Positions 1-64,000 of a stretch of DNA of 64,000 nucleotides are shown one piece after another. Below the pieces are notes generated by a model. It made no database searches and was not told the origin of the DNA. It was given only the letters and a program-made list of their open reading frames with translations. Source of the DNA: Ettlia oleoabundans (lineage: Eukaryota > Chlorophyta > Chlorophyceae > Chlamydomonadales). The stretch spans positions 1,513 through 65,512 of the forward strand of contig JAAMXP010001782.1 in the NCBI GenBank assembly GCA_019693395.1, given 5' to 3'. Every line of letters starts with the position of its first letter. Position 1 is the stretch's first letter. A program made the position numbers and the translations under genes.

Positions 1-4
1 TTCT

Positions 5-1956
5 CTACGATGGTGTGCTGTCAGCAGGCCTCCTCCAATGTGTATCTCTGCTTCTGCTGCTGCCCCCATATGTTACCACGCGTCCAAACAGGCTCTTCGT
101 CCCCCAGATCCCGCGCCGCAAGCATTCCAGCTGCACAATCTGAGAGTGGTCCACGAACAGGTTCACGTCTGCCCCAAACGTCTTGATGTACCTGCGAGCC
201 ACCTAGGCCAGACTCAGTCCATGCCACTGCGAATGGAGGTGAAAAGCCACAGGCCGGCACCCCCCTTCTCTCTCTCTCTGCTTGGCGCTCAAGAGCCGCC
301 CCGATATACCCAAACCCTTGGACCCAGCCCTACCAGCTGAACACTGTTGGGTCTGCAGCCTCAAACATCAGGCGCTCCAGCCCCACAGCATCAACCAGCT
401 TGGACACCACGTCTGTGCGCCAGCTGGACACATTCTCCGTAATCCCTGTGACAGGGTCAGGCTGGCTTGTGTGCCGGGTCAGCCAAACCACCGCTAAGGT
501 GACGTGCCTAATTCACTTAACCAGCCTGGCATGGCTGGCTGGATGTGCTCGAAAGGGAAGTGCCAGCTGGTGGACACCAGGCGGCTGACAGGTGTGAACC
601 ACTCGCCAATTGGAGCACCTTACACACCTTCAGACTCAACCATCACCACTTCAGCGCCTGCCTCCACACAGCGCCGCACGCGCCGCACTGCCCACGAGGC
701 ATCCACCGTGCCCTCAGCAGCCAGCTCAGCAGCCGACGTGTCGCCACCAGCGCCAAACTGGATGCCCACCTCTGGCTTGGGTTTCAGGCCGGCCTCTTGA
801 ACATCCTTGACAAGACGCACCTGCGGTAAGACAAGGAGCGACGACCCTGCCTGCTTTAGTCGTGTGACTAGAGACAAGGGCTGACAGTGGGAATGACAGT
901 GTGCAGGCGCCGCAGCTTCTGGTAGTTTGAACTCTGCACAGTGGCTACCTGTGTGCTTTTGCATTGCACACAGCCTGTGGTTTAGCGAGGCCAACAAAGC
1001 AACAAGAATCCTGCCACTGCATACCGCGGCCCACCCACCAGGTCATCGTCAGGCAGGCTGATGAAGCCTGTAGACAGCTCCACCGTGTCAAAGCCCATAT
1101 GCCTGCACTGCTGCAGGTAGCGCTGCACCACATCACGGCTGCGACCCTGCGATGCAGGTGCAGCGGATGTGTGGGGCAACAGAACATGGAGTGACCGCTA
1201 TGTTGAGGGTGTGCACTGATGTGCAGTTGGTCAGTTGAGTACGTATCGAGTTGCCGAGTGGATGTGCTGCAACTGGCAAGTCAGGTGTTGCCCGCATGCG
1301 ACTTGAGGACATGGTACAGGCATCCACTCACGTGAGCCAGAACATGTTCAATCCAGCCACCAGTGCTGACATACACGTTGTGCCTGTGAGCCTCCTCATT
1401 TAAAGCCTGCACAGCCTGGCGGCCCATCACAGAGAAGGCGCCGCCAGCATACTTGAGGCCATCAACAGCGTGGCCCACCTGGAGGAGATGGGGGGGAAGT
1501 GTGAAAGGGGCTGAAGAGGGATGGCAGGTGTAGTAGCTTCGGCTCGGTAAGGCATGCGAGTGCATGGAAGCTCTTTGGTGGGGTCAATGGCCCTCACTGC
1601 TTCCAACAGCTCTCCCAGATACGTTGGCGTGACAGGTGTGTAGTAGGGGCCCCTGCATCGCACCAGCCGACAGCCAGCAGTAGGAAGTTGAGGGGCACAG
1701 GCGCAAGTGGCGTGTGCTCAGCCGCCAGGCCTCCTGCACTTTGTTTGGTTTCAAACCTGATTTCAGTGATTCCCGCAGTTCTGGGCTTTTGTGGTCGGTC
1801 GTTGTGCGGCACAAAGCTGTAGGGCAGATCCAAGGCGCCTGCAGAGTCAGTACTGTACGCCGCCGCTGTCACGACGGTCTCTGCTGCCGCCCCAGCCTGA
1901 CCGGCGGCGCAGACTTGTGCGGCCCGGCGCAGCAGAATTGCTGGAGGTTTTCGCAT
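5..1956 (-). CDS. HSA32-like protein (heat-stress-associated 32, phosphosulfolactate-synthase-like TIM barrel)
   Basis: The spliced reading resembles plant HSA32, a relative of archaeal phosphosulfolactate synthase ComA that is needed for long-lasting acquired thermotolerance in land plants. Conserved blocks in order are TEIRGPYYTP (split by an intron near 1742), VDGLKYAGG, VYVSTGGWIEH, MGFDTVELSTG, a KPKPEVGIQFG block, VVMVESEGV, a GLERLMFEAADP block near 340-390 and the ending NLFVDHSQIVQLECLR with GIWG. I count about seven coding exons. The start at 1956 is the first ATG of the open frame and lies about 65 residues before the conserved domain. That extension is Arg- and Ala-rich, reads MRKPPAILLRRAAQVC and ends near AAYSTDS, so it looks like an organelle presequence; plant HSA32 is regarded as lacking one. 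The stop is at 5-7, so the gene is complete. It is divergent from the C2 gene at 2355. The family is secure; the targeting is inferred. Confidence 0.88.
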
Positions 1957-2354
1957 CGTAAAATGAAGGTGACGGCTGGGCAGTATCAAACGCGTTAGGA
2001 AATGGCAAGTAGCTGTGCAGTTGGCACGAAGGGTGCTGACGCGGCTCTCAGAGTCTCTGAAAAGTATACAAGCTAGGTTCTTTGCCGTCTTGATTTGGTC
2101 ACAAAAGCATTTCAACGGATTTATCAAACTCCGCGTCATCTCGAGACCTGTCAAGGTTGTGGACAAGTGAGGCGCAGGTGACCGGAAGGCGGGGCACCAC
2201 GTCTGTGATCTCGGATATTCAAGCATGGATTCCATGGCTTGAATTGAGGCAAGCTCCTGAACTAGGCTGGGTCGACTGGGCTGCCCCCCTTGCTGGACGA
2301 CACACATGCTTCCAGACGGCGCTGCTTGCCGCCGCTGTGTTGTGCAGGAGCGCC
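1957..2354. promoter_or_regulatory. Shared upstream region of HSA32-like and C2 genes
   Basis: These 398 bases separate two divergent start codons and should hold both promoters and 5' leaders. No convincing heat-shock element with correctly spaced GAA/TTC units was found, which is notable beside an HSA32 homologue. The only clear structure is the inverted repeat at 2217-2244. Confidence 0.5.
2217..2244. repeat. Imperfect palindrome in a divergent promoter
   Basis: The arms ATTCAAGCATGGA and TCCATGGCTTGAAT are reverse complements apart from one extra G. The centre lies about 125 bp before the C2 start codon and about 275 bp before the HSA32 start codon. It could be a binding site for a dimeric regulator or a hairpin in a leader; there is no further evidence. 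Confidence 0.55.
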
Positions 2355-3403
2355 ATGCAGGGACGAGCCAAGCGTCACCTTTTGGTGACTGTGCGTGCGG
2401 CGGCGGATGTGCCAAGCCATTCCAAGCCCTACGTCATTCTCGAGCTGGGAGACCAGACACTGCAGACTGAAGCAGCCAGCGTTGCTGGCAACAATCCGGC
2501 AAGCTACCGCCCAGCTGGCCCGCCTTGCAGGGGCGATGCATGCAGACCTGCCCTGCCATTGGTGAGTTGAGCAGCACTTGTCACTGCTGATTGCCCTGTG
2601 CTCCTGCTGGTCTGCCGCAGGTGTGGGACGAGTCCATGGAGCTGCTGTTGCCCCCACCGCTGCCTAATGAGCAGGCGCTGCAGCTGAGGGTGCGGTTGAT
2701 GAGCCAAGTGCGCCTCTTCCCTGACCGCTTCATTGCCAGTGGCAGCATACCCCTGGAGGACCTGCTGTATGGAGCTGGGCAGCATGAGGTGACCGTGCCC
2801 CTCACAGACCACAACGGCAAGCCATCAGGCCACATGCACCTGGGACTGCGCCTGCTCAAGGAGGCAGCACCTGGGCAGGAGATTGGTGAGTGTACTAGGG
2901 GGGGTGATGTTTGCACTTGGGGTGCGTTGGGCCAGCGTCGGGGTTGGCCCATGCTGGAAGTTGCCCAGGAGTATTTTCCTGTGCCATTCTCACATGTTGC
3001 GTGTGCAAGTCAGTTTTCACGCATGTTAAGCGGGTATCAGCATGTGTGCTCGTTCCTGCTGCAGGCAGTGCCGCTGGCACTGTGCTGGGTGAAGTGCCAG
3101 GCGGCAGGCCGGCATCTGCGTCAGCTGCTGCGGTGCCGGGACCCATTCTGCCTTCTGTGACAACAGCAGAAATGCAGGTGGGCATCCCTTGCGGCATGTA
3201 CTCATAACACACACTAGTACTACGGGAATTATCGGTGCTGATCACAACTGCAGTTCGCGAAAGCACAGTCGGCTTCTGTTGATCCAAGTTGCAGCTGTGC
3301 TCCACTGCCCACTTCTTGCTGTCGGCTGCAGACGCGTGAGTTGCTGGGGGCAGGCAACATGATGGACCCTTCCAAGCCGGGATTCGGCCTGCTCACAGCT
3401 TGA
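2355..3403 (+). CDS. Small single C2-domain protein
   Basis: Four coding exons (2355-2498, 2621-2885, 3065-3177, 3332-3403) give 197 residues in frame. One C2 domain fills residues about 5-125: the strand HLLVTVRAA, then KPYVILELG, the hallmark NNPVWDES and the final strand GHMHLGLRLL. The rest is a short Ala/Pro/Gly-rich tail. C2 domains bind membranes or partners, often through calcium. Here the usual Asp of the DPYV motif is Lys, so calcium binding is probably weak or absent. The first intron uses a GC donor (CCG|GCAAGC) if the NNPVW motif is to be joined. A strong GT donor 63 bases downstream (2562) would insert 21 residues in frame. It is tail-to-tail with a second C2 gene. The cellular role is unknown. 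Confidence 0.8.
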
Positions 3404-3791
3404 CATCAGTGGGCCTGCAGGCTGCGACTCGCTGAAGCCGGGCGCATCTGATGCATGATGGCATGGGCGGCTTGGCACCATTTTGCGACCCACCAACCAG
3501 CACTCTTTTCACTGTAGAGTCCATCCAAGTGCTGACTGGCAGAGATGGGCCGCTGGCATTCAGTGGCGCCTTTCACACGGCAACATACAAAATGCAACAT
3601 AACATATTTTCGCGATGCCAGGCTGTGGACATGACTCGTGGTTTGACCTTTTAACAAGCAGGCAGGCTTGAACTTTTTAACAGGCAGGCAGGCAGGCAGG
3701 CAAGTTTTGTTGCCAGGTTGTTGAGATTGCCAAATTGTAGAAAATGCCAGCCACGTTCACTAGTGATTGACCATGTACCTCAATGAGGTTC
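3404..3791. other. Convergent intergenic region between the two C2 genes
   Basis: This holds the 3' untranslated regions of two convergent genes. No open frame in it looks coding. It contains the GGCA-repeat tract at 3681-3702. Confidence 0.5.
3681..3702. repeat. (GGCA)n microsatellite
   Basis: About five tandem GGCA units stand between the convergent C2 genes, with a shorter GCAGGCAGGC stretch just upstream near 3659-3668. Confidence 0.8.
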
Positions 3792-4494
3792 TCAGTGCCT
3801 GCATGCTCCATTTGTGCTTTCGGATGCTGCTGCTGCTGCAAGGTTAACATCTGAAGCTTCACAAAACGTGTTAGCCGCTGCAGCCGTAGCGAAATGTATC
3901 GAGCAATCCACGTCGCCGACATGCTTCCCCACCTAAGACAAGACCATAGCATAAGCTAGCCCATTGTCAGCGCTATGAACAGCATACAGAAGGCAATTTT
4001 GGTTGCAAAGGACAGATGAGTCATGTTTCAAGGCTACACAGAGTTGGCGAGGGTCCCACCTCATCCACAACTGGCAACGACATGCGATGCATGCTTGCAT
4101 CGCTTTTCAGCAAAGGCTCCAGCCCCAGGACGCCAGCTGCAACATATTCCTGCCCATGACTGCCCTCTACCCCAGCCGTGGGGTGGAACAGCACCAGCTT
4201 GAGCCGTTGTGCGCCTGATTGCAGTTCAAAGGACAGGTTCTGCGGTGGACCAGGAACACTGACAAGTTGATGCTTTGCACCACAACCTCTCTGGCGGCGA
4301 GGCACCCACAACCGCGCCATTCTACTCACCTCCTCCCATGACACGGCTGTGCCGGCGTCCGACTTGCTGGTGCTTCTCGGCGTGGTTTGTAGCCTGCCAT
4401 TATGTTCAATCTCTACTACACAAGACAAGAGGGCCGCAACTGTTGTTTTCAGCCTGGCGTTGTGGACACTGATGGACAATTTGCTGGGCAGCAT
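3792..4494 (-). CDS. Second small C2-like protein
   Basis: Three exons (4330-4494, 4060-4239, 3792-3932) join in frame to 161 residues. The pattern is that of one divergent C2 domain: SKLSISVHNARL, VVEIEHNGRLQTT, SWEENLSFELQ, RLKLVLFHP and a last strand GDVDCSIHFA, followed by an Ala-rich tail. The start at 4494 is the ATG directly before the first strand. Calcium-binding aspartates are not evident. It faces away from glutamate dehydrogenase (207 bp between starts) and converges on the other C2 gene, so the two may be an old inverted duplication. The match to C2 is by strand pattern and is less sure than for its neighbour. Confidence 0.65.
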
Positions 4495-4701
4495 GCCTCA
4501 AAGAACCCGCTGCATGCAGAGAGCAGTTGTGGTAAGGTTGTGCTGATTGAGAGGCCGAAGGCACGTTTGCTGCCACGTCACAGCTCCTAGTCAGCTTCCC
4601 ATACACCTGGTGCTAGCTGCCACACACGACTAGATGTCCGCTCCCCGCCAGACGCTACTAAATTTTTTGCTACACCAACGACTGTTGAATCGCGATTCAG
4701 G

Positions 4702-7925
<3,224 letters not shown>

Positions 7926-7931
7926 GCTGTC

Positions 7932-7936
7932 TTACA
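7932..7936 (-). terminator. TGTAA-type poly(A) signal, SDR gene
   Basis: TTACA on the plus strand reads TGTAA on the minus strand, 240 bases after the SDR stop codon. TGTAA is the usual green-algal polyadenylation signal. A chance match is quite possible. Confidence 0.4.
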
Positions 7937-8099
7937 CTCACAATTCTTTTGGTTCCATGAGCAGGCCATTGTTCAGGCTGAGGTCACTGTCGCATGTTGG
8001 TGACCCAGCAATACAGCAGCACAGCAAGGCGTCGTATGTCCATGGAGCCCTTCTGCATTATTCAATCACAAACAAAGGTGAATGAGCAGAAGACAGAAC

Positions 8100-8104
8100 T
8101 GTAA
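8100..8104 (+). terminator. TGTAA-type poly(A) signal, glutamate dehydrogenase
   Basis: TGTAA lies about 175 bases after the GDH stop. With the opposing signal at 7932-7936 the two convergent transcripts would overlap at their 3' ends. Confidence 0.5.
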
Positions 8105-8175
8105 ACTGCCCGAACAATGGCCGCTCTACACAGGCGGCAAACTTCTGGGGTCGGCTGGCTTGCTATAAACCTGCA

Positions 8176-9788
8176 TTAGAGTCTGCTCTGCATGCCGCCA
8201 GAGACCACTAGCGTCTCTCCAGTGACATAGGACGCATCATCTGATACCAAAAATGCCACCGCTGCTGCCATGTCCTGTGGCGTTCCCAGGCGGCCCAGCA
8301 GTGTACGGCTCTTGTTTAGCTCTTCAAGCTCAGGATCAGCCACCAGCGCGGAGGCAAACTGCAGCCAGGCAGCCAGCAGACAGCAGGCAAGGGAAAAGGG
8401 AAGCAGCATGGGAATGAATAGCTGTGCATGCGCAACTCTAGGCTTCCCAGGAGCATGTGCAACAAGCAAGGGCCACCAGTGTGCTCTGTCTGCTAAGCAC
8501 AACAGTGCCAGCCAGGCCGTCGGGGTGAATTGCCAGCAAACCCCACGTTGCTTGCCTTTGTGGGAACAATGCCAGGCGCCAGGCAATTGACACGTATCCC
8601 ATTAGGCCCCAGCTCCTCAGCCAGCGCCTTTGTGAGCCCCAGCAGCGCGGTCTTGGACACGGCGTACCTGCGCTTCACATACGCCGGGCCCAAGAGGTTG
8701 AAGCTGACGACAGGTGCTGGAAAGCCCACAGTCAGAGGCGGGCATGCATCTCAGGCTGACCAAAGCCTTCCGACACAGCTCTCTTATGCCATCCACCCAA
8801 CAAGGTCCGAGTCTCACATGGCAATGGGCGGTGCCGGGTTGTAGGCGCTGTAAGACGACACAAACACGATTGCACCACCTCGGGGCATGTGGGGCACCGC
8901 CGCCTTGGCAAGCAGCACTGCGCTCTTCACGTTGATATCCAGAATTTTATCTATGGCCGAGTCCTGTACCAAGCGAGGTCATGCAATTTGCTTAGACAGG
9001 GGCAAATGCAGCAGCACCCCCACCTTGGCCGAGTCCTGTACCAAGCGAGGTCATGCAATTTGCTTAGACAGGGGCAAATGCAGCAGCACCCCCACCTTGG
9101 TGCTGCGGATGCCTATACAAGTGTCTGCACTGGCATCTGCCCTTGGTGTTGGGACACCCACTCACAATGCAAATGCGTTCCTTACACCGGCATGCTTACC
9201 GCCATTGTAAGGATGGGGCCTGCTGCCGGGTTGACTGCGGCATTGCTGACCAGGATGTCCAGCGTGCCGTATGTTTCCAGCGTGAACTGGATGAGCTCCT
9301 GCACAAGCAGCATGTGTGCCCATGGCCTTTGCCCCAAATCTCAAAGCAGCAGGCACGAGGTGCTGGCAACAAGGCACATCGCCAAGTTTCCTGTTCAAGC
9401 TTCAATCACTTTACAACCTGCACAACTTTGACGCATGCCATCTAAACCTGGAACAAGCCCAAGCAAGGCGAGCAGGCTGGCCCCACCTGCAGCTGCGCCT
9501 TGTCGCCCACGTGGCATGCCGTACCCACCACCTCCAGTCCCTCCGCCCTCAGCTGTTGCACAGTTTCATTCACATTCTGCTGCTTTCGTGAAGACACAAC
9601 AACTCGTGCACCCTGTAGCAAGCACGGCAACGAGAGTGAGGTGTAAGGCCCACAACAACAGCAAACGAGCGTCACCCCGGCATGCACCGGACCACCTCGG
9701 AAGCCAAGCGCCGCACAATGCCGACCCCAATGCCGGCTGTTGAGGCTGTCACAACTGCCACTTTGCCCTCCAATCTCCTGCAGAACAT
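8176..9788 (-). CDS. Short-chain dehydrogenase/reductase, DHRS4-like, with peroxisomal tail SRL
   Basis: An NAD(P)-dependent carbonyl or retinal reductase of the classical SDR family, closest in pattern to animal and plant DHRS4. Visible motifs are the cofactor turn [13 protein letters not shown], the arginine stretch [11 protein letters not shown] typical of NADP binding, [11 protein letters not shown], the catalytic serine block [12 protein letters not shown], the YAVSK active site, [10 protein letters not shown] and [12 protein letters not shown]. The last three residues are SRL, a type 1 peroxisomal signal also found on DHRS4. The start (9788) gives [13 protein letters not shown] directly before the Rossmann fold. 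About seven exons. An identical 72-bp tandem duplication covers one intron-exon border (8954-9097). It is tail-to-tail with GDH. Confidence 0.88.
8954..9097. repeat. Perfect 72-bp tandem duplication across a splice acceptor
   Basis: Units 8954-9025 and 9026-9097 are identical. Each carries the minus-strand acceptor (TACAG) and the first codons GACTCGGCC of the exon that continues IDKILDINV. Only the unit at 8954-9025 is followed by the full exon. The other copy could at most make a 12-base microexon, since reading through it meets a stop codon. Confidence 0.95.
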
Positions 9789-10106
9789 GGATGCGGTCAG
9801 CAGTGGTAAAACCGTGTGGTCAATACTTCGCGTCGCCAACCTGCCAAGACATCCAGGTGGCAGGACAGTGATGGCAGCAGTTTACAAATGCTGGGTTTCA
9901 TTCTGATCCTTGATCCGACAGCTTGATCTGCTTTGTGAAATCAGATACCGCTTCTCACCTGCACTGCGATGCTGTCGACATGTAATCGGCAGGGTTCGCG
10001 GCTTCGCCGCTTCCAGATTACCAAGTAGTGCTAAAGCTGTGCTCAAATGTAAACGGTGTCCTATGCCGCAGTGGGAAGCGCAAGCCCCGACAAGGGGGAG
10101 CGCGGC
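9789..10106. promoter_or_regulatory. Shared upstream region of SDR and NDR kinase genes
   Basis: This 318-base divergent intergenic region holds the perfect small hairpin GCGGCTTCGCCGC near 9999-10011. A GTG-started extension of the kinase frame begins at 10056, but the first ATG is 10107. No TATA box was recognised. Confidence 0.45.
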
Positions 10107-13910
<3,804 letters not shown>

Positions 13911-14369
13911 TCGCGAGCGAGGCCCCCTGCTCACGCCAATCGGGCAGCCCCCCATTGCTGAATACCTTGGGTAACTTTGCCGTGTCCAACCACTTTTGGC
14001 ACAATTTGGGTCCCTTTGCTGGACAACAATCATTCGGCGCACTTTCGGGTGCTTACCTTGCTCTAAACCAAGCTTGGCTTTGCATTCTTGCACTTGATTT
14101 CCTGATGCTGCTTGCATCCTTGTATCATCACACCGCTCACGAGGGGCTCTTCTTGTCACCGAGCTTAGACCAGGCAGATTTCTGGCAAATACCGTGATTT
14201 TCAAAATCATACACATACTCAATTGCTGGTGGAGCTGCCTTGCTGGGCGGACAGCTGGCAGCCAGCACCCCCGACAATTGCTGATATTGCGTGAAAGGCT
14301 TCAGGCCACACGTACTCCTTGCAGTGCTGCAGCAGCGTACAGCCAGTCAGGTTGCCTATGGTTGTGGCT
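13911..14369. other. Convergent intergenic region between two kinase genes
   Basis: This holds the 3' regions of the NDR and CDKF-like kinase genes. No coding frame or repeat worth naming was found. Confidence 0.5.
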
Positions 14370-15870
14370 TCACGTCAGCGCCTGCTCAACCACAGCTAGC
14401 AGGGCTTCAGGCGACGCCGGCAGCGGTTCCTGTGTAAAGTACGGGCTCTGCAGTGCCTGCTCAGCTGTCAGCCGGTGGTCAGGATTGTACTGCAGTAGCC
14501 CCGCCACCAACTGTACTGCCTCAAGCGGCGCACCGAGCAGCGCTTCTGCTAGGTCCCGGGGTGGCTGCGGCTGGAAGATTAGCTTGCCCCAGTCGGGCAG
14601 ATTACGCACGCCTGCAATAAGAGGTGCAGAGAGAGGCCCACTCTGGGGAGCTATGCACAGCATGGGTGAAAAGCAGGAAACGTGCCCTTGCTGATCTGCA
14701 TGTTGATTGCAAATATGGCCCCCATCAACCTCTCCTTGCATCAGCTGCTTGTGGGACGTGCAGCAGCACCTGCATACTCCTGCATCCCCTCCCCGACCCA
14801 CACACATGCATAACATTTTGCAACGTTTCACCCACCGGGCCATTGATTCTCGCTGATGCTGCCCAGCAGACTGCTCATCAGCGCCAGCTGCCCAATGTCG
14901 CTGGTACCAGGGAACAGCGCCCCGCCCCGCAGCAGCTCAGCCAGGATGCAGCCGGCCCCCCACAGGTCCACAGCACAGGTGTAGCTCCGCGAGTTGAACA
15001 GCAGCTCAGGCGCCTTGTACCACCTCGTGCACAGCGCGGCTCCAGGCGTGAGGTTGCCGGCAGCTTCTGCTGCTTGCTGTGGGACGCCCTCTGCAGCACC
15101 TGCTGCATCCCCCACCGCAGTAAGTCCAGGCAGCCGCCGCGCCTGCCCAAAATCTGCCAGCTTGATAGCACCTGTGGGATCGATCAGCACGTTGGAGGGT
15201 GCGACATCCCGATGTACAAACCCAGCAGCGTGGCAGGCCGCCAACGCCTGCAGCAGCTGGTGCGCCACCGCCTTTACCACAGCCGCGTCCAGCTTGGCGC
15301 CCCGCAGGCGAGATAGCAGGACACGCAGGTCGGTGAGGCAGTGCTCCAACACCAGAGCAACAGAGTAGCCCTGCAAATGAGGACCGCAGTAGTGGGGTTG
15401 GGCGGCCAGCAGGAGTGGATAGATCCCTCTTTGCAGGGCAGGTTGGTGCATTGGCATATGCATGCAGAGGAATGGCTTGCCGCCACCCTAGCACCAGCTC
15501 AGGTGGGCCAGACCCACCTGCTGCTTCACCCCCAGCAGCGACACTACCGCGGGGTGCCGCACGGTGCGCAGCAGCTGCAGCTCCCGCTGCACATACAGCG
15601 GCAGCAACCCCTCCTCCTGCAGGTACATGTGCTTTAAGGCCACCACGCGGCCATTGCTTCGATGCCGGGCACGGTGCACCTGCAGCAGCAGAGCGGGATG
15701 CGGGGTCTGGCCCAGCCTGTACCTATACAGCTCAGGGCTTGCTATTCAATGGCACCTGTCTTCCTCTACTGCTGTCTGTCTTAATCGCTGCACACCTCTG
15801 AAAAGGTGCCATGCCCCACTTCCTCCTCCACATCGTACTCGTCAGTGCCGGGGACCTCAAGTAGGGACAT
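14370..15870 (-). CDS. CDKF/CDK20-like cyclin-dependent-kinase-family protein with altered catalytic loop
   Basis: A CMGC kinase closest in pattern to plant CDKF (a CDK-activating kinase) and animal CDK20/CCRK. Shared marks are KLADFGQARRL, an insert in the activation segment, RWYKAPELL, a GTSDIGQL block, a NQWPG block, LPDWGKLIF and SPYFTQEPLPASP. The N-lobe has VGHGTFSEV (third glycine replaced by Ser), VALKHMYL and the C-helix QRELQLL. The catalytic loop reads HRDVAPSN: the base Asp and the Asn are kept, but the Lys normally two residues after Asp is Ala. Four or five exons; the stop is at 14370. I took the ATG at 15870 (MSLLEVPGTDEYD) as start; the frame stays open upstream to about 15969, so the N-terminus is uncertain. 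It diverges from the sulfotransferase gene. Confidence 0.82.
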
Positions 15871-16237
15871 GCTGGGTGCCTCAGTGGGTTGCGTCTGCAA
15901 GGGCGGCAGGCGCCCGTCACGGGCGGCACCCTCTCCGACGCAACATAGTGCAAGCTCAAGTTTTCTCACTATGACCGTTCAGGATCAATTCGTGGGATGC
16001 CAGCCGGCAGACGGTAATAAAAGTGATAACAGCGCCCTTGCCTGGCAGTCTTCAATCCCGGTGAGGTGGCAGTGCGAAGGCAGTGGCGATGAGCAGCAGC
16101 AAAACGAGCAGATTGCAAAACAGCTTCTGCACCCGACTCTAGCAGCTTTGGTGTACTGCATTCCGTACTGCACTCCGGAAGGGATGCAATCATGCAATGA
16201 AGACGCGCGGGTGGCGAGCCGGAACCGCACCCTAACC
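15871..16237. promoter_or_regulatory. Shared upstream region of CDKF-like kinase and sulfotransferase
   Basis: A 367-base divergent promoter region. Its first 99 bases remain open in the kinase frame and could be coding. No defined element was recognised. Confidence 0.4.
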
Positions 16238-19200
16238 ATGAACGTGGCACTTTTGTTGGTGGGGCTGCTTGTGGCTTGCGCCGGTCAGGTGAGGAAGATC
16301 TCTTCAGCCAATCTGGCCCAATCCTGTTCTTTGGTGCCGCAACGGGCCGCGGACTAACGGCGCCGTGGTTGATGCTTGCTGCTTTTGGGGTGCAGGCCGC
16401 AGCGAGGGCGGATGGCGGAGTACGTGGGCACGGCAGCGGTGCCGGCCCTGCGGCTGGCAAGCGTCCGACTGCACCGCTGCAGCGACTGCAGCGTCTGGTG
16501 GCGCAAGCCAGGGAAGAAGTTATTGCCAACCAGACTGCAGCCATGGTACGGGTTGCACGGGAGGTGGTGAAAGGCGTGGTGAAGCGTGCCGATCACCAGC
16601 AGCCGGCGCCGGGGGTGGCGGCAAACATGCTCGAGACGCTGTCTCGCGCCGCCAAGGCGGCAGCACTTGTTCCGGTGCACCGTGGCCAGCTGATAGCAGA
16701 ACGATCCAAACTGTTGAATGCCCTTGGGCGCACTGAGGCAGCAAAGGAGGCCGCCGAGGCTGCAGCAGAGGTGTTCCGATCTGAGCTGTCTGAGTGGGCG
16801 GCCGGTCCTGAGGCAGGCACCCCTGCCAACGGCACCGCCAGCGAGGCACGCCAGCAGGCTGCCGCTGCTTTGGGAAGCCTGCTGGATGTAGCGGCCCTGT
16901 GGCGCCAGCTTGGGCGGGAAGAGGTGGCCAACAAGGTGCTGGCGGAAGCACTGCGTATCGCACCCCTCATCCCATCCACACCAAACTATCTGCGTGCAAT
17001 TGCCCAGCTGTCAGAGCTGACAGGTGAGCTGCGGGGCAGCTGTTGGTGGCATCAAGAGTAACCTTCAGGCTGGGCAAATGTGCGCCGTGCAGCCCGAAGC
17101 AGCCGTTGTCCATATGCGTAACAGCGCAACGGGCAGCAACGACAGTAACATACACTGCAAAGAGTCTCCGTTTGCCCATGCCTTTCATCAGTCCAGGCAA
17201 ATCCTGCGTGTTTTTACCTTGCCCTGTGATGCAGACGAGCAGCTTGATGGCGCACTGGCCTGTATGGCGGCTATAGAGCAGCCCGGGAGCCCGGTCGCTG
17301 CGCCATGTTCCTGGCTTAAATTGAAAAAGAAGAAAGCGGCTGACGGTGATGGCGGCAACGCCTCCGAGCCAGTAGCAGACCTGCACCGCCTCTACTATGC
17401 GGCGCACAGGGGCCTGCACGCCCGCAAGTAAGCGGCCAGCCTGAGAGCTCAGTCAAGCAGCTAGCCCAGACATGCTGAACACCAGGCACAAAGTATGGCA
17501 GAGTGATGCTGGGTGTGAACACTCGCACCAGTCATGCAGGTTGACCTGCTGTCGGTGGGGCCTGGATCGAATGGGTCGGCATCTTATGGACAAATTCCAT
17601 CAGACCACTTGTTGTACATGTTCCTGCTGCTGATCAAGATATCAAGGTTGACTCCTACACCTGCCCTGTGCCCCGTGCAGGCGTCATGCCGAGTCATGGC
17701 GGGCTCTGGAGCAAGCCAAGGTGCTGCACTACTCTAAGCACACCTACAAGTACCGTGACTTTGAGAAAATGGTGGATGATACAGAAAAGCTCTTCCCCTC
17801 CCCCGAGAGATTTTTGACGGCGGTGCAGGAGGAGGGCGCCAGCGAGGCTCCCGTCCCAAACAGCGCGCCAGCATGGTCTTGGGTGCAACTGTGGAACCTG
17901 TTGGCTAGCGGCAGCGCACGACTGCAGCGTTTGGTGGCAGACCTGTCGGGCCGGACATGGCACGCTAGAGGGGCAGCACCCAGTGGTGGCAACACTGCTG
18001 AGTCCGTTGACGACACTGAAGTTGAAGACGACGGTAACGCCGCCGATGCCACCTCTACTGGGGCCGACAGCGACGACGCAGAGGCAGACAGCCGTCGCGA
18101 AATGATTCCCATTTTTGTGTTGGGTCTGCCTCGCAGTGGCAGCACCCTGGCGGAGCAGATCCTGGCCAGGTGAGCACCAGTTGTTCGTTGGTGCATTCCT
18201 TCCTTACCTTGCGTTACTCCAGCAAACCTGTCTACCTGCACAGCTGCCTGCAATGTCGGTTGAAGGTGGGCTTGCGCCAAGCTGGGCCATCATTCTGAAT
18301 TTTGAATGGCTGTCTGCCCGTGTATGCAACTTGGCACTGTCTGCAGCCACCCACATGTGTACGGCGCAGGGGAGCACAGCAGCCTGCGGTTGGTGACAGG
18401 AAAGCTGCAAGACATGATTGGTGAGCAAAGGGCCAACAAGGCCTGGCGTTACTTAGCTCATAGGCCTTGTTGGCACCCACGGCTGCCAATCTGACAGGTG
18501 CAACCACCGCTTCTCCTACGCAACCTGCCGCTTGCACAGCCTTACTTGCCTGCCTCCCTGTTCCCTCCCCGTGCAGCCGGCAACGGCACTGTCACACGCT
18601 CCCAGCTAGCTCAGCTGCGCCGGCGTTACCTCAATGCCATGCGCTCCAAGATACCGGCAGAGCACCGAGGTGCTCGCTGGATGGTGGACAAGGCACTCAG
18701 CAACGCCTGGCTGGTGGGACACATTGCATTGATGATGCCACAGGCAAGCGGGGAGCCAGTGCTGGGCAGGGATGATGTAATGCGGGTGTGGTGAGGGGTG
18801 AGGCTTGGGCGCCATGGGATGCGCAAAGGGCATGCACGCGTGCTTGGCAGGGGTGGCCAGCCATGCAATTGTTCAGAACCAACCACCCCTATGTAGCCCC
18901 TCTTGCTGCAGGCTTGCGTGGTGCATGCTGTGCGGCACCCTGCTGACGCCTCCCTCTCCGCCTTTCAGCAGAGCTTCTTCCCGGAGAAGGTGCCCTGGTC
19001 CTTCAACCTCACAAGTGAGCCATTGAGCCCCATTGGGCAGAAAGGCCTGGGTGACCTGGGGCTTGGAAGTTGATTGCCACTGGCTCGTGGTTGTGTGCAA
19101 GGCAGGGGGGGGTCCTTTCTAGCTTGGGCAGGCAGCCACTATCACCATCCCGCCTCCACGCAGTCCGTCTCTCACCACCTCCTCAATCTGGCCAGCTTGT

Positions 19201-20487
19201 TCAGTGCTTGTGTGCTGCCTGGCGCGCTGGTGTTGCAGACGTTGCAGCTCACGTGAAGGCTCACCACCGCCTCATGGCGCATTGGGACCGTGTGCTGCCG
19301 GGCAGGGTGCTGCACCTGCACTACTCACACATGGTGGAGGCCCAGGTGAGGCTGAGCAGGACAAAGCCTCCCTGTACTGTCAATAAGTACTCAGTGCAGC
19401 AGAAGGGCCGATGAGTGTCGTGCAAAGCTGTCGCTGCTATCAACTTCAGACTTGAACGTGCTGACAATTAGTATGTTATGAGATCAAGGTGTGTGCCGAC
19501 CTGACAAGCAGCCCAGAGCTGAGGGCACATGCCGCACCCGTCTGTGGCACCTCCATCCCCGCAGGAGGCCACCACGCGGCGGCTGGTGGATCACTGCGGG
19601 CTGCCCTGGGACCCCGCATTCCTGCGCTTTTATGAGACCGAGCGCGCTGTGCAGACAGCCAGCCAACTGCAGGTGCACCCGGTGCAGCACTCAGCCCTGG
19701 GATGCTTGATGGGTGCCAGCTGCCCACCTCCTCTCTACATGTTGGGCGCAGGGCCTTGTTGTCAGGATGGCTGCACAGTGCTTCCACTCCCCCAGCTGCT
19801 ACCGCCTAATGATCGTATTGCCGCACATTCCTGTTCCTCGTTGATGATGAGCGCATGTGTCACTGTGCTGCTGCTGTTGCCTGCTTTCTGCCGGGGCGCA
19901 GGTGAAGAAGCCCATCTACCGCAGCTCCCTCAGCAAGTGGCCGGCATACAAGGAGGGGCTGGCGCCGCTGTTGATGGAGGCAAGTGGGCACCAACCACCT
20001 GCTGCAGCAGCCCGCACCTTCACCTGGCGCCAATGTCGTGCGGGATTCTACTCATCTCACAGCTGGGCAGTGAGTTGGCGCAAGGTGCTCACCATACCCT
20101 GACCCTTACTTTCTTCGTGCCCTCCTGTTGCAGCTGCGTGACACTATCCTGGCATATGAGCAGGCTGCAGGCCTGCCCTCCTCGCGAGAAGTGCTGGATC
20201 AGGTGCAGATGCAGCTATCACAGCAGCTGCAGCAGCAGGCGCTGTTGGAGCAGGATGACCGCCCCAGCGGCCAACAGGCGGTGCAGCAGGACGGTGCAGG
20301 TGCGGCAGTACAGGGCACAGAGGTGGCAGAGCCAGCAGACCCAGCAGAGGAGCAGGATAGCACAGGTGGGGTGGTGGCTGATGTGGAAATAGAGACGGGT
20401 GCTGGTGCCATTGGCGGCAGTGTAGAAGGAGAGGTGGAGGCGGGGGTGGAGGAGGCACCAGGCACCAAGGACCGAGAGGAGCTCTGA
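16238..20487 (+). CDS. Secretory-pathway sulfotransferase with N-terminal helical repeats
   Basis: A PAPS-dependent sulfotransferase of the Sulfotransfer_3 type, related to bacterial TPR-sulfotransferases and tyrosylprotein sulfotransferase. It starts with a signal peptide or anchor, MNVALLLVGLLVACAG, then an Ala-rich helical region like degenerate TPR repeats (LLDVAALWRQLGREEVA). The catalytic domain shows the 5'-phosphosulfate loop FVLGLPRSGSTLAEQIL, SHPHVYGAGEHSSL, the 3'-phosphate site VVHAVRHPADASLSAF and, near the end, KKPIYRSSLSKWP. The C-terminal tail (20150-20487) is a Gln-rich stretch followed by a long acidic Gly/Val/Glu-rich segment. About ten exons; the start is the ATG of the signal peptide. 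The substrate cannot be told from sequence. It converges on the Hsp20 gene. Confidence 0.85.
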
Positions 20488-20612
20488 CCATGGGACCAGC
20501 TGTTGGGACGACCACTCCTCACATTGCCGACGTTGTCAGGATTGACGTGTGTTTATTTTGCCATTATGTCCAACACTGCTCTTTGCACTGAATGTCTACA
20601 TGGTTGTGGTTG

Positions 20613-20617
20613 TGTAA
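20613..20617 (+). terminator. TGTAA-type poly(A) signal, sulfotransferase
   Basis: TGTAA lies 126 bases after the sulfotransferase stop, a normal spacing for green algae. Confidence 0.5.
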
Positions 20618-20771
20618 CTATCCGGCTGTAGGGCGAGACAAACAACTAGGTTCTAACGTCAGGCTGGGACCTCTCTGAAACTGGATTCCCTGGAGGTTCC
20701 TTTCCCTGGTGTGCTAGATGCCTAACAAACGCAGCAACAAACAGCCACAACGCAATATAAACTGCATGACC

Positions 20772-20784
20772 TTACACTTTTACA
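20772..20784 (-). terminator. Two TGTAA-type poly(A) signals, Hsp20 gene
   Basis: Two TTACA words (minus-strand TGTAA) occur about 170-180 bases behind the Hsp20 stop codon at 20954. Confidence 0.45.
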
Positions 20785-20953
20785 TGAAGAAGGCATCAGT
20801 ATAGCAGCTGGAGGATTACAACTATATGCAAAATACATCAGCTAAGTTAGAATCATCAGACGTTGCAACAGGAGCCATTAGTTGAAAAGTGTAGTGCAAA
20901 GGCTGATGGGAGCAACTAGAGTTTCGCGCAACCGCATTTAGGATTCAACGAGT

Positions 20954-22912
20954 CTAATCATCTAGTGAGCAGTCCTCAACACTACCGTCGGCATCCTCCC
21001 AGTCAGAGTCGCTGGCATTCCCTGCTGCAACCCTTTCCGCGGCACGCCTGGCAGCCTCCTTGGGGCTGGTAGTCGCCTTGCCCTCATCAGCCGCTCCTGG
21101 TGGGTCTGGCACTGCCGCCACACACTCCCCAGGGGCAGCGCTGGTGGCGCAGGTAGGGCTGGAGGGCGCCGCCTGCTGGTGCTGGCCACCTGGGTCAGCA
21201 AACCCAACAGTCTGCTGCTGCTGCTGCTGTGGCTGACGCCGGGAGACCACAACAACAGGCACGTCCTTCGCCTGCTGCTGCTCAGGCACCCCCTCGATTG
21301 GGACGATGCGCGGCTGGGGCACCGCTTGCTTCTGTCGCTGCACCTGATCATGAGTCCCCTGCTGCCCTAGCACCTTGCAGCTAGGCACAGCATGCAGCAA
21401 GTCTGGCGTTGCCTCAGCTGGCACCTTGCGCGGCTGCTGGCACTGCTCTGACCGCTCAACTGGCATGATGCGTGGCTGGGGTGCTGGCTGCTCCACCAAC
21501 TCAACTGGCACAGTGCGTGGGTGCTGACGCTGGGCAGTGACCAGTGTGGAGCAGCGGGGGACCTGCTGCTGGCAAGGGGCGGGGCAGGCTGGTGGCGCGA
21601 AGCTAGCTGACCATGCAGAGTGCTGCTGAGCCTGCAGTAAGGAGGCAGGTGGGTGAACAAAAGAGTGTGTTAGGAAACCATAAATGTGCTTGTAATGTGG
21701 CAAGGATACAACATGGACTACGAATCATGCCCATCCCATGCACTCAGTGCCTAGTTTGCGGCGTGCATGCACCTACACTGCGGAAGCATGAAGCACTTAC
21801 CCTCTGCTGATCCTGTGGCGGGTGGGCGTAGTTGCTGCTGCTACATTGCATGTCAACCACAGGTGCAGCAGTGGCATTGGTGGTGGCGACAGCCATTGTT
21901 GCCGGCCACTGAGCAGACGCGGGGGCTGGGTAAGTGATGCCCAATACCAAGGGGGCTGGGCGGGGGTGGGGGCTGAGGGTGGGCGAGGGTGGAAGGTAGC
22001 TACAGCCAGCGCCAACTGACATGGGTGCGGGGCGGGGCACTGGAGCAGAGCCCAGGACGTGCACCGGGGTGGCCGCAGGCTCAACTAGCACCAGGCGGAC
22101 ACGCTGAGAAGGCTGGGGCTTTGGCCGGTGGTAAGGGAAGAAGATGGACAGCACGCCTTCCTGCAAGCGCGGCATGATGTGCTGCCTGTCAATGTGGCTG
22201 GCCAGCTCCAGCGTGCGCTGGTAGGCGATGGGGCGCTCTGCACAGCGGCGAGGCAGGGAACCCAGGAAGTACACATTAAAGTTGGCCCAGACAAATGAGG
22301 GTTGGGGATGCAGCAGGCAAGGGGAATCTGAATACAAGAACCAAGGCAAGCAGAGTTTCGTTAGCCACAATGGGAAAGTTGTACAGCTGCAAGGTAGCGG
22401 CTGCTGATGGGTCCGCTTACCACTGACAGGCCAGTGCGAGGTGCCTGGCATGAAGGCGGTGATGCTAAACTTGTCTCCATGCAGCCTGAGCCTGCTCAGC
22501 ATTGGGAAGGGGAAGCGAGCAGGTCGGTAGAACCGTTGAGATGTGCAGAGCACAGCGGCCCAGGACACGGTGTGTGCATACATGTTTGTCAAGCCGCCTG
22601 ACGTCAACAGTCTGGGGCTAACCTGATGTCTTCAGATTTGAATGCACGTCCCACGGCGCAGGTGGCCAGCACGCCATCATCATAACGACTCGTTTCTACC
22701 TCGGGCACAGAAAGATGCCAGAAGCCGGCAGCGGGGTGCATGGCGGCGGATGGCGGGCAAAAGCGCGTACCGCGCGGCAGCGCACCGCAGCCCATAACAC
22801 CGCGGCTGGGATAGCCACTGCATGTGACAGGGCGAAAGGCACAATGCCAGTGCAGGTCCTCCAGCGGGTCGTCGAACCCCGTAAATAGCGGGCTGTGGAA
22901 GAGCAGGGCCAT
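20954..22912 (-). CDS. Oversized small-heat-shock-protein (Hsp20/alpha-crystallin) with repeated IXI-type motifs in the tail
   Basis: Four exons (22623-22912, 22421-22491, 21801 to 22327 or 22237, 20954-21631) give about 490-520 residues, against 150-200 for ordinary Hsp20 proteins. The start MALLFHSPLFTGFDDP matches plant class I-like N-termini. The alpha-crystallin domain is recognisable in RLHGDKFSITAFMP and the late block YQRTLELASHIDR followed by LQEGVLSIFFPYH. After it comes a Pro/Ala/Gln-rich tail of roughly 300 residues with PRTVPVE, PRIMPVE, PRKVPAE, PRIVPIE and KDVPVVV, which resemble the RTIPIT anchor of alpha-crystallins, and an acidic end. Exon 3 has two possible acceptors, both in frame. 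The upstream region has heat-shock elements and a TATA box. Family call is good; the meaning of the tail is inferred. Confidence 0.75.
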
Positions 22913-22985
22913 AACTTTAAATTTCGCGAGGCGCAATGTAATACCCGAAAGTGGAATTATAGCGAGCAGTAAGCGAAAGAAGGGC

Positions 22986-22994
22986 TTTAATATA
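22986..22994 (-). promoter_or_regulatory. TATA box of the Hsp20 gene
   Basis: TATATTAAA on the minus strand lies 74 bases before the ATG and between the heat-shock elements and the gene. Confidence 0.65.
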
Positions 22995-23009
22995 GGTACT
23001 GGGAGATAC

Positions 23010-23066
23010 TTCCAGAAGTGCCTCCACAGTGACCGTCTCCAGAACCACGCTCATGTTCTTCGAGAA
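23010..23066 (-). promoter_or_regulatory. Heat-shock element cluster of the Hsp20 gene
   Basis: There are two perfect TTCnnGAA pairs, TTCCAGAA (23010-23017) and TTCGAGAA (23059-23066), with a one-mismatch CTCCAGAA between them at 23037-23044 and an extra TTC at 23056-23058. They lie 98-154 bases before the ATG and upstream of the TATA box, the standard layout of a heat-shock-factor-driven promoter. The cluster falls in the 266 bases between the Hsp20 start and the WD40 stop. Confidence 0.75.
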
Positions 23067-23178
23067 TCTGCTGATGTTTGCCGCTGAATCACACCGACGC
23101 TTGCCTCTTGGGCATGCCCATCGTGGCCCAGTTGTAGAAGTGGCAGCCATTGCAGGATTCCATGTGCTTGCGGATGCT

Positions 23179-25327
23179 TCACCGCCACTTGACCAGTATT
23201 TGGCCTGAGGCATCGCTGCACACCACCAGCGTGTCACCTGCTCCCAGCGCCACCGCAGTGATGGGATACTGCGACCAAATTGAAGCTGCTGTAGCATTGC
23301 CCGTTCGGTGGCTTACCGGCAGATGCGCGTGCCGCTGCTGCTGCCACAAGTCCCAGCAGCTCAGAGCGCCGCTATGCGAGCCCCGCAGAACAAACCGCCC
23401 ATCTGAGCTAAGCGTCGGACGGCAGCTCAGGCCACGTTCCTCGCGATCGCCAGCGGCTGGTAGCAGCGTGCAGCACACACCGCCATCATCGGTGGTGCCT
23501 TCTCTGCCGCCAGCCAGCCACAGCTTGCACTCGCCGTCCACTGCCACTGTTAGCACGTGCAGCGCTGCTGGCAGTGGGAGAAGCATGTGAACTGAAGCGG
23601 CATGGCCTCCCTATAGGCATGGGCAGATAATTAACATGTTTTCAATCAGCCAACAAGGACCAAACATAGGAGCAGGCAGTTGGGCGGGTATGTTGAGGGT
23701 CGTTTTTGCAGGCATGCCCAGCTGCACAGCAACACCTGCAACCAGTCTGCAAGTCCACCCATTCACCCACCTGCCGGTGCACAAAGCTGCGGCTGGCTAC
23801 ATCCCACACAGGTCCCCCGCTGCTGCGCTGCTGCTCATAGCGCGCCGCCACAGCCGTTTCAGGCACAAATCCATCCTTGGAAGCTGGGGGGCTGGTGGGC
23901 GGCAGTGGCACTCCCCCACCATGCCAGCTGTTCCAAGTGTGCCGCTGGGGCGATGGCGACAGGCACAGCCGCATGTCTTCTCGGCTGCCCGACATCCTTG
24001 CAGAGCCAATGCCAGTCCCTGCAGTAAATCTGGGGTTGTGGTTTTGTGATGATGCTGCCCCCAACGCTGCTGCCGCTTCTTCCTGGGCCTCTGCTTCCTC
24101 TGCCTCCAGCTGGCGCCGCCGTCGCCTGCTGCCCGTGCTCCTAAGGGAGGCAGGCCGCCTCCAGGCAATGCGGCTGCTGCTATGCCCATGCTGGATGCTG
24201 TCAGCTTGTGTAACAGCCACAGCAGGCCCTCGCTCAAGCTGTCCAGGTGTGCTAGCGGCTTGCAGCTGTTGCGAGCTGTCTGGCAACCAGGTGGCGGCCA
24301 TAGGGTGAAGCACAGCCGTCCTTGCCTGCCCACCTGGCTTGATGCTACTGTTGCCGACATGTTCTGTGGTCTGGTCAATTTGGGCAGTTGCCACTGCAGC
24401 ACAGTACCTGTGGCAAGACGGTATTGTCCGCAGATCAAGCAGTAACGGGCCCCGCATATTGGCACTGGCCGCTGCCACCAGCAGGGCGGCATCATCGCCT
24501 GGAAGGAACGCCACAGAGGTAGCGGATAGCTGTAGCACTGCCAGCGGCTCGTGTGCAGATAAGTCCCATAGCTTGATAGTATGATCCTGCGAGCAGCTGG
24601 CTAGGAAGCCGCCGCAGCCGGAGAAGCAGCAGGCTGTGACGCTGCCGCTATGCATGAAGCAGGCCCGCTGTGCTGCCGCGTGCTGCCCTGCCCTGCAGTG
24701 AACTAGATCTCGCAGGTTCCAGAGGCGAATGCAACCACTTGCGTCTGCTGTTGCGAGCACGTCACTACGTGCGTGGATAGCCACGCTATTGATTGCAGCA
24801 GCGTGCAGGCGGTGGTTGCCCACCTACACAGAGAAAGCCGAGGTAGTGAAAACGGGCACATTGCGTGCATGGTTCATTCTTTCAACACATAATGTAGGTT
24901 TGTTTTCATTCCAACCCCTTCCGGCAGGGTTTGCTCACCAGTTCCAGGCCACCTGCTGGCACCATGTGCAAAGCCCAAAGCTTCACACGGCCATCATCGT
25001 CGGCACTGCAGCTGGCACCAAGCGAGCTACCAATCAAGCACCCACCAGCAAAGAAGCAAACCACAAAACCCAAGGTACTGCGTGATGTGTCTTTGTGACA
25101 CACTTGTAGCCCTGTCCCTCCTTTTGCTGGTCGGCCTGTTCGCCACACCTTGCAATGTGACTGCCGCCGTGCCCAGCAAAGAACACCTCAATGGCATTGA
25201 TAGCGCAAGCGTGGGCGAGTTTTCTATGATGCTGGTGCTCGTGAATGCTCTCTGACGGGGACACGATGGAAATTAGAGGGTGGAGGGCAAGCTGAGCACC
25301 GCACCGCCTCAGATGAGCGGGTTGCAT
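23179..25327 (-). CDS. WD40-repeat protein
   Basis: A beta-propeller scaffold with at least five recognisable blades: NAIEVFFAGHGG with CSADDDGRVKLWAL; AAINSVAIHAR with ATADASGCIRLWNL; SVTACCFSGCGG with ASCSQDHTIKLWDL; GHAASVHMLLP with VAVDGECKLWLA; and LSCWDL followed by QILVKW at the end. Between the central blades sits a long low-complexity insert (about 24450-23790) with an RRRRRQLEAEEAEAQEE stretch. Four or five exons; the first ATG in frame is 25327 (MQPAHLRRCG). The join at 23587-23600 (RQ to GGHAASVH) restores a blade. Without a diagnostic domain beyond WD40 I cannot assign a complex. It is in tandem with Hsp20 and divergent from the GT13 gene. Confidence 0.8.
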
Positions 25328-25737
25328 AGAAGGTGTCGCAATGTGCTGGTGGCGATGCGTTAAGGCGACTTCCAAGCAACGTCCGGATCACATCTCAATT
25401 CAAAGCTTTGCCCCGCCGTCTTACTGTACGGCCAAATTGTACTGTCGGCGACCCACTCTTGCAACCCAAATTTGCCGAATCCATCACTTGCCCCCAATAG
25501 ATATACATAACCTCTGCCGTGCAAGGATCAGCTGAGGAGGCAGGGGAGCCCACGCCTGGTCCAGGCCGCCTGGAAGTCCTGTCTAGCACAGGCACGGTGG
25601 CCAGCAAAGCCCCAGTGGATCATAATCAGCGAGATCTGATCGAGTCTGCCGCTAATCTACCAGCAGTGCAAGTGGCGGCCGGCTTCGAGGGCGCAGCTAC
25701 CGGCGGTCCGGCTGCCGCCACTGCCGGCAGAGCAGCC
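25328..25737. promoter_or_regulatory. Shared upstream region of WD40 and GT13 genes
   Basis: A 410-base divergent region. From about 25519 it is open in the GT13 frame (GSAEEAGEPTPGPGRLE and onward) with no ATG, so part may be coding through an undetected upstream exon. No promoter element was recognised. Confidence 0.4.
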
Positions 25738-28700
25738 ATGTTGCCAAGGCAGGCCGCTATTGTGACCCTAATCATATTCACGGGTCTCTTCACGTTTCAG
25801 TTGCTATGGACGCACGGTCAGCTGGAACAGCTGCGCAGCCTTGGCCGCCGAGGCCTGCGGCGGCGCGCCCTGCAGACCTCGGCAGCCTCACACACAACAG
25901 CCCTCCACACAGACAAATATGCGCTCAACCCACCCGGCTATAAAGCCACTGGCATGGATCGCACCATGTCAAGCGAGGATGCTGCTGAATCAAAAGTAAT
26001 GTCTGCAGCCGGCAAGGGCGAGGGTAACTTTGAGGCACTGCCCAACCCCGCCATTGTCGTCTTTGCCTACAACAGGGCGCACTACCTGAATCAAACGCTC
26101 CACTCCCTGATGGGCTTATCAGGCCTACAGCACTTCTCTGTCTATGTGTCACAGGTAGGGGCTGGGTGGCTAGCGGGTAAGCATTGCACTGCCGCTGGGT
26201 GCCTTGCAAGCGGCAGCATGCCACTGTTCCCAGCACTGCTCAATAGCTGAATGACCAACTACAGCCCTACCTTGCCATCCGCCTGAGCAAATTGACCCAC
26301 CACCCTCACTTGTGTACCACTGATTCTTCCAGGATGGCAATAACGCCACAGTGGCAGATGTTGCCACCCAGCTGGCCCCACATTTCCGTCGCCGGGCCCG
26401 CGGCTTTGACGTGTGGCAGAAGCACCCACGTGTGCCTGCGCTTGGCCTCAACCAGCCTGGGCACGCTTGGCTGGCGCAGCATTACAAGTGGGGAATAGAT
26501 CGCGTCTTCTTGGGGCACAACCACAGCCATGTGGTGATTGTGGAGGATGACATGATCTTCAGCCCAGGTGGGCCTCAGAATGTTGGTGATATTGTCGGTG
26601 TGATTGGCAGTTAGTTGGGGGTGTGATTGGGAGAGAGCACAAGTGGGTCGCCTACTTGGTCTGGCAGACAGTTTGTCTGTCCTGCTGCACCACCATAGCT
26701 TGCCCAACCACGGAGGCAAAACCTAAGGTCTCCTGATTGCACCCTGTCTTTCACCCACCCATTGCCACAGACTTCCTGCTCTATTTTGGATCCACTGCAC
26801 CGCTGCTGGACGCCGATCCTTCCCTCTGGTGCGTGTCTTCGTGGAACGACAATGGTTTTGGGACGGCACATGCTTGGAACATCAGCGCCCTTTTTCGCAC
26901 TTCCTACTTCCCAGGTGAGTCAGGTGGCGGGTCAGCGTGTGCATCGGAAAGCTGCCCTGCTCTTGGGTGTGTCTTGAGGAGTGGGGTGATTTGTGGCGGT
27001 GTCAGACGGGGATATGGGTGGGGAGAGGAAGCGCCTGCATGAGCCTATTGCAGACTCCTGGCACCTTGGCAATTATCACCCGGCAGTTGAAGTGTGCATG
27101 TCTGCAGGGCTGGGATGGATGATGAAACGGCAGCTGTGGCAAGAGCTGGGCCCAACCTGGCCGCTGGACCACTGGGTGAGCACAAAGCTGGTGGGGTCGC
27201 CACCTGGTTGTGGCCGCGATGTACCTGCAACGTTGGGTGGCATTGGTGTGTTTGAGTCTTTAGACTGAACACTGCCAACAAGGATAACGGCTGGAAGCAC
27301 TTTGTGCATTGACAGGTGTGGGCCGATCAACTTGAACCGTGCTTGATGTGTGGGCTGTGGGTGCAGGACCACTGGATGCGTGACGACGAGGTGTCCAAGG
27401 GCCGCGATTGCATATGCCCAGAGGTCAACCGCAACAAAAACATTGGAGAGGTATGCGCAACAGCGAGACGGGATGCACTGGGAAATCCTGTTAGCTGTGG
27501 GTGCATCGAGGCGTAGCCTGCTGGCGCAGCAGCCACCTGCAATGCATTGAGAATTCAGCGTCCAGTCGGCCTGTACTTCCTTGCTCTATATTTATGCTGG
27601 TATTTAAGTTCCAACTTTGAGCTTAATAATTCTCCCCCTGGTGTTCAAGCTTATTATTCCTTGCCCTGATATCTGCAGGTGGGTGCCAACATGAACAAGC
27701 AGGCCTTCAAGCGCTATCTGCAGACCATGGCATGGAACAAGGACCAGGTGGTGAGTACGCAGCACGTGCTGCACCTGCCCCCGTTTTCAACACTGCCAAC
27801 CGCTGAGCCAACGTTGTCAACCGCACCCCGCACATGAACCCCTGCATTTCTCCCAGCTCCTACCCTCCAGCTCGCTTTGCCTTTGCCTGCGCTCTGCGCT
27901 CCCAGTCCTGAGAGATGAGCCCCCACTCGCAGGTCACTGATTGGGGCGACTTATCTCGCCTCATGCACCGCCCTTACACTGAGCACATGAAGTCCTTGAT
28001 AGCATCTGCACAGCCAATGGACATGCAGCTTCTGGGGCCGTACACGGCACGCAAGCAGGGGCCAAAGCCGCAGCGGGGGGCAGTCTATGTTGTGTATTAC
28101 ACAATTGAACAGTACACGCGGCTGGCGATACGCATGAAGCTCTGGCCCTATCCGCGTGGGCACTTCCAACACATTGTCAGCATGCCCTGGCTGTGAGTGA
28201 GCAGGGGGGCTGGATAAGACTGCTGCTAGTGGACGTTGCATGCCCGGGCGACCCGCCACTCATCGCCCGCCTGGCTACCGCTCGGCCGCCTTTCTGCTTA
28301 TTAAGCTGAGGGGTCCACCTTCCCTGGACAGCTGTGCATTAGTGTCGCCTGTTTCATAGGCCCAAACTGCCCTCTTGCTTGCACCGCAGGGGAGCCCGCT
28401 TCCTGCTGGCTGACCGCCGCTTCTGCCCGTTGATACCAGAGGAGCATCAGCTCAAGCCCGGCCCCGGCATGCAGCCTGTGGCTGGAAGGCAGGCCCAGAG
28501 CTGCACAGATGTTTGTGCAGAGCAGGGCATGCTGTGCGGCAAGTCTGACTTCTGGTACCTGAACACCTGCTCAGGTGCAAGGGCGGGGCATGGCTGGCGG
28601 CTTGCTTGCTATGTGTGCCACTATCGATATGCAGCATGTGTTGTGAGCTAGCAATGGCAAGGACTGATTTTGTGGATTGGAATGGAGTTTGTGAGTCACA

Positions 28701-29248
28701 TTTGGTGATCTAAGTGCCTTGGGCACCCAAGTGTGGGTCACAGTAGCGCAGAAGAACTCCTTGCTGTTCCTTGCAGTGCTGCGGCGCCACTTCCCTTGTG
28801 AGCACGGATGCACCGTTGAGTTGGGGCCGGATGTGCCGGCATACGTGGTGGATGCCAACCAGACTCTTCACAAGTACTGCCTCATCACACAGGCAAGGGC
28901 ATTGTTAGAAGCCTCTAGCCCTAGTTGTGCGAGAGACTGTGGCACACTCTGCAGCAACTGTGAAACTAGCAGTACCTACTGGTTGTGCCTGCGCTTCGGT
29001 TGGCCTATTTGCCCACAGCTGTTGTTTGCTGGGTACCCTCACCGCAGAAGGCATCAACGTGCGGCGCCAAACATGCAGCCACGGCCCGGCTATGCCCCTG
29101 CCTGCCAATTGCGGCTGAGCAGAAGCAGCGAAAACTGCTGGTCTTACCAGCTAGCAGCCCAGGGACTGTGCAGAACCAGCCACAGCGTGAGCATTGGCAG
29201 CGTAGCGTAACCTCCAGCACAGATACTGACAGGAGCAGCTGGAGATGA
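25738..29248 (+). CDS. GT13 N-acetylglucosaminyltransferase, GnT-I/MGAT1-like, with Cys-rich C-terminus
   Basis: A Golgi type II membrane enzyme predicted to add GlcNAc from UDP-GlcNAc to the mannose core of N-glycans. The transmembrane anchor AAIVTLIIFTGLFTFQLLW follows the chosen ATG. Conserved parts are IVVFAYNRAHYLNQTL, SVYVSQDG, LNQPGHAWLAQHYKWG, the metal-binding VIVEDDMIFSPDFL, CVSSWNDNG, GLGWMMKRQLWQEL and DHWMRDD with RDCICPEVNR. After the usual end of GnT-I come about 150 residues with paired cysteines: SCTDVCAEQGMLC, NTCSVLRRHFPCEHGC and CGAKHAATARLCPC. The last join needs a GC donor (CAG|GCAAGG, intron 28893-29047) to reach that CPC block in frame. About eleven exons. The start could lie upstream, since the frame is open from 25519. 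Confidence 0.88.
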
Positions 29249-29606
29249 ATAGCAGTTACAGCAAAGTATGAATGCTTGCCTCACTTAAATCAGTCCCATT
29301 ACTTGCAAATATATACCTTGAGCACTGCCTCTACATGTTTCATGCTGGCTTACAACTGCCGTATTTGGGGTCTGCAGGCCATAACGGTTTAAAGCCTCTG
29401 CTGAACATGGGGCTGGTGATACACGTCAGCGCAACAAAAAGGATTATCATGCAGTGGCAAGGTGTACGTAAGTAACATTCAAGAGTCAATCTGGGGTGTG
29501 ATACAAGGTGACAACATGCCAGTGGCGTAGGCTGCTTGCGAGTGTACTGAGGGAGCAGGCTGCCAAACTGCAACTGTAGGCTGGTAGGGGGGCTTCTCCG
29601 CTTGGC
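29249..29606. other. Convergent intergenic region
   Basis: This lies between the GT13 and SVIP-like stop codons. No further gene or repeat was seen. Confidence 0.5.
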
Positions 29607-30017
29607 TCACGATAGCCAGTCTTTTGCGGTGTCGTTGCTGACAACCCTCCCCTGCGCCCGTTCCTCTTGCACCTGCTTCACACTTTTCAAGGCTGCCCTG
29701 CCCGCTGCTGTGCCAGCCCACGCCTGTTGCCGTGCTTCTGCCTGTAAACCAGCCAACAGCAATCCGCAGGGTTAGCAAGAAGGGGTATGTTTGGAGTGTC
29801 AAGACATCAGCTTAAAGATGCGCAGCAGAGGTGGAAGCAATGGAATGTCTTGAGAACCAGATATGGGCAGCATATGGCCTGCACATGGGCTCACCGCTGC
29901 CGCTGCTGCCGTGCGAGCCGCCCTGTCCGCTTCAGTGTCCGGCAGCCTGCTGCGCTGGGCTTGGGAGTAAATTCGAGCGTCCGGCCCAGCACTCTGCTTG
30001 CCGCAGCAGGCTCCCAT
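29607..30017 (-). CDS. SVIP-like small VCP/p97-interacting protein
   Basis: Two exons (29895-30017 and 29607-29741) join in frame to 85 residues. The N-terminus MGACCGK is a myristoylation start (Gly2) with two cysteines for palmitoylation. The exon junction creates RTAAAAAAEARQQAW, which fits the VCP-interacting motif R-x5-A-A-x2-R. Animal SVIP has the same plan: 77 residues, myristoylated, one such motif, inhibitor of ER-associated degradation at the ER membrane. The rest is a charged helix ending TAKDWLS. Function is inferred from motif, size and order, since overall identity to SVIP is low and alanine-rich sequence can match the motif by chance. It is divergent from XPC/Rad4. Confidence 0.6.
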
Positions 30018-30426
30018 CTGTGTTTGGGTTTTGTCGACGGTAGGGATCCTGGAGCGTGTATCCCGCGCTGGTTGACTTCTGCAGCAAAACCAGCGCAGGT
30101 GCACTGCAAGATGAAGTGAATGGCATCTTGGAAGGGCACGCCACAGGTTTGCCACAGAACACGGCTTGCTGGTGCCAGCCCAGCATTGCGCCTTCACCTG
30201 GTCTCCATGCGGCGTGCTTGCGTCATACAAACACTTCTAGGTGCGCACGTTTTGCCGCAAGCTTTTTGCAGGGAGCCCTTCGCACCTCGCGCCCTGGATG
30301 CGGGTCTCTGCAACCTTGTGACGTTCTTCTAACCAAGCGCACACAAATTTGATTGGACAGATGTTTTAAGGCGCTTCAATATTGGGCAAGAGGGCCTGCG
30401 TGGTCGATCACTCCCATCAGGGCGAC
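30018..30426. promoter_or_regulatory. Shared upstream region of SVIP-like and XPC genes
   Basis: A 409-base divergent region with no recognisable element or coding exon. Confidence 0.4.
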
Positions 30427-33400
30427 ATGGCGCCCAAGCGCTCACGAGTTGCAGCGGCAGAGGCGGAACGGGCAGTCGCTGAGTTGCAGGGACAGAGTCT
30501 GGCTGGTGAGCGAATTCCCTGCTATACTTGTGTGTTTGGAGGTGACAACATACGCAGCTAAGGCAGCAATTGGCAAACCATTGCTTGTGTGCTTGTGCAT
30601 GCTCCACCAGTTGCGGCAACAAGCCTGCACGCCCTCCCCTTGCCGCTGCTGTTGCAGAGACACTTGCCTCTGCGAGTGGCCAGAATGTGGAGCTCTTCCT
30701 CGACAGGGCCAGCAAGCGTCGTGCCAGGTTTCCATGTGGCGGAGCTGAGGCCCCCACTCCCCTGCTCTCGCCTTTTAAGGCGCAGGCGATGGTGATAGAG
30801 CCAGGCCTTCCACCCGCACGCAAACAGCAACTCATAGGCGCTTGTGGCGCTGCCGCAATTGCAGAACTGGATGGTCCAGACCCAGCAAAGGTCGACGACC
30901 CTCCTCAATTCGGTGCTGGTGCTATGGACAGCCCTCTGCAGGAGCAGCAGCTGCGTGATCAAGAGCAGGAGCAGCAGGAGGAGCATCAGGCCGATGAGGA
31001 GGATTGGGAGGATGCTTGGGGCGAGGTGGATGAGGATGACGGTGAGGCAAGCATGCCAGTTGAGCACCGAGATAGCCCAGGGTCTGCGGCAGGGGGCGAC
31101 GATGACGATGGTGGGCTTACAATCACCCTCCACCGGGACGGCAGCGAGGAGGGGGAGGCAAAGGCGTTGCGGAAGGCAGGCAAGGGAGGTAGCAATGGTA
31201 GTGCCAGGCGGCAAGGTGTCACCAAGGTGGATCGCTTGAGGGCGCAGCTGGTGCACCGCTCCCACCTCCTGGCCCTGCTGGCCAGAGGGCTGCTACTGGA
31301 TGCAGCGGCAAGCGACCTGCTGCTCCAGGCGCAACTGCTGTCTCTGGTGGAACCAGGGCCTGCCGCCAAGCTACAGGAGGCACGTAGCGGGCTGGCAGAT
31401 AGCGCTGATGGCGCCAGTTGCGGCGTTTGTGTCAGCTTGCGTGGCGTGCGGCAGCAGCTTAGCTGGCTGCGCAGCACCTTCAGGCTTGCCACACCCACAG
31501 CACCCAGCGTGGAGGACCCAGTGATTGCAGCAGTTTTAAGAGCACAAGGCCTGCAAGCGGTGGGGGATGGACTTAGGGAGGCAGTGGCACAGCGCCGCTG
31601 CACCGGTGAGCAGCTGGCGGCGCTGTTTGCTGCGGCTCTGCGGGCGCAGGGTGCAATGGTGCGTTTGGTGCGCGTACTGCAAGCGTCGGCGCTGAAACCC
31701 ACAGGCAAGTAAGCCGCCATGCATGTTGTGCCGCTAGTGTTGTTGGGTGCTGTTTTACTGCTGGGGCTGTCCGCGTGCTGGAGTGGAATGCCATGCTTCC
31801 TGCACGTGTCATGCTGGGCAAGCTTGAAGCTGGGAAAATGTCGATTGGTGGATGCTATGCCGCGTGTGAATGACTTTTGATTTGACGGCCGACTGAGGGC
31901 ATGTATCCGGTCTCTCCCCTTGCTCTCTGCGGCCTGCAGATGCGCAGCGACAGCAGCAGCGTGCGGCAGCAGCCTTCTCTCGGAAGTTTGGTGCTTCTGG
32001 CTCACGTTACCTGGAGGGAGCAGCAGCGCCGGCAGCAGCGGCAGCTGTCAGTGGCCCTGCCGCAGCCGGGTGCTGTATTGCTCAGCGTGTGGCGGCCGCC
32101 ATTGAGGATCTGGTGAGCGGGCGAGCGGCGCGAGAGGTGGATGCTCAACGCGCCGCCATGGCGCACCGTTGCAATCTGCCGGATGATTCCGCTGTGCACT
32201 GCCTGGGACCTCAGGCTGCCATGGCGCTGCTTGGGCCCGACATACAGGCTAGCCTGCTGCCCAACGGCAGCCTGCTGGTCATTGACGAGAAGCGGGCATG
32301 GCAGCAGAAGAAGAAAGCAAAGGCGGAGAGAAAGGCAGCCATGGAGGCGCGCTGCGCAGCCTACTCGGGTGGCCTCGGCGCCAGTAGCGATGGCGGCTTA
32401 TCCCGCGCACAAGCGCCTGCCACTGGCAAGGGTGGCGCTGGCAGGGGTGGTAAGAGCGGGCATGGCCCTGCTGGCGGCAGCAAGAGCGGTACCAGCAGCA
32501 AGGGAAAGGCCAGTCGGGGCCCACAAATGTTGCCGAATGCAGCAGCGGCGACAGTTGCAGCCGCAGGCGGGGCAGGGGGGCCTGCTGCATCCAGCAGCGT
32601 CCCCACCACCACGAAGCGGCGGACGTCTGCACCCGCCTCAGCGGCTGTTGCTAGCAGTGCTGCAACTTGCTTAACGCAGAAGCAGCCTGGAGCCGAGCAG
32701 GAGGAAGGTCAGCGGGAAGCACTAGCAGCAGGGCCGAAGCGGAAGCGCAAGGGTGACCTGGCGGAGGAGGCTGAGCTGGCTGCAGCGCTGGCAGCTTCAG
32801 CCCTTGCTACTGACTTGACAGCGGGTGCAACTGACATCAGCAAATTTGCAGCTGAGGAAAAACTAGCTCCGGGAGAAGATATCAGGTTAGAGGCAAGAGG
32901 CAGGAGGCAGATGATATCAGCAAAAGGCATAGGTGATCAGAAGGGGGTGGAGGGCGCGGCAGAGGAGGGCGCTGCGCTGCTTGTGGCGGGAACTGGCGGC
33001 TGCGCCACCATCAGCACACGGCAGCCAGATGTTGGGCAGTGCTGGGTGGAGGTGTTCTGTTGGAACCCTGATGCAGATGCTGATGATGACGCCAACGTGG
33101 TGGGCAGGTCAGTGCCAGCTGGCAGTCGGCTGCTGGATGTGATCACTCCCTGCCCGTGTACTGCACCAGTATCACACAGGCACGACAGCTGAGGTTGCGC
33201 TCAACACTAGCCTTTCTGACACCTACTTTGTTCAAAGTACATTATCTTCTGCCTGACACCTCTGCATTTCTAGTAGCCTGATCACCCTTGCCTGGCGGCT
33301 GTGCGCCGTACGCTGTTGTTGTTTCCGACCAGCTGCCCGCCCGCTCCTGCCCACAGCGCCTGCCTGCCTGCCCGCCCGTCTGCCCGTCTTTGCCACCCTT

Positions 33401-36400
33401 GTAGGTGGGTGCACGTTGATCCTCTAACCAATGCCGTGGACAAGCCGCTTGAAGTTGAGGCTAATCTGCCCAGGGAGTACCAGCCGCTGGCGTATGTGGT
33501 GGCATTGGCGGGCGCCGGTGCCAAGGACGTCACGCAGAGGTGGCTCTGTGCTGGGTGGTGTGGCTGGCATGCTTTGTTGGCTGGGCCGGCTGCCTTGGCT
33601 TGCTATGCCTGTGGCTTGATCTCCAAAACAACTCGCACTGTGCCCAGTCGGTCCATGGGTTGTCCTGTGTGGGGCTTGTGAGGCCAGCTTGTGGCTCAGC
33701 CACACATGTTTTCTGAGTTCGCTGGCCATCCACAGGCCGCCGCACTTGGCACCGGAGGGCACCCAGCTCCGCACCCTCCTGCTGCTGCAGGTACACCAGC
33801 AACTGGGCAACTGCAGAGAAGCTGCGGGACGAGGACTGGTGGCAGCGCACGCTGGGCCCGCTGCGCATGCGGGAGGCAGCCGCCAGCATGGCAGCAGGTG
33901 CAGCAGGTGGCAGCCTGGACGCCTGCGGAGGAGGGGTGCTGGGGCCGCGAGCTGCTGCGGCTGCTAGGAGGCAGCAGGAGAAGGCGGCCAAGTCGGGGCG
34001 CAGTGCGGCTGAGCTGGCGGCGCAGCGTGAGGATGCTGAGATGGCAGAGAGGGTGCAGCGGGTGGGTGCTGCATGCTGCTAGCCACAGGTTGGCCTCATT
34101 GTGGTGCGGCTGCATGCCATGCCCCACCTGTTCATGATGGATCTCCTGCATGCCATCAGCAGGCGGGCTGCTGCTGTTTTCCGTGGTTGCCTTGCTATCC
34201 ATGCTTATCAGGTTGAAGCCAACCAGATCGTATCGCAGCCAGAGCTGCAACTCTTTGCGCCCTGCACTACGATTAGTTACCCACGTCCTCGCGCTACCAC
34301 TGACCCTGCTGCCCATGAGTCTTCTGGCTTCCATGATGCCGCTGTCCTGTCCATTGGGCGTTGGCGGTGCAGGAGCGGCGCAGCCTGCCCAGCACTATGG
34401 AGGGATTCCGCACCCATGCCCTGTATGTACTGGAGCGCCACATACCTAAGTATTGGGTGGTGAAGCCGGAGGCAAAGAAGGCGGGCATGCACAGGTGGGC
34501 TGCAGACCGCACGGCAGTCAAGTGGCAGTGTTGCGCTGCTCCGTGCCTCTTGCAACCTAGAACACCCCTGCGGTGTGCACCGTGCTGTGATGTACCGGCG
34601 GCACTCGGTCACCCGGTCACACCCGGCCTCCCACCTGGCTCAAACCCACACTTCTGCCCCTCTGCCTGGCTCCTGCCTGGTCTCCGCGGGGTGTCGAGCC
34701 GTTGCATGAGCACAACTTCCACTGTTAATCGCACCTGAGTTGCATGCACCTAGTCCTCAACTGCCTCCCAGGGGTGAGCCGTACTACCGCCGCACGGATT
34801 TGGTGGAGGTGCATACGGCGGGCAGATGGCGGCGCGACTTTGGGCTGGAGGTGCGTCCCGAAGAGCTGGAGCGGCCTGTAAAACGCGTCAAGCGGCGCGC
34901 CTTTGCAGGGACCAAGTCAGCTGCAGCAGCCGCTGCGGCGGCCGCGGCGGGGTCGCTGCTGGGCGATGATGCAGCGGGGGATGAGGATGAGGATGAGGAG
35001 GTGAGGCTATGCTGTGGTCCCTCTGTGCCGCCCGAAGCCTGGGGCTGAAGGAGGAGAGTGTACCTGCAGCCATAGAGTGTACCTGCAGCCATGGTATGCA
35101 TTGCTCCTGAGCCTGGGTGGAGTGAGTCCCATGGTGACATGTGACTGTGGGGCACTGTTGTTATGTCTCTCTGCCTAGCAGGCCGCAAACAGCAGCTCGG
35201 CTGGCCACTTTTTACATGAGCCATGCTGTTGCTCGCCTTGCTGCCCACCTGCAGGGTGATGGTGCGGGTGGCGGCAGCGGGGACGGCCCCAAGCTGAACC
35301 TGCTCTACGGCATGTGGCAGACGCAGGAGTGGCGGCCGGTGCCTGTGGGGGGCCGCATACCCACCAACGAGCACGGGAACGTGGAGGTGCCGCCCTTTGC
35401 ATCAGTCATGCCCGAGGGAACGGTGAGGAGCCGCTGCGTGGGCCGCCCTTTGAGCAAGCCGAGCTTGCGGGGTGGGTTGGAATTTTCTCATCCCTGGCAG
35501 TAGCAGCAGCTGCACTGCATTCCTGTGCCCGTCTCTTGGAGGTTTTGCTGCTGCTGGGAGTTATCCAAATCTTATGTAGATCAAGCAAACTGAGTTGTTT
35601 AGCACCACCGCGGTACTGCATGGTACTGCCACACGCCACACGTACCGCAGGTTCACCTCAACTACCCCTACATCACCCGCACCTGCAAGGCACTGGGTGT
35701 GGAGCACGTCCCCGCCCTGGTGGGCTTTGAGCGGCGGCGTGGCGGAAGCTTCCCCAAGCTGTCGGGCGTGGTGGTGTGGGAGAAGGACCAGCAGCGGGTG
35801 ATGGACACGTACCTGGCAGCAGAGAGGTAAGGTCCCCTCCTATCCCCTGAACTGGGCCCTGCAGGTTTTAAAGGCAAGGCGTCGCAAAACGCGGTTGCAT
35901 GTCAATGGCTGCAGGGAGAAGGAGGAGAAGAAGCGGCTCAAGCGGGAGGCAGAGGCCGATGCAGCCTGGCGCACGCTGCTGCGTGCTGTGCTTGCGCGCG
36001 TGCGCCTGCAGCAAAGCTATGGCCAGCCGGAGCAGCAGGCAGGTGCGGGGGCCATGGCAGACGCGGCCGCCGCCTTGCTGCAGCAGAACGTGGCAGCCCC
36101 ATCAGGACGGGCAAAGCTACACAAAAGTCGGGGTGGTGGCAAGAAAGCAACAGCAGGCAAGGCAGCAGCCGGGGCGGCTGATGCGGACGTTGTGGTGGAT
36201 TTGGCAGTCAGCGACTCAGATACAGGCCCCAAAGCTGCCACTGCACCCCCGCATGGCCCGGCACGCAGCCTGCAGCAGCTACGCAGCAAGCTACAAGCTG
36301 ACCTGTCGCCACAGGCACAGCAGGGGAAGCAAGCACGGCAAGCAAGCAAGCAGCAGCCACAGCGGGAGCAGTGTCAGCAGCACATGGTGGATGTGGAACA

Positions 36401-36413
36401 AGAAGACATTTAG
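30427..36413 (+). CDS. RAD4: DNA damage recognition protein XPC/Rad4
   Basis: The nucleotide-excision-repair damage sensor. The N-terminal acidic patch DEEDWEDAWGEVDEDDGE followed by GLTITLHRD resembles the TFIIH p62-binding motif of XPC and the start of plant RAD4. The transglutaminase-like fold is seen in VHRSHLLALLARGLLLD, CWVEVFCW and RWVHVDPLTNAVD. The beta-hairpin domains follow with RTHALYVLERHIPK, EPYYRRTDLVEVHTAGRW, GKIPTNEHGN-like GRIPTNEHGNVEV, and CKALGVEHVPALVGFERR. The tail is a charged helix and low-complexity region. About ten exons. The intron 31705-31939 must be GC-AG (CAG|GCAAGT), as the competing GT donor at 31709 breaks the long frame that follows. A 19-bp tandem duplication lies in an intron at 35055-35092. 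It is divergent from the SVIP-like gene and in tandem with Misato. Confidence 0.93.
35055..35092 (+). repeat. 19-bp tandem duplication in an XPC intron
   Basis: AGAGTGTACCTGCAGCCAT occurs twice in direct succession (35055-35073, 35074-35092). Confidence 0.9.
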
Positions 36414-36967
36414 GGTGCTGTGTTATGGAGCATATAAGTGAATTCCGTATCCCGTTATCAAACTTCCTGCTTTTTTTCCACCCAGCTCGTAACACTTGTA
36501 TTTGCCACAAAGGACGGCCCTTGGTGTATCAACAACCTTCAAGGACACGCATGGGCACGAAAGAGGGCGCAGTATCAATGGCAACTGCATCGGCAGCCAC
36601 ACAGCTCGATGGCCAACAGAACATGCACCGAGCGACTGATCACGCAATCAGCATGCTTCTCACATAGTTAATCACCAAGTGCCTCACTGCCATGCGAATG
36701 TTGAGGCATTCCCAAAGGGAAGCGGGTTGACACCGCCAGCGGGGTGTGACAGGACTTCCGCTACCCTACCGTTTGTAGCATATGTGTGTTACTAAATTGA
36801 GACTTCTAAGCGTCTACTAGCTTCCAAGGTTTTGGGAACCGTTGTGCACGACTCAACAGCGTGTTGATTGTCAGCGACGGCCACCGTGGCAAAATGAGGA
36901 GGAGTAGCTTTCACTAAATTCCTGGGAATCTTATATTGAACAATTCATCGCACGCAAGGGGACGAGA
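36414..36967. other. Intergenic region between XPC and Misato
   Basis: These 554 bases include the XPC 3' end and the Misato promoter. An open frame of 98 codons (36371-36667) overlaps the XPC end and shows no family resemblance. Nothing else was seen. Confidence 0.5.
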
Positions 36968-39538
36968 ATGTCGAAGGAGGTAATCACCCTCCAGTTCGGC
37001 AATTTCGCCAACTATGTCGGGGCGCACTATTGGAACTTTCAGGCAAGTCATCAAACGGTGCGCGGAAGAGCGCTGCTCACAAAGCATGTTGCCGTGCCTC
37101 TTGGTGTCCCGCCTGTTCACGCCCGCCAGCCCACTCCGGTTGCGTTGGAGGTTGCACACAAGCACAATGCCTGCATCTTTTCTGCAGGACGAGTTACTAG
37201 GGCTGCAAGAGGAGCAGCAGGGCACCCGTGGTCCTGCCTGCCAGATAGACAGCGATGTTCTGTACCGTGAGGGGGAGACGCTGCAAGGGGAGGGCACCTA
37301 CACGCCCCGCCTGGTGCTGTGGGACCTGAGCGGGGCGCTGGGCGGCGTCAGCACACGTGGTTCCCTCTATCGTGACCCTGACCACCATAGTAGTGCTGGC
37401 ACGGTGTCCACCTGGTCAGGAGGCCAGGAGGTGCATCGCGCTGCACAGGTGTCAAAGAGCCGCTTTGCCAAGGAACTGGAGGATGAGGCGGAAGGGGAGG
37501 GCGGCCAGGAGAATGACATCGATGCAGCAGGGGCAGGAGAGGGAGACGCGACAGTAGCCCCCAGCGCTCTGCAGGAGGCGGCCAGGCAGCTGGATGGCGG
37601 AGGTGCGGGTTTAGGCAGCAGCAGCGGCGGCGGCGGAGTGCGATTTTTCACAGACTATTTGAAGGCTCACCTGCACCCCCGCAGCGTGCATCAGCTGGCA
37701 AGGGCATGGCATGGACTCACGCCATTCCACAGCTGGGGTGACGGCGGGGAGCACTGGCGCAGCCAGGAGCAGCGGGAGGAAATGATGGAGCGCATCAGGT
37801 GGGAGGCATGCACGGGTGTCGGGGTGGCTCAACCCTTGTATGTGTTATGCGTTTGTTAATGGTGGTAGGCACAGAAAGAAGGTGGCAGTTGGCAGCATGC
37901 TGCCCATCACCCGAGCCCAAGCATCGAGCACCGCTTTGTGTACCACTGCTGCCTGCACTCGCCCACCTAGTGCAGGTTTTTTGCCGAGGAGAGTGACCAC
38001 CTGCAGGGGTTCCAGGTGCTGGCTGATGACGCCTCGGGATGGGGGCAGCTGGTGGGACACGTTCTGCAGGTGGGTGCACTCATGTTCTGCCGGCTGTGCC
38101 ATGAGGTCGACTTTCAGCACAAGCAAGAAGCTTGAGCTTCTGTGTTTGGTGGTTTGGTGGTAAACGGTTTTGGCTGTCGAAGCAGGCAGGCAATCACTCG
38201 CAGACCGGCTATGATGTCTGGCCTAGATATACTGCTGTGTGCTGGGTGTGAGGTGCTGGTTATCCTATGGCTTGGCTGTTGCGGTGCCACAATGCAGGAA
38301 GTGCGAGATGAGTACGGTGGCAGCCGCCCCATCATGCTGTTCGCCCTGCGCCCCCAAGCGCCCGCTGTTCCCGCTCAGCACCAGGGGGACCAGGCGGAGC
38401 GGCGGCGCCGGCAGCTGAACGAGGGGCTCAGCCTGTCCCTGCTGGCGCAGCACTGCAGCACGTACACTGTGGTGTCGCTGCCAGCAGCGCTGGGAACGCT
38501 GCCGCTGCTGAGGTGGCAGCCAGGCAGCTACTACCATGCCAGTGCTGTGTGCGCCGCAGCACTGGACACTGCCACGCTTCCATACCGCCTGGCAGCTGGG
38601 GAGGGGCCGCATGCGCCCATAGGTAAGCCTTCTTCCAGCTTGGTTGTAAACTGTCGACCCACTACAAGCTGCCCTGGCATGAATGCTGGTCTGCTGGGGT
38701 TATAGCATGGCGCTGCTGTGTCTGTTGGTAACGCTGTACTACTATTTTGGCTGGCTGGCTGCCTCTGTGCGCAACACTCTGTGCCTGCCGCCCTGCAGGA
38801 CGCTTGGACATGTGGGGGCTTAGCCAGCTGCTCACAGCTCAGCACAGCACACCGCTTGCAGCGCTGTCCATGGCACTGCCGTGCCCCGCCCTCCCCGCCG
38901 ACCCGCAGCGGCAACAGCAGCAGGTGGATGTCCGCCTGCGGCAGAGTGCCAGTGACGCCGTGGCTTTCGCATCAGAGGCACTGGGCAGGGGCAGCGTTGG
39001 CAGTGGCAGTACCAGCAGCAGCCCTTTCACCACCCAATGGATGGCCAGTCTCACGCCTGGCATTCCATCAGTGGGCGATGGGGGGCGCTTTGCAGAGGCG
39101 GTGGTGCTGAGAGGACCCCGGTCTTCTGGCCTGCCATTACATCTAAGTGCCGCATCAGACGCGCTGGATGCGGCTTTGGCAGAGGAGCGGCAGCGGTGCG
39201 TGCGACATCGAACAATTGTGGCGCAACCGCTGCCGGTGCCGCTCCCCTTCCCCCACATATTTGCAACTGCTTTGTCCCAACATGGTGACCTTCTTCCGGG
39301 CAGCAAGCTGGGTCCGGGCTCCCAGGACCTTGCCTCCTGTGCGGCGCTGACGCGGCTGGGCACAACGTCAGCCTTTAATATCGTGGTGGGGGCAGTGCGG
39401 CGCCAGTTCCTTGCTGCCACCAGCACTACGCAGGGCCAAGCCAATCTGGAGAGCTGGGGGCTTGGACAGCAAGAAATGCTTGATGTGGATGAGTACCTTA
39501 ACCAACTAGGGCATGCATACGATGAAGGGGAAGGCTGA
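36968..39538 (+). CDS. Misato/DML1-like tubulin-related protein
   Basis: Misato proteins carry a split tubulin-like fold and act in mitochondrial distribution and cell division. The start MSKEVITLQFGNFANYVGAHYW is the family's hallmark N-terminus. It continues DELLGLQEEQ, YREGETLQGEGTYTPRLVLWD, RFFTDYLKAHLHPRSVHQL, FHSWGDGG, GFQVLADDASGWGQLVGHVL and RPIMLFALRP, and ends with a region containing TSAFNIVVGAVRRQFL. Five coding exons. An acidic Gly/Ser-rich insert (about 37470-37640) is species-specific. The start is the first ATG and gives the conserved block at residue 4. Confidence 0.92.
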
Positions 39539-39887
39539 CGTGTTGAAGCTGCTCCCTGTGTGACTGCCACCGGTAACACCGCCACTTGGGATGGCGCTTG
39601 TGAATGCAATGTCCTGTGGCTGTGTTGCCTGACCTGGATAGCCTGCAAACGGACCAGCAATACAACAAATTGCAGCAGTCGTCTCTGTGCTCTTGTGACG
39701 GGTCAGCATGAAGATTGAGCGCAGACGCCGTGCAAAGGGGCGCAGGGCGGTTGGCGGCAGCACCGTCACAAGGAGGCGGCGGGCCCACTCCCGCGCTCCC
39801 GATCGTTGGGACCTTAAAAAACGCAGGAAAACAGTAGCATGTTGATTGTGGATGCAGAAACCCATACAGTAGAGACGCAGTACAGAT
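39539..39887. other. Intergenic region between Misato and the Y-D-P repeat gene
   Basis: These 349 bases contain no recognised feature. They should hold the Misato 3' end and the promoter of the next gene. Confidence 0.5.
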
Positions 39888-42578
39888 ATGAATGAACTTG
39901 AGCGAAACCACTGCCAGTTTTGCGGGTCAGGGCAGTTTTTTCCTTTGCAAAATTGCGTTTGCTCATTGGGCCCGCCAGCTGCGATGTACAGGGTGGAGTC
40001 CCCAACCACCGGCTGCTCTGCGCCGCATCCCTCCTGGAGCCTGGGTACGCGCAGCATCATTACCAAGCGAGCGGCTTTGCCTTCAGAAAGGTCGCGCCTC
40101 CGCTTAGCTCACTGCCTGGTGGCGGCAGCAGCGGCAGGCCGGGTCGGCAACCAGGTGAGTGAGATTTCGTGCAACAGGTATTTTGGGACTCTCTATGTTT
40201 GGGCTTCCAGTGCCTGAAACATGGCATCCCTTTGTAAACCATTTCCGTTTTTATCTACGCTGCCATCACCCCATTCCATCGCTATTTGCAGAATGCATCA
40301 AGGGGCATCGTCAATGCCAACGAGGCACTGAGAGCCGAGGTTCAGCAGCGTGTAGCAGCAGCAAAAACACGCCTTCTGTTGGTGCAGCAACGCCTGCAGC
40401 ACCAGATGGATGCGGCAGCCGCAGTGGACAGCATGGTTGAGGAGGGGGAGGGCGGTGCTACCTTTCGATCAGCAGACACACTGCTTCAGCAGGTGTTGGC
40501 TGCTGCATCCGACAGTGAGGAGTTTGCATCTGGGGATGAGGCAGCTGCCGCCACGGCAATGGCTGCCAGGGTGGCTGCTCAGACAGCACGCGCGAATCAG
40601 GCAGCAGCCCAATCTGCCTTGGCAGCAGCCCGGGAGGCGGAAAGGCAGCGCCAAATGCTGGCCGCTCTGCAGCAGCAGCTGGATTTGGTTCGTGTTGTGG
40701 AAGAAAAGGGCTTCTCCACTGAACCACCTGTCAAACAGGAGAAGCAGCGCAAGGGTTTTGACCCACTCAGCATACTGCTGGCGCCCGCAGCGCCGCTGAT
40801 TGCAGCGCTGGCGGGCGCACGCAGTCACAGCCAGCAGGCAGCGCCCGCCAAGCGCAACAAATATGATATGCTGCTTTATTTGCTGGCGGCAGCAGCAGCA
40901 GCACCTGGTACGCAGGTGCGCGGGATGCGTGTCACGCTGGCTTCAGCATTCAGAAGCTTCTTAGCTGCGCATTTGCAACATGTCTGCTTGAGCACGCTGC
41001 TGTATTGTTGCACTGCCCATGGCGGTTGTGCCTGAGGCTGGTCTTCACTGGTTCATCATGTCTCTGGCCACTCCACCGTGCAGCAAGATAGCCGATAAGA
41101 CCCCATGCGTACCCTGCTGGCGGCTGCGCCGCAGTCTGGCGTCCCACGCTACGACTTTGCTCGCAGTCTGGTGAGCTGTTTCTGCTGCTGGTGGCACACA
41201 TGAACCGCGATATGGTGTCATCAGTTATCCCACCTTCCCATAGCGGCCGGCGTGTTCATGTGTGCGCAGCTGAGGTGTCGCTTTGTTGCATCTTGCTCTC
41301 TTCGCCGTGCCCATGCTGCGTCCGCGGTAACAGCACGGGTGGCATCTTTCAGCCTGCTGTTCACGTCAGCCTTGACGCNNNNNNNNNNNNNNNNNNNNNN
41401 NNNNNNNNNNNCCATGTTTGACATGGCTTACGGACTGCTGCAGGTCTGCTACCGAATTGCAGCCTGATGGACCTGCATGCATGCATGCATGCATGCATGC
41501 ATGCGCCCCCCACATTCATTTGCCCTGCATTGACCTGCACCAGTTCCTGCTGCCTGGTGGCACACCTGCCATGCGCCTTTTCACCAATTCCACCACACGT
41601 TCACGCCCCAGCCATCTTGGGAGGCAGAACTTCAGCCCGTGACATCACCTGCTGACGCTGCTGGTGCCGGTGCTGGTGCTGTGCAGAGTGTTCGTGAGGG
41701 CAGGGTGGTGCCCTCTGGCGCCAGCAAGTACGATCCCGTGTGGGCGCTGCTACGTGAAGCAACGCTGCTGGAGGTGAGAGCTGCGCAGCTGGGTGGAGTT
41801 GGGTGTGTGGAAACTGTATGTTGCCGAATTGAGGCAAGCGCTGCGCAGCATTTTTCTGATTGCAGCTGAGCTGAAACTTGCTAATGCTCACGGAGAGTTG
41901 TGACAACAGCTGTTTGTGTGAAGCGCACGTCATAGTCACGACCACCAGCTGCCTCGCAGCTGCCTGCTGACCCAGTGACCCGCCCGCAAATGTGTGCCAT
42001 GCACCCTGTTTGTGCAGGAGTGGGGCGGCAGCGACAAGTATGACCCGTGGTCTGAGCTGTCTGACTGGGCCCCAGTGCTTGCTGGATCCCCCGCATTCCT
42101 GGGCCTGCGCTACGACCCCTGGGCTGACCTGGCGACAGCTGCACGACGGGGCGCAGCTGCCTCCCCTCGGTCTTCCAAGTATGACATGGTGCCGGCTCTG
42201 CTGAGCACTTTGGTGGCGGCTGCCCAGGGTGGCAGGCCCCGCAGCCGCTATGATCCCGCTGCAGAGCTGCTGGCTCTTGGGGCATCGCCAGACTGGCAGG
42301 GCCCCACCGGCAGCAGCCGCTACTGCCCCCTGGCCGCTGCCCTGGATACAGCAGCTGGGTGGGAGGTTCCTTGTGGCAGCAGCCGCTACTGCCCCGCTGC
42401 AGCTTTGTTGGATTCGGAGCCTCCCAGGCTGGTGGGCAGCCCACGCTGGGACCCGCTCGGCTGGCTGCTGGATGGCTGGGCAGCCGGGAGCAACGGCTGG
42501 GAGCCTGCCAGCAACACAAGTAATGGCGACATGAGCAGCCACCGCAGCAGCAACACACACACTCCCGCCTATTCTTGA
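39888..42578 (+). CDS. Unrecognised protein of tandem [KR]-Y-D-P-x3-L-L repeats, probably organelle-targeted
   Basis: I know no family for this. Possible starts are 39888 (MNELERNHCQF) or 39984 (MYRVESPTTG); the latter begins a Ser/Arg/Ala-rich, acid-poor stretch like a chloroplast transit peptide. After an intron comes an Ala/Gln-rich coiled coil (AEVQQRVAAAKTRLLLVQQR and onward), then about thirteen copies of a short motif: GFDPLSILL, NKYDMLLYLL, a DPMRTLL-like copy, PRYDFARSL, MFDMAYGLL, SKYDPVWALL, DKYDPWSEL, LRYDPWADL, SKYDMVPALL, SRYDPAAELL, SRYCPLAAAL, SRYCPAAALL and PRWDPLGWLL. The last seven lie in one exon (42018-42578) with tyrosines (or Trp) 20-24 residues apart, separated by Gly/Pro/Ser linkers. 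The joins around 40910-41110 and at the 33-base N gap are unresolved, so copies may be missing. It ends at 42578, convergent with ceramide kinase. Confidence 0.65.
41379..41411. other. Assembly gap (33 N) inside the repeat gene
   Basis: The run of N directly precedes an exon fragment reading MFDMAYGLLQ, so coding sequence is missing or truncated here. Confidence 0.98.
41473..41504. repeat. (TGCA)n self-complementary microsatellite
   Basis: About seven TGCA units lie in the intron directly behind the exon after the gap. The tract can fold on itself, which may help explain the nearby assembly break. Confidence 0.85.
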
Positions 42579-43382
42579 GTATCACGTGCATGACCTGGAC
42601 TGCTGCCAGCAGCCTATGCCAAGCTGACTGTAGGCAAGGGATCTCCCAGCAATCGACAAAACCTGAAAACTCCGCATTCAATTATCTTTTTCCCGACACT
42701 CTCATCGCCAACTACTCAGGCATTGACTCCAATCTACCGATTGCCACCACACTGCCAAGGCCCCTTTTCTTCCTGACGACTGGTAGCCCAAGCACCAAGA
42801 GTCACACGCCCCCACGCCCGCGTGCCCCCACCCCCCACCCAAAACACGCGCGCGCGCGCGCGCGCACACACACACACACACACGTGAGGGCTGTGCACGC
42901 AACGCCATCAGAACCCTGGATGGATAGATTGTGCCCTCCTACTACCTGTCAACTTGAAAATCCCACCATCGCTGTGTTTAGCTGCCCTATGCGCATTTGC
43001 ATTGTATTTATGTGTTGAAGATCGGGCTGAGCCCATTGCCATCTCTGTTGCCACTCCATTAAACGAACCCATTCCACGACTGTTGTGCCCTGCTACAACG
43101 CTAACCATCCCCCTCGATTCCTAGACCTGCTGGCTGGTTAAGCCCTGTGCCAACCCTGTTACCTGTTGCGCTTCCCCTACCCAAATCTCTTCAATTTATT
43201 TGCCCAGTCAAGTAACTTTTCTAGAGCTGCTCTGTAATATGACAAAATAATGCCAGGGTTTGCAACTTGAAGCAAAGGCACAAGTTTAGCGGCGTCAGCC
43301 TCAACGGGGCAATGCTGACTCACGTTCCTCCACCCTACCTGCAACCATAAGCAGCAGCCTGGCGACTGCAAGGAAACTGGCC
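42579..43382. other. Convergent intergenic region with a (CG)n(CA)n tract
   Basis: An 804-base region between the Y-D-P repeat gene and ceramide kinase. At about 42845-42884 it contains (CG)9-10 followed by (CA)9, an alternating purine-pyrimidine tract of the kind that forms Z-DNA. No gene was seen. Confidence 0.6.
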
Positions 43383-46266
43383 TCACTCCACCCCGCGTGC
43401 AAACACGCGCAGCAGGCCGTTGTGCACCTCTGCTGCCATGTGCATGTCACCGCCCCTGGAGCACTCGCCGTCCAGGTTCCATGCGCTCAGTGCGCTGCCG
43501 TCGCCTGGCTGCACCTGCACTGCCACTGCATCCAGCACCTCCACGTACGGCAGCTGCCCTGGGGCGCAACCGCTGCGGCTCATGCTCAGCAGGAAGCGCA
43601 GGTACTGCGGCAACAAAAACGATGAGGGGGCTGGGCAGGAGGAGAGGGCATTGATAGTGCAGTGTGCGGCGTAAACGCCCCCTGTATAGCGCCCGGCTTG
43701 CTTGGTGCTGGCTCCACAGCAAGGTCAAGCTGGCCCCACAACTATGCTACAACCCCACAGCCCAACACCTGACCAGCCAACCACGCACCCAGCCAACCCA
43801 GCATCCACACCACGGCTTGCACCCACCTGCAGCGGGGAGCACTTGCGGACCAGTACCAGCTTGAGGCGGCCGTCGGCCAGGTGTGCGTGCCGTGCCATGC
43901 CTCTGCGCGTCTTGTCTGAGCGGCAGGGCATGACTATGAGCATGATGGAGGCAAAGGTGCCTTCTACCTCCTGCCACTGCTCACCCTCACCACCCTGACG
44001 CTCAGCCGCGCCCGCTGCATGCTGCAGGAAGTGGTGTTGCGACACTGATGGTGACGATGACGATGGCCCTGCTCCAGAAGTTGGATGAAGATCGGGGCCG
44101 CTGCTGGGTTCTGATGTTGCTGTTGAAGCAGGGTGAGGCAGCAAGTGCGCCTCACTGGTTCCTGTGCAGCTCAAACTGCTGCTCCCCCTTCCTGCTATTG
44201 CTGTCGAACCAGAGGCAGTTGGGGAGGCCAAAGTGGAGCCAGCTGGCGTGTGCGGTGCTGCCATCTGCTGCTGGCTCCATCGGCGACAATGCATGAACGA
44301 GGCGGTGCGGCAGATGAAGCAGCCGGCACCACACACCGCATGCGGCTGCTTGCTCAGGGCCTGCCCCACCTCTCCCTCCAAGTAGCGAACACAGGCGGGG
44401 TAGGCGCGGCTGCAATTCATGTGGAGACAGCCCGGGTGGTAGTGTGAGGTGCGGTGGGAGGTTGTAGCCTAGGATGGAAGCAAGTTCAAAGTACCGTGCA
44501 GGTCGTTACAGATAGCAGAGGTGCAGGGGTCTGCAACCTCCTGCTGGCGCCCGCACGCCATTGCTGGCATGCGCATTACTGCTCGACTAAGTGCATGTGC
44601 TTACAGCTTATTGCTTTGGTGTGCGCACCTGGCCAATAGCTTGGCGGTGCCCACCAGGTCGTACCGCAGGGGTCCCATCCAGCGGTACTGCTCGGCTGCC
44701 AGCGTCACGTCAGCCAGGAAGCCGTAGGCTGCGCAAGTCAGAGGAGCGGATTGGCCAGGCACGAGGTGGGCATGTGGCAGATTGAGCAGCAGGCACGGCT
44801 GGCAGCTCATTGGCAGTGGCAGGCCCCGGGGAGGTCGGGGTGGGCAGCAAAGTTTAACAGAGAAAGCTGAGATATGCACTGTAAGAAGCAACCGTGAAGC
44901 AGCAGCAGACTGGGGGCTGCACACCTGCAATGCACGAGGCAAACTTGGTGCCTGATGCGCCATCCACCCTCAGAACATCCAGGGGAGTGGAGTCGCCCAG
45001 GCAGCAGTGCATGGCGGCCACAAAGGCGCTGCGTGTGCCGTGCAGCGTACACGCCACCGCGTCTGTGCTGCCAGCTGGGATGTGCGCGAGGCGCAGAGCG
45101 GCCAGCGCGGCTGTCAGCTCAGCTGCGCCAGCGGCGGCTGCCGCCCCGCGGGCCTGCAGCAGGCCGTTCAACGCCTCGTGGAAAATGCCGTCGCCTCCCA
45201 CGCACACAATGCCTGTGCAAGGGGGCCAACATTGAGGTGATGCGAAAGCAGGGCAGCTGGGCAACTGCAGCTGTGCAGCCCCCCAGCGAGCCACCAATGT
45301 AGCAAGCAAGAGCCCTGCCTGATTGCCGCCACAACCCCGCCCACTTTACAGCCCGCTCACCGTCAATGCTTGCCACCTGCTCATCCGTCAGCCGCGCCAC
45401 CAGTTCGCACGCATGCCCCGCACGGTGTGTCTCCCATACCGCTGCCTCGATGCCCGCTGCCGCAAATGTGGGCGCCACAATGCAACGGTACAGCCTCCTG
45501 GCCTGGCGATAGCCGGAGTTGGGGTTGAGCAGCACCAGCAAACTCCTGCTTGGACCAGAGAGAGGCATGAAGCGGCGCAGAGATTGCAACGTCAATTATG
45601 ATTACGTATTCGAGTGCACAGATGCAATATTCAAGCAAGCGATACCATTTGTAGCAAGCATAGGCAAGAAGTGGTGTTATACGGCACATATCGGCATGGC
45701 CACTGGCATGCAGGGCACGCACTTTGGCCTGCCGGCTGACGCCGCTTCAATGCCTGCGTTGATAGCTGACGCCCAGTCCTGTATCACCTCCTCCTCTGCT
45801 GCCTCCATTACCACTGTGCGGGGTGCCCACTCGCAGCGCCGTCGTGGCGTACGGCGGAAGGTGAACATCTCCAGGCGGTGCAGGACTGGCGGTGCACGGA
45901 GGCAGGGCAGCCAGGTGCGGGTGCGGTGTGCAGCCTGCCGTGCCGACAGCATCTCATCAAAGGGCACTGGACACAGCGAAGTGCAGCAATGTTGACAGGA
46001 AAAAGCCTCTCTGTGGCTCAAGTGTGGTGGCAATTAATGTATGTGAGCAGCACACTATTGCCCAGAAAGTGAGTGACCTGGCAGAGACTGCGTCCCAGCA
46101 TTGTGTAGCACGCCCAACCCTAACTAGCCATCAAGCGTTCACCAGACTCAGTCGATCCATGGCTGCTCCATTCTATGCCAGTGGCCCCCAGGCGCACCAG
46201 CGCTGGCCGACCATCAACCATAATCTGCTGCGGCAACCGCTCGGGGCCCGCCTGCCCTCGCTCCAT
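43383..46266 (-). CDS. CERK: Ceramide kinase
   Basis: A lipid kinase that makes ceramide-1-phosphate. The N-terminal PH-like region (QQIMVDGRPALVRLGATGIEW, VPFDEMLSARQ, LEMFTFRRTPRRRCEW) leads through AGRPKSLLVLLNPNSGYRQ into the diacylglycerol-kinase catalytic domain with the ATP loop IVCVGGDGIFHEALNGLL and AHIPAGSTDAVA. It continues with RWMGPLRYDLVGTAK, the CxxxCxxC signature CGAGCFIC characteristic of ceramide kinases, LVLVRKCSPLQYLRFLLSM, and the end FARGVE. About eight exons. A Ser/Thr/Pro-rich insert of roughly 80 residues follows the cysteine motif. The start at 46266 (MERGQAGPERL) is the first ATG of the first recognisable exon; an upstream exon is possible. It is divergent from the ABCG gene. 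Confidence 0.88.
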
Positions 46267-47102
46267 TCCATCCAGCACACTGCAGAGCAACCGTAGGGTC
46301 CAACCCTCACCCTGTCACATTCTCATAGCCATGAAATTATCGTGATCGATCGCGAAGCACACGAGAAACAACGTCCAATGCACTCACTCTGCACTGCGTG
46401 CCCTGCGCACCACACGGCGGGTGCGGCTGTTTCTCCGTGCTTCCCGGGCAGGGTCTGTGCCAGGTGAAGAGCAAAGGAGCCCATCCGGCAGGAGAAGCTC
46501 CAAGCTCAGGTGCTTGTGATGCTGTATCATTTATAGGGTACCTGCTTCTCGTGCTGCAAGCTGCACACCAGCAAGCAGCAGGGACCTCGGGGCTGGAGTC
46601 GGGATGGCGGGCAGTGGCAGGCGGCCAGCGGCAGCGGCAGGCTGTGGCGGTGACAAGGTGGCCAGCTGGTATCGGCGGCAAACGCGCACCGTCACAAAAT
46701 ACACCCGAGAATATGATATTACGCGATAAAAGGGCCCAAACGGCTGGGACTGAGTGATGGACGGGTTTGCAGAAGCTCTGGGCGCCCCGCCCCGGGCCCA
46801 AGTGTTGATGGATACAAATGGGGCTCTCCCTACTTCCGAAGGTATACTTTTCAGAAACCAAGGACCCCCCTCACCGCCCGCACCCCTGCTTTGCGTGAAA
46901 TGCAATTGTGCAGGCAAGGTGCCTCGAGGGCTGTGTTGTGTTCGGGCCACCCGCCGCTGCGCGCCAAATATCTTGCACACTGATTCCAAGGCTGCCTGCT
47001 TGATCAACAAAGCACCCTCGCGTTTCGACTGAAGCAGGAGCGCCTTCACCTTGGCGTTGCTTGGGCAGGCGCTCCCTGGTGTTGCTCGGTCTTGGAGGCA
47101 CC
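46267..47102. promoter_or_regulatory. Divergent region between ceramide kinase and ABCG transporter
   Basis: An 836-base region. Minus-strand sequence near 46390-46480 has an open frame that might be an extra 5' exon of ceramide kinase, but no family match supports it. No promoter element was recognised. Confidence 0.4.
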
Positions 47103-50100
47103 ATGAGAGCGCATACTACGTCTTGCGTCATGAATGTCGCGGTGCTGCTTCTGCTGACAGCCTGCGCAGGGCTCCCAGCCATGGCTGCAGCGGGAGCCCC
47201 AGCAGAGCGCTGCCCGGCCGACATTACCAGGAGCCGCACAGTGCCGGAGGGATGCCCTTGTAATCCTACCCGGGATGGAGTCTTTGGTGGCTGCGACAGC
47301 GGCTTTGTTTGTTCTCAAGTAAGTACCTGAGGGAAGCCCTGCCAGTAAGGACATTGCCAATCAACGGCTATATATTACCAGTGACCCCTGCATTCTCTCT
47401 CCGCCGCCCCCCTTTTCCAGCCATGGACAGCCCAGGTGGCGGCAGCAACGGCACATGCGCGGCGCCTGCTGCTGAATCCACAGGGAGCAGAAGCCAGCAT
47501 GACGGATGAGGCCGTTGTGGCTGGGCCTAATGACAGGGTGACACTTCAGGATGGATCAACCGCAACTGGGCTGTCAACTGCTATATATAATGGAGGCAGC
47601 AGCAGCCCAGGTGGTTTCGTGTGCACTGCGTGCGGCTATGGACAGCTTTGCCCCCGGGGCTCTGTACTGCCACCAGTTTTGGATCCCTCAATACAAATGT
47701 GAGTGGCCAAACCGCGCCCTGAAAAGTAGCCTGCCATGTTCTACTAACGATGCACGCACACTACACTGCTTTACCCTTGCATCCTGGCACATGCACTTTG
47801 GATTTGCACAAACACAATCGCCATTGTTTGATCACATGCAGGGCTGTTGAAGCGCTGGCTTGTCCGGCGGGCTTCTACTGCCCTTCCCCCGCCACCATCC
47901 ACCCCTGCCCTCCAGGCTTCTTCTGCGCTCCATCCACCATCCAGCCGGTGAGCCAGGTTGCCTCTCCCAGCCGTCTGTGGGTTTGTACCTCTCTGTTGTG
48001 CTAACATGCGACTTGGTGATCTGCAGGTTACCTGCAACATGTCCCTGTTGGTGGCGGCAGCACCAGACATGCAGATTGCATTCAAACCTGCCACCGTGTC
48101 ACAGAGGATATTCCTCTACGGCGACCCTCTTCAAGGCAACGCTTGCCCCGCCAATGCCACAAATCCAGCTGCTCTCTGCCCCAAGGGGTACGCTGTACTG
48201 CTGCCACTGCAGGCTTTTAATGTGCAGACATCGGGTGACATTCCGCATACTTGGCCTTCCTTTCCTCACGTCCACCTCACGCTTGGCTGCCTGCAGAAAA
48301 TATTGCCCTAAGCCGGCGCGGGTGCTGGCCTGTCCGGCGGGCCATTTCTGCCCTGAGGGTTCACTGAGTCCCCAGGCATGCCCTGTCCTGGCCAGCTGCC
48401 CAGAGGGCTCAGGTGCGGTGCTGTACACCAGACTGCCATGGGCTGGGCAGTGTAGCTCTCCGGGGTGGTGGGCATTTGTGCAGGCCTCGCAACCGAACCT
48501 ACTTGGCACCTCTTTCCTCTGCCTAGTCGCTCTCTGCTCCTCACAAACAGTCACCCTGCCATTGCTTGCAGCCTCCGCCGACCTGTCTTACTCGGGCTTC
48601 GTTATCCTTGCCTCCCTACTAGTGGCTCTGTGGCTGTGCTACGCCCTACTTGTCACCATCATTCGCTACGGCCAGCGGGAGCTCAATAGGCAGCAGGAGG
48701 TGCAAGATCGACTGTTCAGCATCCTGCACCCACTGCTGGGACCGGGCAGCGTGGCAAACAGGTGACAGAGGCAGAAAGATATGAAAGGGAGAGGTTGGCA
48801 GATGCATCAGTAGGAAGATGCATTGGCAGGCCAGGATCGCCATGGCTCCTCTTTCATTCATTCATTGGACGATACGGGACAGTCTGCCTTGCCTTGCCAC
48901 TCCCTCTGGCTTGCCTCATGCAGGACGCAGTCATTCCGGGCATTCCGGGGTGTGAGGCCACGGCTGACTCTGCAGTTTGAGGGGGTAGGGCTGACCTTGC
49001 ACGATGGCTGCAGCATCCTGTCGGGCGTCACCGGCAGGTGTGCTGCTGCCACTGCTATGCCCAAAACATGCAGCAGGTCACCGCTGACTCTCAGTTTCAG
49101 CACGGGGAGGTGTGGTCCTGCTATGTACCGTGCGGCTACCTCAAGCCTATCTCACGGCTGTGCCTGCCTGCACCTGCAGGTTTGAACACAGCCGGCTGGC
49201 AGCCATTCTGGGCCCTTCGGGGGCCGGGAAGACGACTTTCCTCAGCGTGCTGCGTGGGCAGGCGGGTGCCTGTGGCCGGCAGAGCGGCCGTGTGCTGGTC
49301 AATGGGCGGGAGATGCAGCTGGCCTCCCTGCAGTCAATCACAGGCTTTGTGCCACAGGATGTGAGTGCGAGGGGCCAGCTGGCTGCCACAGGTTGCCCGG
49401 CTGACTATGCACAGCTGCTGTGTGCTGGGCTGGTGAGGCACAACCAGCCCCAAAGATATCAGCTGTCTCCACAGATCATTGCTTGGGTGTGGACGCAAAT
49501 ATGCACATAGAAGCAATGCTAAATGCTCGTATCACAAGTAGAGTCCTTGCCTGCATGTGTGCAGGATGTGGTCCATGAGGACCTGACCGTGCGGGAGAAC
49601 CTGGCCTTCTCGGCACGCCTGCGCCTGAGCGCGGCCAAGAGGGCTGAGGAGAAGGCAGGGCTGGTGGAGGACGCCATAGACCTACTACAGGTGCGCTGCA
49701 CGGGCAGACGCGGTGAGTGCAGCTACTAGCACTGCTTCCTGCTGCTGGGTTTGGCCCCAGCCCTGAGCTCCCCAAAGCCCAAATCCCTCCCTTGCGCTGG
49801 TCCTGCTGCAGCTGCGCCCCGTGCAGCATCAGGTGGTGGGATCAGTGGAGAGGAGGGGCATCTCAGGAGGCCAGGTGAGCGGGCACAAGGCTCAGCCAGC
49901 TGTCGTCTACCGCCTAAACCGCAGCCATCCAGGCTGGGTACTGCATCTCCCTGCTACTTCGTAGGGAACCCTTTGTCCAACCTCGACACTTATCCCTGCA
50001 CTGTCCCCTCCCTGCCACAGAGAAAACGCGTCAACATTGGAACGGAGCTAGTAGCAAAACCCTCGATACTTTTCATGGGTGGGTGGGTGGGTGAGTGAGG

Positions 50101-53100
50101 CACAAACACTGAGGGAGTCGGTGAATCTGTGGTTGGGAGGTAGCGATAAGCTGTGAGGACTAGACTGATGTGTGGTAGGATTTGCGTGAGCAGGCACACC
50201 CCCCTCGCCTGCCGGTGCTTGCATGCCTCATCCAGTTACAACATAACCCCCCAAACACCCTTTGCAGATGAGCCAACAAGTGGACTTGATAGCACAGCAG
50301 CGGCGGACATTCTGGTGAGATACAGGGGCACAGCCTGCAACCCAAGTCAGAGCCATGCGTATGCCGGCAGGCAGAACAAACGCAGTGTGGCAAGCTGGCA
50401 CTGACCGCTGCCCACACCTGCCTGCAGGGGGCTCTTGGGAGGATGACACGGCTGGGCATGAACGTGGTGTGCGTGGTTCACCAGGCAAGCACTGCACCTG
50501 CTTGGGCCCCGTCGCTCGTGCAATGAGTGGGCAGGTTACACGCCTACTACTTATTCCCAGTTCAAATAGCGATTCCCAGTGTCCCTTGTCTGCATACTTG
50601 ACAATCTTTCCCCTCCTTCTGTCTGCTCTGTTCTCCGGGCCTCCTGCAGCCCCGCTTCTCCATCTTCCGCATGTTTGACGATGTGATGCTGCTGGGCAAG
50701 GGCGGGCGCCTGGTGTTCCTGGGGCACTCGTGCCTCGCCCTGCCGTACTTTGAGAGCATTGGCTTCACACTACCGCCAAATGAGAACCCGGCAGGTTTGT
50801 CAAATACTGCAGTGGTAGGTGTGAGCATTTGTTTCGGTGTGTACCAAGGAGCGCTAGCAAACAGGCATCAGCTCTGCAATCCCATTCGCCCTGTGGGGGG
50901 CCGTCGGGCTGTGGCCGGCGAGTGTACCGCTCACCAATGGCACTCCTCCCAGTCCATACATTCGTAAGAAGTCCGCCTCCCGCCTGCTGCAGACTTCCTC
51001 ATGGACGTGGTCTGCGGCGCTGTGCCACGTCAGCAGGGAGATGGCGCCTTCAAGCCTTCCGAACTCTTCAGCCTCTGGCTTTCGCAAGGCGCCAGCTGGG
51101 TGCAGATGAACAGCACATTGGCAGCAAAAGGTGAGGGGCTCTGCTTTTGTGATCTGCCAATGATCCACTGCCGCTGCAATTGAGCGTGTCACCGCATTGC
51201 AACGCAACTTGCAAGGGTTTCAAAGCTTTCTGCTGCCTGGTTGCCTCAGAGGAGGAAGCTGAGAAGGCCGCTGAGCAGGAGGTGGCAGCCCAGCGGGTTG
51301 TTGACCCCGAGCAGCTGCAGGAGCTGGAGGACCAGTTTGACGCACAGGATGCCGATAATGATGGTGGGTGGGGTTGCTTGGGCGGACAGTGGTGTGGCGC
51401 GATGGTTGAGAATTGGTTGTTCCTGGTTCAAGGGTCAGAATAAGTTTCAAGCTGTGGACCCGTACATGCAGGCATAATAGTACACTGAGCAATGGCCTTG
51501 TCTTCCAACACTTTGCTCTGGTGCAGGCTGCTTGGATGCACGTGGGCTGCACAAGCTGCTGGAGGGGCTGGGGCTGCAGCCCAGCGCACGCAGTGTGGCA
51601 GCACTGATGCGAGACCTGGCCACACCACGCACAGGTGGCGTAGTGGGCAGTGTTGTGGGTGCAAAATGCAGAGGTGTTGCTCTGTGCCCGGATGTCTTTG
51701 CAGCCAGGGCTTTCCTGTTTGCCCTCGAGCCTGCCTGCTCACCTGCGTTTTCTCTCTGTGCCTCTCCTTGCGGGCTGCCTTGTTCTTTCTGACAGGCCTG
51801 ATCACCAAGCAGGCCTTCCTGTCGTATGTGCTGAGCGGAGGGCATCCGGCTGGGCCATCTCCGGCAGCCGGAGCAGCAGCCGGCAGCATACCGGCGCGCC
51901 AGCGACGTGCTGATACGATGTACCGGCAGTACAGTATCGAGTCGTACACAATCGCGGGCGCTTTGTCGGAGCTAGCTAGCGTAGCATTGACTCCAGGCAT
52001 GCTTCAGGGTGCTACATCGTTGCGCGACCTGGCCATAACCCACCATGCACAGCAGAACCAGCAGGTGCAGACAGAGCGGGTGGAACCTGAGGGAGGGCAG
52101 AGGGCCCTCCCAGAGGATTGCAGCAGAAAGCCGGCTGACGGCTGCAGGCAGGGGAATGCGAGTAGCGTGCAGCCCAGCAGTCAGGTGGCATCACCGGCTG
52201 AGACCCCAATGCACCTACACTTGCCCAGCCAGATGCCCTCACCTTTCAGCCAGGAGCAGGGCCCTACTGTGCAGCCTAGCAGCGCCACTGGCTCACCCCA
52301 GCTGCTGTCACCCGCTTACCAGACAAAGAGTGTTTACCCGTCTGAGCCCAGCATCAGTGCTAGTAGCGATGAATTGCAACAGCGTCAGGCAGAGCTGCCG
52401 CCAAAGGTGTGGCAGCAGCAGCTGCAGCACGCGCCAATACTTGTGGAGGTGCAGCAGCATCCTGGCGAGCGTCAGGGGCTGCTTGCCTGGCTGGGCCTGT
52501 CCGCGAGCAGCAGCTACAGAACAACCCCCGGTGCAGCTGCCCAGTTTGGCATCCTGCTGTTCCGCTCAGGTACTGAGCTAGTGAACCAGGCTAGTGTCGC
52601 TCTTGTCCTGCTGGGCCCTTGTGCAGTTGTGGACCTTTAACTCCAGCCCCTTATTGCTTCGCTTGCACACAATGCTCTGCTTCGCTCAAGCAAGCTGTCT
52701 CGTTAGCAATTTGTGTGCAGGCATCAAGTGGGTGCGCAACTGGACGGGAAAGATGATGGAGCTGCTTCTGCTTACATTAGCGGCGGTTGTATGTGGTGAG
52801 ATGTGCAGTACGTGCAACTGTTTGTTCCCTCTCGCATGCAGCCAGAGGCAGCTCCCCCTACTTGTTTGCATGCCATTGCGCAAAAACGTGCAATGATCAT
52901 TTGTCCCTGCTGGCTGCTTTTTTACCCTTCATCTGTTCTATTCCCCCCCTGCAGGCGTGATGCAAGGCCCAGGCGGGAATGAGTGGAAGGTTCGCAGCAA
53001 TGCAGCACTTGCCTTCCTGGCACTGGGCCTGCTGAGCGGCGCCACCGCACTGCCGCTCTTTGGCTTCTCAGCGCGTGTTGTGTGGTGGCGGGAGCAGGAG

Positions 53101-54340
53101 CGTGGCGTCAAGCCCCTGTCCTACTTCCTGGCTGCCACAGCCGTGAGCCTGGTTGGTGAGTGGGGCGGGTGAACATGTGGGGGGCCAGCACAAAGCGGCA
53201 AACAAGCAGGCAAGCAGCTGTCGTCTAAAAGGGCAAGCTTACCACCACCAAATGTCAAATTTTGGAAACCCTGTTATAGGTGCCGCATTGCCAGGTGCTG
53301 GACCGCTGCCTGCATTTTCATCTTCTTGCCTTTTCGTGCCGCACGTCGCTCGCATTCACCTTAAAACATGTAATCGAAGCGTCCTTACCGCCCACCGCCG
53401 TTCTGCAGACGTGGCTGTTCAGCCGCTGGTGTTCCTATCCATCTACTACTCCATGACCCTGCCCGCTATACCTTTTGTCCAGCTGTACGGCGTGGGGGTG
53501 CTGGTGGTGTGGTTTTCCACGGCACTGGGGCACCTCATGTCTCTGCTCATCCCACCCGCAACCTCACTGCTGGCAACCATATCCCTGCTGATGATAACGG
53601 GGGGAATGCTCAACGGTGTGAGCCCCAACTACCGCGACATGGGACCAGCCCTGCGCGCCCTCACCTCCGTCTCTTACAACAGGTGATCCCAGGGGAAGGG
53701 CAGGCCAGCGCTTACTGTCACTAAATCAACCCTTTGTCTGAGGCAAACAACGGTTCTTCGGATGGTGGCATGCACGCCTGACACTCCCTCCAATGCTGCC
53801 ACCATTGGTGGCCTACTCCTTCCTTGTAGATGGGCGATTGAGATTGTCAGCATTCTGTCTTTCAGTCACTTCCCGCCTTGGAGGTGGCCGGCTACCAAGA
53901 CGGCTATGAACCAAGCAGGTGTGAAAAACATGCTTTGGCTACAGACTGCATGTTTGCCCAAAGCAGCACATTTACCGCCAAGTCTGTTAAGCTGCAGTTT
54001 GGTTGGTGTTGGCCTGCTTTAGTCCACTGCCATGAGCCAGGAACCAACCAACACAAGCCTGCCTGCAGGATACTGCGGGTTGTACAAACTGGATGTGGAT
54101 CCGGAAGATCCGGAGCCAGCCATCACTTTCTCCGGGCCGCTAGACAGTGCCCGCCTGCTGGACATTGCAGACTACTGCGCTAATGCCGTGCCCCGCGCCA
54201 TTGTTGTTATGCTGGCATTGGGATTCATCATGCGGGTGCTCACTGCCCTTGCTGTGGCCTACTGCTCCCGGGGATTGCGCCTAAGCCTGGGTTTCATGCC
54301 ACTGGCACGCTGGGTGCGTGGCTCACAGCATCGCCGCTGA
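47103..54340 (+). CDS. ABCG-type half transporter with Cys-rich ectodomain and EF-hand-like insert
   Basis: An ATP-driven membrane exporter of the plant ABCG24/28-like group. A signal peptide (VMNVAVLLLLTACAGLPAMA) precedes a lumenal or extracellular region of repeated CPAGFYCP, CPPGFFCAP, CPKGKYCPKP and CPAGHFCPEGS units. A first membrane helix (YSGFVILASLLVALWLCYAL) leads to the nucleotide-binding domain: Walker A GPSGAGKTTFL, Q-loop FVPQDD, signature GISGGQRKR, Walker B ILFMDEPTSGLDS and H-loop VVHQPR. Before the transmembrane domain lies a long linker with an EF-hand-like segment (FDAQDADNDGCLDARGL then a second helix pair) and a Gln/Ser/Pro-rich stretch. The transmembrane part holds about six helices, including LLLLTLAAVVCG, VQPLVFLSIYYSM and LLATISLLMITGGMLNGVSPN. 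About twenty exons; stop at 54338-54340. The substrate is unknown. Confidence 0.92.
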
Positions 54341-55171
54341 CAGAACAAGCAGCAGCAACAGCGGGGCGACGCGGTGAGCAGTGGAGTTGTGCTGCGCTCC
54401 AACAGCAGCCCTGCTCCAACGCAGCCGTAGTGTATTTGCCTCACCCAACCGCATAGTCAACCGCAGCTGATGAATTTATCGACATGTCAGCAGCAAACAA
54501 TGTATTAAACACGAATCCAACCTTGCATGTTGAAGAGGATCCACTCAGTGCAATTTATGTGGCACATTAGGCGACTGCCGCAGCAGTGGTTGAGTTGAGA
54601 TTGCATAGCCTCTGCTTACTCTGTAGTATTGTAGATAACATGTATGTAGAGATGTGAAGGTATTAGACCTTAAAGCAGCCTCGACATGGTCATAGGTGCC
54701 TAACAGCAGAAGCAACCCAAGTAGCATCCAGCGCCCAGCGCGACGAGTTTGGCGGGGCAACAGCGGCATGCTGGGCACTCACTCTGTTCGCCGCTGTGCT
54801 GCGTATTGATTGCCATGTTGATTGTTTAAAGGACAACTGCACCGGATGTCTAAACGAAAGGTCGGGTGATTTGGTGATGGGGTAACGGGTTCAAAAAAGC
54901 AAGTGCGGGGCTCACGACTCCAACATGCGCTGAAGCGTCTAGCAAGCATTGGGCGTTGGCCATCATGTTGTGTATGAAAGCGGAGAGGCACAAGCAGCGT
55001 TTTCCAGCCGTGGAGTGCATGCTGCGTCACCTTTGCGTGTGCAAAACACAAAATCGGCGACCACCCAACTGCTGTGTTTGCCTGCAATCAACTTCGCAAG
55101 CCTTGCCCAGACATTTTTACTCAACAAAGGGCGTCTTGAGCACAGCGCCAACAGCTTTCACGCCGCCGAGA
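54341..55171. other. Intergenic region between ABCG and the SP-motif gene
   Basis: These 831 bases hold the ABCG 3' end and the next promoter. The plus frame is open from about 54956 into the next gene but lacks recognisable content before 55172. No repeat or RNA gene was seen. Confidence 0.5.
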
Positions 55172-57324
55172 ATGGCGGCGTTCCTGCAGAGTCCTGCCGC
55201 GTCTGGCCGTGAAGATTACTGCCACCTGCTTACGTCGCCCGCGCAGCAACCCTGGGCTTTGTTCGCTTCGCCAGCACCCGCGGTGCAAGAGGGCCGGCTC
55301 TCCTTTGACGTTCTGGCCTCTCCGGGAGCTGTTGCGGGCGACGGCTTGCTCAAAGGTGCGAGCTGCGCACGGGGTCAGGGCATAGCTGAGCCACCGCGGC
55401 TTTGGCTGTCGCCCGCTGGCGACATCTGCCCAGCCGGTGTACACCCACAAGTAGGTGCTTGAAGCGTCACACAATCCTGACCCACCGTTCATTTGCTTCA
55501 ATGCAGCCCGCTCCGCCTCACACCTGGAATTGTTCACGCTGGCTGGAGTTGAGCGCCCCAAGTTTAGCGGCACGGCGTCAGTGTCCGCCTGTGATGCTGC
55601 TGCACAGCAGCAACAGTTGCATGAGCTGCAGGCAAAGGTGGTGGCCAAGGTAGTCGCGGCAAAGCAGCAGGAGGTGGGGCAGCTGGTGGCAGGCGTGGCG
55701 GCCAAGTATGGGCTGACTGCTGACTATGGCAAGGCAGAGGAGACAATCAAGGCAGTGTGGACTGAACAGGCAAGTGGCTCGACATGGGGTTGGGCCTTTC
55801 TTTTGCTGTCCTCCTCAGGTTGTTTGAGGATGACTCTGCTATGGGCTGGGTTGATGAAGTGATGGGTGCTTCATGATGCTGGTCAAACAGTGCCCCAAAC
55901 GTCTTGTAAGGCCTTCGCGCCCATCAGCGAACACCGATGCCAGATTGTGTGTTGGCTCCGACTTATTTTACAGAACCGCATTTCCCGTGCCGGCGCTGCG
56001 GCAGACACGGGGGCAGGCGCAACAGCCAAACAGCCAGCTGGTGCCGCTGAGGAGCCCACCCTGGGCAAGGGCTCCAGCGACCATGCCTCCTGCGACGAGG
56101 AAGCAGGCCAGCAGGCCACTAGCACTCTCAAGGTGAGTCAGCAGACGACCCTGCAGCACCCAAATCATGTGCGCGCTGCTGCTCCGAGGAAACTTTTGCT
56201 GAACTGTTGCCGCAGGAGAACAGATTTTCGTGCGCATTGAGACGAAGGAGCCTGCATCAATACTAAACAGCCTAAGTTTGCATTTTCGCTGCAGGCTGCG
56301 ACTCTAATGGCGGTCGGCAACACCCTCAAGCGCCCCCTTGGCAACCAGCCCAGCTTCTCGTTCCCTGCACCGGTGCACCCCAGTCCAGCTGCGGCTGCAG
56401 CAGGGGATGATGCAGTGCTGAAGCGGCGTCGCGTGCAGTATGATCGCATGCGTGAGCTGGAGGCGCAGGTGCAGCGTGTGGGCCACCTGGGGGATGCACT
56501 CAGCCAATCACTGCGCCAGGCAGAAGCCCAGGTTGGTGGCAGCATGCAGCTTTCAATCAAGACTGAAGGCACACAAACACAATGGGACCGAATTTTGCAA
56601 GGATGTGTTGACGATGCTTGATTCATGTTGCTGGCAAGCACTGCTCATGCGGCCCGCATGATGAGCGCCCTTTACAACCTCACCAACAACAGCTGTGGTC
56701 TCCTGCCCGTTTTGCTGCAGCACATGGCCGCTACCCTGGAGAATGAGCAGCTGTGGAACGCACTGCTGCACATCCATGCCTCCTTGCGGGCAGCCCATGC
56801 TGCGCAATTGCGGCAGCAGGTGGCCATGCACGCGGCCGCAGTGGCTGCTGCCCTGCCGCCTCCTGTGCCCATGCAGGAGGTCGACCCCTCGCCCAACATG
56901 CTGTTTGGACTGTTCAGCCCAGGTATGGTGACTGTTGGCATTGTTTTATGTTCCCAAGCAGACACTAGGACATTTTGCGGCCTCAGTTGTCAGCAGATTC
57001 TGACTGTGGTATGCCCCTCTTGCCACTGTGGTTCTGATGTGGTCACAGAGTCTTTGCACTGCCCTTGGTTGTTCACCCCGTCCACCTCATCTCTTCCCCA
57101 TGGTCCCCCCCCCTGCAGATGCAGACGAGCTGGACGCTGCTTGCGGCATGTTCATCTCACCTGCCAAGCCATACACCACTGCTGCTGCTGGCAACAAGCC
57201 GCGCAAGCTGTTTAGGGACGACACCACCAAGCCACCGGTGCGTGCAGGCAACGAACACCCAGCGCTGGCTATGGGGGACCTGCCTGTGGAGCTGTCGCCC
57301 GCGCTGTGGGTGCAGGCGGCCTGA
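55172..57324 (+). CDS. Unrecognised nuclear-looking protein with repeated [LF]-x-SP motifs and coiled coil
   Basis: I do not recognise the family. The first exon (MAAFLQSPAASGRED) and the end contain short repeated motifs LQSPA, LTSPA, FASPA, LASPG, LFSPD and FISPA, which are proline-directed kinase sites. The middle has a helical charged region (QQQLHELQAKVVAKVVAAKQQ), a basic stretch LKRRRVQYDRM that could be a nuclear signal, and a coiled coil (RELEAQVQRVGHLGDALSQS). A C-terminal helical block (LENEQLWNALLHIHASLRAAH) precedes GNKPRKLF. Six or seven exons. The intron 55770-55973 is GC-AG (CAG|GCAAGT), as no GT donor keeps frame. The join between 56530 and 56640 is unresolved. The start is the first ATG that opens the motif-bearing exon. 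Confidence 0.6.
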
Positions 57325-58077
57325 GTCGCGCACTTTTCAGCGGCCACCTCAGCAGCCAGGCCACCCATATATGCAGCTTGCCTTTCTGGCTGGCACATCT
57401 GTCAGCCCTTGCTGGATCTTGTTAGGCGTTCCCCTCGCCATTGCACTACCGCCTGTCAAGGGCCAAATGCTGCATTGCATGTATACATTCTGGCTGGCTG
57501 CCGCCGGAATGCGTCCAGCCTTCTCGTTTCCCTGCTAGATTGCCAGTAGATGTGTATTGTGTGGGAGCCCTGCTGCTCTGTACTTCTCCCTCCCTCTTCT
57601 CATCATGCAACCACTTTGCTGCTTGCCATTTGAGGCAGCTGACATTCGCCACTATGTCCAGTCGTCCCGTGCCTTCGTTTGCAAGTTGACGCCTGATTTG
57701 GCGTCTCACAGACTTTGTCTTATCGAGTAAGAATTCGAGGCCTCCTGCCATTCCTGGGACGGTTGACGGCCTGCGGGGCATTTCCTGTTGATTGGCCTTT
57801 TGACGTTGCTTGTTTGACCACTCACCCTAGCACATTGCTGGCTTCTTCTTGTCCATCTTACCTCTTTGTAACACTTGACAGGTTTGCTGCCTGAGCATTG
57901 TCGGTAAAATACGCAGCACCAAAACGCAACTGTTTGCCATACCGAGTCCGCCACGCTGTGCCGGCCATGCTCTGCCTAGTGATTCCTGGACGATCTGGCC
58001 AATGAAGATGCCGGATTGCTACCCGAGTGAGGGCTTTTAATACAGTCGTGAAAGCGGAGCAGCGGCAACGGTGCCAA
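57325..58077. other. Intergenic region before the INSIG gene
   Basis: These 753 bases contain a TGTAA word at 57867-57871, too far from the previous stop to be a sure poly(A) site. A 202-codon minus-strand frame (57858-58466) is judged an artefact. No RNA gene was recognised. Confidence 0.45.
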
Positions 58078-59147
58078 ATGCGCGCTCTGCTCGGAGCAGA
58101 ACACCTAGCGCCGTGCTTGCTTCTTGCCGGAAACCGTAGGATTGGAGTCAGGTCGCGGCCATTCAAGCAACGACTCACAGCTACATGCCTGCAACCTGGA
58201 AGTGTCCAGCCGCCGGCGCTGGCGTCACAACATGGTAGGTAGCTGACAGAAGGGGCTCTGGACAAGCATAAAAATGTATGAATATGTCCGGACTCGTGCA
58301 AATATGGACTGTTGTACTTCGTTTTGCAGAAAAGCAGAGTATATATAGCCTGAGCTGGCTCTGGCGCCAGTCTCTGGTGATGGGCCTGGCATCCAGTGTG
58401 CTGGGGCCCCTGTGTGACGGCCAGCATTCTAGCCACGATGTGCTGCACTACGCTGACCCGGTGCAACTTGAAATTGGGCCCTTGAGGCTAGAGACGTGTT
58501 GGTGAGCAAGTGCTGGCGTTATTTATCTGCCACGACTATGGCCGGGCATGTTAGCAGCAGTTCGTAGCACCTCATGCCTGTTGGGATCCCATCTAATCAG
58601 GTGACCTAATGTCAGCGCTGTGCAGCTCTCCAACGCCTCTTCCCACCCATGCAGGTGGGTACCTCTCCTGTTTGCGCTGGCAGGCGTCATCCTTGGCGTC
58701 TCTCACCCGCTGCTGGATGCCTGGCAGCAGGAGCGGGGAGGCCAGCAGCCACGGGGTGGCATCAGCCCCTCCTGGTCGTTTGTGCTGGCAGTCATTGTGC
58801 TCTTTGTGCTGCAATACGCCTCCTCTGGCACCCTGGAGCAACCGCTGTTGGGACAGACGCTGTTTGGCGGCGTTCCGACCCTGGATGCACTGCTGTTGGG
58901 CGTGGCAGCTTCGCTGTGGTGGTCCTTTGATGGCACCCCCCAGGGGCTCTTCATGGCAGGCCTCACTGCTGTGGCTGGTCCAGCTGTGGAGATTGCGCTG
59001 ATCAACGTGTTGCATCTCTACTCCTACACACATCCAGCGGTGCTGGGTGTGCCCACTTGGATCCCCTGGGTGTATGCAGCAGGGGCGCCCGCGGTGGGCT
59101 CCCTGGGCCGCCGAGTCAGCAGCAGCATCTTGAAGCGCAGTACGTGA
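58078..59147 (+). CDS. INSIG-domain membrane protein
   Basis: Three exons (58078-58234, 58330-58501, 58655-59147) join in frame to 273 residues. The membrane part matches the INSIG family in order: WWVPLLFALAGVILGVSHPLLD, then an FVLAVIVLFVLQYASS helix, LLGVAASLWWSFDGTPQGL, NVLHLYSYTHP, WIPWVYAAGAPAVG and the ending GSLGRR. In animals INSIG is an ER protein with six helices that holds SCAP and HMG-CoA reductase under sterol control. About 50 residues precede the domain: MRALLGAEHLAPCLLLAGNR continues Arg-rich and acid-poor, like a transit peptide, so location is uncertain. It is convergent with the NDC1-type gene. The family call rests on the LWWSFD and GSLGRR blocks and helix spacing. Confidence 0.8.
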
Positions 59148-59335
59148 GAACACCTAAGCTCTGCATCATGTCAACACCAAATGTTTCCCTTCCCAATGTT
59201 TCTGCTGTTTAACTCTACTCCACCTCAGCCTCACCAAGAATGGGAGTTGGACTTAACCTGAACTGCACCCATCGCATTTGCCTCTGCTTGTTGCTACTTA
59301 GAAGTACTTGCATGTTATCGATATACACTGCCAAC

Positions 59336-62300
59336 CTATCTTTTTGTCATCCCGTCCAGCAGTACCCGCAGCTGTTTGCTGGCTCCCTGGGCCCAGCTGC
59401 CGGCCACCCGTAGCTGCTGCTCCAGCGTGGGCTGGCGGTACAGGTAGGCGGCGCGGCGCAAGCCTGCCGCCAGTGGGCCTTCCAAGGTGACGCCATCTGC
59501 TGCCCCGCCATAGCTACCACTCAGCTTTACGCCCGCCACCTTCAGCAGCTGGCCCAGAGGCCCAGCCGCCTGCACTGCTGCCGACAGCGGCGGCGGCACG
59601 GGTATGGGCAGCGTGACAGCACCGCTGGTGGTACCCAGGGACATCATGTCACCCAGGTGCTGGTAGCTGCAGGAAGGGTGGTGGGTGGTAGGCAACACTG
59701 GATTGGTGAGATGAGGTAGTGGTTACTGGAGTGGAGGCGATGGCGGAATGGAGCAAGCAGGAGAACAGTATGTGAAGAAGCTTCGGGACAGCTTGCTACA
59801 AGGCGCAGCTCATGCTCCGCCCCGCCCTACCAGCAGAACTGCCCTTTTTGGCACCATGGCACCCGCACCTAAAGGCCAGCAGTGGTTTGTTATTGATGGA
59901 GGCCCACAGGTTCCAAGCCACGTAGTCAGCCTGCTGGAAGGCCACCTGGGCGGTGGCAGGCAGCGACGGCTGCTCCCGACCGCCGCTGCTGCAGGCGGCG
60001 AAGGGAGCGAGGGCAGTGTTGGGGTTGTGGGGTGCCTGGTTATCAAAAGCATATCGGGCAGGTAAGACCGGAGTAGTGATAGTCAGCAGAATGGCTGATG
60101 CCGCCATGACTGTCCATTCCGGCAGGCATCCAGAAAGTCCAGCCTGCCAGTTGCTGGCGCAGTCAGCCAGCCAACTAAGGCAGCTGTGTGCCCACCTGAC
60201 CGAGATGTCTCCCAGCGCAAACACTCGTTCATGTCGCAGAGCACGTAAAGTGGCGTCCGTCTGCATAGCACCGCGCTGATTGATAGGGAATGGCAGCTGC
60301 AGTCCGGCTGCCTCAGCCTTGCTCATTGGTGCCTGCCCTGCGGTCCACAGCACCAAGTCGGCTTCCAAGATCTGAGGCAGTGGGGAGCGGGGAGGGGATG
60401 GGGGGCGGAGTGGGGTGCTGCGTGGGGTCCTGGTATGTGGGGTGCGACAAGGTGGGTGAGTCGGCAATACAGGGGTGTGATGATTCCAAGAGTCAAAATA
60501 TACATGTATGTGATAAGGCGGGGAATGAAGCCACGCAAACCAGCAGACTGTGGGGTAGAGGGGATTACACTGGTTGCACCATCAAGCTGTGCATGCTAAT
60601 GCATAGCTCTAGCAAACCATGTGCGGCAACCTGGAGCAGCCAGCCATCCTTAAACTCTCACCTCCTGCTGCCCCGTGCTATCTTTCAGATAAACAAGCCG
60701 TTTGGCTAAATCCTCTTCCCCGTTGCTGCCGTTGCCGCTCAACTCGCTGCCATTGCTTCTGCCGCTGGCAGTGCTACTGCTGTTGCTGCTGCCGGCCTTT
60801 CGCATTTCTGTGACCTGGGCTCCTGACAGTATAGACACACCCTGGTCCTGAAGCACTCGCCGTGCCGCCTCTCGGTTCCCCTGCAACAGTCAGCCGCAAG
60901 CGACAGACAGTGGCTTCACGCAGAACACTGCTCAACAGTACACGCAAATACCACCACTGGGCACAGGAACAGGGAGGAACACCGAGGTAGCGGGCCTGCA
61001 GTCAGCTAGGCATGCTCATGCACTGCTGGCGCAATTTGCAACAGGCAGCAACATTTCAAGCAGGTGCGCACACACACGCCCACTGATACTGTGCACCAGC
61101 ACCATCATACCTGCGGCGAGCTCTGCAGTATGTCTTGCGAGGAGGTGACCAGTTTTATACGAGCACGGCCCTTCAGCCGCTCGGCTACCACCGCCGCCAG
61201 CTCCACACCGGCATACCCGCCGCCCACCACCACAACCTCAGGGTATCCCACACACTCCTCAACCAGCTGTAGGCGGGTGGCCACCTGCAATGCGATTAGG
61301 GGCGAGGAGGTGTATGGGTCAGCGTAGGGTGCACTGAGGCTGGGTCAGCCCACCATGGAGATGCACCACACATGCAGCGCAAAGGATCAGGGCTCACTCC
61401 TGCCTGCACGTCTGCCTGCCCGCCTGTCTGGCTGGACAGCTGGCAGCCTGTTCTCCCCCGTTCTCACCCGCTGTGCATCCTGAAATGTCGCAAAGGGCAG
61501 CGCGCATTCCTTGACTCCGGGCACACCAAAGGTTGCGGTCTGGGCCCCCAGGGACACCACCAGCCAGTCATATGGCACCGAAGCGCCGTCAGACAGCGTC
61601 ACCACACCGCCACCAGTGCTGCCACCATCCTGCAGGTGCCAAGCGGGTGTGGGCGGCAGGTACTTGTGGGCCGCTGGCACAGGCAAGCACGTAGGCTGCG
61701 CCTTGACATGCGCTTTTGATATACTAATGACTTGTTTGGTGGAGAAGGAACGCAGGCGCCGGCTTGCAGCATGAACTGCCCAGCCTGAGCCAGCAGCTGG
61801 GCAAGAGGCACAAACGGGGCCCCACGACACCCTGCTCCATGCACCTGGGTGGCCTTCTCCAGCTGCACGGATTCCACACGGCCCTGCATGAATGTGACTG
61901 GGTAGGGTGCCAGCAGCTGTGCAAAGTAGGGGGCCACCTCCTCCTCGCTCGCAGCGCCGCTCAGCAGCTCGTACAGCAGCGGCTTGAACACAAAGCGGTC
62001 GCTCTGGTCAATTAGAGTAACCTGCAGCAGAGTGGATCCAGGGGCTGGGTGGGTAGTTGGGCTTAAAACCCTTCAAACGAATGGTTTGTACGGTGCTTGC
62101 ATACGAGCGTCCCTAGATCAGGGACCCTAAAGCCAACCATTGACAACAGCCACGGAAGGTCCCTAACAACAAGCACAGCGGGCAGCGCTGGCCCCTTGCT
62201 TGTGCTGCCTTGCCTTGGGCTTCGTGCCACGAGGCCATATCAGGCTCTCCAGCTTGACTGCCGTGTACAAACCCCCAAAACCACCACCCAGGATGCACAC

Positions 62301-62698
62301 TCGCGGACCGGTACTCTCTGCATTGCCGTCAGCGTCGAAACGCGGACCAGCGGCACAGGCAGCACTCAGGGAGCGCCGGCCAGCACCGCCGCCAGAACAG
62401 CCACGCCCGCTGCCGCTGCTGCTCCCGCTGCTGCCGACGAGGCCTGAATGTCCTGCACGCTTCATTTGGTCAGAAACTTCAATCAAAAGCTTCTTAAGCT
62501 TGAATACAGTGATGTCCTGGCCGCTGCCTGCTCGCGCTGTCGCCGTCGCGCCCGCCTCTCAGGCACCCACCACACAGACACCGCAGGCCGCGCACCCGCA
62601 CCTGCCACCCTGCGCCACAGAACCCTCAGACCGCTGCCCAGCTTTTGGGTGTGACTGGTCGCCCCCTGCTGGACGGTGCAGCGCGCCGCTGCGGCCAT
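59336..62698 (-). CDS. NDC1: Type II NAD(P)H dehydrogenase, NDC1-type
   Basis: A single-subunit flavoprotein quinone oxidoreductase. In plants NDC1 sits in chloroplast plastoglobules and mitochondria and serves plastoquinone reduction and phylloquinone synthesis. The FAD loop is CILGGGFGGLYTA, followed by DRFVFKPLLYELLSG, YDWLVVSLGAQTATFGVPG, the NAD(P)H loop VVVVGGGYAGVELA, VLWTAGQAP, the FAD-binding end RVFALGDIS and ATAQVAFQQADYVAWNLWA. The C-terminal block (YQHLGDMMSLGTTSGAVTL through LYRQPTLEQQLRV) is the NDC1 type. A Ser/Asn/Gly-rich insert sits near 60720-60800. The start at 62698 gives MAAAARCTVQQGATSHTQKL, an acid-poor transit-like peptide, and splices in phase to GHSGLVGSS. About ten exons. 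It is divergent from the ORP gene. Confidence 0.9.
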
Positions 62699-63000
62699 CT
62701 GCCCCACAGCTGTATGGATCAATGAAACGGGGGCTGAACTTTGCTTTGGCCGGTAGAACGGCAATGTGCAATCTCGAGCAGCGCTCAGAAATGAAGAAGT
62801 ACAGGTCACGCAACGTGGCAAAGTGATCAGGCACCCACGAACTTAATCGCGCTCTTACACCCAAGATAGATGGCGGAGCAAGCATGATCATTCGCTAACC
62901 GTTGGCATCCCGAGCCAACCCCCTTTGAGAATCGTCCTTCGCGTTCTCTGGCCTCCAGAGCGGGACTGGGGAGCACCCCCTGGCGATTCAAACTAGAAGC
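62699..63000. promoter_or_regulatory. Shared upstream region of NDC1-type and ORP genes
   Basis: A 302-base divergent promoter region. No element was recognised. Confidence 0.4.
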
Positions 63001-64000
63001 ATGTTCAGCGCCGCGCGAAAGGTGCTGGGCAAGAGCAAGGCCGACTTGCCACAGGAGAACGTCGTACAGGACTCTGAGGGCGACTGCTTTGCAGACTGCA
63101 CCGAGGTAAGCATGGGGCCAGGTCACCTAGCACCAGGGCCGTGACGGGGATGACAGGGCTATTGGGTGTGGCGGCAAATGTACCGCACCGCCCCCTGGCT
63201 ATGCCCCGGTAGGGTTGACTCGCGCGTGTCCTTGCATGCAGGCGCATTTACATCCAGATGCTCATGATGAAGGGGGGCTTGCATGCACCAACTTGGAGTT
63301 GCTTGAAGCGCAGCGCAGGTGTGGCGGTGAAAGGCTCGCTACCTGTAATGCGGCTTACACTGGGCGGTCCAGCGCCAGTTCACAACTAAGCAGCTCGAAA
63401 TGTTACACAACCCTGCCATTGTCTGCTGCAGTCTAGACTGTCTGCAAATTATAGCATTGCTGCAACGTGAATGTGTAGTACATGTTGTACCATGCACGTA
63501 CATTGTACTGCCTCAACGCACCATGCCGTGTCATGAGCCCACCACTGGGGCTTAAGCCATGCTGTGTGGATCACGTGTGCCTGTGCAGTGCTGTCGTCGA
63601 AGTGTTGAAATCGTTGGGCAAGAATCTGCTCACAGGTGCGCAGCACAGTGCGGATGACATGTGGGCCACTTGTGCCAGCAGCATCCAAGCCAATGAGGCG
63701 GCAGCCTGCAGGCCAGCCCAATTTCAATATGCCTGCCCAGACAGCAGCAACATACAGCTCCTGCCCGACCACCTGTTGTATGTACCAAAGATGACAGCCC
63801 GCTTTGCCCTGTCTGCCTGCTCTGCACCCCGCGCCTTCTTCCTTCTGCCCCTCAGGCAACCTGGATCTGCTGAAAGTGAGCCTGCCGGTGAAGATGTTTG
63901 AGCCACGCAGCTACCTGCAGAAGCTGGCTGATCCATGGGTAAGCACAACAATTACATCAGTTGCAAGAAGCTCCCATAGTCTGCTGGTGGGGTACTCACT
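63001..64000 (+). CDS. Oxysterol-binding-protein-related protein (ORP), N-terminal part
   Basis: The gene is cut by the window end. Four exons are visible: MFSAARKVLGKSKADLPQEN (63001 on), AHLHPDAHDEGG with LELLEAQR, SAVVEVLKSLGKNLLTG, and NLDLLKVSLPVKMFEP followed by RSYLQKLADPW (ending at 63939). All joins keep phase. The last block is the start of the OSBP lipid-transfer domain, where the SLPVKMFEPRS-type segment forms the lid region. ORPs move sterols and phosphoinositides between membranes. The short N-terminus without a PH domain suggests the small plant or Osh4-like type. Bases 63940-64000 are intron. Confidence 0.82.

Follow-up and report, generated by a model that had tools for sequence, protein, structure and literature searches.

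Repeat gene and motif array

The DNA analysed here, hereafter the window, is a single stretch of 64,000 nucleotides, in which a gene built around a recurring short motif occupies positions 39888-42578 of the forward strand. Its upstream neighbour, on the same strand, appears to be a Misato/tubulin-like gene (36984-39538; Misat_Tub_SegII at E 7.7e-17, Tubulin_3 weaker). The downstream neighbour, on the reverse strand (43728-44468), displays a weak ceramide-kinase C-terminal match of 30.3 bits, below the cut-off of 33.5; this domain scan covered 10 of the 59 window open frames of at least 180 amino acids. Neither Rfam nor tRNA scanning gave a match in the window. The repeat gene is modelled with six exons, the borders of which were placed from splice signals and phase:

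39888-40154, forward strand: exon 1 (model), N-terminal, transit-peptide-like, with donor GT at 40155, phase 0
40292-40915, forward strand: exon 2 (208 aa), an alanine-rich predicted coiled coil followed by repeats 1 and 2; 59 and 58% identical to homologs P0026 and P0027
40754-40780, forward strand: repeat 1, GFDPLSILL, in exon 2
40859-40885, forward strand: repeat 2, KYDMLLYLL, in exon 2
41084-41170, forward strand: exon 3, 87 bases, both borders in phase 0, with repeats 3 and 4
41093-41119, forward strand: repeat 3, in exon 3
41096-41098, forward strand: in-frame TAA in repeat 3, relatives being aromatic at the equivalent place
41147-41170, forward strand: repeat 4, in exon 3
41379-41411, no strand: run of 33 Ns, the only N-run of the window, masking the 5' part of exon 4
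41414-41443, forward strand: readable 3' portion of exon 4, holding repeat 5, MFDMAYGLL (41414-41440), with donor GT at 41444
41687-41773, forward strand: exon 5, 87 bases, phase 0, with repeat 6, KYDPVWALL (41726-41752)
42018-42578, forward strand: exon 6, stop TGA included, with repeats 7-13; 63-64% identical to the paralog
42036, 42108, 42177, 42246, 42318, 42384 and 42444, forward strand: first bases of repeats 7-13, in exon 6

Either the first ATG or an internal one (MYRVES...) may start translation in exon 1, whose N-terminus, judged by eye, is plausibly transit-like. In exon 2, a hydrophobic stretch, PLSILLAPAAPLIAALAGA, lies 3' of repeat 1. The paralog exon that matches exon 4 reads LRGMAAADAGGNSPFDMAHGLLQ. 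All readable junctions are in phase 0, and no damage is seen at the splice sites or within the 186 last-exon codons. The joining of these exons, already assumed in the initial annotation, gains support at the level of sequence from the phase-0 junctions and from the paralog, described below: since the latter keeps its motif exons in the same order, the window exons are probably spliced as modelled. Simple-repeat runs of CATG (41478-41505) and of GC/AC (42850-42885) lie in an intron and 3' of the gene, respectively.

The motif, roughly [KR]-[YFW]-[DC]-[PM]-x3-L-L, occupies 13 positions. Seven of them belong to the last exon, where they start at residues 7, 31, 54, 77, 101, 123 and 143 of 186, that is with spacings of 24, 23, 23, 24, 22 and 20 residues; in most intact arrays the spacing is 18-27 residues. 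The joined exons 2-6 contain 7 strict motifs, whereas 20,000 shuffles of the same letters average 0.00075 and reach 1 at most; for the loose motif the count is 11, and the shuffles average 0.022 with no more than 2. Across the six frames of the window, 11 of the 16 loose matches fall in the repeat gene. The initial claim of some thirteen copies, seven of them in one exon at 20-24 residue spacing, is thus borne out, as shuffled sequences almost never match it. The array it described is present, but several copies are imperfect: repeat 1 starts with G-F-D-P, repeat 4 with R-Y-D-F and repeat 5 with M-F-D-M, repeats 7 and 8 have no second leucine, repeat 11 has no first leucine, and repeat 3 holds the in-frame TAA, which the initial annotation does not mention. 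The repeats are acidic, with a pI of 4.91 for the window last exon and of 4.29-5.04 for the repeat parts of four homologs.

To note, Cys replaces Asp in two motifs (RYCP, 42318-42410), and the two residues are also swapped among relatives at the equivalent repeat; redox control and plain helix capping are both possible. Genome-wide, Y-D-P-x3-L-L yields 26 exact matches against 54 for a reversed-pattern control, i.e. no enrichment; on these counts, the motif was rejected as a plastid sticker in wide use across the genome. The only genes with more than one such match are the window gene (2) and its paralog (4).

Homologs, paralog and in-frame stop

Three protein-collection searches identified at least 26 homologous proteins (4 + 20 + 2), a lower bound as each search scored about 8000 candidates; some of the 26 are pieces of a single gene (P0004 with P0005, and P0011 with P0027, the contigs of each pair being equal in length). 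The homolog from a named organism is P0002 of Micractinium sp. CCAP 211/92, 1040 amino acids long. The protein has relatives, and the earlier statement that it matches no known family is supported: nothing significant came from Pfam, NCBIfam or PDB, where the best matches are weak and under the cut-offs. None of the 30 pattern matches in viral contigs, nor of the 82 in prokaryote genomes, is a confirmed relative. A literature search, with subscription papers and supplements outside its reach, found no paper on this family.

Conservation is concentrated in the motifs. In a 12-row alignment, identity to the window row amounts to 0.72, 0.86, 0.85, 0.80, 0.82 and 0.74 at the motif letters, whereas the three x positions reach 0.38-0.57 and the linkers 0.46. 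Among 137 homolog motif instances, K or R is found in 108 and the second leucine in 95, both at positions left free in the search pattern. One stretch, YC-x-x-AAALDAAAGW-x-x-P-x-G, is conserved throughout, across motif and linker, so that not every linker is free.

Queried with the last exon, the genome that contains the window (32.9 Mb, 1230 contigs) yields the window itself and one further locus, on contig C803, which is 64% identical and has its motif exons ordered as in the window gene. Beyond the repeat gene, no similarity was found between the window DNA and 20 kb of C803. A third match to the Micractinium N-terminus, on C950, is weak and interrupted by two stops, and was disregarded. 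The window/C803 comparison gives dN/dS values of 0.30-0.32 for the last exon (158 codons), 0.28 for exon 5 (29 codons) and 0.115 for exon 3 (28 codons), all of them rough since the last-exon dS is about 1; the last-exon value counts in favour of the scaffold reading set out below, and that of the exon 2 tail, 0.53, against it. Units of the form LPGKM-[ST]-x-D make up an additional array 5' of the C803 motif repeats (L003 5091-5370); two such units occur in P0003, and P0001 and P0004 carry LAGVLEARDE-like units instead.

Besides the window and C803, the 22-row last-exon tree includes 20 of the 26 homologs (P0003, P0004, P0005, P0015, P0026 and P0027 being left out), and 5 of its 19 inner branches are well supported. 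The window groups with P0007, P0011 and P0016 at 100/99, separate from C803, whose group with P0001 and P0006 reaches only 83/81. By the former value, the split between the two copies is old and the window type has been retained in other sources. A division of the homologs according to C-terminal letters, FA or WS, was abandoned, as the tree disagrees with it.

The in-frame stop is directly visible in the exon 3 readout, Q-D-S-R-stop-D-P-M-R-T-L-L. All seven relatives that show exon 3 have an aromatic residue at the TAA place, Tyr in C803, P0001, P0002, P0003, P0004 and P0024 and Phe in P0027, with P0001 and P0004 close to each other. Read literally, the TAA makes the window protein stop after two repeats, and the window copy may be damaged and no longer yield the full protein. 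Exon 3 being 87 bases long with phase 0 at both ends, its skipping would preserve the frame.

Predicted helices, putative membrane form and proposed scaffold architecture

The model of the last exon (12 rows) is of low confidence (mean pLDDT 49, pTM 0.25). It exhibits seven short predicted helices, at residues 12, 34, 57, 80, 104, 126 and 146, without tertiary fold; in six cases the helix begins precisely at the motif P/M, which fits Asp/Cys as the helix cap. A fold search of the PDB with the same low-confidence model returned nothing below E 0.001. For exon 2, a model from 3 sequences, also of low confidence (mean pLDDT 61), predicts long helices at 2-50, 56-74 and 81-138, consistent with the coiled coil proposed initially but short of proof. 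The earlier sticker-and-spacer description is supported, as the predicted motif helices lack a fold and the motifs are conserved above the linkers. The last-exon spacing of 20-24 residues falls within the 20-120 residues of linker-type scaffolds in general; the short helices in a chain without fold are predicted at a mean pLDDT of 49.

Plastid targeting, which the initial annotation had raised for the window protein, is likely for its Micractinium relative. P0002 displays a transit-like start and a hydrophobic stretch ending in AWA-K, as lumen signals do, then LIDESTGAAQPWLYSRGVWNQKQYGTIHRYYTDR, and after it a hydrophobic span-like segment followed by basic residues. Kyte-Doolittle hydropathy over 19 residues, for which the membrane-span threshold is 1.6, reaches 2.00 at residue 80 (signal) and 2.07 at residue 257 (span). 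In C803, lumen-type signal and span-like elements are found in separate exons and are less clear than in P0002, the span scoring 1.36 over 19 residues, below threshold, and 1.95 over 17. The span of P0004 scores 1.66 over 19 residues and that of P0003 1.58, the latter passing only over 17. P0026 and P0027, homologs of the window form, also show the coil without a span within the same exon, in a comparison confined to the coil exon. The window gene has no match to the signal and span elements of P0002 and C803, and its exon 1 is devoid of a hydrophobic span; the stretch after repeat 1, with a hydropathy of 1.82, might touch membranes. If the signal and span of the P0002 type are correct, the repeats would lie in the stroma; the plastid location and the topology of the family are both deduced from such sequence features.

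A further stretch, IDESTGAAQxWLYSRGxWNQxQYGxIH, is shared by C803 (L003 3792-3878) and residues 129-163 of P0002, with 82% identity over 28 residues. It has no Pfam match in P0002 and is possibly a small lumenal domain.

The reading that we favour, at a probability of about 0.6, is that of a real conserved family that matches none in the libraries and is built like a multivalent plastid scaffold. This green-algal family would consist of an alanine-rich coiled coil followed by about 13 (S)-[KR]-[YFW]-[DC]-[PM]-x3-L-L motifs on flexible Gly/Pro/Ser/Ala linkers. Each motif would cap and start one short helix, with Asp or Cys as the cap and Pro next, a role suggested by the predicted models, and the helix would display the aromatic residue and the leucine pair. 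Through many weak contacts, the motifs could bind a many-sited partner or other copies of the protein, forming a multivalent scaffold in the stroma. An anchored form, full in Micractinium and partial in C803, would combine a lumen-type signal and a span-like segment and, held in the thylakoid, extend its repeats into the stroma; without signal and span, the window form would be soluble or loosely membrane-bound.

Two other readings bear on what the repeats, or this copy of them, amount to. The repeats may pack together as an ordinary helical-repeat domain rather than act as stickers, as their regular helix-loop units of about 22 residues and the AAALDAAAGW stretch conserved over motif and linker would suggest; this is improbable given the poorly conserved linkers, the absence of a PDB fold match at the threshold used and the low pTM and pLDDT, although with 12 aligned rows the model is weak either way. 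A stronger contender, at somewhat less than even odds, holds that the window copy is degenerating: a recent working scaffold that the exon 3 stop has turned into a pseudogene or into a truncated two-repeat protein, its job being done by the paralog. The TAA at a place where seven of seven relatives are aromatic argues for it. Yet this TAA is the sole lesion in the readable exons, and skipping exon 3 is frame-neutral. The dN/dS values of 0.12-0.32 in exons 3, 5 and 6 also speak against decay, though they are averaged over a long common history, and the stop may be an assembly error; the genome search gave no second copy of the window locus.

Candidate partners in the plastid

The scaffold reading leaves room for several partners, and the initial annotation had guessed at a Rubisco linker in the manner of EPYC1. 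That guess fares poorly, since the four published Rubisco-binding motif patterns have no match in the 34 family rows, the repeats are acidic and Y-D-P-x3-L-L is not enriched genome-wide. EPYC1 is a basic chain, and the Chlamydomonas Rubisco-binding motif, [DN]W[RK]xx[LIVA], is found in 0 of the 34 rows. The repeat protein resembles EPYC1 of Chlamydomonas (PMC10473226) in its predicted short helical stickers on spacers, and differs from it in having no sequence match and acidic repeats. Its lack of enrichment also sets Y-D-P-x3-L-L apart from the shared Rubisco-binding motif described for Chlamydomonas (PMC10473226).

In Chlorella sorokiniana, moreover, a Rubisco linker, CsLinker, has already been demonstrated (PMC11570498, as for the CsLinker data below). 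Its six helices are about 66 residues apart, with contacts through F173, L174/M240, R176 and K177, and it works on some plant Rubiscos. As far as predicted for the repeat protein, both combine repeated short helices in a disordered chain with a transit peptide, in an alga with a matching RbcL; the repeat family differs in its roughly 13 motifs 18-27 residues apart, its acidity and its putative partial membrane anchoring. A CsLinker-type pattern, F[LM]x[RK][KR], built from the described contacts and not from the CsLinker sequence, matches 0 of the 34 rows, and a CsLinker-like tandem search of the genome, with a pattern guessed from the residues named in PMC11570498, gave 0 matches. The genome RbcL (contig C1228) shows no difference over 475 aligned residues from the chain of PDB 8Q04/8Q05, the C. 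sorokiniana Rubisco (PMC11570498); the host would be a Chlorella or closely related to one. The CsLinker-site residues E51, D86, I87 and Y97 are all present in it, which is silent on binding by the repeat protein itself.

The diatom linker PYCO1 (Phaeodactylum; PMC10288592) is a prion-like chain acting on red-type Rubisco, with KWSPRGGS and GTGYNP stickers and a large-subunit sticker EWGSMN. Repeated aromatic stickers and a superficial K/R-aromatic-x-P likeness are shared with it (PMC10288592), while KWSP and EWGSMN occur in 0 of the 34 rows. The window last exon begins with EWG (42018-42026), as do almost all relatives in which the exon start is visible, and [ED]WG alone stands at this place in pieces of 14 of the 34 rows; the likeness to EWGSMN is probably due to chance. 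Identity of the repeat protein as CsLinker, EPYC1 or PYCO1 was rejected, as their motifs are absent. Among membrane-linked proteins, RBMP1, RBMP2 and Cre03.g172700 are proposed as membrane-to-matrix tethers in Chlamydomonas (PMC10473226). The family would be akin to the Chlamydomonas pyrenoid membrane proteins RBMP1, RBMP2 and MITH1/SAGA1 in a putative membrane link with a proposed matrix-thylakoid tie, but is set apart from them by other motifs and domains, as these are described in PMC10473226 and PMC11649565.

The partner to test first would be the pyrenoid Rubisco matrix or its linker, a guess with the odds clearly against it. In its explicit form, the anchored protein would tie the Rubisco matrix, or CsLinker, to the thylakoid crossing the pyrenoid, the window form being a soluble partner in the matrix. 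The predicted topology of P0002 is that needed for a membrane-to-matrix tether, comparable to RBMP1, RBMP2 and Cre03.g172700 (PMC10473226); the RbcL, including the four CsLinker-site residues, matches that of C. sorokiniana; a single thylakoid disc crosses the pyrenoid in several Chlorella species (PMC13159521); and a spacing of 20-24 residues sits at the low end of the 20-120 range used in linker finding (PMC11570498). Such a tether is nevertheless rather unlikely, given the absence of the known Rubisco-binding motifs in 34 rows, the acidic repeats (pI 4.3-5.0) and the motif not being enriched in other genes. In addition, of 13 repeat-protein candidates in C. sorokiniana, CsLinker alone was among the 360 RbcL-enriched proteins (PMC11570498), sets that may or may not include the repeat family. 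The acidic repeats without Rubisco-binding motifs, together with a stroma-facing topology that says nothing on the partner, would equally suit a scaffold that clusters light-harvesting complexes, starch enzymes, nucleoids or plastoglobules on the thylakoid surface that faces the stroma. Nothing positive points to one of these named partners, and no domain of such systems was found, which leaves this alternative doubtful as well, if a little less so.

At its widest, the scaffold reading would imply a pyrenoid assembly in the Chlorella lineage unrelated to that of Chlamydomonas, in which one family provides both thylakoid tether and soluble matrix scaffold, using a new aromatic-Asp-Pro helix sticker and determining how the membrane that supplies CO2 is wetted by the Rubisco condensate; we regard this as improbable at present. 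If the stroma-facing sticker arrays of a conserved Chlorella-lineage family hold, they would represent a second, independent solution. Without Rubisco as the partner, a regular, conserved and undescribed plastid scaffold would still merit naming.
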